A stretch of 64,000 nucleotides of DNA from a bacterium (GTDB taxonomy: Bacteria; Bacteroidota; Bacteroidia; Flavobacteriales_D; Crocinitomicaceae), in NCBI GenBank assembly GCA_024742305.1, contig JANSYQ010000007.1, positions 1-64,000 on the forward strand, in the 5' to 3' direction. Of the stretch, positions 1 through 64,000 are shown one piece after another. The translations under genes were made by a program, and so were the position numbers. Under the pieces are notes generated by a model. It saw only the letters and a program-made list of their open reading frames with translations, was not told the DNA's origin and searched no databases. The stretch's first letter is position 1; the number at the start of each line of letters is the position of its first letter.

Positions 1-109
1 AATTGCCTAATTGCCTAATTGCCTAATTGCCTAATTGCCTAATTGCCTAATTGCCTAATTGCCTAATTGCCTAATTGCCTAATTGCCTAATTGCCTAATT
101 GCCTAATTG
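1..109. repeat. AATTGCCT octamer tandem array
   Basis: Thirteen perfect head-to-tail copies of the 8-base unit AATTGCCT plus a partial copy run from the window edge to about base 109, where the sequence diverges to TGTACATT. The array lies beyond the 3' end of the first minus-strand gene and may continue to the left. A perfect array of this kind is prone to copy-number change by slippage. No reading frame or known element is associated with it inside the window. Confidence 0.95.
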
Positions 110-157
110 TACATTTTTAGAAATGTTTGCATTCAGGAAAGTTCGTTTTACCTTGCT

Positions 158-592
158 TCAATAGCTTTCTATCAATCCACTTACCCCAGTAATTGCGAAG
201 GTCGCAACGATCAATGCCCCGATGAAATTAAAAATTAGCAATTGTAGCTCTTTGTGCACCTTGAAGTAGAATGAGGCGAGAATAACAAAGATCCCAATGA
301 TACTGATATAAAAAAAATCGTGATCAGCTGTTAGTGGAATGAGAATCGTGGTTACGAAAACATAGAACCGACTGATTTGTAAGGCGATGATGCGGGTCAT
401 TGGATACTCTATTGGGTTCCTAGTTCCCAAAACGCCTGTTACAATAAAAGGTAATAGATTGAGGAGAATGAATGCTAAAATTGCATTTGCCCATCCACCT
501 AAATGATCTGATAAAATGAGAAATCCACTCAATGTGAGCAGAGAAAGTAGAACTACGCTCCAGCCAAGATATTTGTTGAAGACAGCCAACAC
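158..592 (-). CDS. small four-helix membrane protein A
   Basis: A 144-residue, strongly hydrophobic protein with about four predicted membrane segments (near residues 10-27, 36-53, 70-108 and 120-140). I do not recognise a family. It shares length, segment spacing and several positions (for example an LLP near residue 46 and an (I/L)IVA motif close to the C-terminus) with the 143-residue product of the preceding gene, so the two are probably diverged duplicates. Its ATG overlaps the last base of that gene's stop, so it is the last gene of a tightly packed minus-strand set with a sensor kinase. It most likely acts in the inner membrane; a link to the kinase is inferred from position only. Confidence 0.75.
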   Translation of the reverse strand: MLAVFNKYLGWSVVLLSLLTLSGFLILSDHLGGWANAILAFILLNLLPFIVTGVLGTRNPIEYPMTRIIALQISRFYVFVTTILIPLTADHDFFYISIIGIFVILASFYFKVHKELQLLIFNFIGALIVATFAITGVSGLIESY

Positions 593-1023
593 TAATTCAC
601 GAAGGTCGTTGCGGAAACTACAATGAACGCAACAATCAGCAGTCCAAACAATGTATAAATGAACTTAACGATGTGTTCCTCAAGCTTGATTAACGCAAAT
701 AGTAAACCTCCCGCAATGGCACCGAACGTTAACGTAAATGCCCAGTAGGAGGGACCTTCCCAAACTACATACATCAACAGTGTAACCAGTAGAAAGGCAC
801 CTACCTTGAATCCGTCGCTGGAGAATTTCTGATATTTGGATTTCGACAATGCCACAGTGATACCAATCAGTAAAACGGGCAACAAAGCCAGCGAAATCGC
901 GAAAAATACCATCGATCCAACGGCGTCCAAATGGGACAGTTTCGAATAAAGAAAGCCGTAACTAGCGATTGCACTAATCGCCAAAACAGCGCCGAGTGAG
1001 GTGTTCAATTCAGAAATCTTCAT
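592..1023 (-). CDS. small four-helix membrane protein B
   Basis: A 143-residue inner-membrane protein with about four hydrophobic segments and a short basic loop near residues 60-70 (KSKYQK). It resembles the following gene product in length and topology, which suggests a local duplication. Start and stop overlap both neighbours by a single base (TAATG type), so translation is probably coupled to the histidine kinase upstream and to protein A downstream. No family was recognised. Such a pair next to a kinase could form an accessory sensor or transporter, but the sequence does not show this. Confidence 0.75.
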   Translation of the reverse strand: MKISELNTSLGAVLAISAIASYGFLYSKLSHLDAVGSMVFFAISLALLPVLLIGITVALSKSKYQKFSSDGFKVGAFLLVTLLMYVVWEGPSYWAFTLTFGAIAGGLLFALIKLEEHIVKFIYTLFGLLIVAFIVVSATTFVN

Positions 1024-2570
1024 TATTTCGGTAAACTAATGCGGAACGTTGTTCCAATATTTAATTGCGATTCAAGAACGAATACCTTCCCTTTGTGATA
1101 TTCCTTGACGATACGGCGAACGAGTGATAAACCGAGTCCCCAACCACGTTTTTTTGTGGAGAAACCAGGCTGAAAGATTGTTTTGATTTGATTCGGTGGA
1201 ATTCCTTTTCCGTTGTCTTTGATGTCGATGTGAACCCAATTGCCCTCCGTTTTCGTAGAAACGTGCAACTTTCCTTCGCCTTCCATAGCATCAACAGCAT
1301 TCTTGGCAATATTTTCCACAACCCATTCAATTAAGGATGCGTTGTGATTTACCAGCTGCTGCTCATTCGCGTCCACGGTGATTTCCACCTTGTCAGAAAT
1401 ACGTGGCTTCAGATACGCCATTACGTTTCGGACTGTTTCTGCAACATCTTCCGAGTCCAGTTTGGCACCCGAACCAATTTTTGAGAAGCGATCGGTGACC
1501 TTCTCCAATCGGTTCACGTCTTTTTGCATTTCTGAAGTAATCATCGGGTCGGCTTCTTGCGTTTCTAAGTATTGAATCCAAGCCATTAAAGAGGAGAGCG
1601 GTGTTCCTAATTGATGCGCCGTTTCTTTTGCCATTCCTGCCCAAACTTGATTTTGTTCAGCTTTTCGGAAGGTGCTGAAAATGAGGTAGCCGATGAAGGC
1701 AAAGAGTCCAATTACCGTGAATTGTATGAAGGGAAAGTACTTCAACTGACGCAATTCTGGACTGTCGCCATGGTAGAGTAGATTCTTCTCACCCGTTTTA
1801 AAATCAATAATAATCGGCTTGTCGTTCAGTTCGTCTGTAATGCTCGAATTCGCAATTCGCATTTCGCGCGCTTCGGGAATATTCGTTCCTATGATTTCTC
1901 GCGATTGAGCATCAATGAGCAGGACAGGAACCAGTCCCTCGTTGTCGATAAGTTCGCGGTTGAAAGATTCAATCAAGGAGTCTCGAACGTTTTCCAAAGA
2001 GTCGATAATCTGAGAATCGTCATAGCAATACGTAATGTAGAAATCGTCAAAAACCTCCACGGTAAAGGATGGATTTTTCTTCTTCCATGCATCTGCTAGA
2101 ACTAACAAGGAGTCATCGAAATGATCCATTAACTCACGTTTGGTAGCGTCTGGGTACAACTTCCGAATGTCGGAGGTGTCAAAATCCAAATTTCGATTGG
2201 CGGAAATATAACCGTCGTTATCGACAGCGATTACCGGAATATCGGTGTTGTTCTGTGTAATTCGAAGCGGGAAACTATTGCTATAATCTTTATCCAAGGG
2301 ACTTTTTTTCGCCGCTTCCTCAGTTGCTTCCACCCAAAGTGCCATTTTCTCGCGTTCTTTTGCACGAAGGCTATTGAAGGTGTTGTTGGTCAATCGAACC
2401 AATTCAATTTTTTTCCGAATCGCATCCGCCCATTGTTGTGCCCTTTCCTTTTCGCGTTCGCCAACTTTAGACACTATTTGGTTCGAAACAAACAAAGAAG
2501 CTCCCACGGTGAGTAGGGCCAAAATCAATAAGGCGATCTTCCATTTTTGTTTGTTCGAGTATAAATTCAT
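1023..2570 (-). CDS. sensor histidine kinase
   Basis: A 515-residue inner-membrane kinase. Transmembrane segments lie at about residues 11-33 and 280-300 and enclose a roughly 245-residue periplasmic sensor region of unknown type. The H box (ETAHQLGTPLSSL, phospho-acceptor His319) follows the second helix, with no obvious HAMP domain between. The HATPase domain shows the N box (VVENIAKNAVDAME, about 417-430), the G1 box DNGKGIP (452-458) and the G2 box GWGLGLSLV (476-484). All catalytic motifs are intact. No response regulator gene is adjacent, so it is an orphan kinase, and it is followed by two coupled small membrane proteins. Ligand and partner are unknown. Confidence 0.93.
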   Translation of the reverse strand: MNLYSNKQKWKIALLILALLTVGASLFVSNQIVSKVGEREKERAQQWADAIRKKIELVRLTNNTFNSLRAKEREKMALWVEATEEAAKKSPLDKDYSNSFPLRITQNNTDIPVIAVDNDGYISANRNLDFDTSDIRKLYPDATKRELMDHFDDSLLVLADAWKKKNPSFTVEVFDDFYITYCYDDSQIIDSLENVRDSLIESFNRELIDNEGLVPVLLIDAQSREIIGTNIPEAREMRIANSSITDELNDKPIIIDFKTGEKNLLYHGDSPELRQLKYFPFIQFTVIGLFAFIGYLIFSTFRKAEQNQVWAGMAKETAHQLGTPLSSLMAWIQYLETQEADPMITSEMQKDVNRLEKVTDRFSKIGSGAKLDSEDVAETVRNVMAYLKPRISDKVEITVDANEQQLVNHNASLIEWVVENIAKNAVDAMEGEGKLHVSTKTEGNWVHIDIKDNGKGIPPNQIKTIFQPGFSTKKRGWGLGLSLVRRIVKEYHKGKVFVLESQLNIGTTFRISLPK

Positions 2571-2608
2571 GTTTCTAAAAGTAACGACAATTCAGGGGAA
2601 CACGACAA

Positions 2609-3706
2609 TCATCGTAGTCCCAATGCGGATTCCACCGCAGCACAAACGGAATTATGGTCGTATTGTTGTGTCATTTCACGAAGTACTTGCGGGTTTCGGG
2701 TGATGTTTTCAGAACAGATTGTATCAATTTTTTCAGCCAAACTTTGTACGTTCTGCGTTTCGAATAGGACTCCGCCTTTTTCATGCTCTAAAATTTCCGG
2801 AGTTCCGCCAGCATTACTTCCTAAAACCGGAGTTCCGCAGGCAAGCGATTCCATTGTCACCATACCAATAGATTCTGCCTTGGTTGCCATGACAAACCAG
2901 TCGATGGCGTTATAGAATGTTACAGGGTTTTTCATGTAAGGACGAACATGCACACGCTTTTTAAACGTTTCCGATTGAATAATGTCAAGCATTTCTGCAT
3001 AATATTCTTGTGCCTCGTTGTGTGTCGGTTCACCGAGAAGTACCACGTGGAAATCTTTGTTCTTAGCCTCTTTCATTGCCTTGAGAAGCAACAATTGTCC
3101 TTTCTGCGGATCGAAACGCCCCATCAAACCGAAAATGCGGACATTTTGCGGTAGTTGTAATGCAGCTCGGGCATCTTCCTTCGAAGGAACAGTATGAAAC
3201 TGCGATAAATCCATCCCTGAGGGGATTTGCACAATCGTGTTCTTGAAGCGCGTCATCGTTTTCACTTGTTCCTCCAGCCAAGGCAGTGGACACGACCAAA
3301 GATCTATCTCGTTATGTCGTCTAGCATGCAGAAAGTGCGTTTTCTTAACCCCGAGTTGCATTTCCATGAAGTACGAGGTATGCAAGGCATTTTTCAGCTT
3401 CCATTTGGCAAAAGCTGTAATGCTCATATCGCGTGTTGCACGAATGAGTATGTGAGTAATCCCCTGTTGTTTCAGGATCTTGACCAAAACGCGACCATTT
3501 TTGAAATCGTAGTATTTGCTGTGCTTCTCAATGTATGCTACATTTAAATGAGCTGCTTCTGCCTCCTGGGCGAAACGAGAATCCTTTACGGTAATGACAA
3601 GCACCTTGTGTCCGCGCTGATGCATCCAAACGGCATTTCTAAGGTGATTCATTTCTAATCCACCCCAACTTTCAGAACTGCATAGATAGCCCAAACGTGC
3701 GCTCAT
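2609..3706 (-). CDS. GT4-type glycosyltransferase
   Basis: A 365-residue GT-B fold glycosyltransferase of the GT4 (glycosyl transferases group 1) type. The N-terminal acceptor domain starts with a GYLCSSESWGGLE segment. The C-terminal nucleotide-sugar domain begins near residue 191 (GLMGRFDPQKG). The family EX7E motif is seen as ESIGMVTME (278-286), followed by ACGTPVLGSNAGGTPEIL. It has no signal peptide or membrane helix, so it is a cytoplasmic or membrane-associated enzyme that probably adds a sugar to a lipid-linked or surface glycan. No other glycan genes are nearby, so donor and acceptor cannot be stated. It is read toward the histidine kinase, 38 bases away. Confidence 0.9.
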   Translation of the reverse strand: MSARLGYLCSSESWGGLEMNHLRNAVWMHQRGHKVLVITVKDSRFAQEAEAAHLNVAYIEKHSKYYDFKNGRVLVKILKQQGITHILIRATRDMSITAFAKWKLKNALHTSYFMEMQLGVKKTHFLHARRHNEIDLWSCPLPWLEEQVKTMTRFKNTIVQIPSGMDLSQFHTVPSKEDARAALQLPQNVRIFGLMGRFDPQKGQLLLLKAMKEAKNKDFHVVLLGEPTHNEAQEYYAEMLDIIQSETFKKRVHVRPYMKNPVTFYNAIDWFVMATKAESIGMVTMESLACGTPVLGSNAGGTPEILEHEKGGVLFETQNVQSLAEKIDTICSENITRNPQVLREMTQQYDHNSVCAAVESALGLR

Positions 3707-3723
3707 GATGGTAAAATTAATAG

Positions 3724-3731
3724 TAACTTTG
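3724..3731 (+). promoter_or_regulatory. -7 box TAACTTTG
   Basis: TAACTTTG matches the Bacteroidota -7 consensus TAnnTTTG and lies 25 bases before the ATG of the small membrane protein gene at 3757, giving a short leader. No clear -33 TTG is visible at the usual distance. Confidence 0.4.
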
Positions 3732-3756
3732 AGTCCATCAAATCAGAGTGATCAGA

Positions 3757-4077
3757 ATGAGTGCAGCGAAGAAAAAAGCATTGATTGTTTTTATAGTGAG
3801 TTCGGTAATCGTAGCGATTGCGCTGTGTGTATTACCCGTCGAGTTTTTTAATGGTGAAGTAACATGGACGGTCAACGAAACAACCATTACGAAGGATCAA
3901 AATTTGAGTTTGAGCTATTTTTTCGGCTTGGGGCTCGAAGATTCAAGTTTACAGTACGCCGATTCCTTCCGATTGACAGGGCAAGGTTGGATGCTCGCCT
4001 TTATTTTCATATTTGGAATCCCCGGTTTGATTGCTTATCGTATGTATATCACTTCTAACACGTCTAAGGAAGAGTGA
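3757..4077 (+). CDS. two-helix membrane protein
   Basis: A 106-residue protein from the ATG (reading MSAAKKKAL); a GTG three codons earlier is possible but less likely. Two hydrophobic segments, near residues 8-25 and 75-95, enclose a polar loop of about 45 residues containing TWTVNETTITKDQN. The lysine-rich N-terminus and the second helix ending in a YRMY segment suggest an inner-membrane protein with both ends in the cytoplasm. No family was recognised and nothing links it to the rhodanese that follows. Divergent from the glycosyltransferase gene. Confidence 0.7.
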   Translation: MSAAKKKALIVFIVSSVIVAIALCVLPVEFFNGEVTWTVNETTITKDQNLSLSYFFGLGLEDSSLQYADSFRLTGQGWMLAFIFIFGIPGLIAYRMYITSNTSKEE

Positions 4078-4137
4078 CGGAGCCAAGATGCTCGATGAAG
4101 TGCAACCTAAGTTACCTTACAATCCATACCCCTGCAC

Positions 4138-4145
4138 TAACTTTG
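4138..4145 (+). promoter_or_regulatory. -7 box TAACTTTG before rhodanese gene
   Basis: TAACTTTG fits TAnnTTTG and ends 15 bases before the ATG at 4161. A matching -33 TTG is not evident. Confidence 0.45.
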
Positions 4146-4160
4146 TAAGAAACAACTTAT

Positions 4161-4457
4161 ATGTTTGGTAAACTTTTTAAGAAAACAGATTACAAGGCCT
4201 TGCTCGACAACGGTGCAGTGATTATTGACGTGCGTACTCCTAGTGAATATAGTGGTGGTGCCATTCCAGGTTCAGAGAATATTCCTTTGCAGTCGCTGGG
4301 GAGTCGCATGAAGCAAATTAAATCGTTAGAAGTTCCCGTAATTTGTGTTTGTGCTTCGGGAGTTCGTTCAGCGAGTGCGAAAGCGCAAATGAAAGCCGCT
4401 GGTGTTGAGGCGTACAATGGTGGTGCTTGGACAAAAATGATACCTTACGTAGATTAA
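4161..4457 (+). CDS. single-domain rhodanese
   Basis: A 98-residue rhodanese-like sulfurtransferase. It shows the family segments DVRTPSEYSGGAIPGSENIPL (N-terminal half) and the active-site loop CASGVRSASA, whose first Cys (near residue 73) is the sulfur-carrying residue. The C-terminal YNGGAWTKM replaces the common GG-W ending. No signal peptide, so cytoplasmic. Single-domain rhodaneses carry persulfide sulfur in thiosulfate or other sulfur-transfer reactions; the actual partner is not shown. It is followed 9 bases later by a fatty acid hydroxylase-family gene on the same strand. Confidence 0.92.
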   Translation: MFGKLFKKTDYKALLDNGAVIIDVRTPSEYSGGAIPGSENIPLQSLGSRMKQIKSLEVPVICVCASGVRSASAKAQMKAAGVEAYNGGAWTKMIPYVD

Positions 4458-4466
4458 AATTGAATT

Positions 4467-5354
4467 TTGAGTTATTGGAATACCATAGTGTCCAGTTATG
4501 AAAGTGCAGCCAAAGGATTTTGGAACTACCTCGTTGATCCCATAAAAGACAACGGACTTCCGAATTTTTTCTACTTTCTCATATTGATTTCTATCCTAAT
4601 TTGGGTCCTTGAAATTGTGGTGCCATGGAGAAAAAAACAGGCAATAATCAGGCGAGATTTTTGGTTGGATAGTTTCTACATGTTCTTCAATTTCTTCATT
4701 TTCCGGGTTGTTTTGTTTGCCGCGTTGGTGAACGTGACGTACGATCTATTCGTAGCATTTTTAGAGCTTTTCGGTTACAAAGGTGGCGCACTGATTGATT
4801 TATCGCACTTGCAATGGGGTTGGCAATTGGTTATTTACTTCTTTATTGCCGACTTGGCGCAATGGTGTGTTCATGTGTTATTGCATCGCGTGCCAGTTTT
4901 GTGGCAGTTCCATAAGGTGCATCATTCGGTGAAGGAGATGGGATTTGCGGCTCACGTGCGCTATCATTTCATGGAAAACGTATTCTATCAACCGGCCAAG
5001 TTCGTCGCTCTATCTTTGATTTTCGGATTCAAATTGGAGTACGCGTTCTACGTTTATTACCTCGCGACACTCATCGGACACCTGAATCATGCGAATTTGA
5101 ACCTAGATTATGGTCCGTTCCGATACTTATTCAACAATCCGAAAATGCATATTTGGCACCACGCTAAACATTTACCTGAAGATCGACCATACGGAATGAA
5201 TTACGGGATCTCACTGAGCATTTGGGATTATCTTTTCGGAACAGCGCATGTGCCTTCAGATGGACGTGATATCGAACTTGGCTTCGACAACGATGAAGAT
5301 TATCCGCAGTCTTTTTGGGGACATTTGGTGGAACCGTTTAAGCGAAAAAAATGA
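4467..5354 (+). CDS. sterol desaturase / fatty acid hydroxylase family protein
   Basis: A 295-residue membrane di-iron protein of the fatty acid hydroxylase superfamily. The histidine clusters that bind the two irons are HVLLH (136-140), HKVHH (149-153), H163/H167, HLNH (205-208) and HIWHHAKH (228-235). About four membrane segments lie at 31-53, 67-95, 117-135 and 180-203. It would hydroxylate or desaturate a lipid in the inner membrane with O2 and an electron donor; the substrate is unknown. The start is a TTG (reading MSYWNTIV); no ATG is available near it. The last four bases overlap the next gene (ATGA), so the two are coupled. Confidence 0.9.
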   Translation: MSYWNTIVSSYESAAKGFWNYLVDPIKDNGLPNFFYFLILISILIWVLEIVVPWRKKQAIIRRDFWLDSFYMFFNFFIFRVVLFAALVNVTYDLFVAFLELFGYKGGALIDLSHLQWGWQLVIYFFIADLAQWCVHVLLHRVPVLWQFHKVHHSVKEMGFAAHVRYHFMENVFYQPAKFVALSLIFGFKLEYAFYVYYLATLIGHLNHANLNLDYGPFRYLFNNPKMHIWHHAKHLPEDRPYGMNYGISLSIWDYLFGTAHVPSDGRDIELGFDNDEDYPQSFWGHLVEPFKRKK

Positions 5355-5557
5355 AAAAATACTTAGGAATGGCCATCATCGCGAGTTTAACGCTCGGATT
5401 GGCACCGTTTTTCCCACATCCGCATATTTGGAAACAACTGAAAAACCTTTGGTACGGTCGTCCAATGCCAGCCTTAGATTGGTTCGATCTTTTCCTACAC
5501 GGAGCCCCTTGGATTTTCTTAATCTACGTGTTGGTTCAAATAGCTCGGGGGAAGTGA
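5351..5557 (+). CDS. small two-helix membrane protein coupled to hydroxylase
   Basis: A 68-residue protein with an N-terminal hydrophobic segment (about 5-22) and a second one at 47-64, separated by an HPHIWKQLKNLWYGRPM region rich in aromatic and basic residues. Its ATG overlaps the hydroxylase stop by four bases, which argues that it is real and made together with that enzyme. It may be an accessory subunit, but that is inference. It ends two bases before the end of the convergent gene. Confidence 0.75.
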   Translation: MKKYLGMAIIASLTLGLAPFFPHPHIWKQLKNLWYGRPMPALDWFDLFLHGAPWIFLIYVLVQIARGK

Positions 5558-5558
5558 A

Positions 5559-6002
5559 CTAATAAAAGGTAACTCCGGTCAGCAACCATTTGTCTTCCAC
5601 CCATTCGAATTCCAGTCCCATTGATTCCTCGGCAAATCCGTCTTCATCTTCGGAAAGAACGATGAGTAAAGTCACAACGGTCCAATCTTCGTCTCCCATT
5701 ACTGACAAAGCATTGTAATCTTTCCCAGCCAAATAGTTGCGTGCATCTTCCGTGAAAATGGTCTCGATATTGTCGTAGAAGAATTCTTCCGTTACATCGT
5801 CTTCCCACATCTCAGGATCAATCTCTTCAAACCAATCACCGCCCAATGGAACTTGCACAGATGTTTTCAATTGCTCAATATTCAAGTCAATTATGGGTTG
5901 AACATTCGTTTGCCAAATTTTTTGAAGGTCCTCGTCTGTGGTTGTTTGTGCGAAAGAACTATTGATCGAAATAGCTATGCACAGTAGAAGTAGTATTCGC
6001 AT
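5559..6002 (-). CDS. exported acidic protein, unknown family
   Basis: A 147-residue protein with a signal peptide (RILLLLCIAISINSSFAQ, cleavage after AQ near residue 19). The mature part is acidic, with many Asp/Glu and Trp residues (WFEEIDPEMWEDDVTEEFF) and ends in FEWVEDKWLLTGVTFY, a layout seen in NTF2-like or SnoaL-like exported proteins; that fold guess is weak. It stands alone, convergent with the hydroxylase operon and divergent from the OmpA-like gene. Confidence 0.75.
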   Translation of the reverse strand: MRILLLLCIAISINSSFAQTTTDEDLQKIWQTNVQPIIDLNIEQLKTSVQVPLGGDWFEEIDPEMWEDDVTEEFFYDNIETIFTEDARNYLAGKDYNALSVMGDEDWTVVTLLIVLSEDEDGFAEESMGLEFEWVEDKWLLTGVTFY

Positions 6003-6072
6003 TCTAATGGTTTTTGCAGAAAGTTAATAGGAATTTGTTACATTGAACACTACTTCACTGAAAATAAGAATC

Positions 6073-6759
6073 ATGGTATTCAAAATTGTTTCGTTCTTTC
6101 TATTTGCCCTGTTCATGGCAGTTTCTTCTCTTGCACAAAATTTAGAGGAAGTTAAGATCAAAGTATACGATAAGAATCATCAGCTGATGACTCACAAGAA
6201 AGTGAAAATCTACATAAGCCAAACCAAGAATGGGGTTAGTAGTGATCTATTCGTAAAAGAATCGGGAAAAGAGTCAGTAGCGTTTGAGTATGAAAGATCT
6301 AAGATGCCTTTTTTACGAGTAAAATGTGACGATTGTCTTACCCAAACCTTCGAGACAAAAGATTATGAGGACTTAGCGGCTATTGAGTTGGAAGTAGAAG
6401 AAATTGATGAAATAGCATTTCTTAAGAATGCGCCGGATAAATTTTTCTTTAAGGAGGAGTCCAATGAGTTTTTACCAATTTCGGAATACGAACTTGAGAC
6501 GCTTCTAGAGGTACTCAAATCAACTTCTATAAACATTAAAATAGCAGGTCACTCTGATGAGATGGAGGACAGTGCAACCAATAAGGAATTATCGCATCAA
6601 AGAGCCTTGGCCGTGTACAATTATCTTGTTCAGAATGGAATTGATGCAGATAGATTGACTGTAGAAAGCTACGGAAGCACGCAACCTGTTGTTTCCGATG
6701 TAAAATCGAATGAACAAAGAGGGTTGAACATGCGCGTCGAGATCATGCTGGCTAATTAG
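6073..6759 (+). CDS. OmpA-like C-terminal domain protein
   Basis: A 228-residue exported protein. The chosen ATG gives a normal signal peptide ending ...AVSSLAQ; an in-frame TTG ten codons upstream would add a polar tail before it. The region to about residue 130 is a small beta-rich domain with a CDDC motif. Residues 140-228 form an OmpA/MotB peptidoglycan-binding domain: IKIAGHSD, ELSHQRALAVYNYLVQNGID, RLTVESYGSTQPV and NMRVEIML, including the conserved D and R positions. It has no beta-barrel of its own and probably sits in the periplasm anchored to peptidoglycan. The 3' end overlaps the convergent gene by eight bases. Confidence 0.87.
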   Translation: MVFKIVSFFLFALFMAVSSLAQNLEEVKIKVYDKNHQLMTHKKVKIYISQTKNGVSSDLFVKESGKESVAFEYERSKMPFLRVKCDDCLTQTFETKDYEDLAAIELEVEEIDEIAFLKNAPDKFFFKEESNEFLPISEYELETLLEVLKSTSINIKIAGHSDEMEDSATNKELSHQRALAVYNYLVQNGIDADRLTVESYGSTQPVVSDVKSNEQRGLNMRVEIMLAN

Positions 6760-7366
6760 CCAATTTAGTGATGACTTCTTTTCGCAGGGCGTAGAAACTG
6801 TTAATTATTTTGTTCATCTTATTGGCTTTTTCAATCCCTGATTCCGATGGGGTCCAAGAATTAAAGGTAGATTCAACCAATTGCCATTGCTCGGTGGCCT
6901 CAATAGAAGGGTACTCAGAGAACAGTTTTTCAGAGTACGATGTAAATTTATTATTCACATACATGAGCGCTTCGTTAACCGCTTGTTGGTCTTCTATCTG
7001 GTAGTAACGATAGGTAGTCAGGAACTCAAGAGCGCGTATGCTTTGCAACTTGACATTTAATATGCTATCCTGTTGTAACTTGGCCTCCATGGATTGTAAT
7101 GAATCTCTCAGTTGAACAGATTTTGAAACAAACTCTTCGCGCTGTTTTTCATGTCCAATTCGAGCCTCCTCCAAACTGATGTAATCGGTTATTAAGCCTA
7201 TAAAAAAGGCAACTACAGATGGCAGGATTAGTCCTAAGAATGCCGGTTTAGCATACCAACGACGTTGCATGTCCTTAATTTCTAAGCGGAGTTTCTCGTT
7301 ATCCAGTTGATCTTTTTCAACTGCAAGTTTTGATCGAGTGGTGTCGATATCTTCTTTTTCAGCCAT
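6752..7366 (-). CDS. coiled-coil single-pass membrane protein
   Basis: A 204-residue protein with a charged N-terminal coiled-coil (residues 8-36, heptad-like KLAVEKDQLDNEKLRLEIK), one membrane helix near 42-62 (FLGLILPSVVAFFIGLI), a second coiled-coil (67-105) and a helical C-terminal part. No catalytic motif is visible and no family was recognised. The layout suits a membrane-tethered scaffold protein. It converges on the OmpA-like gene with an eight-base overlap. Confidence 0.75.
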   Translation of the reverse strand: MAEKEDIDTTRSKLAVEKDQLDNEKLRLEIKDMQRRWYAKPAFLGLILPSVVAFFIGLITDYISLEEARIGHEKQREEFVSKSVQLRDSLQSMEAKLQQDSILNVKLQSIRALEFLTTYRYYQIEDQQAVNEALMYVNNKFTSYSEKLFSEYPSIEATEQWQLVESTFNSWTPSESGIEKANKMNKIINSFYALRKEVITKLAN

Positions 7367-7546
7367 GGGATGAATTTACTCAAATTCCGAAATCTGCGTT
7401 AATCCTTTCCCAAGTTCTTCGCCTTGAATTCGCCAGTAGTTGATTGAGAACACCCAACAGAACGAACAAGAATAGAAGCGATGTATAGTGGATTCTTTAT
7501 GTTCAATTTTTTAAGAAACGTACGAAAGATTTCAATACAAAATTCA

Positions 7547-7900
7547 TCAAAACTGATCCAAGGGTTTTTTGCCAAGGCGCACTCGGTTCATAATTACAGA
7601 GTACAGACCAAGAAGGAACAGAACACCACCGAAAACAGAGAGAAATGGGTCAAATCGCTTCAAGATAAAGATGTTTACCAATAGCAAGGCGGCCCCGGAG
7701 AGTAGATAAATAAATCCGCTTGTAGAAGTTCTTCGCTTCCCTTGATTGATCATCGAGTTTATTTTTCGAACCTCATCAGTGCATGTTTCGGTGCACGCAA
7801 TACCATCACCGACATCGGTTAAACAACTCATGCATATTCCCTTGTTACAATTTTTGCAAATGCCGAGCGCAGGTACCTCCGGATGATTATAACAATTCAT
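7547..7900 (-). CDS. B-box-type zinc-finger membrane protein
   Basis: A 117-residue protein. The first 50 residues carry a B-box-like zinc motif: CYNH, CKNCNKGICMSC and a later CTETC, giving the Cys/His ligands. Two hydrophobic segments follow, near 63-80 and 87-107 (GFIYLLSGAALLLVNIFIL and SVFGGVLFLLGLYSVIM), so the finger faces the cytoplasm. Bacterial B-box membrane proteins of this type are common but of unknown function. Its ATG shares a base with the glyS stop (TAATG), so it is translated with glyS. The 180 bases after it, up to the next gene, hold no feature I can support. Confidence 0.82.
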   Translation of the reverse strand: MNCYNHPEVPALGICKNCNKGICMSCLTDVGDGIACTETCTDEVRKINSMINQGKRRTSTSGFIYLLSGAALLLVNIFILKRFDPFLSVFGGVLFLLGLYSVIMNRVRLGKKPLDQF

Positions 7901-9435
7901 TACTTCAACAATGTCGTCATCGACACCTTCTCCCCAATAATCTGCGCTAATTGATCAATAGCAACGCGTTCTTGCTCCATGGTGTCACGGTCTCGAATCG
8001 TTACCGTATTGTCTTCCAAAGATTGGTGATCTACCATGATACAATAAGGTGTTCCCATCGCATCTTGAATTCTGTATCGTCGTCCTGCAGCGCCTTTTTC
8101 GTCGTAAATACAGTTGAAATCAAACTTTAACGTATCCATGATTTCGCGTGCTTTTTCCGGAAGTCCATCTTTTTTGGTCAATGGCATCACAGCAACCTTG
8201 TATGGCGCAAGTGCAGGAGGTAACGAAAGTACCGCTCGTTGTTTGCCTTCTCCTAAGTCTTCCATTTTGTAAGAACTGCTCAATACAGCCAAGAACATAC
8301 GGTCCAGTCCGATGGATGTCTCAATGACAAACGGAACGTAGTTTTCATTCAATTCTGGGTCGAAGTATTGTAATTTTTTGCCGGAGTGCTCCTCGTGTTG
8401 TTTCAAGTCGAAATCCGTACGCGAGTGAATTCCTTCCAGCTCTTTGAAGCCCATTGGGAAATTGAATTCGATATCTGCCGCTGCATTAGCGTAATGCGCC
8501 AATTGAATGTGGTCATGGAAACGATAATTGTCCTCTCCTAATCCCAGTTTCTTGTGCCAATGAATGCGCTGCTCTTTCCAGTACTCGTACCACTTCATTT
8601 CCTCTCCCGGACGAACGAAGAACTGCATTTCCATCTGCTCAAATTCACGCATGCGGAAGATAAACTGACGTGCAATGATCTCATTTCGGAACGCTTTACC
8701 AATTTGCGCGATTCCAAACGGTACTTTCATACGCCCCGTTTTCTGCACATTCAGGAAGTTCACGAAAATACCTTGTGCTGTTTCAGGTCGGAGATAAATC
8801 TTGGAGGCATCACCCGCAACAGAACCCAACTCTGTAGAGAACATAAGGTTAAATTGGCGTACTTCTGTCCAGTTTTTAGATCCGGAGATCGGACAAACAA
8901 TCCCTAGGTCCATGATGAGGTTGTAGACACCTTCCAAATCACCATTTCCTAGTGTTTCACGCATACGATTTTCGATGTCTTCAATTTTCGCTTGATTGCG
9001 CAACACGTTAGGATTTGTTGCTAGAAACTGCTCTTCGTCAAAATCGTCGCCAAAGCGCTTCTTTCCTTTCTCAACGTCTTTTTTGATTTTGTTTCGGTAC
9101 TTTTCCATGTGCTCTTCAATCAACACATCGGCACGGTAGCGCTTTTTGGAATCTTTGTTGTCGATAAGAGGATCGTTAAAGGCATCCACGTGACCCGACG
9201 CTTTCCAAGTATTTGGATGCATGAAGATCGCCGCGTCAATTCCAACGATGTTTTCGTGCATTTGAACCATGGCTTTCCACCAGTACGACTTGATGTTGTT
9301 CTTCAACTCCGACCCCAATTGACCGTAGTCGTAAGTCGCTGAAAGTCCATCATAAATCTCCGATGAAGGGAATACAAATCCGTACTCCTTCGCGTGGGAA
9401 ATAATGTCCTTTAAATTGTCCTCTTTTTGTTCCAT
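7900..9435 (-). CDS. glyS: glycyl-tRNA synthetase (alpha2 type)
   Basis: A 511-residue class II synthetase that charges tRNA-Gly with glycine in the cytoplasm. It has class II motif 2 (FRNEIIARQFIFRMREFEQMEMQFF region), motif 3 (GLDRMFLAVL) and a C-terminal anticodon-binding domain (KVAVMPLTKK onward). Length and N-terminal FVFPSSEIYDG fit the single-chain dimeric form, not the alpha2beta2 form. The start at MEQKEDN is preferred over one six codons upstream because a TACCTTTG box lies four bases before this ATG. The B-box gene follows with a one-base overlap. Confidence 0.97.
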   Translation of the reverse strand: MEQKEDNLKDIISHAKEYGFVFPSSEIYDGLSATYDYGQLGSELKNNIKSYWWKAMVQMHENIVGIDAAIFMHPNTWKASGHVDAFNDPLIDNKDSKKRYRADVLIEEHMEKYRNKIKKDVEKGKKRFGDDFDEEQFLATNPNVLRNQAKIEDIENRMRETLGNGDLEGVYNLIMDLGIVCPISGSKNWTEVRQFNLMFSTELGSVAGDASKIYLRPETAQGIFVNFLNVQKTGRMKVPFGIAQIGKAFRNEIIARQFIFRMREFEQMEMQFFVRPGEEMKWYEYWKEQRIHWHKKLGLGEDNYRFHDHIQLAHYANAAADIEFNFPMGFKELEGIHSRTDFDLKQHEEHSGKKLQYFDPELNENYVPFVIETSIGLDRMFLAVLSSSYKMEDLGEGKQRAVLSLPPALAPYKVAVMPLTKKDGLPEKAREIMDTLKFDFNCIYDEKGAAGRRYRIQDAMGTPYCIMVDHQSLEDNTVTIRDRDTMEQERVAIDQLAQIIGEKVSMTTLLK

Positions 9436-9439
9436 GGCG

Positions 9440-9447
9440 CAAAGGTA
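9440..9447 (-). promoter_or_regulatory. -7 box TACCTTTG for glyS
   Basis: On the minus strand TACCTTTG fits the Bacteroidota -7 consensus and ends exactly four bases before the glyS ATG, which predicts a transcript with essentially no leader. No clear -33 element is seen. Confidence 0.5.
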
Positions 9448-9496
9448 AAACAACCGTGTTTTTGAAACGCTATTTATTGGAGTTTTTTATGTTGGA

Positions 9497-9554
9497 GAGA
9501 AGAGAAAGGTAAACGTTAAGAAGTGAATAGTGAGAGGTAAGAAGTGAAATGTGA
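9497..9554. repeat. 58-bp purine-rich repeat, copy A
   Basis: This 58-base stretch aligns without gaps to 10148-10205, with about 48 of 58 positions identical. It is rich in GA and contains internal echoes of AAGAAGTGAA about 20 bases apart. The two copies lie in direct orientation on either side of the DHFR-like gene. Confidence 0.85.
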
Positions 9555-9589
9555 GCTGGTTCATCCATCACCAAATTCTTCCTTTTCAT

Positions 9590-10126
9590 TCAATGCATCT
9601 TTTCGAATCTACTCTGAGATACTTGACCAAGAAGGTGTTTTGTTTCCACACACGTGAACTTTTGGGGTTCCTCTAATTCTCCAAACAACGGAGTTCCACC
9701 ACCGAGTAATATGGGGATTTGTGTGATGATCATCGTGTCAATTAATCCTTCTTTGAGGAAACTTTGGGTGGTAGATCCTCCGTCAATGTACAAGCTCTCG
9801 TGACCGATGGAGTGAATCGTAGTCAATACACCTGTCAAATCACCATTTATCAAAAATGCTTTTCCTTCGTATTTTTCTGGAATATCTTTCAAAGAGTTAC
9901 TCAGCACGAAAACAGGCTTAGAGTAGGGCCAATCTATGTCAAACGAGCAAACAGTTTCAAAGGTTTTTCTCCCCATTAATAACGCATCAACCTCATCCAT
10001 AAACGAGTTGTAGCCCATGTCATCACCTTCGGGATTGGGAACGCTATGCAGCCAATCAATACCTCCGTTTTTATCTGCAATGTAACCGTCGATACTGGTG
10101 GCAATGAAAACTTTGTTCGTTGGCAT
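9590..10126 (-). CDS. DHFR-like (RibD C-terminal family) reductase
   Basis: A 178-residue cytoplasmic protein of the dihydrofolate reductase-like superfamily (RibD C-terminal branch). It shows the N-terminal VFIATSIDGYIADKNGGIDWL, MGRKTFE near residue 51, YIDGGSTTQSFL with the nucleotide-binding GG, and IPILLGGGTPLF. Such stand-alone proteins are probably NADPH-dependent reductases; the substrate is unknown and this is unlikely to be the main folate reductase. The gene is flanked on both sides by copies of a 58-bp repeat. Confidence 0.9.
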   Translation of the reverse strand: MPTNKVFIATSIDGYIADKNGGIDWLHSVPNPEGDDMGYNSFMDEVDALLMGRKTFETVCSFDIDWPYSKPVFVLSNSLKDIPEKYEGKAFLINGDLTGVLTTIHSIGHESLYIDGGSTTQSFLKEGLIDTMIITQIPILLGGGTPLFGELEEPQKFTCVETKHLLGQVSQSRFEKMH

Positions 10127-10147
10127 GGTTGGATTGTGTTTTTTGGT

Positions 10148-10205
10148 GAGAAGAGAAAGATGAAGAGTAAGAAGTGAACGGTGAGAGGAAAGAAGTGAAA
10201 GATGA
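10148..10205. repeat. 58-bp purine-rich repeat, copy B
   Basis: Direct-orientation partner of 9497-9554 (about 83 percent identical, no gaps). It lies just upstream of the DHFR-like gene, next to the terminator hairpin of the MBL/rhodanese gene. Confidence 0.85.
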
Positions 10206-10211
10206 TTTTAA

Positions 10212-10252
10212 AAAAGGGAGATGATGATCCTTTCAATCAACTTCTCCCTTTT
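10212..10252 (-). terminator. terminator after MBL/rhodanese gene
   Basis: A perfect 10-bp stem (AAAAGGGAGA at 10212-10221 and TCTCCCTTTT at 10243-10252) with a 21-base loop. On the minus strand the second arm runs into a T tract, as expected for a rho-independent terminator downstream of the gene ending at 10275. Confidence 0.75.
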
Positions 10253-10274
10253 CATTTTTCTTTTTGACTTACTC

Positions 10275-11672
10275 TCAGCCCCGCTTCACTTGCGTAGGAC
10301 AAACAAAATCTGTTTTCGGAATATTTGTTTTCAAAATCTCAGACATTCCTCCGAGGATATTTGTCAGGTTTGTGTAGCCATTTTGCATAAGCAAAGAAAT
10401 AGCGATGACACTTCGATACCCACCGGCACAGTGCACATGGTAATGCGTGTTTTTATCCAAATCATCCATGTTGTCGTTCAGGTAATCCAGCGGGTGATGC
10501 GTTGCGCCGTCTATATGCTCTGCTTCCCATTCTCCCGGTTTGCGCACATCAACAATGTTCAAATCGGCGTGCGTTCCTTCAATAGATTGTGCAGAAACGC
10601 TATCGATGCTGTTCAAAGTTCCATCCCATGCGTCAATTCCTCCCTTGAGGTAGCCCACGGTGTTGTCGTAACCAACACGTGACAAACGCGTAACTGCCTC
10701 TTCTTCTTTTCCTTCCGGAACAACCAATACGATTTTCTGATCGATGTTTTCAATCAGAGCGCCTACCCACATGGCGAAGGTTCCGTTCAAGCCGATGAAC
10801 AATGAGTTTGGAATGAATCCTTTCACGAAATCATGCTCGGTACGAACGTCAAGGATCAAGGCTCCGTCGGCAACTTCTGCTTTAAATTCTTCAACAGAAA
10901 GCCCGCGATTCCCTTTGGCAATGACTTGATCAAAAGAATCGTATCCCATTTTATTCATCACTGCATTTTTCGGGAAGTACTGCGGCGGCGGTAAAATACC
11001 TTCTGTCACCTCCTTGATAAATTCTTCCTTGGTCATGTCTGCACGCAATGCGTAGTTCGTCTGTTTTTGCTCGCCCAGCGTTCCTACGGTTTCGCTGCTC
11101 ATGCTTTTTCCACAAGAAGATCCGGCACCGTGCCCCGGGTAAACCGTAATGGAATCCGGCAAGGTCATGATGCGGTTACGAAGCGAATCGTACAACATTG
11201 CTGCCAAATCCTCTTTCGTAAGATCCGTTTTAATGGCAAGATCCGGTCGACCAACATCACCCAAAAACAGTGTATCTCCCGTAAAAATTGCCGTTTCCTT
11301 TCCTTCTTCGTCTATCAAAAGGAAAGTCGATGATTCCTGTGTATGTCCGGGCGTGTGCAATACTTTAATCGTCACATCACCAATTTTGAACTCCTGATTG
11401 TCTTCAGCTATAATTGCATCGTATCCAGGATTTGCCATGGGTCCGTAAACGATGGCTGCACCCGTTTTCTGTGCTAGGTCGACATGACCGGAAACGAAAT
11501 CTGCGTGAAAATGCGTTTCGAAAATATATTTGATCGTTGCGCCGTTGTCAGCTGCCATTTTGATGTAAGGAGCCGTCTCGCGAAGTGGATCAATAATAGC
11601 TGCCTCCCCATTACTTTCGATGTAATAGGCCGCTTCAGCTAAACATTTAGTATATAATTGCTCTACTATCAT
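10275..11672 (-). CDS. MBL-fold / double-rhodanese protein (persulfide dioxygenase-like)
   Basis: A 465-residue cytoplasmic fusion. Residues 1-240 are a metallo-beta-lactamase domain with THFHADFVSGH (53-63), HTPGHTQES and GDTLFLGDVGRPDL, the pattern of ETHE1-like persulfide dioxygenases, which bind one iron and oxidise glutathione persulfide to sulfite. Two rhodanese domains follow. In the first (about 255-350) the active-site Cys is absent (VVPEGKEEE). The second (about 360-455) has it in HCAGGYRS. The fusion would couple persulfide oxidation to sulfur transfer. A hairpin terminator follows and the 58-bp repeat lies beyond. Confidence 0.9.
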   Translation of the reverse strand: MIVEQLYTKCLAEAAYYIESNGEAAIIDPLRETAPYIKMAADNGATIKYIFETHFHADFVSGHVDLAQKTGAAIVYGPMANPGYDAIIAEDNQEFKIGDVTIKVLHTPGHTQESSTFLLIDEEGKETAIFTGDTLFLGDVGRPDLAIKTDLTKEDLAAMLYDSLRNRIMTLPDSITVYPGHGAGSSCGKSMSSETVGTLGEQKQTNYALRADMTKEEFIKEVTEGILPPPQYFPKNAVMNKMGYDSFDQVIAKGNRGLSVEEFKAEVADGALILDVRTEHDFVKGFIPNSLFIGLNGTFAMWVGALIENIDQKIVLVVPEGKEEEAVTRLSRVGYDNTVGYLKGGIDAWDGTLNSIDSVSAQSIEGTHADLNIVDVRKPGEWEAEHIDGATHHPLDYLNDNMDDLDKNTHYHVHCAGGYRSVIAISLLMQNGYTNLTNILGGMSEILKTNIPKTDFVCPTQVKRG

Positions 11673-11757
11673 AATTCTTAGATTGTTAGTACAAATATCG
11701 TCAATCTTCTACGCTTAAAAAGTGACTTTTGTCACACTTCTACGCTTCATTGACTTC

Positions 11758-12357
11758 CTAACGAAGTGTTGTGTTGATTTGATCGATGTAATTTAAGATG
11801 CGTTCCTGTCCAAATCCTGACACGCTGGAAGTGGTGAAAACAGGTGGTAATTCCTCCCAATACTTCAGCATTTCCTTTTTGTATTGAGCCAAGTTCTTTT
11901 GTAGTGCAGAACTGGACAGCTTATCAATTTTGGTGAAGACCATGGAAAAAGGTAATCCTTTCTCTCCGCACCAATTCATGAACTCCAAGTCGATTTTTTG
12001 GGGTTCCAAGCGCGCATCCAACAAAACGAAAATATTGGTTAGTGTTTTGCGCGTAGTGAGGTACTCCGAAATGAATTTTTCCCACTTTGCCCGATTCGTT
12101 TTCGATGTCTTCGCATAACCGTACCCAGGTAGGTCCACCAAGTACCAATCTCCATTGATAATAAAGTGATTGATAAGCTGTGTTTTACCGGGTTTTCCGG
12201 AAGTTTTTGCCAGTTTTTTGTTGCCCGTAAGCATGTTGATCAACGAGGATTTACCGACATTAGAACGACCAATAAAGGCGTACTCAGGAAGTCCGTCCGT
12301 TGGACATTTAGCTACCTCCGTATTGGAGATCACGAATTCAGCTGATTGCACTTTCAC
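11758..12357 (-). CDS. engB: ribosome biogenesis GTP-binding protein EngB/YsxC
   Basis: A 199-residue TRAFAC GTPase. G1 is GRSNVGKSS (30-38), G3 is DLPGYGYAK (75-83) and G4 is TKIDK (near 142-146); the T of the G2 loop lies in the [10 protein letters not shown] segment. Known members are needed for assembly of the 50S ribosomal subunit. Length is normal. The start codon is GTG (reading [10 protein letters not shown]), with a TACTTTTG box 13 bases upstream. Confidence 0.96.
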
Positions 12358-12370
12358 GATCTTTTTTTGT

Positions 12371-12378
12371 CAAAAGTA
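12371..12378 (-). promoter_or_regulatory. -7 box TACTTTTG for engB
   Basis: TACTTTTG on the minus strand matches TAnnTTTG and ends 13 bases before the GTG start of engB, giving a very short leader. Confidence 0.45.
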
Positions 12379-12515
12379 CCATTTTTCTTTCCTGTGACTT
12401 GGTAAGAATTCCCAAGAAGTTATGAAATTTTAGCTTGTTTTTGTCAGGTTTCGATCAGGGAAAACTTGTTTTAACGTTCGTATACAAGTATTTTTGAACT
12501 GTAATTTCGGAGGTT

Positions 12516-13052
12516 ATGAAAAAAACACGATTTATTTTGGCAGCATTGCCAGTCGTATTAGTGACTTTGGTTCTGTCTTGTAGTGAGGAAGCGCCAAAAG
12601 TGCGAATCGAAAAAGGAGATGATGAGAAGAAGGAAATGGGTGCTGAACTTCCGAATGTTAAGGCCGATCGTCTTTTGGTAGTAGATCTTGAAGGGATGGT
12701 TTGTGAAATGGGTTGCGGCGGAACGATTCGCAAGGAGTTGTACGCCTCAAATGCCGTGAAGGAAGTATCCTTCGACTTTGATGAAGAAAGAACCGTCGAC
12801 GTGGCCAAAGTGGCGTTCGATAGAAACAAGATTTCAGCTGACAAAATCGTTGCGATCATCGCGGCAGCGAATAAGGGGCAATTTACAGTGATCAATACGC
12901 GCTCAGAGCCTTACTTAGATACGGCTTCGGATAAGCAGGAAGAAACTTCTAGCTTGGAGGAACCAAAAAAGGAAAAGCGCGCGGTAGCTATCAAAACGTC
13001 ATCACATTCTTCGTTAAGCAGCGGATTCTTTGATTTATTCTCTTGGTTCTAA
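12516..13052 (+). CDS. heavy-metal-associated domain lipoprotein
   Basis: A 178-residue lipoprotein. The signal peptide ends in VTLVLSC, with Cys22 as the lipidated residue. Residues 50-120 resemble an HMA (heavy-metal-associated) domain: LLVVDLEGMVCEMGCGGTIRKEL, where the usual CxxC is replaced by CEMGC (Cys spaced by three). The rest of the fold (VKEVSFDFD, AKVAFDRNKISADKI) fits. It probably binds copper or another soft metal ion in the periplasm. The tail is rich in Lys, Glu and Ser and ends in a hydrophobic GFFDLFSWF. A GGAGG sequence lies just before the ATG, one of the few clear Shine-Dalgarno sites here. Confidence 0.87.
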   Translation: MKKTRFILAALPVVLVTLVLSCSEEAPKVRIEKGDDEKKEMGAELPNVKADRLLVVDLEGMVCEMGCGGTIRKELYASNAVKEVSFDFDEERTVDVAKVAFDRNKISADKIVAIIAAANKGQFTVINTRSEPYLDTASDKQEETSSLEEPKKEKRAVAIKTSSHSSLSSGFFDLFSWF

Positions 13053-13100
13053 AACCTATTTTGGCACAGACTGCCAACCGAACATCCTTGAAAAAATACT

Positions 13101-13862
13101 ATGAAATTATATTATCGTGAGCTGGGAGAAGGCGATCCGATGATCATCTTGCACGGATTGTTCGGATTTTCTGACAACTGGCAAACACACGCTAAGAAAC
13201 TGGCAGAGTACTATCGTGTCATTCTCGTAGACCTCCGTAATCACGGTCGTTCCGATTGGAGCGATGATTTTTCCTATGAAATTATGGCGGATGACGTTCT
13301 AGAACTCTGCGATGATTTGGAGTTGGAGGATGTTGTGCTGGTTGGACACTCCATGGGCGGGAAAGTAGCCATGCACGTCGCTGAAAAACGCGAAGAGCTG
13401 CTAAGGAAGCTGATCATCGTGGATATGGGGATCAAAAGTTATCCCATGCATCATGAGCATATAATCGCTGGAATTAAGGCGGTGGACATAGAAAACCTCG
13501 ATGCGAGAAGCGAAGCTGAAGATCAACTCGGTGCCTACATTGAATCGGAGGGTGTGAAGCAATTTCTTCTCAAAAACATGTATTGGAAAGAGAAGGGGAA
13601 GCTGGCGTGGCGAATGAATGTCGCAGTTTTGGAGCGTGAAATGCCGAACATTCTCAGTGGATTTAAAGCGGATGAAATTTTCACTCCAACACTATTTATT
13701 CGAGGAGCAATGTCCAATTACATCCTAGATGAGGACATCCGCTCGTTGGAAGTACAATTCCCTGATATGGAATTAGCCACTATTGAAAATGCGGGTCACT
13801 GGGTGCATGCCGAGGCGCCCGAAGAGTTTCAAGAAACGTTGTTGGGATTTAGTTTGCGGTAG
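13101..13862 (+). CDS. alpha/beta hydrolase
   Basis: A 253-residue alpha/beta-hydrolase fold esterase, close in layout to YbfF-type enzymes. Residues 15-24 (ILHGLFGFSD) form the oxyanion region, VDLRNHGRSDWS follows, the nucleophile elbow is GHSMGGK with Ser at about 86, and the catalytic His lies in NAGHWVHAE near the C-terminus; the acid is probably in the RGAMSNYI to EDIRSLEVQFPD region. No signal peptide, so cytoplasmic. It lies 48 bases after the metal-binding lipoprotein gene and could be cotranscribed. Confidence 0.92.
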   Translation: MKLYYRELGEGDPMIILHGLFGFSDNWQTHAKKLAEYYRVILVDLRNHGRSDWSDDFSYEIMADDVLELCDDLELEDVVLVGHSMGGKVAMHVAEKREELLRKLIIVDMGIKSYPMHHEHIIAGIKAVDIENLDARSEAEDQLGAYIESEGVKQFLLKNMYWKEKGKLAWRMNVAVLEREMPNILSGFKADEIFTPTLFIRGAMSNYILDEDIRSLEVQFPDMELATIENAGHWVHAEAPEEFQETLLGFSLR

Positions 13863-13930
13863 CAAAAATTGCATGTTGAGCGGGTGACTTTCGTTTCGAT
13901 ATTCACCCTCCGCCTGCGGCACCTCCCTTA

Positions 13931-13952
13931 TATCTCGACAGGCTCGATAACC
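13931..13952 (-). repeat. REP-like palindromic core (single copy)
   Basis: The reverse complement reads GGTTATCGAGCCTGTCGAGA plus TA, closely matching the cores at 51517-51544 and 51600-51627. It contains the internal palindrome TCGAGCCTGTCGA-like arms and sits in the 174-base gap between the hydrolase and the DUF1573-vWA gene. An ATTCACCC word also found in the other copies lies about 30 bases away at 13898-13908. Confidence 0.75.
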
Positions 13953-14036
13953 GGGAAGAGGGGTATCAAGTGGGGCAATTTTTCGTTTCTTACGTAACAA
14001 ATTCCGATTCGGCGCGTTTTTTGAATAAGAACAATT

Positions 14037-15440
14037 ATGCGATTTTTACTCATCCTTATTACCATTTTCTGCGGTTTGCAGCTGCAGGCCCAAGTCACCT
14101 TTGATAAAACCAAGCACGATTTCGGTGATTTAGAGGCGTACGATTTCCGTTTTGTCGATATCCTTTTAACCAATGAAGGACAAAAGCAAGAATGGATTTT
14201 GAGTGTAAAAAAGCCGAATGAAGTCGTGTATATCAACTCAGGATCCATCATAGAAAAGGACAGCACGGTGATTCTGCGCTTGCAAGTGAACCCTCCGGGT
14301 AAAGGGCGATTTTCTTACAATGTAGAGGTGTTCACGAGCGATAGAAATGAACCCGTTCGAATCAAACTCACCGGAAACCTGAAACAAACCGATCAAAACG
14401 ATGTCTCCTCATTTACTTCCTGTCCCAACTTCAATGAACGTCCGGGAGGGAAAGATCCCAATGCCTTCGATTTGACGGTTGTCACCATTGATAAAGAAAC
14501 GCGTGAAACGTTGAATAAATCCACCGTTAGTCTGATACAAAATGGGCAGGATGTTTGGACGGAACACACGGATCGTAACGGGAAGATCAAGAAAGAAGCC
14601 ACCTTGGGATTGAGTTATTTCTACGCCACTCACGAAGGGTATTTTCCAGAGGAGCTGGGCGCATATATCAATTTCAAACGAAACTACTTTGTACTGGAAT
14701 TGGAGCGCAAGCCGGAAGAAATAGTTCCAGTGCCTGTTCCTACGCCGGATACCATAATTTTAGCCGAAATTCCGCCGGAAGTAATTATCGAGGTAGAAGA
14801 TCATATAGAAACGGACACTACAACGTATGTTGCCGAAGTTCCTCCGGCTTTCGAAGAGTTAGATGATGATGATTTCACCAGTCAAAACTTCAACCCGATT
14901 AATGTAGTGTTTGTATTGGATATCTCGTCCTCAATGAAGGATGCAGATAAAATGGAATTAATGAAATATTCCCTTTTCCAATTGACGGACATGTTACGTC
15001 CACAAGACAAAATGGGTATCGTTACTTACTCCACCAGTACGAATGTTCTGCTTCCTCCAACAAGCGGTTCTGATAAATCGGAGATCAAAGAAAAAGTGGA
15101 AGATTTGAAAGCCTCAGGGTTCACTGCAGGAGGAAAAGGAATCAAATTGGGATATAAGCAAGCCAGCCGAGCAAAGATTGAAGGTGGAGTAAATCATGTG
15201 ATTATCATTACCGACGGTGCATTTAACCGAGACTCCGACGACTACCAACGTTATGTAAAAAAATACGCTCGAAAGGGCATTCACTTATCTGTGGTAGGAA
15301 TTAAAAATAAGGAACGCGACAAAGCGCAAATGGAATATGCAGCCGAGCTAGGGAAGGGGCATTATGTGCCCATTTTTGGACTGAGTGATGCGAAGCGCAA
15401 TTTAAAACAGGAAATTCGTGTTTTGACGTACAAGCATTGA
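14037..15440 (+). CDS. DUF1573-vWA fusion secreted protein
   Basis: A 467-residue exported protein. A signal peptide (residues 1-18, ending LQLQAQ) is followed by an Ig-like DUF1573/ASH-type domain (about 19-120: FDKTKHDFGDLEAYD, VDILLTNEG, VNPPGKG). Next is a carboxypeptidase-regulatory-like beta domain (about 140-220), a Pro/Glu-rich linker, and a von Willebrand A domain (about 285-460) with an intact metal site: DISSSMK (MIDAS), the FTAGGKGI Thr, and ITDGAFN. vWA domains bind partner proteins through the metal. The combination suggests a periplasmic or cell-surface binding protein; partners are unknown. Confidence 0.85.
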   Translation: MRFLLILITIFCGLQLQAQVTFDKTKHDFGDLEAYDFRFVDILLTNEGQKQEWILSVKKPNEVVYINSGSIIEKDSTVILRLQVNPPGKGRFSYNVEVFTSDRNEPVRIKLTGNLKQTDQNDVSSFTSCPNFNERPGGKDPNAFDLTVVTIDKETRETLNKSTVSLIQNGQDVWTEHTDRNGKIKKEATLGLSYFYATHEGYFPEELGAYINFKRNYFVLELERKPEEIVPVPVPTPDTIILAEIPPEVIIEVEDHIETDTTTYVAEVPPAFEELDDDDFTSQNFNPINVVFVLDISSSMKDADKMELMKYSLFQLTDMLRPQDKMGIVTYSTSTNVLLPPTSGSDKSEIKEKVEDLKASGFTAGGKGIKLGYKQASRAKIEGGVNHVIIITDGAFNRDSDDYQRYVKKYARKGIHLSVVGIKNKERDKAQMEYAAELGKGHYVPIFGLSDAKRNLKQEIRVLTYKH

Positions 15441-15486
15441 CACATTCAGTGAAGGGGGTATAAACCTTTGATTGAAGGAAAAAACC

Positions 15487-15508
15487 AAGAGGAGACGAAT
15501 CCCCTCTT
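15487..15508. terminator. terminator hairpin between convergent genes
   Basis: AAGAGG (15487-15492) pairs with CCTCTT (15503-15508) across a 10-base loop, followed by TTAGCTTTTT on the plus strand and preceded by AAAA, so it can stop transcription from both sides. It ends at the stop codon of the convergent small gene. Confidence 0.6.
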
Positions 15509-15717
15509 TAGCTTTTTACGATTTGAAGGTCGTTGCGCTCTAGGTAAACTAGGAAGTTTTTCAAGCTCACTTGAGAGGTGCGCTGCTCCTCACGCATGTG
15601 GCGCAAGTACCCTTCGATTACGGAGTAATTTGAACTTCCGTTGCTAGTGCCCGGAACTTTATAAACTACATCTTTCGTTTGTCTCAATTCATTCAATGTG
15701 CGTCTTTTAACTTTCAT
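15508..15717 (-). CDS. small basic protein, unknown
   Basis: A 69-residue, basic, soluble protein (MKVKRRTLNELRQTKDVVYKVP...). No signal peptide, membrane helix or zinc motif. The central SNYSVIEGYLRHMREEQRTSQVSLKNFL segment looks helical and could form a small helical or DNA-binding bundle, but no family was recognised. The ATG, size and a terminator at its stop support a real gene. About 160 bases with no visible feature separate it from the next minus-strand gene. Confidence 0.6.
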   Translation of the reverse strand: MKVKRRTLNELRQTKDVVYKVPGTSNGSSNYSVIEGYLRHMREEQRTSQVSLKNFLVYLERNDLQIVKS

Positions 15718-15878
15718 AATAAATACTTATGGTATAAAATACAATAAGTAAATTTATGAATTTTTCGGGATATTCAAAAACTTGTGCTAAAATTTCCTTG
15801 AATTTTCGTGATAATTGAAGCTATTCGAGCTATCCATCGAGTAAATCATCATTTTCGGAAGACGTTTCTTGGGAATCT

Positions 15879-16187
15879 TCAGCAACACGGTAATAATTTC
15901 TTCGTGGGGTTTTTCTCGTAGCGAATGGTAATTTTTAAAATGATAAAAATCACCGCGTTGATGGCAGAGTGCACCAATACATACTCCGGATAACGAATAA
16001 AAACGATGAAACCTTCTTTGCGTTCAGCAGGAAAGAAGTTCCAATGCACGATGAACGCAACAATAGGAACAGCAACGAAAAACAATGCGGAGATGGGATG
16101 AATTTTTTTGTCAGCAAGGTTGACAATGATCAAAACGAGATTGCCCAATATCAATGCGGGCAGAATTATATAAGCAAGGAAAAACAC
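15879..16187 (-). CDS. three-helix membrane protein
   Basis: A 102-residue hydrophobic protein with three membrane segments (about 2-24, 31-52 and 68-88) and a basic tail. No family was recognised. Its ATG shares one base with the stop of the LD-carboxypeptidase gene, so it is the second gene of that transcript. Confidence 0.7.
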   Translation of the reverse strand: MFFLAYIILPALILGNLVLIIVNLADKKIHPISALFFVAVPIVAFIVHWNFFPAERKEGFIVFIRYPEYVLVHSAINAVIFIILKITIRYEKNPTKKLLPCC

Positions 16188-17236
16188 TATTTAACTGCTG
16201 ATGAAGTGAGTTGAAACGTTCCTTTGTCGGCGTCCATACGAGCATCAATACCAATAGGAACAGTGAACTTATTTACCGTATGTCCAATTTGAGCACCGTA
16301 GTAAACCGGCTTTTCAATGTCACGGAAGTGTTGCTCAAACACCTCCTCTAGGGTGAAAGCGCGGTGCGGCTCCTCTGCCGTACACTTTCGGAAATTTCCA
16401 AGAATGACACCCTTGCATCGGTCTAAAATGCCCGCCTGCTTGAGTTGTGTCAACATGCGATCTATTCGGTACGGTTCTTCGCCCACTTCTTCCAAAAACA
16501 ACAATCCATCCTTAATTTTCGGGAAATAGGGCGTCCCAATCATACTAACCAAAACGGACAAATTTCCTCCCCAAAGCGTTCCAAAAGCCGTACCGCTGGA
16601 ATAAGTTATGATTGGATGATCGGCTCCAGTATTTCTGAAATTCGTGAGCTCATTGCCCATGGTTGTTTTTCGAATGTAGTCGATGGAGTATTCGTTCCAA
16701 GAAGAATTTCCTCCGGGGCCGTGAAAGGTAACAATTCCCGAATGTTCCGTAATGGCATTAAGTAGGGAAGTGAGGTCGCTAAACCCCATAATTACCTTTT
16801 TGTGCTTGCGGATCAAATCGAAATCAAGTAGGGGAAGAATGCGTGCACAACCCCAACCACCACGCAAAAAGAAAATGCCTCGAACCGTCTCATCCTGTAT
16901 AAAATTCATGAAATCTGAAGCTCGTTCTTCATCCGTTCCTGCGAAGTAGCCATGTTTCTTGTACACGTTTTCTCCAACCTTCACTTCAAAACCCATTTGA
17001 TTCAGAACTTTGGTGAACTCTGCAACTTCTTCGTTTCTACGCAATGCGCCGGCGGGTGTGCAAATGCCAATGGTATCGCCTTTTTTTAGGCGAGAAGGTC
17101 TAGCGTATAAAGGAATTTCAATTAACTGCTCTTTCGTTTCGGTTCCATCTTCCTTGAAGCTAGAAGCTACAAACGCGCTTCCTGCCAATCCGGCACCGAT
17201 GAGTGGTAATAATTCACGGCGGGTCCACTTTTTCAT
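16187..17236 (-). CDS. LD-carboxypeptidase (peptidase S66)
   Basis: A 349-residue serine peptidase of family S66, which removes the terminal D-Ala from muropeptide tetrapeptides during cell-wall recycling. It shows GDTIGICTPAGALRR, the FLRGGWGCARILPLLD segment, the nucleophile region GFSDLTSLL, and a late IGHTVNKFTVPIG that carries the catalytic His. The chosen ATG (MKKWTRRELLPLIGAG) gives a signal sequence with a twin-arginine pair (RR-E-L-L), so Tat export is likely; an upstream ATG adding 31 residues is less plausible. A one-base overlap couples it to the small membrane gene. Confidence 0.9.
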   Translation of the reverse strand: MKKWTRRELLPLIGAGLAGSAFVASSFKEDGTETKEQLIEIPLYARPSRLKKGDTIGICTPAGALRRNEEVAEFTKVLNQMGFEVKVGENVYKKHGYFAGTDEERASDFMNFIQDETVRGIFFLRGGWGCARILPLLDFDLIRKHKKVIMGFSDLTSLLNAITEHSGIVTFHGPGGNSSWNEYSIDYIRKTTMGNELTNFRNTGADHPIITYSSGTAFGTLWGGNLSVLVSMIGTPYFPKIKDGLLFLEEVGEEPYRIDRMLTQLKQAGILDRCKGVILGNFRKCTAEEPHRAFTLEEVFEQHFRDIEKPVYYGAQIGHTVNKFTVPIGIDARMDADKGTFQLTSSAVK

Positions 17237-17255
17237 GGAAGTAAGATACGGAAAA

Positions 17256-17376
17256 GACACTAGATTCAGAGACGCTAGATCGTTCCCGTTGGTCACTTTT
17301 AGACATAAGACCGCTTCGCTTCTAGACAAACGACATCTCCAAGTCTAGTGTCTAGCGTCTAAAAGTCTAGTGTCTT
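17256..17376. repeat. heptad-type TAGACNN repeats in inverted arrangement
   Basis: The gap between the membrane gene at 17383 and the LD-carboxypeptidase gene contains AGACACTAGATTCAGAGACGC-like units at 17256-17282 and their approximate reverse complement at 17349-17376 (AGTCTAGTGTCT occurs twice, at 17342 and 17364). Read on either strand the units are seven bases long and start with TAGAC. The arms could pair into a long imperfect hairpin. Confidence 0.8.
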
Positions 17377-17382
17377 AAAAGC

Positions 17383-18042
17383 CTACTTCCCCGTTTTCGA
17401 AAAATACACCTTATCTCGATCGACCTGCTGTTCAAGTGTATCGAAGAATTGAGTGCGATGCTCCTCAGAAAGGCAATTCGTTGGGAACGATAACTGCAAA
17501 TCCTTGATATAATCGAAATATACGGTTTGTTGATGTACACTTACCTTGCGCAGTCCGGTGAAATATAGTACCACGACTTCTCTATCGGCGACAATCACAG
17601 CTTTGGAGGTAAGTCCAACGCGGTAGGATTTGTTGAACGCGATTAAAATGAGATTGTCTAGTGCGGCGAAAAGTAACGCGAGTACTGGGGCCCAGGCACG
17701 GTCTGTCAACCAATAAAGAGCCAAGGCGGCAAAAACGTACACAAAGAACTCCAATGCGTTGTATATGATGACGCGAACTTTTCGTTCCTTACTAACAGCT
17801 TCGTTCCATTTGAATTTGCTTTCACGACTAACGATCCGTATTGCCATCCAGCGTCTGAAAGAGCGACGCAAAACGATGACAAAAAGTAAAAGTCCCAAAC
17901 CGTGGAAAACGTAATCGACATAAGGGATATCGGCTCCAGTAGTTTTGAGAATTCCGAAAGGTAAATCAAAGCCGACATAAATCGCCACAAACGCTGTGAT
18001 CAACGTAAAAAACAACAAGACGGCATTGATGAATCTATTCAT
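17383..18042 (-). CDS. four-helix membrane protein
   Basis: A 219-residue protein with about four membrane segments (near 5-23, 45-62, 98-115 and 118-135) and a cytoplasmic C-terminal half that looks like a small beta domain (KAVIVADREVVVLYFTGLRKVSVHQQTVYFDYIKDLQL), the pattern seen in PH-like membrane-associated domains. Function unknown. Its start overlaps the end of the DUF349 gene by eight bases, so the two are cotranscribed. Confidence 0.75.
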   Translation of the reverse strand: MNRFINAVLLFFTLITAFVAIYVGFDLPFGILKTTGADIPYVDYVFHGLGLLLFVIVLRRSFRRWMAIRIVSRESKFKWNEAVSKERKVRVIIYNALEFFVYVFAALALYWLTDRAWAPVLALLFAALDNLILIAFNKSYRVGLTSKAVIVADREVVVLYFTGLRKVSVHQQTVYFDYIKDLQLSFPTNCLSEEHRTQFFDTLEQQVDRDKVYFSKTGK

Positions 18043-19744
18043 TCGGAATGGCTTTTAATTTGCGTTTGAGTCCGTCAATTTTCTGGTTGGCACGATCGAT
18101 TTTCTTCTCTACGTCCTTGCGAAGTGCATCTGCTCCCTTGCTGTTGCTAGAGAAGAAGCCGAGATTATTTTCAAGGAGGTTGATTTCCTTTTTCTCTCGG
18201 TCAATCTGCTGGCGGATATCGTTGCGTAATTGCTGGAACTTACGAGAGGCGTTTGGTGCTGATGAAATCGTTTCTATCTCCGCTTGAAACAACACACGAT
18301 CTTTCTCAGCTCCCTCCATTTTCAAGGCTCCGTAATGCGTGTCCATGATTTTCTTGAAACGATTGTAAATGGCATCCTTGACCTTCATCGGAACGTGTCC
18401 AATTTCATTGAAATCTTTCGAGAAGGTTTTTAGTTGATTCAATGCCTCCTCTTTTGAATCCGGCAATTTGTACGACTCAATAGTCTCCAAAAGTGCTTCC
18501 TTCGCCTTTTGATTTACTTCGAATTGTTTGTCTTTTTCGTCAAAATGTGCCTGACGTGCAGAGAAGAAATGATCACAGGCTGCACGGAATGATTTCCATA
18601 GTTTCTGCTCGTTACGACGACCAGCGTGTCCCAACTTTTTCCATTCTTTCTGCAATTGAATGATTTGGTTAGAAGTTTCCTTCCAGTCGGTGGAGTCTTT
18701 GATGGATTCTACCTTTTCAATCAATTTTTGTTTTTTCTCAGCGACTGCATCGAACGCTGCATTGGCTTCCTTGAAGAATCCTTTTTTCGCCTCGAAGAAA
18801 CGATCGCACAAAGCGCGGAATTCTTTCCAAATTTTATCGTTTTCCTTTTTCGGTCCGAAGCCAATTCCTTTCCATTGCTTCTGGTAATCAAGGACCAAAG
18901 ACGTTTTATCGTCCCATTCTTTTACAGAGTCCAAACTTTCAATCCCCTCCAATTCAGGTGTTAAAGCATCGATAATCGCTTGCTTCTTCTTGAGGTTTTC
19001 CTGCTGCTCAGAGCGACGATCGTCATAAAAACGGTTGATACGGTCATAAACCGATCGCACCTCCGTCCAATACAAATCCTTCAGTTCCTCCCATTTCTCG
19101 TTCGGAACCGGACCAATGTCTTCCCAATCGTTTTGAAGCGCCTTCAATTGTGTTTCCACCTCTTTGATGCTCTTTACTTCCACCAGTTGCTTCAACTTCT
19201 CGATGAGTTCCATCTTTAGTTGGTGGTTACGATTGAAATCGTGGTCCTTTAGTTCTTTGTAGATTTTGATATTGTAGAAGAAGTCCTCAATCAATTTGGA
19301 GTACTCCGTTTGAATATCGTTTCGCTTGTCGCGAGGAATATCACCAATGGTCTTCCACTCTTCCTGCACTTCTTTGAAGGCAGCGAAAGCAGCACCGATA
19401 TTTTCTTCGTTTTGAACTACGTCTTTCAACTTGGCAATCAACCCGCGTTTTTGCTGTAAGTTGCGTTCCTCGATAGCTTTCAGTTCATCTACTGCTGCTT
19501 TGCGCGCTGCTTTGTAAGCATCATAGATTTCATAAAAGGCCTCTTTGCCAAAATCAGTTTCTGTTTCCGGAACTTCTTCGCCTTTTTCCTGAGCTTCCAA
19601 TTTGGCTACTTGCGCCTTGCGTTCTTCTTCCAAAACATAGTCTGAAAATTTCGAACGAAGCTCATTTACTTCTTGGCTAACAGCTATAACATCTTCGTTG
19701 GCTGCGAGTTCCTTCAAACGGTCAATAAAATCAGTGCTTTCCAT
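18035..19744 (-). CDS. DUF349 repeat protein
   Basis: A 569-residue, highly charged, alpha-helical cytoplasmic protein with five DUF349 repeats of about 70-75 residues. Each is marked by W-x-x-(I/L)-G and a later F-x-x-x-(C/M)-D-x-(F/H)-(F/Y): EEWKTIGDIPRDKR, NDWEDIGPVPNEKW, KQWKGIGFGPKKEN, KEWKKLGHAGRRNE and KDFNEIGHVPMKVK. A C-terminal coiled-coil follows (QQIDREKKEINLLENN). The family's function is poorly known. It lies three bases after the PfkB kinase gene, in the same operon. Confidence 0.9.
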   Translation of the reverse strand: MESTDFIDRLKELAANEDVIAVSQEVNELRSKFSDYVLEEERKAQVAKLEAQEKGEEVPETETDFGKEAFYEIYDAYKAARKAAVDELKAIEERNLQQKRGLIAKLKDVVQNEENIGAAFAAFKEVQEEWKTIGDIPRDKRNDIQTEYSKLIEDFFYNIKIYKELKDHDFNRNHQLKMELIEKLKQLVEVKSIKEVETQLKALQNDWEDIGPVPNEKWEELKDLYWTEVRSVYDRINRFYDDRRSEQQENLKKKQAIIDALTPELEGIESLDSVKEWDDKTSLVLDYQKQWKGIGFGPKKENDKIWKEFRALCDRFFEAKKGFFKEANAAFDAVAEKKQKLIEKVESIKDSTDWKETSNQIIQLQKEWKKLGHAGRRNEQKLWKSFRAACDHFFSARQAHFDEKDKQFEVNQKAKEALLETIESYKLPDSKEEALNQLKTFSKDFNEIGHVPMKVKDAIYNRFKKIMDTHYGALKMEGAEKDRVLFQAEIETISSAPNASRKFQQLRNDIRQQIDREKKEINLLENNLGFFSSNSKGADALRKDVEKKIDRANQKIDGLKRKLKAIPNE

Positions 19745-19747
19745 GGT

Positions 19748-20677
19748 TTATCCAATTACTTGCTCCATCTCAAAATTCGTTAGGGAAACGAATTCTGCGA
19801 TGCGTTCTTCTAAGTCTGTATTTGTGATGGTCATCAAGCGCTCCGTTCCGAATTCTTCCACGCAGAAAGAAGCCAAAGCAGAACCGTTGATGATCGCACG
19901 TTTCATGTTGTCGAAAGAGATGTCATCTGTGCTAGCGATGTAGCCCATAAAACCTCCAGCAAAGGTGTCTCCGGCTCCAGTTGGATCGAAAACTTCCTCC
20001 AGCGGAAGTGCCGGTGCAAAGAACATTTTATCTCCGTGGAACAATAATGCTCCGTGCTCTCCTTTTTTGATAATTAAGTACTTAGGCCCCATTTCTCGGA
20101 TCACCTGAGATGCTTTTACCAAAGAGTATTCACCAGAAAGTTGACGTGCTTCTTCATCGTTGATGATCAAAACATCGATCAGCTTCAAGGTAGCTTTCAG
20201 GTCGTCCATTGCGATGTCCATCCAAAAGTTCATGGTATCCATGGCGATCAATTTTGGACGTTCTGTTAAACGCTCAATTACTTGACGTTGTACTTGTGGA
20301 CTCAAATTTCCCAACATGAGGTAATCGCTTCCTTGGTACGAGTCAGGAATGGTTGGATCGAAGTGCTCCAAAACATTCAATTCCGTGATGAGTGTATCAC
20401 GTGAGTTCATATCGTTGTGGTATCGGCCTGACCAGAAGAAAGACTTCTCTCCTTCTTTGATTTGTAATCCTTCCAAGTTGACGTTTCTGTCGCGCAATTG
20501 CTGTAAGTAAGTTTCCGGGAAATCGTCTCCGACTACCGATACGAGATTTTGTTGATTCTTGTAAAAAGATGCTGCAAGCGCGATGTATGTTCCGGCACCA
20601 CCAATGATTTTGTCTGTTTTCCCAAACGGTGTCTCAATGGCATCAAAGGCAACCGATCCTACTGTTAATAAACTCAT
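19748..20677 (-). CDS. PfkB family sugar/nucleoside kinase
   Basis: A 309-residue ribokinase-fold kinase. PfkB signature 1 appears as GGAGTYIALAASF (26-38) and signature 2 as DPTGAGDTFAGGF (231-243), with Asp237 as catalytic base and GAG forming the anion hole. Such enzymes phosphorylate a sugar, nucleoside or related substrate with ATP in the cytoplasm; the sequence does not tell which. First gene of a transcript with the DUF349 and membrane protein genes. A TACCTTTG box lies 21 bases upstream. Confidence 0.92.
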   Translation of the reverse strand: MSLLTVGSVAFDAIETPFGKTDKIIGGAGTYIALAASFYKNQQNLVSVVGDDFPETYLQQLRDRNVNLEGLQIKEGEKSFFWSGRYHNDMNSRDTLITELNVLEHFDPTIPDSYQGSDYLMLGNLSPQVQRQVIERLTERPKLIAMDTMNFWMDIAMDDLKATLKLIDVLIINDEEARQLSGEYSLVKASQVIREMGPKYLIIKKGEHGALLFHGDKMFFAPALPLEEVFDPTGAGDTFAGGFMGYIASTDDISFDNMKRAIINGSALASFCVEEFGTERLMTITNTDLEERIAEFVSLTNFEMEQVIG

Positions 20678-20698
20678 TTCGTTGTTTTAAATCCGCGG

Positions 20699-20706
20699 CA
20701 AAGGTA
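20699..20706 (-). promoter_or_regulatory. -7 box TACCTTTG before PfkB gene
   Basis: On the minus strand TACCTTTG fits TAnnTTTG and ends 21 bases before the ATG of the PfkB-family kinase gene. No -33 TTG was found at normal spacing. Confidence 0.5.
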
Positions 20707-20832
20707 ATAAGAAAATGCCGATTAAACGCGGTTTATCAGGGGATGTGATGGATGGTTCTATCCAAGTATTCGAGCAAGGCTTTGCTATTTTTTACCAATG
20801 GCACGGAAGTTGTTAAATTCTTGTTAACGATT

Positions 20833-21549
20833 ATGCTGAAAACCACTTCTATTTTCCTCTTTTTATTATTGCTCAGTTGTACTGTCACCAAACGCGTACA
20901 CCGTCCTGGCTTTCATGTCGAGTGGAAGAAAAACTACAAGGTACAGAAGGATGAGGTCTCCACTGCGGACATTGAGCGGAGTAGAGATGACCGAAGTGGA
21001 GACGATGACCAAGCCTCGGTTGGAGTTGAGAGCTGGCATGATGAAAAAACGTCAAACTCTAACGACCAGGCTCTCGAAGCGAGAGAATCAACAATACGAA
21101 ATGAAGAGAAACAGCGTCCCAAAAAATCTGTCAAAGTAAACGAACAAGTCAATTCGGTTTTTATCAAGCAAAAACGGAAGTTCGCCCCGCTGAAGTTGCC
21201 CAAATTTGAAAAGTCGTCATCATCTCAAGCAAGTAGTTTTACGGGCGACGGTTTTCTTTATGTTGGATATGCTATGTTGGGTTTGGGGGCTTACTTACTC
21301 ATTGGTGTTTTGTTCTCCTACTTTGGGTTTTGGATTTTGGAAAACCTCTTTTATTCATTGGTTTTTAGCGGAAACGGAATCATAGCTGGAATTCTTGGGT
21401 TCTTCCTATTTCTGATCATTTTGTTGCTTGTTTTCATCGCTTATGCTATTGTGCACTATTTATTGGGAGGTGCGTACATTGGCTTCATCGTTTCAGTCGC
21501 ATTAATTGGCGCCGGACTCGTGTGTTTATTGATAGGATCGAGTTTCTAA
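20833..21549 (+). CDS. lipoprotein with C-terminal membrane segments
   Basis: A 238-residue protein from the internal ATG (MLKTTSIFLFLLLLSC), which gives a clean lipoprotein signal with Cys16; an upstream in-frame start would add 27 residues. A long, charged, low-complexity linker (residues 30-125, rich in Lys, Glu, Asp, Ser) is followed by three or four hydrophobic segments in the C-terminal half. A lipoprotein signal plus polytopic tail is common in Bacteroidota proteins of unknown function. Divergent from the PfkB operon. Confidence 0.72.
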   Translation: MLKTTSIFLFLLLLSCTVTKRVHRPGFHVEWKKNYKVQKDEVSTADIERSRDDRSGDDDQASVGVESWHDEKTSNSNDQALEARESTIRNEEKQRPKKSVKVNEQVNSVFIKQKRKFAPLKLPKFEKSSSSQASSFTGDGFLYVGYAMLGLGAYLLIGVLFSYFGFWILENLFYSLVFSGNGIIAGILGFFLFLIILLLVFIAYAIVHYLLGGAYIGFIVSVALIGAGLVCLLIGSSF

Positions 21550-21558
21550 AAAAGAAAA

Positions 21559-21594
21559 ACCGGACTTCCGATATTAGACAATTCGGCGCCCGGT
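21559..21594 (+). terminator. possible imperfect terminator hairpin
   Basis: ACCGG...TCCGA pairs imperfectly with TCGG...CCGGT over 21559-21594, followed by TTCTTTG and later TTTTTT. It lies just after the lipoprotein gene. The stem has internal mismatches, so the call is weak. Confidence 0.4.
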
Positions 21595-21777
21595 GTTCTT
21601 TGATAAAAGCAATTTTTTCTCTCTTCTTAATTAGTTAGATACACAATGACTCGAAAACGCTGCACGATCATGAAAAATGTTAAAGCCCCCAATTTTTCAA
21701 GGTTTTACATACGTAATCCCAACAGTTTCGCGTTGATAAATAGAGGACATCGCGGTAAGGGCTTGACTTTTTCGCCA

Positions 21778-21785
21778 TAATTTTG
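21778..21785 (+). promoter_or_regulatory. -7 box TAATTTTG before AsmA gene
   Basis: TAATTTTG matches TAnnTTTG and ends exactly four bases before the ATG at 21790, predicting a leaderless transcript. A -33 TTG at normal spacing is not visible. Confidence 0.5.
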
Positions 21786-21789
21786 AACC

Positions 21790-24462
21790 ATGCGGAAAAA
21801 GCGTATTATTAAAATTGCAAAGTGGTTTTTCGGAACCCTGCTTTCGCTTTTCTTGCTGATATCATTGCTTTTGTATATCTACAAAGACGATATCTGCCAA
21901 GCCGCTATTGACGAGGCAAACAAGCATTTGAAGGCAAAAGTGACGGTTTCTGAGGTAGATTTAACCTTTTGGAGCACTTTCCCGAATCTCTCCATTGATT
22001 TCAAAAATGTGTACGTGCAAGATCCACGCGACGGATCCACTTCACGCGATACCCTACTGCACACCCAATTGATTCGATGTAAGGTCAATCCTTTCGATAT
22101 TTGGCGCGAAAAATACAAGGTGAAAAGCCTCGAAATTCATCCTGGGGTGTTGAATTTGCATGTAGATTCTGCGGGTAACAACAACTACGACATATTCAAA
22201 GAACCCGAAGAGAGTAGTGGAGAATCGTTTGATTTCAAGCTGAAAAACGTACAATTCACCAATTTTCGGTTCAATTATATCAACGATGCAACAGCCCAAG
22301 AATACCGAACGCATATTAAAACTATGTCCTTGGAAGGGAATCTCAGCAAGGATGTGTTCACGGCGGCAGCAAAAAGCAATTTGAAAATCATTGCGGCAAA
22401 AAGTGGCAACTTGACCCTTGTTTCAAACAAGCCTGCAAAATTGGGCGTTGGGGTGAAAGTCAATACGCGGGATGGAACTGTGGAGATTCCAAAATCAACG
22501 ATTTCGGTTGCCAATTTACCGTTCCATTTCGAAGGAAAGGTAGACACGCTCGGTTTCAACTTTGCACTATCCGGAAAAAATATCGGAATTGAAGATGCGG
22601 CGAACAATCTCGCCATGGAGGAAACGAAGGACATCAAAGCGTTCTCGGGAGCTGGAACCTTGTTGTTTGACTTAAAAGTAAACGGAAAGAACGAAGCAAC
22701 AGAGCCCGTGGAAATTACCTGCGATTTTGGTGTGGAGAAAGGAATGCTTCGTGATCCAAATAGTGGAATTTCGCTGAGGGAACTATCGCTGGAAGGAGCT
22801 TACTCCAACGTTGGCGGAGCGGATAAGGAGTTTGTTTCACTGAAAAACATCGGTTTTCAAACTCAAGGCGGTCCGTTTCGAGCCAATTTAAAGATCACTG
22901 AGTTTGAGGCGCCGTTATTTCAAGGAGATGCCGTTGGGTTGGTCAATCTTTCGGTGATTCGATCCCTATTCAAACTCACAGAATTTGAACAATTCAGAGG
23001 AACAGTAGATGTATCTTCACGATTTGCCGTAAAAACGCATGTGCAAGAGGATGAGAGCAAAACTTACGACATTCGAAAATGCGAAGGCGAAGTGGCGTTC
23101 AACAAAGTTAAGGCACAACTTGTTGATGATAAGCGCATCTATCGGGATATCGAGGGGCGTGTATTCTTACGAAATGACCGTGTTGGACTTGATAACATTA
23201 CCCTCAATATTGGGTCGTCAGACTTTGCAATTGACGGTAGATTTCTGTCAGTATCAGAGTACTTTGCAAAGACCGGAAACCTCGTTGCAGATGTCGATAT
23301 TCATAGCAATCGCATTATTCTAGAGGATTTAGGCTCGGATTCTAAAGAAGATAAACTCCAGCATGGGCGCCTATTCATTCTGCCTGATGATATAGAAGGA
23401 AAAGCGTACTTGGATGTGAAGAAATTACGCTACGACAAACACGATTTTCTGAATTTACGCGGGAACATGAAAATAAAGGACCGCTTGATTCACTTCCCCA
23501 AGTTAAATGTATCGAATGGCGGTGCCGACGCATCTGGTTGGGTAAAAATTTCGGAGGACCGACCGGAAATCTTCTACATTTCAAGTCATATTGTTTCGAA
23601 CAACATTTCCTTCCAAAAATTGTTCAAAGAGTGGGATAACTTCGAGCAGGATGTGATCAAAAGTCGGAACATTACTGGCACCGCGAAGGTGAGTTTAGAG
23701 TTCAGTGCACCGTTCGATCTACGCAGCGGTATTATTATGAATTCCATTGAAGCCACTGCGGGTATTCGCGTTGATAATGGACGATTGAAAAATGTTCAGG
23801 CGTTCCGAGAGATTACACAAAGTTTGAATGAAATGGCCTCGGCGCGTATCGCAATTGGAAAGGAAAACATCAAAATGTTCGAGCAGAAATTGTTGGACCT
23901 CAAGTTTGATCGCTTGGAGAATACGTTGATCATACGAAATGGTGTGATTGTGATTCCGAATATGTCGGTGAAGTCATCTGCGTTGGATCTAGAGATCTCA
24001 GGAAAGCATACTTTCTCGAATCAAATTGACTATCGCTTCGGATTCCGTTTCCGCGATTTAAAGCAAGCCGAGACTAGCGAATTTGGCGAAATTCGTGATG
24101 ATGGCACCGGAAAACATGTGTTTATGCGTATGTATGGCGACTTATACGACCCAAGTTTTGAATGGGATTCCGAGGCGAACAAAGCGCATAAAAAGGAACA
24201 GCGAAAACAAGCGGCTGCCGATGCGCGATCTATTTTCAAATCGGAATTCGGACTCTTCAAAAACGATACAACTGTGCAGGAGTATGTGAAGGAAAAGTTC
24301 GAGCATGAAAAAATAGAGGTAATCATCAATCCAACCGAGCAAAACGACAATATTATTGAAGAAACGAAGCCTAAAAAGGAGAAAAAGGATCGCAAATTTT
24401 TCAATTTCGGAGAGGAAATAGAGAAGCCGGGAGAAGAGAAAATAGACCTCGATTTCGACTAA
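21790..24462 (+). CDS. AsmA family inner-membrane/periplasmic protein
   Basis: An 890-residue protein with one N-terminal membrane helix (residues 10-30), then the AsmA-family start (ANKHLKAKVTVSEVDLTFWSTFPNLSIDFKNVYV) and a long beta-rich repeating region. AsmA-like proteins form long bridge-like beta structures between inner and outer membrane and are linked to lipid transport and envelope assembly. The C-terminal 80 residues are charged (KKEKKDRKF) and probably disordered. It ends one base before the convergent AraC regulator gene. Confidence 0.9.
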   Translation: MRKKRIIKIAKWFFGTLLSLFLLISLLLYIYKDDICQAAIDEANKHLKAKVTVSEVDLTFWSTFPNLSIDFKNVYVQDPRDGSTSRDTLLHTQLIRCKVNPFDIWREKYKVKSLEIHPGVLNLHVDSAGNNNYDIFKEPEESSGESFDFKLKNVQFTNFRFNYINDATAQEYRTHIKTMSLEGNLSKDVFTAAAKSNLKIIAAKSGNLTLVSNKPAKLGVGVKVNTRDGTVEIPKSTISVANLPFHFEGKVDTLGFNFALSGKNIGIEDAANNLAMEETKDIKAFSGAGTLLFDLKVNGKNEATEPVEITCDFGVEKGMLRDPNSGISLRELSLEGAYSNVGGADKEFVSLKNIGFQTQGGPFRANLKITEFEAPLFQGDAVGLVNLSVIRSLFKLTEFEQFRGTVDVSSRFAVKTHVQEDESKTYDIRKCEGEVAFNKVKAQLVDDKRIYRDIEGRVFLRNDRVGLDNITLNIGSSDFAIDGRFLSVSEYFAKTGNLVADVDIHSNRIILEDLGSDSKEDKLQHGRLFILPDDIEGKAYLDVKKLRYDKHDFLNLRGNMKIKDRLIHFPKLNVSNGGADASGWVKISEDRPEIFYISSHIVSNNISFQKLFKEWDNFEQDVIKSRNITGTAKVSLEFSAPFDLRSGIIMNSIEATAGIRVDNGRLKNVQAFREITQSLNEMASARIAIGKENIKMFEQKLLDLKFDRLENTLIIRNGVIVIPNMSVKSSALDLEISGKHTFSNQIDYRFGFRFRDLKQAETSEFGEIRDDGTGKHVFMRMYGDLYDPSFEWDSEANKAHKKEQRKQAAADARSIFKSEFGLFKNDTTVQEYVKEKFEHEKIEVIINPTEQNDNIIEETKPKKEKKDRKFFNFGEEIEKPGEEKIDLDFD

Positions 24463-25287
24463 CTACTTTTCCAAAAACAACTGAGATAAATCGTCTGTTG
24501 ATTTCAAGAATTCACCAGGCGTTTTGCCGGTGTAGCGCTTGAAGTCTTTGATGAAGTGGGCTTGGTCGTAGTATCCAAAACGATAAAGGAGATCTTGCCA
24601 ATCATACTCAGGGTGGGTAGAAATGCAAACGAGTACTTCTTTAAAACGGTTGATTTTTGAGAAGCTTTTAGGTCCAATGCCCAAATTTGCCTTTAGTTTT
24701 CGCTGCAAGGTTCGCTCCGACATATTCGAAGCCCTTGCCAAATCTTCAATTTTTTCAGAAGCTTTTCCCGTTCGAATGGATCGAATCAAAACATCCATTT
24801 TATCAAATGAGTAATCAACTTTTGACAGTTGTTTTTCAATGAATTTATTCAGAGCAAAAATACGTTCTTGATCATTTTTAAAATGGTGAAGTTGCTCATA
24901 AAAATTTTGATAGTCAGAGCTTAGGTGATCCGTGAGTTGACATCCAGAGTTTGTTAATTCTGTAAGGGGAAGGTTGAATAACTTCGAGAAACTTTCGGCA
25001 TAAAAAACAACGCCTAATATGTGTGCGTTATCATCAAATTTGACGTTAAAATAACCCTCTTGCTGAGCCATTACAAAGATTTGATTCAATTGAAACTGCT
25101 CCTCTTTGTAATTCTCCAATCTCACACCACCCGATAACGCGAACATTAAGTCGAAGGTGCCTTGTGGGTGGTTGGTGTGAAAGTGGTTGTGTGTTAAAGA
25201 GTTCGAGCTGCCATGGCTAATCACAAAGTAATAATGCACGTAGCTTCGCAGCTTAACGTCGGGAGGAAATTTCTCAAAGCGCAACAT
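24463..25287 (-). CDS. AraC family transcriptional regulator
   Basis: A 274-residue regulator. Residues 1-160 form a variable sensor domain with a cupin-like HTNHPQGTFDLMFALSGG segment. The C-terminal double helix-turn-helix is clear: EDLARASNMSERTLQRKLK (first HTH) and DLLYRFGYYDQAHFIKDFKRYTGKTPGEFLKS (second HTH with the family signature). Inducer and targets are unknown. The divergent gene at 25359, 71 bases away, is the nearest candidate target, by position only. Confidence 0.93.
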   Translation of the reverse strand: MLRFEKFPPDVKLRSYVHYYFVISHGSSNSLTHNHFHTNHPQGTFDLMFALSGGVRLENYKEEQFQLNQIFVMAQQEGYFNVKFDDNAHILGVVFYAESFSKLFNLPLTELTNSGCQLTDHLSSDYQNFYEQLHHFKNDQERIFALNKFIEKQLSKVDYSFDKMDVLIRSIRTGKASEKIEDLARASNMSERTLQRKLKANLGIGPKSFSKINRFKEVLVCISTHPEYDWQDLLYRFGYYDQAHFIKDFKRYTGKTPGEFLKSTDDLSQLFLEK

Positions 25288-25358
25288 TTTATAAACGTGT
25301 CGGGTTTTTACAATTTTCGTCGAAGAAGGTCCCCGAACTTTACCAAAAAATTACAGCT

Positions 25359-26468
25359 ATGAAAAGTAATATCCTAATTATCCTATTTTTTTTAGCGTTT
25401 GGTTCTAACGCGCAGCACAATACTTACTACATCGGACACAGCGGTTTCGGATGGGACCTTATTGTAGGGGAAATGGTGAATGACTTGGCAGCCGACGCAG
25501 GTCATTTGAGTTATGATTATAATTATCAATTCATCGGAGGAACATGTCTTTCAACCCAATGGAATAATCACGCAACCCCGCAGGGAGGAACAGACTCTTG
25601 GGAGGAACTACCGAATGGGTACGATGTTGTGGTACTTGCAGAACAAATTCCCATTCAGGAAGTAATTTATGGGCATCCTTGGGGTTGTGAGTTGCGTTCT
25701 GTTGAATCGACCGATAACTTTTACGATCTTGCAAAATCCGGTAATCCGGATGCACGCATTTACTTAATGGAGTTCCACAACGAAGTAGATTTGACTTTAC
25801 CGGATCCATTTGCGGCATGGTCACAAATGAATCAATCCATGCGGCCATTATGGGAACAGGTGGCTGACTCCGTTGGTTTGATTAACAATGGACAAGTTTG
25901 TTTGGTTCCCGTCGCGGAGGCCTTTGAAGCATATGCAGACAGCATCATTGCAGGAACTGTCCAGGGAATCAATGATTGGACGGAAATTTTTGATCCAACA
26001 GATACTATTGTGGCTACCATTCATCCTACGGAACAAACGTATTATCTTGTAGCGTGCGTACATTATGCAACCATTTTTGGAGAGAGTCCCGTTGGACTAA
26101 CCCACGAAACGATTGCTGCTGCGGGTTGGGCATTTGACCCTCCAACGCCAGAGCAAGCTGCAATTATGCAAAATATCGCTTGGGAAGTCGTCTCAAATGA
26201 TCCATACAGCTGTGTTTCTACTCTAGACGTAATCGAGTCAACGCCAAAAATCCGGTTCCGTATGTATCCGAATCCGACATCGGGGAAGGTAATCATGGAG
26301 CTTCCTAAAAACGTTGATCGCATCTTAATTTCTGATCTGCACGGAAAACTGATAATGGAGCCAAATCTAGCTTCGCAGGAATTACAAATTAATCTTACTT
26401 CCGGGGTGTATCATGTACAAGTGTTCACAGAAAAAGAGTTCATTTCACAGCGATTAATCGTGCGATAA
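25359..26468 (+). CDS. T9SS-sorted SGNH-hydrolase-like secreted protein
   Basis: A 369-residue secreted protein with a signal peptide (1-18, ending FGSNAQ). The region YYIGHSGFGWDLIVGEM near the N-terminus and DTIVATIHPTEQTYYLVACVHYATI near residue 225 resemble block I and the D-x-x-H block of SGNH esterases, but the usual GDS is replaced by GHS, so the family call is tentative. The last 75 residues (FRMYPNPTSGKVIMELP to QRLIVR) are a type A T9SS sorting domain, so the protein is exported across the outer membrane and may be surface-attached. Confidence 0.75.
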   Translation: MKSNILIILFFLAFGSNAQHNTYYIGHSGFGWDLIVGEMVNDLAADAGHLSYDYNYQFIGGTCLSTQWNNHATPQGGTDSWEELPNGYDVVVLAEQIPIQEVIYGHPWGCELRSVESTDNFYDLAKSGNPDARIYLMEFHNEVDLTLPDPFAAWSQMNQSMRPLWEQVADSVGLINNGQVCLVPVAEAFEAYADSIIAGTVQGINDWTEIFDPTDTIVATIHPTEQTYYLVACVHYATIFGESPVGLTHETIAAAGWAFDPPTPEQAAIMQNIAWEVVSNDPYSCVSTLDVIESTPKIRFRMYPNPTSGKVIMELPKNVDRILISDLHGKLIMEPNLASQELQINLTSGVYHVQVFTEKEFISQRLIVR

Positions 26469-26646
26469 GAACGACCAAACTACATGAAAATTTACAAGGG
26501 CAAGATTCTGCAAACGAACGTAAGGCTTGTTTGTCTTCTCAATTGAACCAGGTCAACTCATTTCCCTATTTTTCAGTCAACTTAATAGAGCATTCCATGA
26601 CTGGGTAGTTTATTTGAAATTCCTCAGTCATAATTCCCAAAGTCCC

Positions 26647-26654
26647 TATCTTTG
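26647..26654 (+). promoter_or_regulatory. -7 box TATCTTTG before dus
   Basis: TATCTTTG matches TAnnTTTG and ends eight bases before the ATG at 26663, so the transcript leader would be nearly absent. A TTG 30 bases upstream is further away than usual. Confidence 0.45.
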
Positions 26655-26662
26655 CACCACCA

Positions 26663-27658
26663 ATGGTAAAAATCCGAGATATTGAATTGGGGAACTTCCC
26701 GCTTTTGTTGGCTCCCATGGAGGATGTCAGCGATCCACCGTTCCGTGCATTGTGCAAGGAAAATGGTGCCGATTTGATGTACACGGAGTTCATTTCTTCA
26801 GAAGGATTGATTCGGGATGCGGCAAAAAGCGTTCAGAAGTTGGACATCTACGAGTACGAACGCCCCATCGGAATCCAAATTTTTGGGTCTGAAATCGACT
26901 CCATGAAGCAAACAGCGGAAATTGTCGAACAAACCCATCCGGATATTTTGGATATTAATTACGGCTGTCCTGTAAAAAAGGTGGCGTGTAAAGGTGCTGG
27001 CGCTGGAATCTTACAAGATATCCCGAAAATGGTCAAAATGACCGCCGAGATTGTAAAATCCACAAAGTTGCCAGTTACGGTAAAGACGCGTCTTGGTTGG
27101 GATGACAACACCAAGTATATCGTTGAGGTAGCTGAGCGATTGCAAGATGTGGGAATTGAAGCCATTTCGATTCACGGTCGTACGCGAAAGCAAATGTACA
27201 AGGGAGAGGCGGATTGGTCGTTGATTGCCGATGTTCGGAATAATCCACGTATGCGCATTCCCGTTTTCGGAAATGGAGATATAGACTCTCCTGAAAAGGC
27301 GGTAGAGTATAAGTCGAAATATGGTGTTGACGGCGTTATGATTGGGCGCGCATCTATTGGAAATCCGTGGATTTTTAATGAGATCAAGCACTACATTGAA
27401 ACGGGCACTCATAAGGCAAAACCCACGGTCGAAGATAAGGCGAAAGCAGCGCTACGTCATTTAGAGATGAGTGTGAAATGGAAGGGGGAGACCTTGGGTG
27501 TAGCCGAAATGAAACGGCATTATACGAACTATTTCAAGGGAATTGCGCACTTCAAAGAGACGCGCATGAAACTGGTGACTTCGTTCGATTTGAATGAAAT
27601 TCGCGAGATTTTGCAATCTATCAAAGAGAATGCAGATAATTACGAGGTGGTAATTTGA
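26663..27658 (+). CDS. dus: tRNA-dihydrouridine synthase
   Basis: A 331-residue flavoenzyme of the Dus family (DusB-like), which reduces uridine to dihydrouridine in tRNA with FMN and NADPH. It has the TIM-barrel start LLLAPMEDVSDPPFRALC, the NYGCPVKKVACKGAGAGIL segment with catalytic Cys102, VKTRLGWDD, ISIHGRTRKQMYKGEADW and the phosphate-binding FGNGDI and GVMIGRASIGNPWIF. Length is normal. Cytoplasmic housekeeping function. Confidence 0.96.
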   Translation: MVKIRDIELGNFPLLLAPMEDVSDPPFRALCKENGADLMYTEFISSEGLIRDAAKSVQKLDIYEYERPIGIQIFGSEIDSMKQTAEIVEQTHPDILDINYGCPVKKVACKGAGAGILQDIPKMVKMTAEIVKSTKLPVTVKTRLGWDDNTKYIVEVAERLQDVGIEAISIHGRTRKQMYKGEADWSLIADVRNNPRMRIPVFGNGDIDSPEKAVEYKSKYGVDGVMIGRASIGNPWIFNEIKHYIETGTHKAKPTVEDKAKAALRHLEMSVKWKGETLGVAEMKRHYTNYFKGIAHFKETRMKLVTSFDLNEIREILQSIKENADNYEVVI

Positions 27659-27789
27659 GTTTAGCTAAAACAAGTGTTTGTCAATCAGTGCTTAACATTT
27701 CTAGAATTATAGAATTTGGTAATTAGGCAAATGTCTAATTTGGGCAATATTATGCACATAAATAGCACGCTTCAACTACCTTCTTCCCA

Positions 27790-29250
27790 TTAATCTACGG
27801 TTTTCGTACATCGCAATGTCCGAGAATTTCCCTTCGAATCCGTACAATGAATTAACACGATTCCGGTATACGAAGTCTCAAATTGCAAAGCAACACCATC
27901 ATTTTCTGATATCGTGGAAAACGGAATTTGTCTTCCGTCAGGTGTAAATACCCCTTGAACATTTACTGCTTCTGTTACAAATGTCTCATTCCCTTGGGTT
28001 GGGTTGGGATAGACAGAAATAGGCGAGAGTTCCAACGATGTCAATCCCGCAACACTTTGTACCGATCCACGTCGATACATTACATTTCCGTTAGCATCAT
28101 CTTGATAGAATAAATGCGCCATTCCATTTTTATAGAGAATATGCGGATTCGTTTGGTTGGCCACGGTAATCTCGTTTGCTCGTAGTTTCATTGCTGAAAG
28201 GTTGGCAAGTGCATTCACTCCACCATTTGTGCTTACAGAGTAGTAAATGTCTTTATTGGTGCCGATGCGCTCTTCCCAAGCTAGGAGGATGGTATCGTTT
28301 GCACCGGAAATGGTAGGGTAGTTCTGTCCTCCTGAAGGTGTCGGGACATTTACAATCTCCGTCATATTTAAGCCTCCGTTGACATCAGAACGCGATACAT
28401 ATACTTGATAAGTTCCGGAAGCGTTGCTTGCGAATGTGGTGTAGAAATTATTTCCTTCGAAAAGTCCGTCCATGCCACTCGCTGGGCATTGTGAGATGTT
28501 CCAGTCTAGTTGATCTACGTTTTCCGTGTAGGGAAATGTTTGTCCATCATCGACGGAAAGAACTCCATGTACATCGCGTATGTTATTTTCATTGTTTCGG
28601 AAAAGCAACATTTCTCGACTTCCATCAATAACAACCTCAGAAGGACAACAATCGCAAGCCTCACCAGGAATAGGGGTCGTTACTTCCAATGCTGGGCCGA
28701 AAGTCAACCCTCCGTCATTCGATTGGAAAAGCGCCTGCCTTGGATTCGCCCAAGAGCCGTCATGAATCATAATAGCAACTGTTGGATTTCCATTATCATC
28801 CATTTCAATGGATGGCAACCAATGATTTCCTCCGGTGTAACTTCCCACACGAATGGTATCGGAAAAGGTTACTCCACCATCAACCGAGCGCACTACGTAT
28901 ACGTTACCCGATTCGGCTGGTTTTAACTTAAAAACGGCAATTACGGTGTCGCCCTTTGATGCAATATCAGGACCTGTCCAAGTTGCCGCGTAAGTAGAAG
29001 TTCCGGGAGGAAGAACAGACTGCGTATCAAATCCGCTGCCGTTCCAGCGAGAAATGAACAAGTTTTCATCACCAAAACCTGCATATACCACAACGGGTAT
29101 ATCGTTCACCATTGTGGCTCGTGGTCGGATGTTTCCATAGATGCTCCCGTCAGATACGATGGACTCTGGATCCCATGCAATCCCCGTTTGACAAATGCTT
29201 CCAAATGCAATCAGAAGAAAGGTTGTTGTGATGATATAAATTGACTTCAT
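27790..29250 (-). CDS. BNR-repeat (sialidase-fold) T9SS protein
   Basis: A 486-residue secreted protein with a signal peptide (ending GSICQ) and a six-bladed-propeller-like body. Four Asp-box/BNR-type motifs are visible: SVDGGVTFSD, SNDGGLTFGP, SVDDGQTFPY and STNGGVNAL. A CDCCPSE cysteine cluster near residue 200 is unusual and may bind metal or form disulfides. The catalytic Arg triad of true sialidases was not identified, so activity is unproven. The C-terminal 85 residues (LSPISVYPNPTQGN to the end) are a T9SS sorting domain. Confidence 0.85.
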   Translation of the reverse strand: MKSIYIITTTFLLIAFGSICQTGIAWDPESIVSDGSIYGNIRPRATMVNDIPVVVYAGFGDENLFISRWNGSGFDTQSVLPPGTSTYAATWTGPDIASKGDTVIAVFKLKPAESGNVYVVRSVDGGVTFSDTIRVGSYTGGNHWLPSIEMDDNGNPTVAIMIHDGSWANPRQALFQSNDGGLTFGPALEVTTPIPGEACDCCPSEVVIDGSREMLLFRNNENNIRDVHGVLSVDDGQTFPYTENVDQLDWNISQCPASGMDGLFEGNNFYTTFASNASGTYQVYVSRSDVNGGLNMTEIVNVPTPSGGQNYPTISGANDTILLAWEERIGTNKDIYYSVSTNGGVNALANLSAMKLRANEITVANQTNPHILYKNGMAHLFYQDDANGNVMYRRGSVQSVAGLTSLELSPISVYPNPTQGNETFVTEAVNVQGVFTPDGRQIPFSTISENDGVALQFETSYTGIVLIHCTDSKGNSRTLRCTKTVD

Positions 29251-29273
29251 AAAATGGATTATTAGTGGTGGTT

Positions 29274-30311
29274 TTAGTCTTGATGATCGTAAATCTCAAT
29301 AGTAATTTTGCCGTTTTCAGTGATGTACCCTCGATACATCCCCGCAGTATTGAAAGGAAGGCTCACGTTTCCGTCTTTGTCCAAAGCAATCAATCCGCCT
29401 TTTCCGCCCATTTCAGTTTGCTTTTCAATCACTCTCTGTGTGGCTTCTTCAATGGTCATTTCTGAATATTCCATGAGTGCAGCAACATCATAGGCTACAA
29501 CGTTTCGAATGAAAAATTCCCCGTGCCCTGTGCAGGAAACGCCCACCAATTCGTTGGCATACGTGCCCGCCCCAATTATGGGTGAGTCGCCAATTCGATG
29601 GTATCTTTTGTTGGTCATTCCTCCTGTAGAAGTTCCTGCTGCAAGGTTTCCAGCGCTATCTAGGGCAACTGCTCCAACGGTTCCAAATTTTTTATCCTCG
29701 ATATAATCGACATTAAATTCGTTTTCGGATTCGTCAAATTCGCCACGGTCGTCGCCGTCGTGATCCAACACAGATTTTTCGTGATCTTGAACGCGCTTGA
29801 GTTGTTTTAATCGCACATCACTTTTGAAGTAAGATGAGTCCACGATCGTAACGCGTTGTTTTTCCGCGAACTCTTCAGCACCTTTTCCTGCTAGCATCAC
29901 ATGTTCCGATTTCTCCATCACAGCAATAGCTGCATCAATCGGGTTCTTAATAGTGCTCACTCCAGCCACGGCGCCCGCTTGTTTATCAGACCCACGCATA
30001 ATGGATGCGTCCATTTCCTGTGTTTCATCATTGGTATAAACGGCTCCCTTTCCTGCATTAAACAAGGGCGAATCCTCCATGACATGAATGGCCGACTGTA
30101 CTGCCTGAACACTCGTTTTTCCTGCGGTTAAGGCATCATACCCAGCTTGCAAGGCTTCACGAAGTTTTGCTTCATAAGCTGCCTCCTTTTCTTCGGTCAT
30201 ATTCTTCTTGAGTATGGTGCCAGCACCACCGTGAATCACCAAAACCACCTTGTCTTGTGCCTGCGCAGAAATGCTCATAATGATGAAAATTGATAAAATA
30301 TAGAATCGCAT
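29274..30311 (-). CDS. isoaspartyl peptidase / L-asparaginase (Ntn hydrolase)
   Basis: A 345-residue precursor of the plant-type asparaginase family (peptidase T2). It starts with a signal peptide (FYILSIFIIMSISAQAQ) from the chosen ATG; an upstream start would add 30 residues. It shows VLVIHGGAGTI, FNAGKGAVY and MDASIMRG in the alpha part, and the self-cleavage site FGTVGAVALD, where Thr becomes the N-terminal nucleophile of the beta chain, followed by AAGTSTGGMTNKRYHRIGDSPIIGAG. It would hydrolyse isoaspartyl dipeptides or asparagine in the periplasm. It lies 24 bases upstream of the BNR gene on the same strand. Confidence 0.94.
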   Translation of the reverse strand: MRFYILSIFIIMSISAQAQDKVVLVIHGGAGTILKKNMTEEKEAAYEAKLREALQAGYDALTAGKTSVQAVQSAIHVMEDSPLFNAGKGAVYTNDETQEMDASIMRGSDKQAGAVAGVSTIKNPIDAAIAVMEKSEHVMLAGKGAEEFAEKQRVTIVDSSYFKSDVRLKQLKRVQDHEKSVLDHDGDDRGEFDESENEFNVDYIEDKKFGTVGAVALDSAGNLAAGTSTGGMTNKRYHRIGDSPIIGAGTYANELVGVSCTGHGEFFIRNVVAYDVAALMEYSEMTIEEATQRVIEKQTEMGGKGGLIALDKDGNVSLPFNTAGMYRGYITENGKITIEIYDHQD

Positions 30312-30468
30312 GGTGTCTAAGTTAGATAAAAGATTGCTTTGCACATAAATTGGATCGCTTCGCTTTTGAATGGAATAGAAGGATGGGACCATCGAATCCA
30401 TCCATTCCTGACCAAAGTCATTATTTCAACCATACTATTTCCCGTCATTTGCCAGTAAATTGAAGGCT

Positions 30469-31701
30469 ATGTGGAAGAAGTTAAATCAAAGTCTGATCAG
30501 GGAGCGCGTTTTTGGTGCATTGCGGAAGAACAGAGGGTTTCGTGGAGAAAATGTGTTGGGCCTGCCTGCATCTTTTTTGGACACAAAAGTGTTTTCGCCC
30601 GATCATACATTGTTGGACAATGCACCGTTTTTGTCGACGATGGTGGAAAATCCCAATCATATTGGTTGTCATACTTTGAGTCAATCTGAAACCTATTTCG
30701 AAGGTACGCATGCCTTAGAGCGAGAAACAATTCGAATTTGTGCCGAGGAAATTATGGGGGCGCAAGAGAATTCGTGCGATGGTTACGTGGCGTCAGGCGG
30801 GACAGAAGCAAATCTTCAGGCCATTTGGATTTACAGGAATTACTTCGTTCAAGAGTTCGGTGCAAAGCATGAAGAAATTGCGATTATCGGGAGTGAGCAC
30901 ACCCATTATTCCACGGCCAAAGCAGCCAATTTGTTGCATTTGAGATGGTCGCCAGTCGAGACAAGTGAAGAGACGATGGCAATAACGCAAGAAGGAGTAG
31001 AGAAAACCATAGGTTACCTTGAGAAACAGGGAGTGCGCTACTTCATTGTTGTTGCTAATATGATGACAACCATGTTTGGCTCAGTGGACAACATCGACAT
31101 GTATTTGGATGCCCTATTAAAAAGAAATCTCTCTTTTAAAATTCATGTGGATGCAGCATTCGGCGGGTTCTACTTTCCGTTTTCTAGCAACGATATGCAG
31201 TTGACTTTCAATAACCCGCATGTCAACTCCATTACCATGGATGCTCATAAAATGGCACAAGCACCTTATGGCACAGGAATTTTTCTCATCCGAAAAGGTT
31301 GGATGCAATACGCGCACACCAAAGAAGCTAGTTATGTCGAAGGTCAAGATTCTACCTTGATTGGAAGTAGATCGGGTGCCAATGCCATCGCCGTTTGGAT
31401 GATTTTAATGACCTACGGAAAGTTTGGTTGGCACGAAAAAATATTTGTCTTGCAAAAACGCACCGATTGGCTCTGCGACAAACTGAACGATCGAGAAATA
31501 CGTTATTGCAGACACCCAAAAAGTAACATTGTCACTATTGATAGTTCGCATTTGAGTAGGGAAGTCGCGGCTACTTTTGGATTGGTTCCCGACAATTATA
31601 ATGCACCGAAGTGGTATAAGATCGTCGTCATGGAGCACGTGGAAATTGAACATTTGGAGCGCTTTCTTGAAAACGCTTTTTGCGAAGTTGCTCTACCCTA
31701 G
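30469..31701 (+). CDS. PLP-dependent (group II-like) decarboxylase
   Basis: A 410-residue pyridoxal-phosphate enzyme of the group II amino acid decarboxylase type. It has GYVASGGTEANLQAIWIYRNY (PLP phosphate region), HVDAAFGGFYFPF with the PLP-nitrogen Asp, and SITMDAHKMAQAPYGTGIFL with the Schiff-base Lys261. The ATG (MWKKLNQSL) is preferred to a TTG three codons earlier. It would decarboxylate an amino acid (tyrosine, glutamate, aspartate or histidine; not distinguishable) in the cytoplasm. Its stop overlaps the convergent gene by four bases. Confidence 0.92.
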   Translation: MWKKLNQSLIRERVFGALRKNRGFRGENVLGLPASFLDTKVFSPDHTLLDNAPFLSTMVENPNHIGCHTLSQSETYFEGTHALERETIRICAEEIMGAQENSCDGYVASGGTEANLQAIWIYRNYFVQEFGAKHEEIAIIGSEHTHYSTAKAANLLHLRWSPVETSEETMAITQEGVEKTIGYLEKQGVRYFIVVANMMTTMFGSVDNIDMYLDALLKRNLSFKIHVDAAFGGFYFPFSSNDMQLTFNNPHVNSITMDAHKMAQAPYGTGIFLIRKGWMQYAHTKEASYVEGQDSTLIGSRSGANAIAVWMILMTYGKFGWHEKIFVLQKRTDWLCDKLNDREIRYCRHPKSNIVTIDSSHLSREVAATFGLVPDNYNAPKWYKIVVMEHVEIEHLERFLENAFCEVALP

Positions 31702-32135
31702 CTTTCCGTTTTTTCTTTCTGTTTCAATGACCATTCCAAGGCTTTATCCAAAGAGTAAAAAAACTTCGTGGGACGTACGGGTTTGTTGAACTTGAGGTAG
31801 AAATCACCCATCATTTTTTGTGGTAAGTTGGAAATCACTAGGGCATCTGACAGTGAAAACTCGGTGCCATCAGCTGTTGCTCTTCGCTTTCGTAGTTCAG
31901 GGTCAACTTCCGAGAAACTGGCAAACTCAAAAATGAAATGATATCGCTTGTCTTCACCATGCTTTCGGATATACTTCTGACAGTTCGTAAAGACCTCCAT
32001 GGTAATACTGAAGTACTTGGGAACTTTAACGAGCAACAAACCGTTTTCATAAATAGCCAAAACCAACCCATCAATTGTAGCGGAATCGACCAATTCGGAT
32101 TGAAAAATATCCGTGTTCTGACTTTTAGGGCTCAT
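31698..32135 (-). CDS. STAS-like cytoplasmic protein
   Basis: A 145-residue soluble protein with alternating strands and helices: DGLVLAIYENGLLLVKVPKYF, RYHFIFEFASFSEV, SLSDALVISNLPQKMMGDFYLKFNKPVRPTKFFYS. The layout and the late loop resemble STAS/SpoIIAA-like proteins of Bacteroidota, but no phospho-acceptor Ser is clear. Function unknown. It is squeezed between two plus-strand genes, divergent from the paaZ-like gene by 39 bases, and could regulate neither or either. Confidence 0.7.
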   Translation of the reverse strand: MSPKSQNTDIFQSELVDSATIDGLVLAIYENGLLLVKVPKYFSITMEVFTNCQKYIRKHGEDKRYHFIFEFASFSEVDPELRKRRATADGTEFSLSDALVISNLPQKMMGDFYLKFNKPVRPTKFFYSLDKALEWSLKQKEKTES

Positions 32136-32174
32136 TTTATTATGGCTATCTTTAGCTGACTAAAAATAATAATA

Positions 32175-34226
32175 ATGCAACGATATCAAAGCTATATTTT
32201 AGGTGAATGGACTGACGGAGAAGGGGTTGAAACAAAACTCTACAATGCAATAACGGGAGAGCAGTTTGGAGAGACATCCAGTGCTGGTTTCGATTATGCA
32301 GCCATTTTGGAATATGGAAGAAGAACAGGCGGTGCGCAATTACGCAAGATGACCTTTCAAGAAAGAGGTCGAATGCTTAAAGCACTTGCCCTTCATTTGT
32401 TATCGTTGAAAAAGAAATATTACGAAGTCAGTGCATGGACAGGAGCCACCAAAGTTGATTCGTGGATTGATATCGAAGGGGGAATCGGAAACCTTTTCGC
32501 CAATGCATCCTTGCGTCGTCAGTTTCCGGACTTACCGTATTACGTGGATGGAACCATGGCGCCGCTTTCCAAAGAAGGAACTTTCATTGGACATCACATT
32601 ATGACTCCGAAGCAAGGAGTTGCCGTTCATATCAATGCATTTAACTTCCCAATTTGGGGAATGCTCGAAAAGATTGCGGTTAACTTAATGGCTGGTGTTC
32701 CTGCTGTGGTAAAACCTTCGGAATACACTTGTTACCTGACCGAAGTCATGGTGCGCGATATTATTGCATCAGGCATTTTACCGGAAGGGTCACTACAGTT
32801 GGTTTGTGGCTTGGGTCGAGGAATAATTGACCACGTTGACTTGGAAGATACCGTTACATTTACCGGAAGTGCTCACACTGGAAAAGTCTTGAAAGCCTTG
32901 CCACATATTACAGAAAGAAGCGTTGCCTTTAACTTGGAGGCAGATTCACTCAATGCGTCTGTTTTGGGCGAAAAAGCAACTCCCGACACAGAAGAATTTG
33001 CCTTGTTTGTGAAGGAGGTTACCAAAGAAATTACCGTAAAGGCTGGACAGAAGTGTACCGCAGTTCGTCGTATCATCGTTCCTGAAAACTTGTTGGAGGA
33101 TGTACAAGAAGCTATTTCCAAGCGATTGAGCACAACCATGATTGGCGATCCATCTCAGGAAGGTGTTCGAATGGGGGCTCTAGCAACTCGCACGCAAGTG
33201 GATCGTGTTCGTGAAAATGTGGAGTTTCTCGCGAAATCACAGGAAATGGTTTACGGTGACTTGGACAATTTTGACGTTGTAGGTGCTGATAAAAATAAAG
33301 GTGCATTCTTCTCCCCAATTCTTTTCAGAAACAGTGATCCATTCAATAAGGTGGATGTTCACAACGTGGAGGCATTCGGTCCCGTTTCAACCATTATGCC
33401 GTACAAAAACATGGATGAAGCTGTTGAGCTAGCACGAATGGGGAAAGGATCGTTGGTATCTTCAATCGTAACACCAGACGACAAAGAAGCGCGCGAATAC
33501 GTTGTGGGTGCGGCTAGCATGCACGGACGAATTTTGGTGTTGAACAAAGATTGTGCGAAAGAAAGCACGGGACATGGTTCTCCAATGCCGTTGCTAACGC
33601 ACGGTGGTCCTGGTCGTGCTGGAGGTGGTGAAGAAATGGGAGGAAAACGAGGAATCTTGCATTATTTACAACGTACTGCGATACAAGGTCACCCAACAAC
33701 AATCACAGAAATCACACAGCAATTCCAAGTAGGTGCGGCAATGCCAGAAGCAAATCCGCACGTGTTCCGTAAGCACTTCGAAGAGTTGGTCGTAGGAGAA
33801 ACGGTATTCACACATAAGCATACAGTTACCGAATCCGACATTGTGAACTTTGCGAATGTATCAGGCGATAATTTCTACGCACACATGGATGAGACTTCCT
33901 TAGATGGAACCATCTTTGAACGACGTGTGGCACACGGTTACTTCCTGCTGTCGAAAGCGGCGGGATTGTTCGTTGATCCGAAAAAAGGACCTGTTCTCTT
34001 GAACTATGGAATTGACGAAGCGCGATTCACCAAGCCTGTTTACCCAGGTGCAACCATCGGTGTTCGATTTACCGTTAAAGAAAAAATTGATCAGGAGAAA
34101 CGCTCAGACGATGATATTGCCAAAGGAATCGTGAAGTTCTTAGTTGATATTTACGACGAAACTGGAGAAACTTGCGGAATGGCAACCATTTTAACGATGG
34201 TGCGCAAGATTGATCAATCGAAGTAA
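32175..34226 (+). CDS. paaZ: bifunctional aldehyde dehydrogenase / MaoC enoyl-CoA hydratase (PaaZ-like)
   Basis: A 683-residue fusion, matching the length of the phenylacetate-pathway ring-opening enzyme PaaZ. Residues 1-520 form an aldehyde dehydrogenase: FNLEADSLN (general base Glu) and GQKCTAVRR with the catalytic Cys294. Residues 535-680 form a MaoC-like hydratase: IVNFANVSGDNFYAHMDE with the Asp/His pair. In the known pathway the hydratase opens oxepin-CoA and the dehydrogenase oxidises the resulting aldehyde. No other paa genes lie in the window. A TATCTTTA box is seen about 20 bases upstream. Confidence 0.93.
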   Translation: MQRYQSYILGEWTDGEGVETKLYNAITGEQFGETSSAGFDYAAILEYGRRTGGAQLRKMTFQERGRMLKALALHLLSLKKKYYEVSAWTGATKVDSWIDIEGGIGNLFANASLRRQFPDLPYYVDGTMAPLSKEGTFIGHHIMTPKQGVAVHINAFNFPIWGMLEKIAVNLMAGVPAVVKPSEYTCYLTEVMVRDIIASGILPEGSLQLVCGLGRGIIDHVDLEDTVTFTGSAHTGKVLKALPHITERSVAFNLEADSLNASVLGEKATPDTEEFALFVKEVTKEITVKAGQKCTAVRRIIVPENLLEDVQEAISKRLSTTMIGDPSQEGVRMGALATRTQVDRVRENVEFLAKSQEMVYGDLDNFDVVGADKNKGAFFSPILFRNSDPFNKVDVHNVEAFGPVSTIMPYKNMDEAVELARMGKGSLVSSIVTPDDKEAREYVVGAASMHGRILVLNKDCAKESTGHGSPMPLLTHGGPGRAGGGEEMGGKRGILHYLQRTAIQGHPTTITEITQQFQVGAAMPEANPHVFRKHFEELVVGETVFTHKHTVTESDIVNFANVSGDNFYAHMDETSLDGTIFERRVAHGYFLLSKAAGLFVDPKKGPVLLNYGIDEARFTKPVYPGATIGVRFTVKEKIDQEKRSDDDIAKGIVKFLVDIYDETGETCGMATILTMVRKIDQSK

Positions 34227-34227
34227 G

Positions 34228-36639
34228 TTACTCCGAATAGATACGTTTGGTGTAACGTCCAACATCAGTTTGAACTGTAACAAAGTACCAACCTTGGTCT
34301 AACGGCATGTTGGTGGTCTTACAGTCCACTGTTTCGTAGTCTTTCCATTCTGCGATTTTCTGCCCAATACCATTGGTGATATTGACGTCGTATCTTCCTG
34401 TGTGCTCCGCAACACAGATTGATACCTGCTCATTGATGTAGGTAATTTGCACCTCATCACGCAAAGATTCATCCAAAAAAGCAGTGGATTCATTTTCAAT
34501 GACAAAATTTACCGTATCCGAACACCCTGACGCGTCGGTGATTATGACTTCATAACTTCCCGGACTCAACGTATCCACATAATCCGAGATCACATTGGAG
34601 TCCATTACGTAAGTAAAAGGCGGGTTTCCTCCCCAAATGTAAAACTGCACCGTTCCATCCTGCTGATCTGTGTAAGGCGTCGTGAAAAATTGGGTTGAAA
34701 ATTGTCCCTGAGCGCCCACAGTAACAAAGCCAGAGTCTACGCATCCGTAAATGGAGTGAATCCAATAATTATACGTGTTTGGAATCACATCAATGATACT
34801 TCCTCCAACTGTTCCGTTGCTCCAAATTATGGAGTCCACAATGGTAGGGTCAAGTGGAGAAACTTCAGCATAGCCAAGACTTCCGGGTCCGCAGTCAGCA
34901 TCTATAACAATGGTTTGATGCGGAACATCGTCATGGAACGTCAATACCAAATCGTACGACTGAAACAAACTGTCTCCAACTTGGTTTTCTGCCGTGAAGG
35001 AATAGGTTCCGGAAGAGTTTACATTAATGAACGGAGTTGTGGCTCCTGTGCTCCATTGGTAATTGGTTAATCCTGGAATTCCAATTTGGATGTTGTCACC
35101 CAAACAAAGGTCGTTGCTTGGAAGTCCTGTTGGAATTGTTACTTGAACTAGCGTTTTTTCAAGTATTTCATAATCGTTGTTGGTCGGTAGGTTAAATCGC
35201 TTTGCTACATTTCCATTGGGAAAAGTCACTATGACTGAGTCAACGAAATCCGAATTTTCTACACCAAAAATCATGTGTTGTGAATTTTGGGCACACAATC
35301 CACTTCCAGCAAGTACGGTTTGAGTTTGGCAAGTATTGTTCGCATACACCTTAATGGTTGACCCAAGTGCCATTCTATTGCTCTCCGTACCTACGGCTGT
35401 AATTCGCACATATTTATTGGCATTTCCTCCGTTTAAGAGGATGTTAGAGGGCGTCCCATCATTAAGAACCACTATATCATAAAAACCGTCATGATTGATA
35501 TCTCCTTTAACGGCTGAATGTGAAGTATGAATGAGGTTCGCTTGGATGGAGTCGGTAGCATTGTGGAACGTTACTCCTTGATTATTTTGAAAGAATACGG
35601 AGGATAACGTTGGATTATTGATGGTATCCACGAATCCCGTTGAAATAAACAAGTCTTCGTAACTGTCGTTATTGTAATCAATCCAAAGCCCTCCCCAAGC
35701 AAACGCTTGATGATTGAGTCCCAATGACGGAGCGACGTTCGTAAAAGAATTACCAAAGTTATTCTTATACAATTTGTAGTCTAAAGGCATACCGTTCCAC
35801 ATCGTTCCGTTGGCAGCATCTGACTTAAAGACATCCTGGAAGCCATCGTTATCGTAGTCAGAAATGGAGAGACTCATAGGAAAATGTCCGTCGTTATCTA
35901 TCCCCATACTTGTGGCAGAAGCAGTGTAATTGCCTTGTCCATCATTCAAGTACAATTCATCTTGAAAATCATGACGATCATTAACCAAAGTCAGGTCGAG
36001 GTGACTGTCATTGTTGGCATCAAACCACACTGATTGAAAAGTAGAGGAGAGTCCGTTGTCAATGTTCAGCATCATTGCTTTTTCATTGAATGTGCCATTT
36101 CCTTGATTTTCATAATACTGGTTGGGAACTGGATTTAAACTACTGGCGAGCCAATACACACAAACATAGATATCTACATCGCCATCCTCGTCTGGGTCAG
36201 CTACACTCACGCCAAATGCCTCAAAAGCCGAGGTGTCGAAACCTGCAGCGGCAGTGACATCGGTGAATTGCAAGTTGCCATCATTCGCGTACATTCTAAT
36301 TCCCATGTCATGAAAAGAGCAAAAGAGGTCAAGGTCACCGTCGTTATCATAATCCAGCCAAGTTAGTTGCCGAACTTTCCCAGGCGCATAAAGTCCCGGC
36401 TCTACTTTTACAAAAGAGCCCAATTCGTTTCGATAAAAATAGATGGAGTCAACATTGGTTGGAAAGGTTAGGTCGTCCCAGCCGTCTTCATCAAAGTCGT
36501 AAAATGACATTCCGTTACCAAAGTTGATAGAGGTGTTTTGAATTAACGTTATTCCTTGCTGCACAGCGACATCTGTGAAATTTTGTGATAGCACAGGGTA
36601 GCTGAAGAAAAGCGAAATAATGAATAACAGTTCTTTCAT
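34228..36639 (-). CDS. FG-GAP/VCBS repeat protein with ASPIC/UnbV domain, T9SS-sorted
   Basis: An 803-residue secreted protein with a signal peptide (ending YPVLSQ). Seven or more FG-GAP/VCBS-type calcium-binding motifs are seen (DFDEDGWDDL, DYDNDGDLDLF, DPDEDGDVDIYV, DANNDSHLDLTL, DYDNDGFQDVF, DYNNDSYEDLF, DINHDGFYDIV). They are followed by an ASPIC/UnbV domain (about 395-460: GSTIKVYANNTCQTQTVLAGSG, QHMIFGVEN, VIVTFPNG), Ig-like repeats, and a C-terminal T9SS-type domain. Its start overlaps the haloperoxidase gene by four bases, so the two are made together. Role: probably a surface beta-propeller protein; ligand unknown. Confidence 0.9.
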   Translation of the reverse strand: MKELLFIISLFFSYPVLSQNFTDVAVQQGITLIQNTSINFGNGMSFYDFDEDGWDDLTFPTNVDSIYFYRNELGSFVKVEPGLYAPGKVRQLTWLDYDNDGDLDLFCSFHDMGIRMYANDGNLQFTDVTAAAGFDTSAFEAFGVSVADPDEDGDVDIYVCVYWLASSLNPVPNQYYENQGNGTFNEKAMMLNIDNGLSSTFQSVWFDANNDSHLDLTLVNDRHDFQDELYLNDGQGNYTASATSMGIDNDGHFPMSLSISDYDNDGFQDVFKSDAANGTMWNGMPLDYKLYKNNFGNSFTNVAPSLGLNHQAFAWGGLWIDYNNDSYEDLFISTGFVDTINNPTLSSVFFQNNQGVTFHNATDSIQANLIHTSHSAVKGDINHDGFYDIVVLNDGTPSNILLNGGNANKYVRITAVGTESNRMALGSTIKVYANNTCQTQTVLAGSGLCAQNSQHMIFGVENSDFVDSVIVTFPNGNVAKRFNLPTNNDYEILEKTLVQVTIPTGLPSNDLCLGDNIQIGIPGLTNYQWSTGATTPFINVNSSGTYSFTAENQVGDSLFQSYDLVLTFHDDVPHQTIVIDADCGPGSLGYAEVSPLDPTIVDSIIWSNGTVGGSIIDVIPNTYNYWIHSIYGCVDSGFVTVGAQGQFSTQFFTTPYTDQQDGTVQFYIWGGNPPFTYVMDSNVISDYVDTLSPGSYEVIITDASGCSDTVNFVIENESTAFLDESLRDEVQITYINEQVSICVAEHTGRYDVNITNGIGQKIAEWKDYETVDCKTTNMPLDQGWYFVTVQTDVGRYTKRIYSE

Positions 36640-39600
36640 CGTACAAGAAGTTTATAATTCGCGCTTCCATAGCTGAGCATGTACCAACCTGCAGATAGAT
36701 GGATTCGCTCTGAGATAAACTGATTGTTTTGCTTCGTCATAACGATGGGTGGCATTTGCTGCCCTACGGCATTGATACATCTGACCTCAATCGTATTGTC
36801 TCCCGTTTCCAGTCCTTGCAAGGTCAGAATGCTACCTTCAGTCGCTGGGTTGGGATAAAGAATTATCGATTCACTCGACAGTTCATTAAGTCCAAGCAAA
36901 GGTTGAATTTCAAGGAATTCTAACTCCGAATAAGTCAATTGATCATTTCCGGCAAGATCTTTCGCTGTTTCTAATGTCACATCTACCAAGGTCGTCTGAG
37001 AAGGCACTCCAAGCAATTCATAGATCACTTCAAAGCTCGTAGCATTTACCCAATTACTCGATACCATCGGGAAGTTGACTGGAATGGCGGATAGTTGTAC
37101 ATCGGGCATTTGTGAGGCTCGCATAGGTTCGTCGTAAACAGCAATTACCTCCCAAGGCTGGCCCCACTCGTTGATCACGGAAGTATTTGCGTACAGCCCA
37201 ATGATTTGAGGGTTTTTAGTATCCAAGGAAATCAACCCATTTTCTGAATAGATCGACATCACATTACCGGAACCATCTTCTGCGAAGGAAACTTCTATGT
37301 CAATCGGAGACACTTCAATATTTTCATCGATCACTTGGAAACGAGCCCTGTAGGTCATACTATCAATGAAATAGCTTTGCGGCACGTTGTATTGAATAGA
37401 TCCGTTAATGGGTTGTCCCGCTATGTGGTTGACCAAAGGAACAACGCTTGTATCTAATGGTTCATCAAAAGTTACGTCTACGTAATACTCTGTAGAACCG
37501 AGGAGACTATCACTTACTATTGTTTCATTCGGAAGAATGGATACTACTTCGGGTGATTTCATATCGCTCCAAAGAACGTTGCTAACAAGCGAATCTACCG
37601 GCAAGTTTCCAGCTTCGTCCGTATTATTCGATACTTGTAAGTCTAGTGAGATTAAGTTATTGGTATTCGAGAACACGAAGAATTCAGCTTGAAGGGTGAA
37701 CTCATCCAACCAAATCGTTTGGCTCATATTCTGTAGAAGCGAAGTGTACGGCGATCCTTGGTCAAAAAAGTTCAGTACCGGTACCAATACCGTGTCCATC
37801 GCTTCGTCGAATGTGATGTCTACCGTAAATTGCGGACTGGCCAAATCTTCTTGACTTATCAAAGCTTCGGTTGACACTGCTGAAATAATGGTTGGATTTT
37901 CCGTGTCAATTTCGAATGAAGCCGCCAAGCCAACAGAATCCATTAGGTTGCCTTGTGTATCTGTTCCAGTTTGAACACTCATGGTAATGGCATCCACCGT
38001 TTCATCGAAATCATCAATGGAGAAAATAGCGAGATACGTTGTATCATTTTGCCAAGAAGAACTTCCTTGGAGGGTTAATGTTGGGTTGAGGTAATTCGTA
38101 CCGCTAAATTGAATTGTAGGTGCAATGGAGGTATCACACGGCTCATCAAAAAATAGGTCGATGGACAAGGATTGCGCAGTACTTGGATCATTAAGAATGG
38201 CAAGATTGCTTTGATAATTGCTCACCAATGGACTTTTCGTATCCACGAGGAACAGATTTTTGAAAGTATAGGAGGGAAGATTGATGGCGTTACCCGTTGT
38301 AAGATTGTCCAATGCCAAATCAGTATCCCAAATTTCAATGGAACTGGTCAACGCATCCATGATGATGACCAATTCTGTAGAATCGATCCAGTAATAACCT
38401 TGTTGCGCCACCGCTGTTCCTAAAGTCGGAGTGATGAACGTAAGATTGGGTACTACAGAAGTGTCCATCGGAACACTAAAACCGAAGTTCAACTCGAAGG
38501 TAGTTCCCATGTCTGTCCGCGTAATCAGACTGTCTGTAGTCGCTGCAAAAGTGAGTGCTGCTTCGTTAATAGAGAAAATGGAGTCGGCGTGTAATGATGC
38601 TTGCGGCCCAACCACATCACCTATATGTCTTCCTGGAATATCATCAATAGGCGGGTGGATTCCTCCCCAAATTCTCGATAAACTGCATTGATCGGAGGCA
38701 TCCATGTAGGTCGCCCATTGCAAAACGATAGTGTCACTCGGGCCTTCTTCAAACTGTAGAAATTCGTTCATTGGAGCAAGAAATTCTCCCATTCCTCCCG
38801 GGAAGTATGCAGAGCCGGTCATAAATTCCATCGTATGAGCCGCAGCTCTTGAAAAGGTTGAGTGTCCCGAAACGAATCCAGCAAATGGCGGTGTTACAAA
38901 GGTTGGACGCTGGTAGGGCCACCATTCTTCTGCCAGGATCCATCCAACACCAGCAACATCTACTTGCGGGTTGTTGATGTATTCATGTCCCTTCCAGGTA
39001 AACAGTTTGATTTTTCCAACATTTTCGTTCCACTGACCGGCCAGCGTGTCTCCTATTTGAACAACCTCAACAAAACCGGGCATGAGCGGAATTCCATTTG
39101 GATCGTAATTCAATTCGTTGGTATCTGAACTCTGTCCTTGATCCGCCATATATCGAATGGCAGAAACTGGGCGCAGATAGTCGTAATATCCTTTTAAGCT
39201 CCACGCGGCAATGGCGGCATCATGTAAGGTTCCTCCCAAGGCGAGTTGTGCTTTTACATCATATTCCAAAGGATCCAGCACAGGTCCAACTCCTTTCCAT
39301 TGACGCACAAAAGTCGGTTGATCGGTTACGTAGTGATAAATTTCATACCAGTGTCCCGGAGGCGTTTCTGAGTCAATACCATCTGCCCAAAATTCTGCGA
39401 GAACTCTCGCGTAATCGGCGCGGGGAACAATTTGTGGTGTATACGGCATTCCCGTTACGGGATTAACGGCATGTCCAACACCTGGGTCGCCTCCATTAAC
39501 GAGGTCGTAAAACGAGGTGTAAGCGGTCGAGTCGTTCGGGTCAGGATACCATAAATTGTTTCCGATAGATGCCGGAGAGATGTCCCAAAGAACCCCGTCA

Positions 39601-40493
39601 TCTGGGTCCAAATGTGATTGCCAAACACTCACCAACGTATGGTTCCATTTGTAAAAGGAGTCCCAAGCAGACGAATCTCCAACCGTTAAGAACGCGGGTT
39701 GCATGGTATCGAAATACACTTTAAAGGTCATTCCGTCACGCGTAATTTCTTGAGCCGCAGCCGTGTCTAGAGCAAAGGGATTCACACTTCCCCATTCCGG
39801 CGACAAGTGCGGTTGGGTTGTTGTTATTAAGTTTCCAGATTGGTCAATGAGTATGTCTAATGAGAGCGGTTGCCAGTGGTTTGGATCCTGAATGTCAGGA
39901 TTACCAGCCGTTGACATTTCCAGGGGTGGATTCAGTTGAGTGTAAAACGTGTTGTCAAAGTCATTGATTTCATTGGAACCATCCGTCAACCCATACAATT
40001 GAATTTGTTCAGCAAGGTAATTTCCGAAAGCGGCTGCTCCATCATTGACGTAATCTGTCGAAGTGAACGATGGGTCATACCCGTATTGATTCATCAGTTG
40101 ATTGGCAAGAGCGAGCGTAGCGCTATAATCGGGTGAATTGGAGTACCGGTTTTCAATGAATCGATAGGAGGCGTAGCAAATGGCTTCTGTTCTCGCTTGT
40201 TCCACATTCCCGGGAATGGCTATTCCGCTAAAAGGCATTGTAAACCCATAATGAGTTTTTCCAAGGTAGTAGGTGGATTTCGATGGATCGTATGCAGCCC
40301 AGGCATCATAACAAATGATGGAATGATGATACAAGTTGCGCGCATGAACAGTCGGTCGAGCATAATCGTTCCTTATGGCTTCAAGGATAAGATTGTTCCA
40401 ATTGCGTGCCGCCGAGTTGTTTTGGGCATTTATAAAAAAGGGTGCAAGTGTCACCAAAGACACCAATATAAAGGTAAATCGTGTAGTTCTCAT
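36636..40493 (-). CDS. vanadium-haloperoxidase-like PAP2 protein with Ig-like repeats, T9SS-sorted
   Basis: A 1285-residue secreted protein from the ATG giving signal peptide MRTTRFTFILVSLVTLAPFFINAQ; an upstream start would add 22 residues. The first half is a PAP2/vanadium-dependent haloperoxidase domain with all three vanadate-binding motifs: KGYYDYLRP (about 433-441), FVSGHSTFSR (about 539-548) and SRIWGGIHPPID (about 606-617). The second half has about five Ig-like repeats marked by FDEPLDTSVVP, and the end (ILYPNPATEGS to LLVR) is a T9SS domain. It may oxidise halide with H2O2 or act as a phosphatase. The fusion to Ig repeats is long. Confidence 0.88.
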   Translation of the reverse strand: MRTTRFTFILVSLVTLAPFFINAQNNSAARNWNNLILEAIRNDYARPTVHARNLYHHSIICYDAWAAYDPSKSTYYLGKTHYGFTMPFSGIAIPGNVEQARTEAICYASYRFIENRYSNSPDYSATLALANQLMNQYGYDPSFTSTDYVNDGAAAFGNYLAEQIQLYGLTDGSNEINDFDNTFYTQLNPPLEMSTAGNPDIQDPNHWQPLSLDILIDQSGNLITTTQPHLSPEWGSVNPFALDTAAAQEITRDGMTFKVYFDTMQPAFLTVGDSSAWDSFYKWNHTLVSVWQSHLDPDDGVLWDISPASIGNNLWYPDPNDSTAYTSFYDLVNGGDPGVGHAVNPVTGMPYTPQIVPRADYARVLAEFWADGIDSETPPGHWYEIYHYVTDQPTFVRQWKGVGPVLDPLEYDVKAQLALGGTLHDAAIAAWSLKGYYDYLRPVSAIRYMADQGQSSDTNELNYDPNGIPLMPGFVEVVQIGDTLAGQWNENVGKIKLFTWKGHEYINNPQVDVAGVGWILAEEWWPYQRPTFVTPPFAGFVSGHSTFSRAAAHTMEFMTGSAYFPGGMGEFLAPMNEFLQFEEGPSDTIVLQWATYMDASDQCSLSRIWGGIHPPIDDIPGRHIGDVVGPQASLHADSIFSINEAALTFAATTDSLITRTDMGTTFELNFGFSVPMDTSVVPNLTFITPTLGTAVAQQGYYWIDSTELVIIMDALTSSIEIWDTDLALDNLTTGNAINLPSYTFKNLFLVDTKSPLVSNYQSNLAILNDPSTAQSLSIDLFFDEPCDTSIAPTIQFSGTNYLNPTLTLQGSSSWQNDTTYLAIFSIDDFDETVDAITMSVQTGTDTQGNLMDSVGLAASFEIDTENPTIISAVSTEALISQEDLASPQFTVDITFDEAMDTVLVPVLNFFDQGSPYTSLLQNMSQTIWLDEFTLQAEFFVFSNTNNLISLDLQVSNNTDEAGNLPVDSLVSNVLWSDMKSPEVVSILPNETIVSDSLLGSTEYYVDVTFDEPLDTSVVPLVNHIAGQPINGSIQYNVPQSYFIDSMTYRARFQVIDENIEVSPIDIEVSFAEDGSGNVMSIYSENGLISLDTKNPQIIGLYANTSVINEWGQPWEVIAVYDEPMRASQMPDVQLSAIPVNFPMVSSNWVNATSFEVIYELLGVPSQTTLVDVTLETAKDLAGNDQLTYSELEFLEIQPLLGLNELSSESIILYPNPATEGSILTLQGLETGDNTIEVRCINAVGQQMPPIVMTKQNNQFISERIHLSAGWYMLSYGSANYKLLVR

Positions 40494-40612
40494 AGTATCG
40501 TTCCACAAAGATCGAAGAATGCCATGAATTATAAAAACAATTCCCTTGGTTTTGAACACTTTGGCAATAAGATGTTAAATAAGCCAGTGCTGCTTGAATA
40601 TTCTGCTTGAAT

Positions 40613-41356
40613 CTACCTTTTCACTACCTTAAAAGTTGTCATAAATGGAATGTCTCTTGGGTTCCAATCAATTACTAATCCTTCGGCGAGATCAATAGCA
40701 TTTTCTTTCCCGTAAAGTAGTTCGCAGAGAAACAAAGAAGCCTCGAAACTTTTCGCTCCACCAACAGAGGTAATGAATTTACCATCATGTACAAACCAAA
40801 CGCTATCTTCAACGATTGGAGCTTCGAACATGTCTCGCATGGCTTCTAAATCTGCCGGGAAGGTAGTGCAGTGTTTTCCATCCAATAAACCTGTTTTTGC
40901 CAAAAGGAAAGCGCCGTCACAATGTGAAGTCACCCAAGTGGCTTTCTCAGCTGTTTTCCTTACAAAATCGATCAGTTTTTCGTCTTCAAGATCACTATCA
41001 AGATGGTGTTCAGCACTAGGAATTACAAAGATGTCGATGTGTGGTAGCTCGTCCGTTAGAAAGTTGAAATCGGGAGTAATTTTCAATCCTTCGAAAGTTG
41101 TAATTGGTTGGCTGGTATTCGATACCGTGAAGAGGTTCATTCCTTTCTTTACATCGCGAAATCGAACATGATCAAAGATATCCCAAGGCGCCGTGAATTC
41201 CGTATTGTATGTGCCGTTGGTGATAAGAAATGCCACATTGTAGTTGCCTTCTTTGAGCTGAACAGTAGGTTTTGATGGCTTTTTCTTATTGTTAGAGGAT
41301 GCTGAACAGGAGAGGAGAGTTCCAATTAGCACGATGGGTAGAATGAATTTGAACAT
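40613..41356 (-). CDS. DJ-1/PfpI-like lipoprotein
   Basis: A 247-residue lipoprotein (signal ending GTLLSCS, lipidated Cys17) with a class I glutamine-amidotransferase-like DJ-1/PfpI fold. The nucleophile-elbow Cys146 lies in WVTSHCDGAFLLA, preceded by IDIFVIPSAEHH and followed by GLLDGKHCTTF. This matches AraC-type regulator sensor domains and isonitrile hydratase-like proteins, but there is no DNA-binding domain and the protein is membrane-anchored in the periplasm. Function unknown. Confidence 0.88.
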   Translation of the reverse strand: MFKFILPIVLIGTLLSCSASSNNKKKPSKPTVQLKEGNYNVAFLITNGTYNTEFTAPWDIFDHVRFRDVKKGMNLFTVSNTSQPITTFEGLKITPDFNFLTDELPHIDIFVIPSAEHHLDSDLEDEKLIDFVRKTAEKATWVTSHCDGAFLLAKTGLLDGKHCTTFPADLEAMRDMFEAPIVEDSVWFVHDGKFITSVGGAKSFEASLFLCELLYGKENAIDLAEGLVIDWNPRDIPFMTTFKVVKR

Positions 41357-41371
41357 ACCTCAATGGTAAAA

Positions 41372-41409
41372 AAAATCGCCGTCAAAGTAATAACTCTAAC
41401 GGCGATTTT
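41372..41409 (-). terminator. strong rho-independent terminator
   Basis: AAAATCGCCGT (41372-41382) pairs perfectly with ACGGCGATTTT (41399-41409), an 11-bp stem with a 16-base loop. On the minus strand the stem runs into a long T tract (A run at 41368-41375 on plus). It follows the gene ending at 41425. Confidence 0.85.
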
Positions 41410-41424
41410 CTAGTATGTAATGTT

Positions 41425-42888
41425 TTATTCTACGCTAATTTGAACGGATTTAAGCTTCTTTCCATCGCGAGAAAGCAATGAAACAGTGTTCCCTGAAACC
41501 GTAGAGTAGTTCGGCAAAAGAATATATCCATTGGATAGTTTTAAATCATTCATAAAAGGCTCCATAAGTTCAATTTCTCCGCTGGAGTTAATTCTTGTCG
41601 CAACGGGAATCGTTCCTCCACTTGCAATGTCATCTTCGTCGCGGTATTTTGAAAACTGATCGTTGAAAATGTAGATCAATTCTCCGTTGATTACATGTGC
41701 CGCTGAGTACAAGGTATGCTTCGTAGTTCTCGCCGACATATTTGTTTCCAAGAGTATTTCGAAGGTTTTTTGCCCCGAAGGATTGAACCCAAGAATGTAC
41801 TCGTTTCCGTGTGTGAACGTGAAAGTGCTATTGGCCGTTGTTGGAGTGGTCTGTGCAGGGCTGGTTTTATCCATCTTCGCATCTTCTCCTGTTACGTAAG
41901 TTACTTCCCCGTTGAAATGAATTCCGGTTAACTCGAAATTAGGAGCGGGAGTGTCCAAATTGTTGTATTCTATCACCCCTTCACTTTTTCCAACGTTTCG
42001 AAAGATGAAGACGCCTGTTTGCTCTTCGTCTCCGGTGTAAACCTTGATGTCTTTTCGAAATGCTGCTGCAATCACTAGCTCTCCATTGGCATTGGTAGCG
42101 TACAGGTAGTCCCCCATAACCTCTCCTTCGGCAGCTTCCACTAAATACGTGTTTTCCAACGAAGAGGATTTTGGACTGTACTCGTGCACCAATATCTTCA
42201 CACCATCCTTCATTTTTGCCGTGTAACGATTGATGTAAACGGTTTTGTCATCTGCGATAACCGCTTCAAATCGTGCATTTTTAATAGCCAGACCTTCCAA
42301 TTCGAATTCACCTGAACTGGTTTCATTCAAATTCTCATCGAATACGCGAATCTGAAATTTTCGCGACTCTTTTTTATCAAAAGGAAGCACTCCAACCACT
42401 ACAAGATTTTTCCCATTTGGAGACGTCGCAACGATCATGCGTCCTGTGCGAAGCATTTTTTCATATCCAAACGACATGAGTTCAGTTCCCGATTCCTGAA
42501 TGGTTCCATCGGCGCTTAATTTTCTTGCCGAAAGAATGCGAGACTTTGGATCAGATTTTTGATTGTTTACAATAACGTAGGCCTGATTTCCAATACCAAG
42601 CACCTCTGAAATAGAATAAGCATCACTTAACTCACCAGGTCCGATCGTTAAGTCGGCAGTTTGAAAATTGGAACCATCTTCCGAAACGCTCGCCATTTGA
42701 TAGGCAAAGCTTGGCGACTTGAAGTAACTCGTGATATGATAATGCGTTCCGCCTGCCGTGAAACTATTCGCCTCACTGTCTTTTTGTTTTTCCATTTCTG
42801 CGGTTCCTCCCTCTTTGATGGAAAACTCTTGCGCGTAGGCTTGTAGTAGTCCGAAAGCGATGAACGCCGCTAGTGTTAGTTGTTTCAT
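41425..42888 (-). CDS. secreted beta-propeller-like protein, unknown
   Basis: A 487-residue protein with a signal peptide (LTLAAFIAFGLLQAYAQ). The body is beta-rich with regular short strands and turns (LSARKLSADGTIQES, GRMIVATSPNGKNLVVVG), fitting a propeller. It has no T9SS sorting tail and no lipid anchor, so it is probably periplasmic. No family was recognised. It is the first gene of a minus-strand transcript that ends at the terminator before the DJ-1-like gene. Confidence 0.75.
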   Translation of the reverse strand: MKQLTLAAFIAFGLLQAYAQEFSIKEGGTAEMEKQKDSEANSFTAGGTHYHITSYFKSPSFAYQMASVSEDGSNFQTADLTIGPGELSDAYSISEVLGIGNQAYVIVNNQKSDPKSRILSARKLSADGTIQESGTELMSFGYEKMLRTGRMIVATSPNGKNLVVVGVLPFDKKESRKFQIRVFDENLNETSSGEFELEGLAIKNARFEAVIADDKTVYINRYTAKMKDGVKILVHEYSPKSSSLENTYLVEAAEGEVMGDYLYATNANGELVIAAAFRKDIKVYTGDEEQTGVFIFRNVGKSEGVIEYNNLDTPAPNFELTGIHFNGEVTYVTGEDAKMDKTSPAQTTPTTANSTFTFTHGNEYILGFNPSGQKTFEILLETNMSARTTKHTLYSAAHVINGELIYIFNDQFSKYRDEDDIASGGTIPVATRINSSGEIELMEPFMNDLKLSNGYILLPNYSTVSGNTVSLLSRDGKKLKSVQISVE

Positions 42889-42943
42889 GTATGTGTAATT
42901 AAGTCGATACGTTTTGTTGTATCTGAGAATAATGATTTAAAAT

Positions 42944-43474
42944 TCATGCACGGTTTGGGTTTAAAATGGCGTACCGTAACTCATCGAATATCTGTCCGTT
43001 TTTATAAACGGATTCCGTGGCTGATCCTTCGTAAGTAAAACCGGCATTTTCCAGTACTTTTTTAGAAGCCGTGTTGTAGGAGAAGACGCCTGCATAAATA
43101 CGATGATACCGCAATTGCTCAAATCCGTAGGCAACAATCATTTTTACTGCTTGAGAGGCAATTCCCTGTCCCCAGTAGGGCTCGCCAATAAAGTAACCAA
43201 TTTCAGCATTTTTTTGGTAGATGTCCTGTTGTGGGTGAATGCCAATATTTCCGACATAAACGCCATCTTTCTCAATGCAAAACCGAAGTGTTGGGTCGGC
43301 TTCTTGCGCACTTTTGATGAAATTATCCGCATCTTCAATTGTGTACGGGTGCGGGAAATCGTTTCGAAGATTGTTAGCAATCTTTGCGTTGTTGGCAAGA
43401 AAAACCAGCTGATCTCGATCTTCGATTTGTACTTTACGTAGTGCTACGCCACTTCCCTGATGGTGGAGTTTCAT
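42944..43474 (-). CDS. GNAT acetyltransferase (RimJ/RimL-like)
   Basis: A 176-residue N-acetyltransferase. It has the GNAT motif A region in IGYFIGEPYWGQGIASQAVKMIVAYGFEQL (Q/R-x-x-G-x-A acetyl-CoA loop GQGIAS) and YNTASKKVLENAGFTYEG (motif B), typical of RimJ/RimL-type enzymes that acetylate protein N-termini or small amines. The substrate is unknown. A TATCTTTA box ends four bases before its ATG. Confidence 0.92.
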   Translation of the reverse strand: MKLHHQGSGVALRKVQIEDRDQLVFLANNAKIANNLRNDFPHPYTIEDADNFIKSAQEADPTLRFCIEKDGVYVGNIGIHPQQDIYQKNAEIGYFIGEPYWGQGIASQAVKMIVAYGFEQLRYHRIYAGVFSYNTASKKVLENAGFTYEGSATESVYKNGQIFDELRYAILNPNRA

Positions 43475-43478
43475 GCGT

Positions 43479-43486
43479 TAAAGATA
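43479..43486 (-). promoter_or_regulatory. -7-like box TATCTTTA for GNAT gene
   Basis: TATCTTTA on the minus strand differs from TAnnTTTG only in the last base and ends four bases before the ATG, the same spacing as for glyS and the AsmA gene. Confidence 0.4.
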
Positions 43487-43661
43487 GTGAATTGAAGGGC
43501 TAGAAAGAATAACTAACTACTCTTTAATTTTTATTTGATTTTAAAGGTTTGCCTTTGAAAACCGGTCTCCTTCAAAGCTGTGAGTACAAGAGTTATCGTA
43601 ATTTGTACCTCAAGAAATCATCCTCCACAACACTTTTCCTATTTTAGCAAAAACTAAAAAA

Positions 43662-45521
43662 ATGAAACCCGCAATTCTCCTCGTTCTCCAGTTACTGGCA
43701 GTTTCTGCCCATGCGCAAAACTTTACCATAGACGATTACGAAAAGCAAGAAGTATACATCAAAATGCGCGATGGAGTTCAGTTGTTCACCTCCATTTATT
43801 CACCAAAAGACAAAAGTCAAGACTATCCTGTTTTGATCAAGCGAACTCCTTACAGCGTAAAACCGTATGGCGCTGATACCATGCCAAATCAACTTATGCA
43901 TAACCCACACTTGGTGGCTTCAGGGTACATCTTTGTGAATCAAGATATGCGCGGAAGATGGATGAGTGAAGGAGCGTTTGAAAATACCAAACCTCCGTAT
44001 TCTTGGTCAGATAAAAAACGCACGGATGAAGTAACCGATAGCTACGATACGTTCGATTGGCTAGTGAAAAATCTGAAGAATTTTAATGGGAATATCGGTC
44101 AATACGGGAACTCTTATTTAGGACATACATCCTTAGTTTCAGCAGTTACTGGACACCCCAACCTGAAGGCGGTATTGGGAATGGCACCCGTGACAAATTT
44201 TTATTTTGAAGATTTCAATCGGTATGGGTTACTTGGATTGAATTACTTGCCCGTATTGGACGTTTTCGGTATTCAAAAAGATGGTCCTACGAAAGAGTCC
44301 TGGTATAGCGAACGACCTGCACCTTATGTGGTTGATGCGGAGAAAGAAATTACGGAAGACTATTACGATTTCTTCCTAGAGCGAATGGCGTTGACGGAAT
44401 TTGATGATGTAATTCATCCCGAAAATTTCTTTTGGAAAAACATCAAGGAACATCCCAATTACGATGCGTACAGACAAGAGCGCAACTGGCTGCAATATTT
44501 GGATAAAGTAAAATGTCCCACTTTGGTTGTTGGCGGTTGGACAGACGAACAAAATTTATTCGGAATTGTGAAATCCTTCCGCGAAATGGAGGCTAGGGCA
44601 GAGCCAGGATTGGCGAGGTTGGTCCTTGGACCGTGGTCGCACGGACATCCAAAACGCAGAGAGGGAAGCTATCAGTTAGGAGATATCTTTTATGGCGACA
44701 GTTTGTGTGAGAAGTACCAAAGCGAGGTGGAGTTCCGCTATTTTGAGTACCATTTGAAGGAACGAGGAAACGATCTTGATTTTACCGCGAAAGTATTCAA
44801 CATGGGAACACATGCTTGGGAGGAATACAACGAAGATCCTTTTGCAATGCCCAAAGACACAGTGCAATTCTACCTGCATCCCGATGGAGTTTTGGCAACG
44901 GAGTCGACCAATGAGGGATTGACATTTATTTCTGATCCTTATCATCCAGTTCCATTCATTACAGACGATAATTTCTATCGAATGGCTCCCAAAAAGTATA
45001 TGAACGGCGATCAACGATTTGCATCCAAACGTCCGGATGTTTTAACCTTTACCACGGATGTTTTGACAGAAGATGTCGATGTTTCCGGCGAAATTCGCGC
45101 GTTGATTGACTTTGCTACTGATCATCAAGACGCCGATTTGTATGTAAAAATTATTGATGTCTTGCCCATGGACCTTGCTCCGGAGCCAACCGATGTGCCA
45201 AACGTGAAGATGAACGGATATCAAAAGCTGGTGCGTGTAGGCTACATTCGAGGCCGTTTTCGTGATGACTTCTCCAACCCAATTCCTTTCGAACCAAACG
45301 TTCAAGATGAAGTGGAAGTGCCGTTGATTGAAGTCCGTCACACCTTTCAAAAAGGACACCGAATCATGATTCAGGTGCAAAGCTCCATGTTCCCGCTCTT
45401 TGATTTGAATCCGCAGAAGTACGTGGAGAATATTTACGAAGCGGAAAAATCAGACTTTGAAAAGGCAGAGCACACGGTTTATGGAACCAGTCGAATTTTA
45501 CTGCCGGTGGTGAAGGAGTAA
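43662..45521 (+). CDS. CocE/NonD-type secreted hydrolase (S15 family)
   Basis: A 619-residue exported alpha/beta hydrolase. Signal peptide residues 1-19 (ending SAHAQ). The nucleophile motif is GNSYLG with Ser151, in the IGQYGNSYLGHTSLVSAVTGHP context of the CocE/X-Pro dipeptidyl-peptidase family. The catalytic His lies in GPWSHGHPKR. The C-terminal 150 residues form the jelly-roll domain of the family. Members hydrolyse acyl esters, glutaryl-7-ACA or X-Pro peptides; the substrate here is unknown. Periplasmic, without a T9SS tail. Confidence 0.92.
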   Translation: MKPAILLVLQLLAVSAHAQNFTIDDYEKQEVYIKMRDGVQLFTSIYSPKDKSQDYPVLIKRTPYSVKPYGADTMPNQLMHNPHLVASGYIFVNQDMRGRWMSEGAFENTKPPYSWSDKKRTDEVTDSYDTFDWLVKNLKNFNGNIGQYGNSYLGHTSLVSAVTGHPNLKAVLGMAPVTNFYFEDFNRYGLLGLNYLPVLDVFGIQKDGPTKESWYSERPAPYVVDAEKEITEDYYDFFLERMALTEFDDVIHPENFFWKNIKEHPNYDAYRQERNWLQYLDKVKCPTLVVGGWTDEQNLFGIVKSFREMEARAEPGLARLVLGPWSHGHPKRREGSYQLGDIFYGDSLCEKYQSEVEFRYFEYHLKERGNDLDFTAKVFNMGTHAWEEYNEDPFAMPKDTVQFYLHPDGVLATESTNEGLTFISDPYHPVPFITDDNFYRMAPKKYMNGDQRFASKRPDVLTFTTDVLTEDVDVSGEIRALIDFATDHQDADLYVKIIDVLPMDLAPEPTDVPNVKMNGYQKLVRVGYIRGRFRDDFSNPIPFEPNVQDEVEVPLIEVRHTFQKGHRIMIQVQSSMFPLFDLNPQKYVENIYEAEKSDFEKAEHTVYGTSRILLPVVKE

Positions 45522-45553
45522 GCCGAGAAATTTAAGAGAATTTTCGTCAGTTT

Positions 45554-45581
45554 CTTTAATAAGACTAAAGGTTTATTAAAG
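45554..45581. terminator. AT-rich hairpin after hydrolase gene
   Basis: CTTTAATAA (45554-45562) and TTATTAAAG (45573-45581) form a perfect 9-bp stem with a 10-base loop, 33 bases after the hydrolase stop. The T tract is weak, so it may be a terminator or another structural signal. Confidence 0.45.
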
Positions 45582-45685
45582 TGCATTAGTTCGAGCCTAG
45601 CCTAATTTTAGGAAATTTGGTATTTGTACCTATTGTTTTTTACTGATTCGTGTGATAACTTGCTGTATTCAATGAATCACACACT

Positions 45686-46105
45686 ATGACTGAAGAAAAG
45701 ACAATTACGGAGTCGAGCGATGGCTCTGTCCTGCTTACAAATCACAAGATCCGATATACTTCAAATGAAAAAGGCCATGATCGGTTAACGTCAATTATGC
45801 TGAATGAAATTGCAACGATTGAAATAGTATACGTCGATAACAGAATTTATCTCATCATTGGAATAATTTTATGCTTGGGAATTTTCACATTGAATGTAAT
45901 TGGACTAGCATGCGCACTTTTTGGAGGCGGGCTATTGGCCTATTACTTTTTGTCTAAAAAACATGTCATTTCCATTATTTCAAGTGCAAGTCGTTCAATT
46001 GATTTTGAAACTAAAGGGTTGAAAACGAAACAGATTATGAGGTTCGTTGATCAAATTGAGAGCGCCAAACAACTATATGAAATAGAACTGTTCTCTAAAA
46101 TCTGA
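45686..46105 (+). CDS. two-helix membrane protein (PH-like, DUF6232-like)
   Basis: A 139-residue protein. A soluble first part (ITESSDGSVLLTNHKIRYTSNEKG) reads like the start of a PH-like domain, then two membrane helices (about 55-72 and 73-92) and a C-terminal strand-rich segment (ISIISSASRSIDFETKGLKTKQIMRFVDQIESAKQ). It resembles small membrane PH-domain (DUF6232-like) proteins; function unknown. The gene and its follower are visibly richer in A and T than their neighbours. Confidence 0.72.
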   Translation: MTEEKTITESSDGSVLLTNHKIRYTSNEKGHDRLTSIMLNEIATIEIVYVDNRIYLIIGIILCLGIFTLNVIGLACALFGGGLLAYYFLSKKHVISIISSASRSIDFETKGLKTKQIMRFVDQIESAKQLYEIELFSKI

Positions 46106-46118
46106 ATTTGAGTGAATT

Positions 46119-47069
46119 ATGAGAAGATATAGAAAGTATTACCAACTCGATAGTATTGCATTGCTGGTGTGCATTTTAGCTGCTCTCGCCGCAATGATCC
46201 ACTCATTTTCTTATTTCCAGCCGCGCAAAGGACTTACTGAAAAAGAGTTTATCGAGAAGGACTACGTGAAGAAAAATTATAAATCTGTTTTTGAGTATCA
46301 ATCCAATGAAGTTGATAATCACGTGTATTCTGAAGCTCAGGTTGAGCAACTTGAGAGATTGATAGAAGTACGTAAGGCGGATTATATTAGTAACAATGAA
46401 AATCTAAACTTGCTGACGCAACTCCTAGTTGCTTTTCTCATCCTAGGCGCGCTAATTCTCTTCTATGACCCCGAAGAATTCCAAATGCCCTTCATTGAAG
46501 TAACAATTCCAGCGACTCTTTTCCATTTGTTCATTGCTTTCGGAATGGTATATCTTTGGGTTCAGTTCGGTTTATCGTTAAATACTGGAGTTGATGGAAG
46601 ACTATCATTAAATCAATTAATAACAGAGTATGAATTAGCTAAAGGAGTTAATATAAACCCTTCGTTTAGTGAAATACATACTTTAATCGACAAAGGAATT
46701 ATTGACGCGTGGTGCCATTGGTATTATCATGTATTCGATATGCGCTCTCACGGTCCGTTCCATGATGTTATATCTTGGATTGGTTTGTACGTAGTATATG
46801 GCGGTTTTTGGGGGGCAATCCATGCTGTGGCAATTATGCTCTCCACTACAATTTATGAGAAAAAGAAAGACAATACAGGGGGCAAACTATTATTAATTTT
46901 ATTCATTCTAACAATGCTTTTGCTAGTCGCCGCAGGAATCACATTTATTGTGGAGTTCCCTCATGCCAGCCGTTTGATTAGCGTGTCTTGGATCATTGCG
47001 ACTTTTATTCTTATTTATTGGATATTTTGGGGTAGAGAGGTCGCTAGGAACAGACATGTGGATGATTAA
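46119..47069 (+). CDS. polytopic membrane protein, unknown
   Basis: A 316-residue protein with about six hydrophobic segments (near 14-32, 93-112, 123-145, 215-242, 249-272 and 280-302) and a soluble loop of about 55 residues (37-90) that is charged and probably periplasmic. No family was recognised. It starts 13 bases after the previous gene and shares its AT-rich composition, so the pair is probably a unit. Confidence 0.72.
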   Translation: MRRYRKYYQLDSIALLVCILAALAAMIHSFSYFQPRKGLTEKEFIEKDYVKKNYKSVFEYQSNEVDNHVYSEAQVEQLERLIEVRKADYISNNENLNLLTQLLVAFLILGALILFYDPEEFQMPFIEVTIPATLFHLFIAFGMVYLWVQFGLSLNTGVDGRLSLNQLITEYELAKGVNINPSFSEIHTLIDKGIIDAWCHWYYHVFDMRSHGPFHDVISWIGLYVVYGGFWGAIHAVAIMLSTTIYEKKKDNTGGKLLLILFILTMLLLVAAGITFIVEFPHASRLISVSWIIATFILIYWIFWGREVARNRHVDD

Positions 47070-47152
47070 GTTCCCAATTTCTCCTAAATCTACCATGGTA
47101 TCCAATTATTCCTTACCTTTAATAAGTACGATCAAAAAGTACGCAGAAAGGG

Positions 47153-48322
47153 ATGAAGGGAAAAGATTTTGATTTTAGCCTTGCCGATGCTTTCGGCGGT
47201 GGCAAAGGGTTCACATTCAGTAAGCACGTTCCTGAGGAAAAAGATCATTTCGATCGTGTGTTTGAAGTGTTCAAAGAACTGCTCACACATACCTCCGGTG
47301 ACCTCGATGAAGCCTTCGATTGGTTGAATACCCTCGATGAGGAATACGACATTTTTAGCGATGAGTATACTTTCGAAGATTTTGTCGAAGACTTAAAAAA
47401 ACGTGGATTCATTCGAGAGGAAATCGATCCCGAAGATGGTAATCAAGGTCAAGGCGGAGAAGGTAGAAACGTACTGACTCCAAAGTTAGAAGCAGCGTTA
47501 CGAGAACATGCACTCGATCAAATATTTGGTAAGCTGAAGAAAAGCGGAATGGGAAACCACCGCACGTCGAAAGTGGGCGTTGGTGATGAACGCGACGGAG
47601 AACTTCGCTCGTACAGTTATGGTGATGATTTAGCGATGGTCAACATGACCGAAAGCCTGAAAAATGCCCAAATCAACCACGGAATTTCAGACTTGCGCCT
47701 TACCGAGAACGACTTAATGGTCGAGGAAACCAAGCACAAAGCACAAATGAGTACGGTGCTTATGATTGACATCAGCCATTCCATGATTTTATACGGTGAG
47801 GACCGCATTACCCCCGCCAAAAAAGTAGCCATGGCACTCGTCGAGCTTATCAAGCGCAAATACCCAAAGGACACCATTGATATTATCGTTTTTGGGAACG
47901 AAGCTTGGCCGATTAAAATCAAAGATCTTCCTTATTTAAAAGTGGGACCGTATCACACGAATACAGTCGCGGGACTAGGACTGGCAATGGATATCTTGCG
48001 GCGAAAGCGCAACACCAATAAGCAAATTTTCATGATCACGGATGGGAAGCCAAGTTGCATCAAGTTGCCCAACGGAGAGTTTTATAAGAACAGTTTCGGA
48101 CTGGACGAAGACATCGTGAAAAAATGTCTCAACAAGGCTGCTCAGTGCCGAAAATTGAAAATTCCCATCACCACTTTTATGATCGCTCAGGACCCCTATC
48201 TGCGTCAGTTCGTAGAGATGTTCACGGCGCAAAATCGAGGAAAAGCATTTCTCACTGGCTTATCGGGCTTGGGTGAGATGATTTTTGAAGACTACGAGAA
48301 AAACAGAATTAAGAGAATTTAA
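47153..48322 (+). CDS. vWA domain protein paired with MoxR ATPase
   Basis: A 389-residue cytoplasmic protein. The N-terminal half is acidic and helical (FDFSLADAFGGGKGF, LEEYDIFSDEYTFEDF). The C-terminal von Willebrand A domain has the MIDAS sequence DISHS (206-210) and ITDGKPS, so metal binding is intact. Proteins of this type work with MoxR-type AAA ATPases as chaperone-like pairs. It is followed 10 bases later by exactly such an ATPase. Confidence 0.88.
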   Translation: MKGKDFDFSLADAFGGGKGFTFSKHVPEEKDHFDRVFEVFKELLTHTSGDLDEAFDWLNTLDEEYDIFSDEYTFEDFVEDLKKRGFIREEIDPEDGNQGQGGEGRNVLTPKLEAALREHALDQIFGKLKKSGMGNHRTSKVGVGDERDGELRSYSYGDDLAMVNMTESLKNAQINHGISDLRLTENDLMVEETKHKAQMSTVLMIDISHSMILYGEDRITPAKKVAMALVELIKRKYPKDTIDIIVFGNEAWPIKIKDLPYLKVGPYHTNTVAGLGLAMDILRRKRNTNKQIFMITDGKPSCIKLPNGEFYKNSFGLDEDIVKKCLNKAAQCRKLKIPITTFMIAQDPYLRQFVEMFTAQNRGKAFLTGLSGLGEMIFEDYEKNRIKRI

Positions 48323-48332
48323 GGAATACAAA

Positions 48333-49790
48333 ATGAAAGAAATTACATTCAAAGAGTTGAAGGCATCCGGATACAAGGAAAAGACCATCAACGAAGAAAT
48401 TCAAGCAAATTTAATCGCACGAATTAAAGAGAAAAAGCCCGTTTTCGAAGGCTTGTGGGGATATGAGGATACCGTCGTTCCACAGTTGAAAAAAGCAATT
48501 TTGGCAGGACATCACATCAATTTGTTGGGGCTTCGAGGTCAGGCAAAAACGCGTATTGCACGTAGCATGGTGGATTTGTTGGATGAATACATGCCGATCG
48601 TCAAAGGATCGGAAATCAACGACAGTCCATTCAACCCAATTTCAAAACATGCGAGAGACCTCCTTGCCGAGAAAGGGGATGAGACACCGATTACTTGGGT
48701 GCATCGCTCTGAACGATTTTTTGAGAAGTTGGCAACGCCCGACGTAAACGTTTCGGACCTAATTGGCGATATCGACCCGATCAAAGCAGCGACCTTGAAA
48801 TTGCCTTACTCTGATGAGCGCGTTTTGCACTATGGTATGATTCCTAGAGCAAACCGATGTATTTTCGTGCTCAATGAATTGCCCGATTTACAAGCGCGTA
48901 TTCAAGTTTCTTTGTTCAATATTTTGCAAGAAGGCGATGTTCAAATCCGCGGATTTCAATTGCGAATGCCTTTGGATATTCAATTTGTTTTCACGGCAAA
49001 CCCGGAGGATTACACCAATCGTGGAAGCATCGTAACGCCATTGAAAGATCGCATCGGATCTCAGATCTTTACCCATTACCCGAAGTCCATCGAACTGGCG
49101 AGAGCCATCACGGAGCAAGAAGCTCAAATACAAGAAAATGATCTTGCAAAAATCGCCATCCCTGATAAGGCAAAAGATTTATTGGAGCAGGTAGCATTTG
49201 AAGCTAGAAGTAGTGAATATGTGGATGCGAAAAGTGGTGTTAGTGCGCGTATGACCATTAGTGCTATGGAAAACTTGGTGGCAGCAGCGAAGTTGCGATT
49301 GATAGAAACAGGTTCGGACAGAACCAGCGTTCGTTTGATCGATTTCCCGTCCATTGTGCCTTCCATCACAGGAAAAATTGAGTTGGTTTACGAAGGCGAG
49401 CAAGAAGGCGCAGATGAAGTAGCGAGAATGCTTATCGACAACGCCATCATCTCCGAATTCGAGCGTATTTTCCCTCGAATCCCTCGACTGGAGAAAGAAG
49501 GTGTGAAAACGACATATACCGACATCATTGAATGGTTCAACTCGAACTTGCTGGAGTTAAATTACACCGATGACGACGCCGATTTCATAGCAAGTTTGAA
49601 GAGTGTTCAACCGCTGGTTGCGCTGGTTGATGAACACTGCAAGAATATGAGCGAGGAAGACAAGGTATTTTGCATGGAATTAGTACTTTGGAGTTTAACG
49701 GTTAGCGATAAGTTGGATAAAGCGGAGAACGACACGATGTTTAAGTTCGATTCGGCCGGTATGGACACACCATTTTTTGGAAATAATTAA
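48333..49790 (+). CDS. MoxR-type AAA ATPase
   Basis: A 485-residue AAA+ ATPase from the ATG at 48333 (an earlier in-frame start would overlap the vWA gene; AAGGAA lies just upstream of this one). Walker A is GLRGQAKT (66-73), Walker B is FVLNEL in a CIFVLNELPDLQAR context, and FTANPEDYTNRG gives sensor 1 and the arginine-containing segment. It belongs to the MoxR/magnesium-chelatase-like branch. With the vWA protein it probably remodels or activates a target protein. Its stop overlaps the lipoprotein start (TAATG). Confidence 0.92.
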   Translation: MKEITFKELKASGYKEKTINEEIQANLIARIKEKKPVFEGLWGYEDTVVPQLKKAILAGHHINLLGLRGQAKTRIARSMVDLLDEYMPIVKGSEINDSPFNPISKHARDLLAEKGDETPITWVHRSERFFEKLATPDVNVSDLIGDIDPIKAATLKLPYSDERVLHYGMIPRANRCIFVLNELPDLQARIQVSLFNILQEGDVQIRGFQLRMPLDIQFVFTANPEDYTNRGSIVTPLKDRIGSQIFTHYPKSIELARAITEQEAQIQENDLAKIAIPDKAKDLLEQVAFEARSSEYVDAKSGVSARMTISAMENLVAAAKLRLIETGSDRTSVRLIDFPSIVPSITGKIELVYEGEQEGADEVARMLIDNAIISEFERIFPRIPRLEKEGVKTTYTDIIEWFNSNLLELNYTDDDADFIASLKSVQPLVALVDEHCKNMSEEDKVFCMELVLWSLTVSDKLDKAENDTMFKFDSAGMDTPFFGNN

Positions 49791-50338
49791 TGCAAAAGAT
49801 TGTTTACATAATAGCTGTAACCATTGGTTTGGGATGGAGTATCTCGTCTTGTGGTTCTGAATCCGAGCAATCTCCGGTTGAGGTGAAAAATGACTCGAAC
49901 CAGCAGGAGAATCAAGCAGAACCTCCAACAGAAATTGTACAAGAAGAGAAGCAAATCAAGTGGTACGATGGAGAGGTACCCACCGATGCCGATAAACTCA
50001 ATTTACTCTCTGATTTTATGTCAGGAAAACGCGATTTTGACTTCTACGCCGTTTTCACGGAGCCCTTTTGGAACTTCTTTTTTTTCGGAAACCAAGTGCT
50101 TTTTCATGCGGCAGATTTCGAAGTTCCGGAAGTTTGGCCCCTAGAGTATCCATTCACGGATGACGAAAATGAACAAGCTTTGAGTTTCATGAGGAACGGC
50201 GAATTTTGGCAAATGAAAGTCACGAAAGAACCCGGTACTGATGGAATGTCCAACATCGAGTACCCATACTCCGTTAAAATGGATCTCTTTGAAGGTGGAG
50301 GAGCTACCTCTCTCGTAAAAGAAAAAGATCCGTACTAG
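49790..50338 (+). CDS. lipoprotein coupled to MoxR
   Basis: A 182-residue lipoprotein (signal peptide IVYIIAVTIGLGWSISSC, lipidated Cys21) with an acidic, Glu/Gln-rich linker (residues 25-55) and a C-terminal domain rich in aromatic residues (DFYAVFTEPFWNFFFFGNQVLFH). No family was recognised. Its ATG shares a base with the MoxR stop, so translation is coupled, but it acts in the periplasm or outer membrane while the ATPase acts in the cytoplasm. Confidence 0.78.
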   Translation: MQKIVYIIAVTIGLGWSISSCGSESEQSPVEVKNDSNQQENQAEPPTEIVQEEKQIKWYDGEVPTDADKLNLLSDFMSGKRDFDFYAVFTEPFWNFFFFGNQVLFHAADFEVPEVWPLEYPFTDDENEQALSFMRNGEFWQMKVTKEPGTDGMSNIEYPYSVKMDLFEGGGATSLVKEKDPY

Positions 50339-50373
50339 CAACAAACGCACAGCCTAATCATAAAAACAGATTT

Positions 50374-50796
50374 ATGATTATTGATAGTACATACATGGAC
50401 GGCGAAACCAAGCGCCAAGTCGACAAATTGGTCGGAAAAGCATTCGGACTTCGCAGAAGATTAACGGGTGAACCCATAGGCAGTCATCGTATGCTCATTG
50501 ATTCGTACAGCGAAGGTTTTGAGAAAATAATGAAGAAAGCAACGGGCATTGTCTATTGCAACGTCGAACTAAGACCCCTTGGAGCGATCTTACACTTTAA
50601 CGTAAAGAATACACGTTACTCTTGGGTGATTCCCTTTCGAAAAATGACCATTTATGATACGCAAATTTTCAGCTTTCATGCGGACGGTCAGTTCCTCAAA
50701 TTCCACAAAGACGAAATGTGGGCACTAAATAAAAAGTTCATGCGAAACTTGATGGACCGTAGAGTTGAATACCACGAACGATTCAAAATGCCGTAA
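50374..50796 (+). CDS. conserved-looking soluble protein, unknown
   Basis: A 140-residue soluble protein with no signal or membrane segment. The middle (GIVYCNVELRPLGAILHFNVKNTRYSWVIPFRKMTIYDT) reads as a beta-rich half and the end (FLKFHKDEMWALNKKFMRNLMDRRVEYHERF) as a helix. No motif was recognised. It follows the lipoprotein gene by 35 bases and may belong to the same transcript as the vWA/MoxR set. Confidence 0.7.
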   Translation: MIIDSTYMDGETKRQVDKLVGKAFGLRRRLTGEPIGSHRMLIDSYSEGFEKIMKKATGIVYCNVELRPLGAILHFNVKNTRYSWVIPFRKMTIYDTQIFSFHADGQFLKFHKDEMWALNKKFMRNLMDRRVEYHERFKMP

Positions 50797-50828
50797 TCCT
50801 CCCAGTCCTCCTATCTCTCTATTTCTTC

Positions 50829-50836
50829 TAACTTTG
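50829..50836 (+). promoter_or_regulatory. -7 box TAACTTTG before GNAT-like gene
   Basis: TAACTTTG matches TAnnTTTG and ends four bases before the ATG at 50841. The upstream 30 bases are pyrimidine-rich with no TTG. Confidence 0.5.
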
Positions 50837-50840
50837 AAAC

Positions 50841-51434
50841 ATGACCCTCGCATCAACCGAAGACAAAGAAGAAGCCGTTCGAATTATTACCAATACGTTT
50901 GAACAAAATCCTAGCGTGAACATTGTAATTGGTCCGGGAGGAAATCGTCGAAAGAAAATTAGTCGATTGGGGAATTACGCATTTATTAAGGCGTTCAATC
51001 GTGCCGGAGCCTTCATTTCATCCAACCGAAGAGGAGCCGCACTGTGCTTTGACTCGGACGCAAAAGGAACCAACTTTGCCGAATTTTGGGCAGAACTCCG
51101 CTTTGCGTTTTCCATCCCTCCGAAAAAGGTATTCCAGACATTGAAGCGAGAGTCGTACATCAAAAAGCATCGTTTTAAAGGAAAGCACTTGTACTTTTGG
51201 TTTCTTGGTGTTGAAAAAGACGGCGGTCAGGCAGTTTTCGAACTGAAAGAATATCTTTTTGAATTATCTGAACGCAAGCAATTGCCCATCCTATTAGAAA
51301 CTTCGGTGGAAAGAAACCGAACCGTTTACGAACGCTACGGCTTTGAAGTATATCACACATGGAACGACTCAGGCGACGGAAAGACATTGTGGTTTATGAT
51401 GCGTAAGCCGATGGAAGTGATGGAGGAGGTGTAA
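50841..51434 (+). CDS. GNAT-like acyltransferase
   Basis: A 197-residue soluble protein with the outline of a GNAT enzyme: ITNTFEQNPSVNIVIG at the start, AFISSNRRGAALCFDS, then LYFWFLGVEKDGG (motif A strand) and PILLETSVERNRTVYERYGFEVYHTW (motif B) ending in LWFMMRKP. The usual Q/RxxGxG/A loop is not clear, so the call is moderate. Cytoplasmic; substrate unknown. The REP-like repeats begin 17 bases after its stop. Confidence 0.75.
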   Translation: MTLASTEDKEEAVRIITNTFEQNPSVNIVIGPGGNRRKKISRLGNYAFIKAFNRAGAFISSNRRGAALCFDSDAKGTNFAEFWAELRFAFSIPPKKVFQTLKRESYIKKHRFKGKHLYFWFLGVEKDGGQAVFELKEYLFELSERKQLPILLETSVERNRTVYERYGFEVYHTWNDSGDGKTLWFMMRKPMEVMEEV

Positions 51435-51450
51435 TTTGAAGAGCAAGGTG

Positions 51451-51544
51451 TCGGCTTCTCGACAAGCTCGAAGTCCTTTCGCTTTTGCATCGTTCATGAA
51501 ATTCACCCAGCTCGGAGGTCATCGAGCCTGTCGAGATGCCGACC
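51451..51544. repeat. REP-like inverted pair
   Basis: TCGGCTTCTCGACAAGCTCG... at 51451-51476 is the reverse complement, with about four mismatches in 26, of the core GGTCATCGAGCCTGTCGAGA... at 51517-51544. The two arms can form a long hairpin. The second arm is the first copy of an 83-bp-spaced direct repeat. Confidence 0.85.
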
Positions 51545-51644
51545 ACTAAGGTAGCAATGAAATAAGATGGTATGATTCAAGAAATTCACCCCGCAGGTAG
51601 GTCATCGAGCCTGTCGAGATGCCGACCGCGAAGGTAGAATTGAA
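51498..51644. repeat. REP-like direct repeat, two copies spaced 83 bp
   Basis: 51498-51561 and 51581-51644 align without gaps over about 64 bases. Both contain GAAATTCACCC, the core GTCATCGAGCCTGTCGAGAT and AAGGTAG. The spacing is exactly 83 bases. The cores are imperfect palindromes (TCGAGCCTGTCGA). Confidence 0.88.
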
Positions 51645-51702
51645 GCTAAACACCCAATTAAAAACCCTAAATTTTAATTATCTTAAAGTAAAACCAACCA
51701 CT

Positions 51703-51990
51703 ATGCAAATGGCTTACACCTATATTTTGAAGTGTTCAAATGGAACCTATTACACTGGAAGCACGAAGGATATACAAAGAAGATTAAAGCAACATGAAGC
51801 GGGCGAAGGAGCAAATTATACAAGGAAGCATTTGCCCGTAGAGTTAGTGTATCTTGAAAGTCATTCAAGAATAGACCACGCTTTTTTCCGTGAAAAACAG
51901 ATTCAAAACTGGAGTCAAAGGAAGAAAGAAGCGCTTATTAATGGTGACTTTAATCAACTTGTTGAGTTTGCCAAGGCAAAAAATCAATGA
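51703..51990 (+). CDS. GIY-YIG (URI family) nuclease-like protein
   Basis: A 95-residue single-domain GIY-YIG protein. The hallmark is YTYILKCSNGTYYTGST, followed by the catalytic Arg/His region RRLKQHEAGEGANYTR and the late Glu in AFFREKQIQNWSQRKKEALI. The ATG reading MQMAYTYILK is preferred; an earlier in-frame start would read through the repeat. Such domains cut DNA; stand-alone copies (UPF0213/YhbQ-like) are of unclear role. REP-like repeats lie just upstream (51451-51644) and downstream (52051-52077). Confidence 0.9.
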   Translation: MQMAYTYILKCSNGTYYTGSTKDIQRRLKQHEAGEGANYTRKHLPVELVYLESHSRIDHAFFREKQIQNWSQRKKEALINGDFNQLVEFAKAKNQ

Positions 51991-52050
51991 CTATTTTTGC
52001 TCTCGAACGAAACCTTCTGAGACCTCGTAATAAAAACATCAAGGTCATCG

Positions 52051-52077
52051 AGGTCATCGAGCTTGTCGATATGCCGA
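52051..52077. repeat. REP-like core, downstream copy
   Basis: AGGTCATCGAGCTTGTCGAT plus ATGCCGA matches the upstream cores. It is preceded by a partial AGGTCATCG and followed by degenerate ATGCCGAGATG-type repeats to about 52105, in the gap between the GIY-YIG gene and the UvrA-like gene. Confidence 0.8.
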
Positions 52078-52166
52078 TATGCCAAGATGCCGAGATGCTA
52101 GATGCCGCTCACTGATTTCAGAAGCGAAGTAAATGCCATAGTAGCGAATTTATAGATTCACCAAGA

Positions 52167-55100
52167 ATGCACAAAATCACTATAAAAAACGCCCGAACCA
52201 ACAACCTCAAAGGAGTCTCATTGGAAATTCCGCACCACCAGCTCATTGCAGTCACAGGTGTTTCCGGTTCTGGAAAATCGAGCTTAGCATTCGATGTAAT
52301 TGCCCGGGAAGGACAACGTCGCTACTTTGAGACGATGCCCGGCTTTGCACGTCAGTTTTTGGGCAAATTGAACAAACCCGAGGTGGATAGTATTGATGGT
52401 CTTTCCCCCGTTATCGCCATCGGTCAAAAAACAACAGCTTCCAATGCGCGATCTACCGTTGGAACCTTATCAGATCTCTACGATTTACTTCGTTTACTCT
52501 ACGCTCGTTTCGGAGAGTCAGAAGAACAATTACAGCTGTCACGTTCTTTGTTTTCTTTCAACTCTGAAATTGGTCAATGCCCACAATGTCGCGGTATTGG
52601 ACAGGAGGAAAAAATTGATATTGACAAGTTGGTCGTCGATCCTAGCAAAACACTTCGAGAAGGCGCCTTAGCACCAACGCTTCCAACAGGGTACATCATG
52701 TATTCGCAAGTGACAATAGATGTACTTAACCAGGTGTGTGAAGCCGAGGGGTTTAATGTCGATATTCCTTGGGAAGAGCTAACAGAAGAGCAGCAAAATG
52801 TCATTCTCTACGGAAGTGATAAAATCAAAGTACCGTTTGGAAAGCACAGTATTGAATCGCGATTAAAATGGACAGGCATCAAAGCGAAACCGAGAGAGGA
52901 AGGCTACTATAAGGGGATGATGCCCATTATGTCCGATATTCTCCGACGGGATCGAAACGCGAATATTTTGAAGTACGTTTCTTCGGTTACGTGCAGCGAT
53001 TGCCATGGGAAGCGTTTAAATCCGCAAGCGAGAAGTGTTCAACTTAATCGAATGAGTATTACCGATGTCGCTGAGCTGGAATTCACTGGTGTGAAGGATT
53101 GGATCGCCGATGCATCATTCCCCGAAAATGCAAATACCATCCTCCTAAAATTGCAAGAGAAACTCCATCTTCTCATTGATTTAGGGCTCGGGTATTTAAC
53201 TATGGATACAGCAGCAGATTCTTTATCGGCGAGTGAGGCACAGCGAATTCGGGTAATTAATCAACTCACGGCACCATTAAGCGATGTTTTGTACGTTTTG
53301 GACGAGCCAAGTATCGGTTTGCACCCAACCGAAAATCGAAAAATGATTGCACACTTGCACGTATTGGTCAACCGTGGTAATACAGTGCTTGTGGTGGAAC
53401 ACGACTTGGAAACAATTCGAAGTGCCGATTGGATCATTGACATCGGACCAAAGGCCGGGTTGTATGGTGGTGAACTGCTATTTAACGGACCGATTCAGAA
53501 ATTCTTGGAAAGCAATTTAGACAACAGTCTTACCTTGCAGGCACTCAAAAACAGTGCTACTTCGACACAAGCTGCAGCGAAGACAACAGAAAAAAAATTA
53601 CCCAGCAATAGTTTCGTTCTGAACAACTGTCACACTGGTAATCTCAAAAATATTGATGTACGATTTCTACTCGGAGGGCTGAACAGTATCAGTGGTAAGT
53701 CCGGTTCAGGAACACGTCCGTTGGTGCAGGAACTACGAAATAGGTTAGAATCACGAAAGGAGTCTGACGGTAGCGTTGCGTTTTCCCATGAGGATGAAAT
53801 AAAGAATATAATTTTTGTTGATCAATCGCCTATCGGTCGCACGCCGAGGAGCAATCCTGCTACATATTTAGGCATTTCAGATGACATCCGCGATTTATAC
53901 GCCTCCTTGGACACCGCGAAAAAGGCCAAGTTCACCAAGTCTCGATTCTCCTTTAATAACAAAGGCGGTCGTTGTGAAACATGTCAGGGAGCCGGAAAAA
54001 TTCAAGTGGGAATGCACTTTTTAGGCAACATCGATTTGAAGTGCGGGACGTGTGGAGGCGATCGCTTCAACAAAGAAACATTGGCAATTCACTATCAAGG
54101 AAAGTCCATCGCGGATGTATATCGCATGTCGGTGAATGAAGCATTGGATTTCTTTCAGGATACAACTAACAAAACAGTAAAACGCCTTCGTAAAGGAGTC
54201 GAAATTTTACAGGAAATTGGATTGGGCTACCTTACTTTGGGTCAGTCATCAACCACTCTTTCCGGCGGTGAAGCACAACGAATTAAAATCGCTAATCAGC
54301 TCCAAAAGAAAAGCTCAGGAAAGGGTCTTTTCTTACTGATGGAACCAAGTATCGGTCTGCATCATTCCGATATTCAAACGCTTTTGAAGATGTTCGAACG
54401 GATCAAATCGAACGGAAATACAATTGTTTGCGTCGAACAAGATGAGCGCATCATCAGCGAATCTGACTGGCACATCGAATTGGGCCCTGAAGGGGGGAAA
54501 CAGGGAGGTGAAATCATCTATCAAGGAAACCCACGAACATCACATTTGGAAGAGTTGCCCCTTTCCGAAAATAGAAAAATCGAAAGCGTAACAAACCAAC
54601 GAATCGAACTTCAAGGAGTTCATACGAACGGTCTTAAAAACGTGGATGTATCCATTCCTAAACAACAACTAACGGTAGTGACGGGCGTTTCAGGCAGTGG
54701 GAAATCCTCATTGGTTTACGATACCTTGTTTTCCGAAGCAAGTGCGCGTTTCTCTGAGTCACTTTCCACTTACAGCCGTAGCTTGGTGCAACAAAACAGC
54801 GTTGCGAGGCTAGACAATTTCTCAGGAATGACGCCCGCAGTTGCGCTGAGAAGAAGAAATCGGCAAAATAATAAGCGATCTACGGTAGGAACGCTCACAG
54901 GAATTTACGATCATTTTCGTTTGTTGATTGCCAGAGTGGCTGACGAAGATTACAGTACCATCAGCGCACAGCATTTTTCCTTTAATCATCATTTGGGAGC
55001 CTGTCCAATGTGCAAAGGGATGGGCGTTGTGGAAGCCTGCGATCCCAACCTAGTTGTCATCGAGCCAAGTAAAAATATTTGGGAGGGCGCACTCTCAGAA

Positions 55101-56927
55101 AATAAGTCACTAAAGTATTATTCCAACCCCGACGGTCAATTCATGGCGACTTTGCAAACAATTGCTCAACAGCGTAATTGGGACATATTCAAGCCATGGC
55201 GCGCACTCTCGGAAGAAATTCAACAAGTAATTCTTTACGGAACGGGAGATGAACAATGGAAGGTAACGTGGAACTTCAAGAACAAATCGCGGTCGGGTGT
55301 TCAAGAACTAGAAATGAAGTGGCTTGGACTTTGCGGGTATATAAATGATGAATTTGAGCGCAAACGACAGAATAAAAACATCCAATCTTTGGAGGCATTG
55401 CTTCACGATGTTACCTGTCCAACGTGTGCAGGAAGTCGTTTGAAATCTGAATTGTTGTCGATACAATTCCTCGACAAAAATATTGCAGAGTGGATGCGGT
55501 TAACCGTTTCTGAGATGCGTGAACTGTTGGAAGATATTCCCAAGATTAAGGACGCGAAAACGAAGGTAGTTGCCAAAAAGGTGAGCCCTTCGATTCTAAC
55601 ACAATTGGCTGTTCTGGAAAACTTAGGTTTGAGTTATTTGAATATGGATCGGGGCGTTGCGACACTTTCCGGAGGAGAGTATCAACGGGTTTTGCTGTCT
55701 GGTCAGCTGGACTCTAACTTAAATGGCGTAACGTACATTCTTGATGAACCAACCATCGGTTTAGATCAACAGCAAGTCAAAACGCTCGAAAAGTTATTGC
55801 GTGGAATTATCAAACATGGCAATACAGTAGTTGTTGTAGAGCACGATCCTCAGTTTATTCAATTTGCCGACTACATAATCGAAATGGGACCGGAAGCTGG
55901 AGAAAATGGTGGTCAGGTGATATTTCAAGGGGATCAGAATGCACTGCTGAAGAACAGAAATACCAAAACGTATAGTCTTTTGCATGAAAATGTGAGTTTG
56001 AGAAAGATTCAGGGGCAATCGAGCGAAAGTTTTACCGTTCACAAGGCATCGGCGAACAACTTAAAAAACATTGATGTAAGGTTCCAACTCGGTGCATTTA
56101 CAGTGATTTCGGGTGTTTCGGGAAGTGGAAAAACGAGTTTGATGCGCGATGTTTTGTATCAATCCACTCTGAGGAAAAGACCTGTTCATTGCGCATCCAT
56201 AACCGGTGCCAACCTATTTGAAGAGTTCCAAACTGTCTACATTGACCAGCAACCCTTGGCAACGACTCGCGCCATGACACCAGCGGGATTTTTGGGGATT
56301 TTAGACGCACTTCAAGCCATATATTCTAAAGTGGACGAAGCCAAAAGCACCGGATTGAAGAAATCAGATTTCAGTTATTTGAGTAAAAAGGGAAAATGTC
56401 CTACATGTGCCGGAAATGGGAGGGTGAAAACCAGCCTCGATTTCATGAGTGATGTGTGGACCGATTGCGATACGTGCTTCGGAAGTCGTTACAGTGAGGA
56501 TATAAATGCCATTTTGTGGCGAGAACGGTCCATCGGAGAATTGCTCCAGTTGACCATCGATCAATCTATGGAATTTTTAGCAGATCAGAAAATTTCAGGA
56601 ACACTTCAGCTTCTCATAAAATTAGGACTTGGGCACATCCGATTGGGTCAGCCAGCGAATACACTTTCAGGAGGTGAGTCCCAAAGAGTGAAATTGGCAA
56701 AGGCACTCGTCACTTCATCTCATCTTCCACGATTGTTTCTCTTGGATGAACCCGGAACAGGGTTGCATGTTCATGATCTTCAGCGTTTACTTGCCGTTTT
56801 TCAGGAAATTATCGACGGCGGAGACACAATCATTAGCATAGATCACAATCAACAGCTTATTGCAAGTGCGAGTCACGAAATCAAATTGGGTCCCGGCAGC
56901 GGTCAAAATGGAGGGCGACTTCAATGA
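52167..56927 (+). CDS. tandem UvrA-like ABC ATPase (four NBDs, no UvrB-binding domain)
   Basis: A 1586-residue protein made of two UvrA-like units fused head to tail (about 1-815 and 816-1586). Walker A motifs start at 31 (GVSGSGKSS), 510 (GKSGSGTRP, catalytic Lys lost), 840 (GVSGSGKSS) and 1316 (GVSGSGKTS). ABC signatures: SLSASE (352-357, degenerate), LSGGE at 698, 1167 and 1500. Walker B of NBD2 has Met725 in place of Asp (LLMEPS). Zinc motifs are present (CETCQG...CGTCGG, CPTCAG...CDTCFG). The roughly 480-residue Walker A spacing is about 130 less than in UvrA; LLYARFGE runs almost directly into FSFNSEIGQCPQC, so the UvrB-binding domain is missing, as in UvrA2-like proteins. Probably a DNA-binding protector, not a repair UvrA. 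Confidence 0.93.
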   Translation: MHKITIKNARTNNLKGVSLEIPHHQLIAVTGVSGSGKSSLAFDVIAREGQRRYFETMPGFARQFLGKLNKPEVDSIDGLSPVIAIGQKTTASNARSTVGTLSDLYDLLRLLYARFGESEEQLQLSRSLFSFNSEIGQCPQCRGIGQEEKIDIDKLVVDPSKTLREGALAPTLPTGYIMYSQVTIDVLNQVCEAEGFNVDIPWEELTEEQQNVILYGSDKIKVPFGKHSIESRLKWTGIKAKPREEGYYKGMMPIMSDILRRDRNANILKYVSSVTCSDCHGKRLNPQARSVQLNRMSITDVAELEFTGVKDWIADASFPENANTILLKLQEKLHLLIDLGLGYLTMDTAADSLSASEAQRIRVINQLTAPLSDVLYVLDEPSIGLHPTENRKMIAHLHVLVNRGNTVLVVEHDLETIRSADWIIDIGPKAGLYGGELLFNGPIQKFLESNLDNSLTLQALKNSATSTQAAAKTTEKKLPSNSFVLNNCHTGNLKNIDVRFLLGGLNSISGKSGSGTRPLVQELRNRLESRKESDGSVAFSHEDEIKNIIFVDQSPIGRTPRSNPATYLGISDDIRDLYASLDTAKKAKFTKSRFSFNNKGGRCETCQGAGKIQVGMHFLGNIDLKCGTCGGDRFNKETLAIHYQGKSIADVYRMSVNEALDFFQDTTNKTVKRLRKGVEILQEIGLGYLTLGQSSTTLSGGEAQRIKIANQLQKKSSGKGLFLLMEPSIGLHHSDIQTLLKMFERIKSNGNTIVCVEQDERIISESDWHIELGPEGGKQGGEIIYQGNPRTSHLEELPLSENRKIESVTNQRIELQGVHTNGLKNVDVSIPKQQLTVVTGVSGSGKSSLVYDTLFSEASARFSESLSTYSRSLVQQNSVARLDNFSGMTPAVALRRRNRQNNKRSTVGTLTGIYDHFRLLIARVADEDYSTISAQHFSFNHHLGACPMCKGMGVVEACDPNLVVIEPSKNIWEGALSENKSLKYYSNPDGQFMATLQTIAQQRNWDIFKPWRALSEEIQQVILYGTGDEQWKVTWNFKNKSRSGVQELEMKWLGLCGYINDEFERKRQNKNIQSLEALLHDVTCPTCAGSRLKSELLSIQFLDKNIAEWMRLTVSEMRELLEDIPKIKDAKTKVVAKKVSPSILTQLAVLENLGLSYLNMDRGVATLSGGEYQRVLLSGQLDSNLNGVTYILDEPTIGLDQQQVKTLEKLLRGIIKHGNTVVVVEHDPQFIQFADYIIEMGPEAGENGGQVIFQGDQNALLKNRNTKTYSLLHENVSLRKIQGQSSESFTVHKASANNLKNIDVRFQLGAFTVISGVSGSGKTSLMRDVLYQSTLRKRPVHCASITGANLFEEFQTVYIDQQPLATTRAMTPAGFLGILDALQAIYSKVDEAKSTGLKKSDFSYLSKKGKCPTCAGNGRVKTSLDFMSDVWTDCDTCFGSRYSEDINAILWRERSIGELLQLTIDQSMEFLADQKISGTLQLLIKLGLGHIRLGQPANTLSGGESQRVKLAKALVTSSHLPRLFLLDEPGTGLHVHDLQRLLAVFQEIIDGGDTIISIDHNQQLIASASHEIKLGPGSGQNGGRLQ

Positions 56928-57337
56928 CAATTATAGTAAGTCCTAATTTAGATTTTTGCAAAAGTGTTTCTTAAGCGTATGTTCTCGCTTCCCTCAATTT
57001 GTGAAACTCACTGCATCTCTTCAAAGGTGCTTCTTGGATAACTCGCCAGCCGGCGGTAAGGAAGGCAATGCTGTGCTTTTTGAATCCATGATGACACAGA
57101 GAACACAGAGCAGATTTGGTGAAACTTACTTGAGAGTCACGCACTAGATTTTGACGAAATCATAATCCATGGTGCACTTAAAACGTTTTTAGTTATAGAC
57201 TATGCTCCGTGCCATTGTGGTAGAATCAAAACTGTGGGTGTCTTGCCATTATTTAAGCAATTCCTCCCAAAATATCCTAAAGAAAAAAGTACAATCCTAG
57301 AAGATGTTACTTTATGTGGAAACGGAATTACCAAGAT
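56928..57337. other. intergenic region, possible decayed reading frame
   Basis: About 400 bases between the UvrA-like gene and the M23 gene. An open frame without a usable ATG runs from 57123 to a TGA at 57339-57341, reading through a coherent peptide (VIDYAPCHCGRIKTVG..., LFKQFLPKYPKEK). It overlaps the M23 ATG in ATGA style. It may be a gene remnant. A 63-codon ORF at 56956 looks random. No promoter or terminator was identified. Confidence 0.5.
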
Positions 57338-57341
57338 ATGA
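57123..57341 (+). pseudogene. possible 5'-truncated gene remnant
   Basis: A 72-codon open frame lacking a start codon. Its residues look protein-like (DFDEIIIHGALKTFLVIDY, APCHCGRIKTVGVLPLF) and its TGA overlaps the ATG of the M23 gene by three bases. No family was recognised. It could be a remnant, a chance frame, or the tail of a gene broken by a frameshift upstream. Confidence 0.3.
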
Positions 57342-57931
57342 TGGTACGACTTTTACTTGGAGTTATACTCATGGGATGCACCATGAACACAGACTATTCT
57401 CAATCCAACAGAATTCAAAGCCCAACCTCAGAGGTAGAACTAGAAGAACTGCCGCAACTCATAGCAGATGGATTTGATTTTCCAGTGGGCAAACCCGACG
57501 CAAAAGGATATTATAATGCACAACCTTTCGGGAAGAATACACATTTGGGAGATGATTGGAATGGTGTACGTGGAGGAGATTCCGACCTTGGCGACCCCAT
57601 CTACAATATTGCTCACGGAAAGGTAGTTTACGCGGAAGATTTCGGTGGCGCATGGGGAAATGTGATCCGAATTGTGCATTATTTGCCCGACAGTACGCAG
57701 GTTGAATCCTTGTACGCTCACTGCGACACAATTATGGTAGCCAAGAACGAATGGATTGAAAAAGGAGTGCAAATAGGCACCATTGGGAACAATCACGGGG
57801 GATATCCGGCACATTTGCACTTAGAACTAAGAGAAGATCTTTCGCTTCCAATTGGTAAAGGCTACAGTAGCAACACCAAAGGTTATTTGGACCCGACAAA
57901 ATTTATTCAGAGTCACAGAACGATAGAGTAA
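57338..57931 (+). CDS. M23 family peptidoglycan endopeptidase lipoprotein
   Basis: A 197-residue lipoprotein from the ATG at 57338 (MMVRLLLGVILMGC, lipidated Cys in GC). The LytM/M23 domain has the zinc site HLGDDWNG (HxxxD) and HLHLELR (HxH), with YAHC before it. M23 enzymes cut peptide cross-links in peptidoglycan or other Gly-Gly bonds; this one is anchored in the periplasm. The final GYLDPTKFI is common in the family. It is convergent with the vWA lipoprotein gene by one base. Confidence 0.92.
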   Translation: MMVRLLLGVILMGCTMNTDYSQSNRIQSPTSEVELEELPQLIADGFDFPVGKPDAKGYYNAQPFGKNTHLGDDWNGVRGGDSDLGDPIYNIAHGKVVYAEDFGGAWGNVIRIVHYLPDSTQVESLYAHCDTIMVAKNEWIEKGVQIGTIGNNHGGYPAHLHLELREDLSLPIGKGYSSNTKGYLDPTKFIQSHRTIE

Positions 57932-57932
57932 A

Positions 57933-59081
57933 CTACAAGGTCACACCTCTTGTTTTCGCTTGAGCCTTCATAATTTTCAGAATTTTTCGACTAAACGAAG
58001 GATCTTGCGATTTCTTTTCCTCCAATCGAATGAATTCTTTGCGTGTTTCCGTAAGCTCCTCAAGTCGATCCATCAGTTTTTTGCGTTCAGCAATTCTACG
58101 CTTGATCTCCTCTTCACGATCATCCAAATTCATAGATTTCAACAAAGGAGGTAGTTCGTCCGTCGGAATTTGCTCCAGCACAACAACTCCTTTTATCAAA
58201 TCGTTGATCAATTCCTGCTCCCCAAACATGTTTGAATTCCCAGAAACGGTTGTATTGTATGTTGCACGGTCACTCACAACAGCAGTCGAAGCATAGCTGT
58301 ACATCTTGAGAGTTTTATCCTTTCTTGCCTGATTCTGAAAAACAAGACGCCGATCACCATAGTAAATTTTAGTACTATCAATTTGATAAGAAAGGGAAGA
58401 AATACTATCGTCAAATGGAGTAACAATCGCTACATCGGAAGCATCTTGATCCAAATGTAAATACGCGCCATTCGTTGCTTTCGCAATCTTTCTAAAATGT
58501 TCAATGGCTTTGGTGCAATCATCTCCTAGCTTAATCGTGTTGATAATAATACCGTTTTTAGCAGCCGTTTTTGAAGTCTCAGGGTATTTGATTTCGGCGT
58601 AGTCCATGTGAGGTGGACAATCCCCCACCAAAAATACAGTGCGGTATACGTTGCGCTTGGTTCCCCAGTGCATTTTGCGAATGGCATCATCCAAGGCTGA
58701 GTTCACACTTTCTGGTTCATCGCCACCACCTTGAGCCTCTATTTTTTGAAGTTCATCATACAAACCGTCAATGTCGTCTGTTAAATTGAAAACCTTGGTG
58801 ACAAAAGCATCTCCTGTATCACGATAGAATATCAAACCGAGGCGAATTTTAGGTGAATTCTGCGCATCGGCCAAAACACCAACAATATTCCAAATTTTTG
58901 CCTTCGCTGTTGCGATTAGCCCTGCCATACTTCCAGTAGCATCTAAACAAAACACTAATTCAATATCTGCTTGTTCATTTGGATTGGTATTCTTCAGCAC
59001 CTCGCGCTCTCCCGTATTCGTCTTGTTTTTGCAGGATGCCAAAAGAACAAGCGACAGAAGAAAAAAAGTAATGGCTCTCAT
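57933..59081 (-). CDS. vWA domain lipoprotein
   Basis: A 382-residue lipoprotein (signal ITFFLLSLVLLASC, lipidated Cys17). The vWA domain spans about residues 40-230 with an intact MIDAS (CLDATGSMAG, then GGGDEPESVNSALDDA) and LVGDCPPHMDY in place of the usual GD. The C-terminal 70 residues are a charged coiled-coil (EEEIKRRIAERKKLMDRLEELTETRKEF). It should bind a partner protein through a metal ion in the periplasm or on the cell surface. Confidence 0.87.
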   Translation of the reverse strand: MRAITFFLLSLVLLASCKNKTNTGEREVLKNTNPNEQADIELVFCLDATGSMAGLIATAKAKIWNIVGVLADAQNSPKIRLGLIFYRDTGDAFVTKVFNLTDDIDGLYDELQKIEAQGGGDEPESVNSALDDAIRKMHWGTKRNVYRTVFLVGDCPPHMDYAEIKYPETSKTAAKNGIIINTIKLGDDCTKAIEHFRKIAKATNGAYLHLDQDASDVAIVTPFDDSISSLSYQIDSTKIYYGDRRLVFQNQARKDKTLKMYSYASTAVVSDRATYNTTVSGNSNMFGEQELINDLIKGVVVLEQIPTDELPPLLKSMNLDDREEEIKRRIAERKKLMDRLEELTETRKEFIRLEEKKSQDPSFSRKILKIMKAQAKTRGVTL

Positions 59082-59526
59082 AGACGTTGGTTTTTTGCAA
59101 TGTCCAACTTTATTAATTACGATACCAAGGCAAGACTTCTAATTATTGTTAATCAATGATGAAAATGAATGAATTGGGAAAAAACCAAAAAACCTGGAAA
59201 AAGATCTGAAATGAACCAAAATGAAGGTGAAATGATGGAATTTCAACCGAAAACACCGAAAAAGTACCGATTTTAACAAAGTAGCGGTAGTACCATAGTT
59301 TTAAATATTCACCCATAGTACAGATATATTCAATGGGAAGTTGAATATGTTATTTTACGTAGGCGTGCATAATAAATTGATTTCACTGATGAACGTATAT
59401 AATTTATAGATGAACGTATCATTTTTACTTCCTAACGAGACGATAAAGCAATGCATGCATAATTAAAGCATGGCAACGGTAATGGATTCAGAGCGTTATA
59501 TTAATAAGAGATAAACTTACTACGCC
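59082..59526. other. upstream region of the giant secreted protein
   Basis: 445 bases without a gene, AT-rich. Two direct repeats GATGAACGTAT lie at 59388-59398 and 59409-59419, 21 bases apart. A perfect palindrome ATGCATGCAT lies at 59451-59460. No TAnnTTTG box is clear; an AT-rich TTATATTAATAAGAG precedes the ATG. Confidence 0.7.
59388..59419 (+). promoter_or_regulatory. 21-bp-spaced direct repeats GATGAACGTAT
   Basis: Two exact 11-base copies with start-to-start spacing of 21 bases, about 110-140 bases before the ATG. Two turns of the helix apart, they would sit on the same face, as an operator for a dimeric activator such as a LytTR-type regulator would. This is inference from geometry only. 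Confidence 0.45.
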
Positions 59527-62500
59527 ATGCAAAGAATACTCAATCTACATCGCCTTACGACACTTCTGTTTTTGACAGGAATGTTTTTTTCTTACCAATC
59601 AGTCGCTCAATATTGTGACCCAACAGTACCTACTTTTAATGTAGATCTCTCTGCTTCGCCAAATGTGAATTGGACGAGTCCACTTGTAGCTAGAAACGGA
59701 AACTGTTGTGGAACCACAAACCCAGATAATTGTTTGGAGTTTGTGATCACATTGCACCCAAATGCAATTGCGGTAAACTTTCAAATTACGGGTGGAGCAG
59801 TTCCTCCTGGGGCTTTGTTCTACCAGATTGACTGTGGACCTGTGACTCCGGTGGGGCAGCCGATATGTTTGGATGGCCCAGGACCGCATACGTTGACATT
59901 CTGTAAACCGGGTAACAATACCAATGCTTTTACCATCACCTCTTATTCAGAGCCAATTATCGGTCCGGATATTACCCTAAATGCGGCGTGTCAAGGGTTT
60001 ATTTATGGTAACTACTACGATGAGACAACTATTTCATGGACGAGTATCGCACCGGGCGCAACTGGAGATTATGACAATTTACTTTCATGTACTTTGGGAT
60101 GTGACACTACGTATGTGACAGCACCCAACTCAGGTGCACCAGCTTTTGTTGATTATCAAGTATGTGGTATGGATGTAGGAGGATGTAATCCGAATCCAAT
60201 TTGTGACACCATTCGTGTCACTTTTGTGCCACCCGTTACTGTGACTATATCAGACGGTGGACCCATCTGTTTTGGAGAAACAACGACTTTAACTGCCAAC
60301 GTTAGTGGAGGAACAGGTCCGTACAACATCTTGTGGAGTACAGGCGAAACGACGAATTCAATAACGGCGGGAGCAGGAGCTTACACAGTAGATGTTACCG
60401 ATGCTTCTGGGTGTTTGGTGGCAACTGACAACTTTAACGTTACCGCATTTCCATTACCTAATGTAGATGCCGGACCAGATCAAGTAATTTGTGAAGGACC
60501 GCAAGTAACATTGAGTGCAACAGGCGCAGTAACGTATGTTTGGGACAATGGAATTACTGATGGTGTAGCATTTACACCTTCGTTAGGAACAACAACGTAT
60601 ACGGTTACTGGAACAGACGCCAATGGATGTCAAAATACCGATCAGGTAGATGTTACAGTGAACCCACTGCCAGTAGTGAATGCGGGAGCGGATCAAGTTG
60701 TTTGTGAAGGAACAGCCGTCACACTCAGTGGATCGGGTGCAGCAACCTATGTTTGGGATAATGGAGTTACAGACGGAGCTGCATTCACCCCAGGAGTGGG
60801 AACGATAACATACACCGTAACGGGAACTGATGCCAACGGATGTGTCGATACAGATCAAGTAGATGTAACTGTCAACCCACTTCCTGTAGTTAGCGCAGGA
60901 CCGGATCAAACTGTGTGTGAGGGAACACAAGTAACTTTAAATGGTTCAGGAGCTGTGACTTATGCATGGGATAACGGAATCACAGATGGAACAGCCTTCA
61001 CTCCGACGATAGGTACAACAACCTTTACTGTCACAGGAACGGATGCGAATGGTTGTCAAAACACTGATCAAGTGGATGTAACGGTAAATCCTTTACCAAT
61101 AGTAGATGCCGGACCAGATCAAACCGTATGTGATGGAGCACAAGTAACATTGACAGCTTCAGGAGCATCCACGTATGTTTGGGATAATGGAATTACAAAT
61201 GGAGTAGCCTTCACACCTTCGGTAGGCTCAACAACTTTTACAGTGACGGGTACAGACGCCAATGGATGCGTAAATACCGATCAAGTTGTAGTACTCGTAA
61301 ACCCGCTGCCAAATGTGAGTGCTGGAAACGATGTAACGGTTTGTGAAGGAGCACAAGTAACATTAAACGCTACTGGAGCAACTACCTATGTTTGGGATAA
61401 CGGAGTGCCAAACGGAGGGAATTTTGTACCACCGCTGGGAACATCAACGTATACCGTGACTGGAACAGATGCGAACGGTTGTGTAAATACAGATCAAGTT
61501 GATATTACTGTGAATCCGTTACCAATTGTCGATGCCGGACCGGATCAAATTGTATGTGCTGGCACTGCTGTGACATTGAGTGGGTCAGGAGCATCAACTT
61601 ATAACTGGAGCAACGGAGTTATTGATGGAGTGCCTTTCACTCCAGCAATCGGTTCCATAGATTATACGGTAACCGGAACAGACGCAAACGGATGTTCAAA
61701 CTCAGACATGGTAAATGTAACAGTGAATCCACTTCCGAACGTGAATGCTGGACCTGATCAAACGGTATGTGAGGGTGCGCAAGTTACCTTGAACGGTTCA
61801 GGTGCTCAATCTTACGTTTGGGATAATGGAATTACAGATGGTGTGGCATTTACGCCAGCAGTGGGTTCTACAACTTTTACAGTAACAGGTACAGACGACA
61901 ATGGATGTGTGAATACAGATCAGGTAGTGGTACTTGTAAATCCACTGCCAAATGTGAGCGCTGGAAATGACATCACCGTATGTGAAGGAGCGCAAGTAAC
62001 TTTGAACGGTTCTGGAGCTTCTACCTATGTTTGGGATAACGGAGTAACCAACGGAACACCATTTGTACCGCCAGTTGGCACAACAACATACACGGTGACA
62101 GGAACGGATGCAAACGGCTGTGTGAACACGGATCAGGTGGATGTAAACGTGAATCCACTGCCAACAGTAGACGCTGGACCGGACCAAACAGTATGTACAG
62201 GGACGTCAGTAACACTGAGTGGATCAGGAGCATCAACTTACAACTGGAGCAACGGAGTCATTGACGGTGTAGCCTTTACACCAGCAATCGGTGCCATTGA
62301 TTATACGGTGACTGGAACAGACGCAAACGGATGTTCTAGTACGGATATCGTAAACGTTACCGTGAATCCGCTTCCGAACGTCAACGCAGGACCTGATCAA
62401 ACGGTATGTGATGGTGCGCAAGTAACGTTGAGTGGCTCAGGTGCTCAAACCTACGTTTGGGACAACGGAATTACAGACGGCGTAGCGTTTACTCCAGCCG

Positions 62501-64000
62501 TTGGAACTACAACTTACACAGTGACAGGAACGGATGCAAACGGCTGTGTGAACACGGATCAGGTGGACGTAACTGTCAACCCGCTTCCAACAGTAGAAGC
62601 TGGACCAAATCAAACGGTTTGTGAAGGCGTACAAGTGACCTTGAGTGGATCAGGAGCTCAAACCTATGCATGGGACAACGGAATCACGAATGGCGTAGCC
62701 TTTACGCCGGCAGTTGGAACGACAACGTATACAGTAACAGGAACAGATGGAAACGGATGTGTTAATAACGACCAAGTGGATGTAACCGTAAATCCTCTTC
62801 CAATAGTGGACGCTGGACCGAACCAAACCGTTTGTGACGGTGAACAAGTGACCTTAAACGGCTCAGGAGCATCATCCTACGCATGGGATAACGGAATTAC
62901 AGATGGCGCAGCATTTACTCCATCTTTAGGAACTACAACGTATACCGTAACAGGAACGGATGCCAATGGATGTGTAAACACCGATCAAGTGGATGTAAAC
63001 GTGAACCCACTGCCAGTTGTGAGTGCTGGACCAAATCAAGAAGTTTGTGAAGGTGAGCAAGTAACGCTGAACGGTTCGGGAGCATTAACATACGTTTGGG
63101 ATAACGGGGTGATCAACGGAGTGGCATTCACTCCTTCAGTTGGAACCACAACGTATACAGTTACCGGTACAGATGCCAATGCTTGTTCTAACAACGATCA
63201 AGTAGACGTACTCGTGAACCCTCTTCCAATTGTAGCCGCAGGAGAAGATTTCTACTCATGTGACGGAGAGGAAATTACACTAAATGCAGTAGGTTCGCCG
63301 AACCTTGTATGGGGAGGCGGAATTATTGATGGGGTGCCGTTCGTACCGACTGGAACACAAGCGTACGTTGTATACGATACTTTGGCAACTGGATGTACGG
63401 CTAATGATACAATTGTCGTATACATCAATCCTAATCCAGTTGTTACTGCACCGGATGCAGAAATCTGCCCGGGTGATGGAGTGACACTGAACGGAGCAGG
63501 GGCATTAACATACGTTTGGGATAACGGAGTGACAGACGGAGTAGAATTCTATCCAACAAGCACAACGGAATACATTGTGGAAGGAACTGACGGGAATGGA
63601 TGTTCAGATGTGGATACGTCATTAGTTAGAGTGATGGAAAGTCCAAATGCTTCCTTCCAAATTTTGGATATGTCTCTTACCACGTTAGATCCAACTACAG
63701 GTTTTGCGAATCAAAGTGTTGGAGCCGTATCTTACGAATGGAATTTCGGAGATGGATCGAACATCAGCACAGAGTTTGAACCAACGCACACGTTCCCAAC
63801 AGATGAGCCAGGTGAGTATGAAATTGTCCTTACAGCATACTCTGCTGAAGGATGTCCTGATCAGGCAGTGAAATACATACACGTCTTCAGTGATTACACG
63901 GTCTACGTACCTAATGCATTTACACCAGACGGAAACGGAGCAAATGAGATCTTCAAGCCAGTAATGGACGGATTCGATCCGAACGATTACGAGTTATTGA
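59527..64000 (+). CDS. giant SprB-like secreted protein with Ig-like repeats (3' end cut by window)
   Basis: An open frame of at least 1491 codons that runs off the right edge. It starts MQRILNLHRLTT with a signal peptide ending FFSYQSVAQ. Residues up to about 310 are unique and Cys-rich (GNCCGTTNPDNC), with an SprB-like repeat (CFGETTTLTANVSGGTGPYN). Fifteen Ig-like repeats of 71 residues follow, each with VxAGPDQxVCEG, TYVWDNGxTDG and YTVTGTDANGC. Next is a PKD-like domain (SYEWNFGDGS) and the start of a gliding-motility-type C-terminus (VPNAFTPDGNGANEIFKPV), the T9SS type B signal. It is probably a surface adhesin or filament exported by T9SS. Confidence 0.92.
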   Translation, partial: MQRILNLHRLTTLLFLTGMFFSYQSVAQYCDPTVPTFNVDLSASPNVNWTSPLVARNGNCCGTTNPDNCLEFVITLHPNAIAVNFQITGGAVPPGALFYQIDCGPVTPVGQPICLDGPGPHTLTFCKPGNNTNAFTITSYSEPIIGPDITLNAACQGFIYGNYYDETTISWTSIAPGATGDYDNLLSCTLGCDTTYVTAPNSGAPAFVDYQVCGMDVGGCNPNPICDTIRVTFVPPVTVTISDGGPICFGETTTLTANVSGGTGPYNILWSTGETTNSITAGAGAYTVDVTDASGCLVATDNFNVTAFPLPNVDAGPDQVICEGPQVTLSATGAVTYVWDNGITDGVAFTPSLGTTTYTVTGTDANGCQNTDQVDVTVNPLPVVNAGADQVVCEGTAVTLSGSGAATYVWDNGVTDGAAFTPGVGTITYTVTGTDANGCVDTDQVDVTVNPLPVVSAGPDQTVCEGTQVTLNGSGAVTYAWDNGITDGTAFTPTIGTTTFTVTGTDANGCQNTDQVDVTVNPLPIVDAGPDQTVCDGAQVTLTASGASTYVWDNGITNGVAFTPSVGSTTFTVTGTDANGCVNTDQVVVLVNPLPNVSAGNDVTVCEGAQVTLNATGATTYVWDNGVPNGGNFVPPLGTSTYTVTGTDANGCVNTDQVDITVNPLPIVDAGPDQIVCAGTAVTLSGSGASTYNWSNGVIDGVPFTPAIGSIDYTVTGTDANGCSNSDMVNVTVNPLPNVNAGPDQTVCEGAQVTLNGSGAQSYVWDNGITDGVAFTPAVGSTTFTVTGTDDNGCVNTDQVVVLVNPLPNVSAGNDITVCEGAQVTLNGSGASTYVWDNGVTNGTPFVPPVGTTTYTVTGTDANGCVNTDQVDVNVNPLPTVDAGPDQTVCTGTSVTLSGSGASTYNWSNGVIDGVAFTPAIGAIDYTVTGTDANGCSSTDIVNVTVNPLPNVNAGPDQTVCDGAQVTLSGSGAQTYVWDNGITDGVAFTPAVGTTTYTVTGTDANGCVNTDQVDVTVNPLPTVEAGPNQTVCEGVQVTLSGSGAQTYAWDNGITNGVAFTPAVGTTTYTVTGTDGNGCVNNDQVDVTVNPLPIVDAGPNQTVCDGEQVTLNGSGASSYAWDNGITDGAAFTPSLGTTTYTVTGTDANGCVNTDQVDVNVNPLPVVSAGPNQEVCEGEQVTLNGSGALTYVWDNGVINGVAFTPSVGTTTYTVTGTDANACSNNDQVDVLVNPLPIVAAGEDFYSCDGEEITLNAVGSPNLVWGGGIIDGVPFVPTGTQAYVVYDTLATGCTANDTIVVYINPNPVVTAPDAEICPGDGVTLNGAGALTYVWDNGVTDGVEFYPTSTTEYIVEGTDGNGCSDVDTSLVRVMESPNASFQILDMSLTTLDPTTGFANQSVGAVSYEWNFGDGSNISTEFEPTHTFPTDEPGEYEIVLTAYSAEGCPDQAVKYIHVFSDYTVYVPNAFTPDGNGANEIFKPVMDGFDPNDYELL
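60463..63441 (+). repeat. fifteen-unit 213-bp Ig-like repeat array (in-frame)
   Basis: Units begin at 60463, 60676, 60889, 61102, 61315, 61528, 61741, 61954, 62167, 62380, 62593, 62806, 63019 and 63232 at exactly 213-base spacing, with a divergent fifteenth unit from about 63442. Each encodes 71 residues. Units 4-6 and 7-9 form a higher-order duplication. Confidence 0.93.

Follow-up and report, generated by a model that had tools for sequence, protein, structure and literature searches.

Is the small GIY-YIG gene of this locus a working partner of the REP-like palindromes around it, or is it merely tolerated beside them? The question arises from the window, the 64-kb stretch of DNA analysed here, in which a stand-alone gene for a 95-amino acid GIY-YIG protein with a UPF0213-like fold (51703-51990, + strand; a candidate REP-associated nuclease) is bracketed by four copies of GGTCATCGAGCYTGTCGAGATGCC, two exact and two degenerate. 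An earlier note on this DNA had counted at least four core copies on both sides of the gene, and they are indeed present, with cores starting at 51457, 51517, 51600, and 52052. The leftmost copy (51451-51477, - strand; 20-nt core 51457-51476, three mismatches) is degenerate outside the 15-nt core and opposite in orientation to the others. The next two, at 51515-51542 (+; core 51517-51536) and 51598-51625 (+; core 51600-51619), have exact cores with zero mismatches, and the fourth, at 52050-52077 (+; core 52052-52071, two mismatches), is degenerate, with a decayed tail extending to about 52105. The distant copy that the note had placed at 13931-13952 was also recovered: its core (13933-13952, - strand, one mismatch) sits at the tip of a host hairpin (CTTCCC...AGGGAGG) between genes of 253 and 467 amino acids. 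Searching the 64 kb with GGTCATCGAGCCTGTCGAGA, allowing up to three mismatches, gave five occurrences, compared with a mean of 0.00 in 100 dinucleotide shuffles.

The arrangement of these copies is orderly. The outermost two (51451-51477 and 52051-52077) are 85% complementary over 27 nt with 573 nt between them and are mutually inverted; thus, the GIY-YIG gene lies between inverted repeats. The copy at 51598-51625 falls in the second copy of a duplication (51493-51561 and 51576-51644; 87% identical) that had been described as an 83-bp direct repeat; it is a direct repeat with a period of 83 bp, but its length is 69 nt. The inverted copy does form the hairpin claimed for it, in that the inward-facing pair made by 51451-51477 and 51515-51542 folds as a unit (51440-51545, -23.6 kcal/mol, z -3.8 relative to shuffles). 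Folded alone, none of the four single elements did better than shuffles (z from -1.03 to 0.21). The palindrome-wrapped gene is a real feature of the window and, as the following comparisons show, a general one.

A search of the whole genome for the core, as the note had suggested, found 46 copies of the 15-nt sequence TCGAGCYTGTCGAGA (18 on the + strand, 28 on the - strand) in 4.09 Mb and 56 contigs, three of them at the GIY-YIG gene; the reversed core, used as a control in the same genome, gave none. Alignment of the 46 copies yields the unit consensus (A/C)GGTCA-TCGAGCYTGTCGAGA-TGCC. Every copy has G as its unpaired head base at -5, and 40 of them have G at -4 as well. Both outer pairs covary, the first being A-T in 36 copies, T-A in five, G-C in four, and unpaired in one, and the second C-G in 41, T-A in four, and unpaired in one, as expected of a hairpin under constraint whose head is unpaired. 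This genome has eight pairs of exact cores spaced 160 bp or less apart; five are tail-to-tail, two head-to-head, and one same-way. Seven of the 46 exact copies lie within 40 kb on one contig (C9, 135055-175107); the GIY-YIG gene is on a different contig.

The gene product is a GIY-YIG protein by profile, conserved residues, and predicted fold, and a candidate nuclease. It matches PF01541 at 67.2 bits (Pfam cut-off 22.6); its Pfam matches are GIY-YIG and T5orf172 only, with no HUH/Y1 transposase domain. Across alignments of 30 and 37 sequences, Y7, Y17, R27, H31, and E64 do not vary, and we take the conserved Tyr, Tyr, Arg, and Glu to be the active-site residues. The start codon is probably at 51703 or 51709, within a longer open frame that begins inside the repeat at 51619. 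An AlphaFold model (mean pLDDT 91.0) has as its closest PDB entries the UPF0213 structures 1zg2 and 1ywl, followed by Slx1 (Foldseek probability 1.00, E 0.0057 and above). The window protein resembles the small UPF0213/COG2827 proteins in sequence and fold; unlike the window gene, however, the Klebsiella yhbQ-type and Bacillus yazA genes of this kind reside in gene clusters without palindromes. Slx1 is, according to its entry titles, a structure-specific nuclease for branched DNA, whereas the window protein is a lone domain and a candidate nuclease. One stand-alone GIY-YIG gene was found in the window genome, where the only other matches are open frames of 603 and 469 amino acids, presumably UvrC and a polymerase-type fusion. 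A phage origin was considered and rejected, in that the related Azospirillum protein had no phage match and the window protein matched 23 records, all below 60% identity; an anti-phage role was likewise set aside, with no PADLOC match.

To what extent do relatives of the gene share this setting? A scan of named genomes with the 30-member alignment returned at least 561 relatives, of which the best 80 were kept. Judged by their record titles, these loci span Bacteroidota, Chlorobi, Ignavibacteria, Fibrobacter, Calditrichota, Spirochaetes, delta- and gammaproteobacteria, and others, and many come from metagenome bins. When no motif was assumed, median repeat coverage was 0.143 and 0.172 in the DNA adjoining the gene versus 0.029 more than 2 kb away. 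The palindromes at these relatives have a common shape, with a variable outer stem, YGAG, 4-7 nt, and CGAR. Such a YGAG..CGAR palindrome occurs within 600 bp of the gene in 68 of the best 80 loci (of at least 561), and on both sides in 36, as counted with a strict motif derived partly from these same loci and from the order-search loci (L034-L063) to which it was also applied. Of the 304 copies at the 80 loci, 175 are no more than 200 bp from the gene, and the density is 2.63 per kb near it versus 0.057 per kb beyond 2 kb. The 124 pairs of neighbouring copies near the gene comprise 70 head-to-head, 26 tail-to-tail, and 28 same-way arrangements.

Such clustering might be a matter of chance or composition, if REPs, which are intergenic by nature, accumulate in any intergenic region and the gene simply happens to be intergenic. 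Restriction to DNA outside called open reading frames does lower the enrichment, from 46-fold to 12.8-fold (3.98 versus 0.311 per kb, based on 95 near copies; 144 of 239 near copies fall inside mechanically called frames of at least 80 amino acids). Nevertheless, random distal intergenic points carried a palindrome in a mean of only 4.4 and a maximum of 11 of 80 cases over 1000 draws, compared with 68 of 80 at the gene, and five further GIY-YIG genes of the stand-alone kind (one of Klebsiella yhbQ type, Bacillus yazA, and three distant paralogues) had no palindromes. We therefore strongly disfavour this explanation and regard it as very improbable. UvrC and the polymerase-type fusion also lacked palindromes, but they are weak controls because the 600 bp tested around their domains lie mostly inside these long genes.

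The strict motif does not cover every locus. It is absent from 12 of the 80, although by eye L066, L101, L117, L129, and L134 carry a longer form with an inner hairpin. In a search of the window's order, it was present at 14 and absent at eight of the 22 strong matches of the window's own type (L034-L055), and it occurred at two of eight loci of a second subfamily (GITNN...DSYTFSRRP; L056-L063). Two members of that subfamily, L061 and L063, have longer repeats of a different sort at their flanks (GTATCGAGA-type), which may be a further class of this kind. At L042 and L045, the GIY-YIG open frames reach 247 and 375 amino acids, apparently because downstream repeats are read in frame. A generic core, TGAGCN{2,3}GYCGAA, was also counted across 150 genomes of the order; the median net number of copies per Mb was 4.5 in the 22 genomes with a strong match, 2.6 in the 11 with a type-B match, and 0.9 in the remaining 117 (22 versus 117, Mann-Whitney p 2e-6). 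High numbers of this core also occur in several genomes that lack a strong GIY-YIG match, with 13-20 net copies per Mb in G119, G124, and G052; thus, we do not base the main case on this correlation.

Searching 34 genomes of the window's genus for core and gene, and examining the window and 16 others of 23 listed matches, we obtained 13 strong gene matches besides the window (at least 106 bits). Twelve of these have the motif within 800 bp of the gene, with core classes that differ between genes; the thirteenth (L197) is accompanied by four copies of TGAGCGCAGTCGAA, whose outer stem is looser. The window's own core stands four times beside the gene of G244, out of 19 copies in that genome, and two of the three exact copies in G261 are beside its gene. 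G253 has two GIY-YIG genes, each with a different repeat class. Three weak, distant paralogues within the genus have no palindromes. The earlier note held that the association would be chance if related genomes carried the gene without repeats or if the repeats had no link to such genes. For the most part neither pattern is seen: repeats accompany the gene in 12 of 13 genus matches, the cases of the first pattern being the loci in the wider searches that lack the strict motif (12 of 80 and 8 of 22), and the exception under the second is G243 (96% complete), which has 17 core copies and no strong GIY-YIG match.

The class of repeat at a gene is related to the protein that the gene encodes. On a tree of 128 proteins (95 columns, with many forks unresolved and the classes 'CGTC' and 'long' assigned by hand), repeat class requires 28 changes, compared with a mean of 56.1 after shuffling, and none of 200 shuffles was as low. 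The 12 CGTC rows form a single branch (SH-aLRT 91), whereas the small T13 class shows no clustering on this tree. The class at the gene is also reflected, in part, in the rest of the genome. Three core classes were counted in 49 genomes, leaving out copies located up to 1.5 kb from the gene. The class seen at the gene then had a mean rank of 0.66 versus 0.51 expected (0 of 10,000 permutations), and it was the commonest class elsewhere in 30 of 49 genomes versus 38% expected (1 of 10,000 permutations); the sampled genomes are related, so these permutation figures are optimistic and overstate independence. The remaining 19 genomes, such as L118 and L104, are mismatched. In a few genomes nearly all counted class copies are at the gene itself (seven of seven in L100, two of two in L079, five of six in L136, and nine of 12 in L078). 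Repeat class thus follows the protein tree and, in part, the genome-wide stock.

These results disfavour the suggestion in the earlier note that the gene is merely tolerated beside the repeats: class matching, clustering on the tree, and genomes with nearly all counted copies at the gene all speak against it. A more specific version would make the protein a structure-specific repair enzyme for cruciforms or hairpins, tolerated or selected beside hairpin-rich DNA, with the repeats moved by other means. The resemblance of its fold to Slx1, a branched-DNA nuclease, and the presence of one stand-alone gene in the window genome would suit such an enzyme. Yet a repair function does not predict that repeat class should match the protein clade or the genome-wide stock, nor that gene and repeats should be present together where the same site in relatives lacks both (see below), and the yhbQ and yazA examples have no palindromes. 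We consider a repair role improbable.

Two comparisons show sites with and without the unit. The Azospirillum lipoferum gene occupies the 617-bp spacer that separates sufB from sufC, accompanied by two palindromes on either flank; in A. ramasamyi and strain B510 the sufB-sufC spacers are 91 and 129 bp and the unit is absent, and every one of the 11 other Azospirillum records listed, out of 23 that matched, likewise has a shorter span. A GIY-YIG unit between sufB and sufC is found at L152 and L160, in A. lipoferum and, judging by the flanking DNA, in Shinella sp. PSBB067. In the window, 1370 bp (50797-52166, holding a 197-amino acid open frame, the GIY-YIG gene, and the palindromes) separate a 140-amino acid gene from a UvrA-like gene. 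These flanking genes are 180 bp apart in the same-genus genome G217, whose spacer lacks the 197-amino acid frame, the GIY-YIG gene, and the GAGCYTGTCGA core, and whose UvrA-like protein is 89% identical to that of the window over the first 250 amino acids. The difference reflects either a gain in the window or a loss in G217. The 197-amino acid frame (50841-51434), inside the stretch absent from G217, has no Pfam match and is unrelated; we take its end to resemble an acetyltransferase. The UvrA-like protein (52167-56927) has 1586 amino acids and the appearance of two tandemly joined UvrA halves; comparably long forms (ca. 1500-1600 amino acids) are also encoded by G217, by G223, and by several members of another genus in the family.

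GIY-YIG is a classic homing-endonuclease fold, and the gene might accordingly be a homing-type parasite that cuts REPs and inserts into pre-existing clusters, the repeats being independent of it. One of two weak PHROG matches of the protein is to a phage homing endonuclease (E 0.0012), the repeats occur in genomes without a strong GIY-YIG match, and REPs have been reported to serve as insertion-sequence targets (PMC1525189). Several observations argue the other way. In the four genomes with nearly all counted copies at the gene (L100, L079, L136, and L078) there is, for that reason, little dispersed target stock; the two genes of G253 have separate repeat classes; the gene is bracketed on both sides in 36 of the 80 loci; and the Azospirillum comparison suggests that when the gene arrives at a palindrome-free site, its flanking palindromes come with it. 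The gene is not in an intron, an intein, or a conserved target gene, being intergenic both in the window and between sufB and sufC of A. lipoferum. On this evidence homing is unlikely.

The repeats of Proteobacteria connect these observations to a published family. We examined 19 loci from a plasmid collection, chosen by us for breadth (eight of 40 and 11 of 32 listed matches, L161 being a near-duplicate of L162). In 14 of the 19, a strict CGTC or YGAG palindrome occurs no more than 600 bp from the gene, with such palindromes on both sides in 11; the other five lack this strict form. By eye, palindromes are present on both sides at L144, L147 (Novosphingobium), and L151, and none were visible at L146 and L150. 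Among the flanking repeats are CGTCATCCCCGCGAAGGCGGGGATCCAG (A. lipoferum), CGTCATTCCCGCGCAGGCGGGAATCTAG (a Neisseria gonorrhoeae record), and CCTCATTCCTGTGCTCGTCACAGGAATCCAG (Sinorhizobium meliloti), and TGTCATTCTGAGTGAAACGAAGAATC of Planktothrix combines a TGTC tag with a TGAG..CGAA core. The Planktothrix gene and its repeats (L158) lie within a DISARM gene cluster, ahead of drmA. In the available passages of Di Nocera et al. 2013 (PMC3733652), one of the two large published REP superfamilies, the CGTC repeats, is reported as apparently lacking a dedicated transposase, and the CGTC repeats of Neisseria are equated with dRS3. Those passages describe an unpaired xxTC head, A-T first stem pairs, and a loop of 4-5 nt, and the repeats flanking the GIY-YIG genes of Novosphingobium, Sinorhizobium, Azospirillum, and Neisseria fit this written description.

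The window repeat shares part of the CGTC description as given there (PMC3733652), namely the A-T first stem pair (36 of 46 copies) and the short loop (5 nt, compared with 4-5 nt), and its unpaired head resembles the xxTC form; the tag is CGTC (or TGTC, CCTC) in the published repeats and GGTC or GGAC in most copies of the window genome. It departs from the description in the stem, uninterrupted over 8-9 bp in CGTC repeats but imperfect, bulged, and weakly folding alone in the window; in the tail, CCA versus mostly GCC; and in the dimers, mostly head-to-head versus five of eight tail-to-tail and two of eight head-to-head. Because stem, tail, and dimer arrangement differ, we call the window repeat CGTC-like and do not assign it to the CGTC REPs.

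A precedent for such a unit is RAYT/TnpA-REP (the REPtron), as described in part in PMC2817692: flanking inverted palindromes, dispersed copies, repeats matched to the protein, and, in some genomes, local accumulation near the gene are all shared with the GIY-YIG unit. The enzymes differ, RAYT being an HUH/Y1 transposase acting with GTAG REPs, whereas here a GIY-YIG candidate nuclease accompanies repeats with a GG or CG head. The link between a stand-alone GIY-YIG nuclease and REP-like palindromes that the earlier note proposed is borne out by the 80 loci, the 13 genus matches, and the CGTC-type repeats of Proteobacteria; that the nuclease moves the repeats is something that we infer. With moderate confidence, we favour a REP-plus-nuclease unit of the REPtron kind, in which a single-copy UPF0213-like GIY-YIG nuclease would act on its paired flanking palindromes while non-autonomous copies are scattered through the genome. 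Against this stand the genomes rich in copies but without a strong GIY-YIG match, the loci that lack the strict motif, the genomes whose commonest class elsewhere differs from that at the gene, the unclustered T13 class, the mostly tail-to-tail pairs of the window genome, and the unrelated 197-amino acid frame in the 1370-bp stretch; no target duplication or excision product was seen. Our best reading is that this unit would work like RAYT and its REPs with an unrelated nuclease, cleavage and mobilisation included, and that the nuclease would supply the enzyme that CGTC repeats reportedly lack in the passages of PMC3733652. We give an even chance to the broader proposal that bacteria have a second REP world, independent of RAYT (CGTC/dRS3 repeats together with the YGAG..CGAR repeats of Bacteroidota and other phyla), whose dedicated enzymes are small GIY-YIG nucleases that spread the repeats by cutting and inserting at hairpin tips.

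The GIY-YIG nuclease may thus be the partner that a large group of hairpin repeats in bacteria has seemed to lack. No link between GIY-YIG proteins and REPs was found in the titles or abstract openings of the open-access papers listed; GIY-YIG receives no mention in the passages of PMC3733652, and 'GIY' is absent from the available portions of the REP papers PMC12306157 and PMC5082802. REPs are widespread bacterial repeats, and a candidate protein with matched substrates is at hand in the culturable Azospirillum, Sinorhizobium, and Novosphingobium, making the question directly testable. If the reading is correct, unrelated nucleases have on at least two occasions given rise to a lifestyle of domesticated nuclease with miniature palindromes, widespread small proteins annotated only as 'GIY-YIG nuclease family protein' gain a role, and a question left open in print in 2013 is answered.

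As a mechanism for the REP-plus-nuclease unit, we propose that the nuclease would recognise the folded palindrome, that is, the unpaired GG or CG head and the YGAG..CGAR hairpin, when it is extruded or single-stranded, much as Slx1-type GIY-YIG enzymes recognise branched DNA. It would then cut at or beside the palindrome, after which repair or strand transfer could copy or insert palindromes, favouring the tips of other hairpins, for example terminators.

The surroundings of the window-genome copies bear on this last step. Across the 46 copies, the left flank pairs with the right at -8.4 kcal/mol, versus -6.0 kcal/mol for shuffled flanks (RNA parameters). Among the 23 copies whose flanks are free of REPs, defined as lacking REP-like words of our choosing, 11 reach -10 kcal/mol, indicating an enclosing hairpin, versus 2.6 expected (0 of 10,000 shuffles); 10% of 741 random places in the same loci reach this value. 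A cruder exact-stem test for insertion into host hairpins gave eight of 46 copies (shuffled mean 7.5%, maximum 19.6%). That copies in the window genome prefer hairpin tips fits structure-directed insertion, and it could also reflect selection for larger hairpins. At L021 and L027, REPs of the window genome occupy the loops of terminator-like stems followed by runs of T. Two copies, at 13933 and L211, are nested in a second repeat family. For the former, positions 13903-13928 of the window belong to this other host family (CACCCTCCGCCTGCGGCACCTCCCT), with the REP inside its hairpin; among the matches listed (10 for each genome), CACCCTCCGCCTGCGGCACCTCCCT occurs at eight other places in G217 and at seven in G243.
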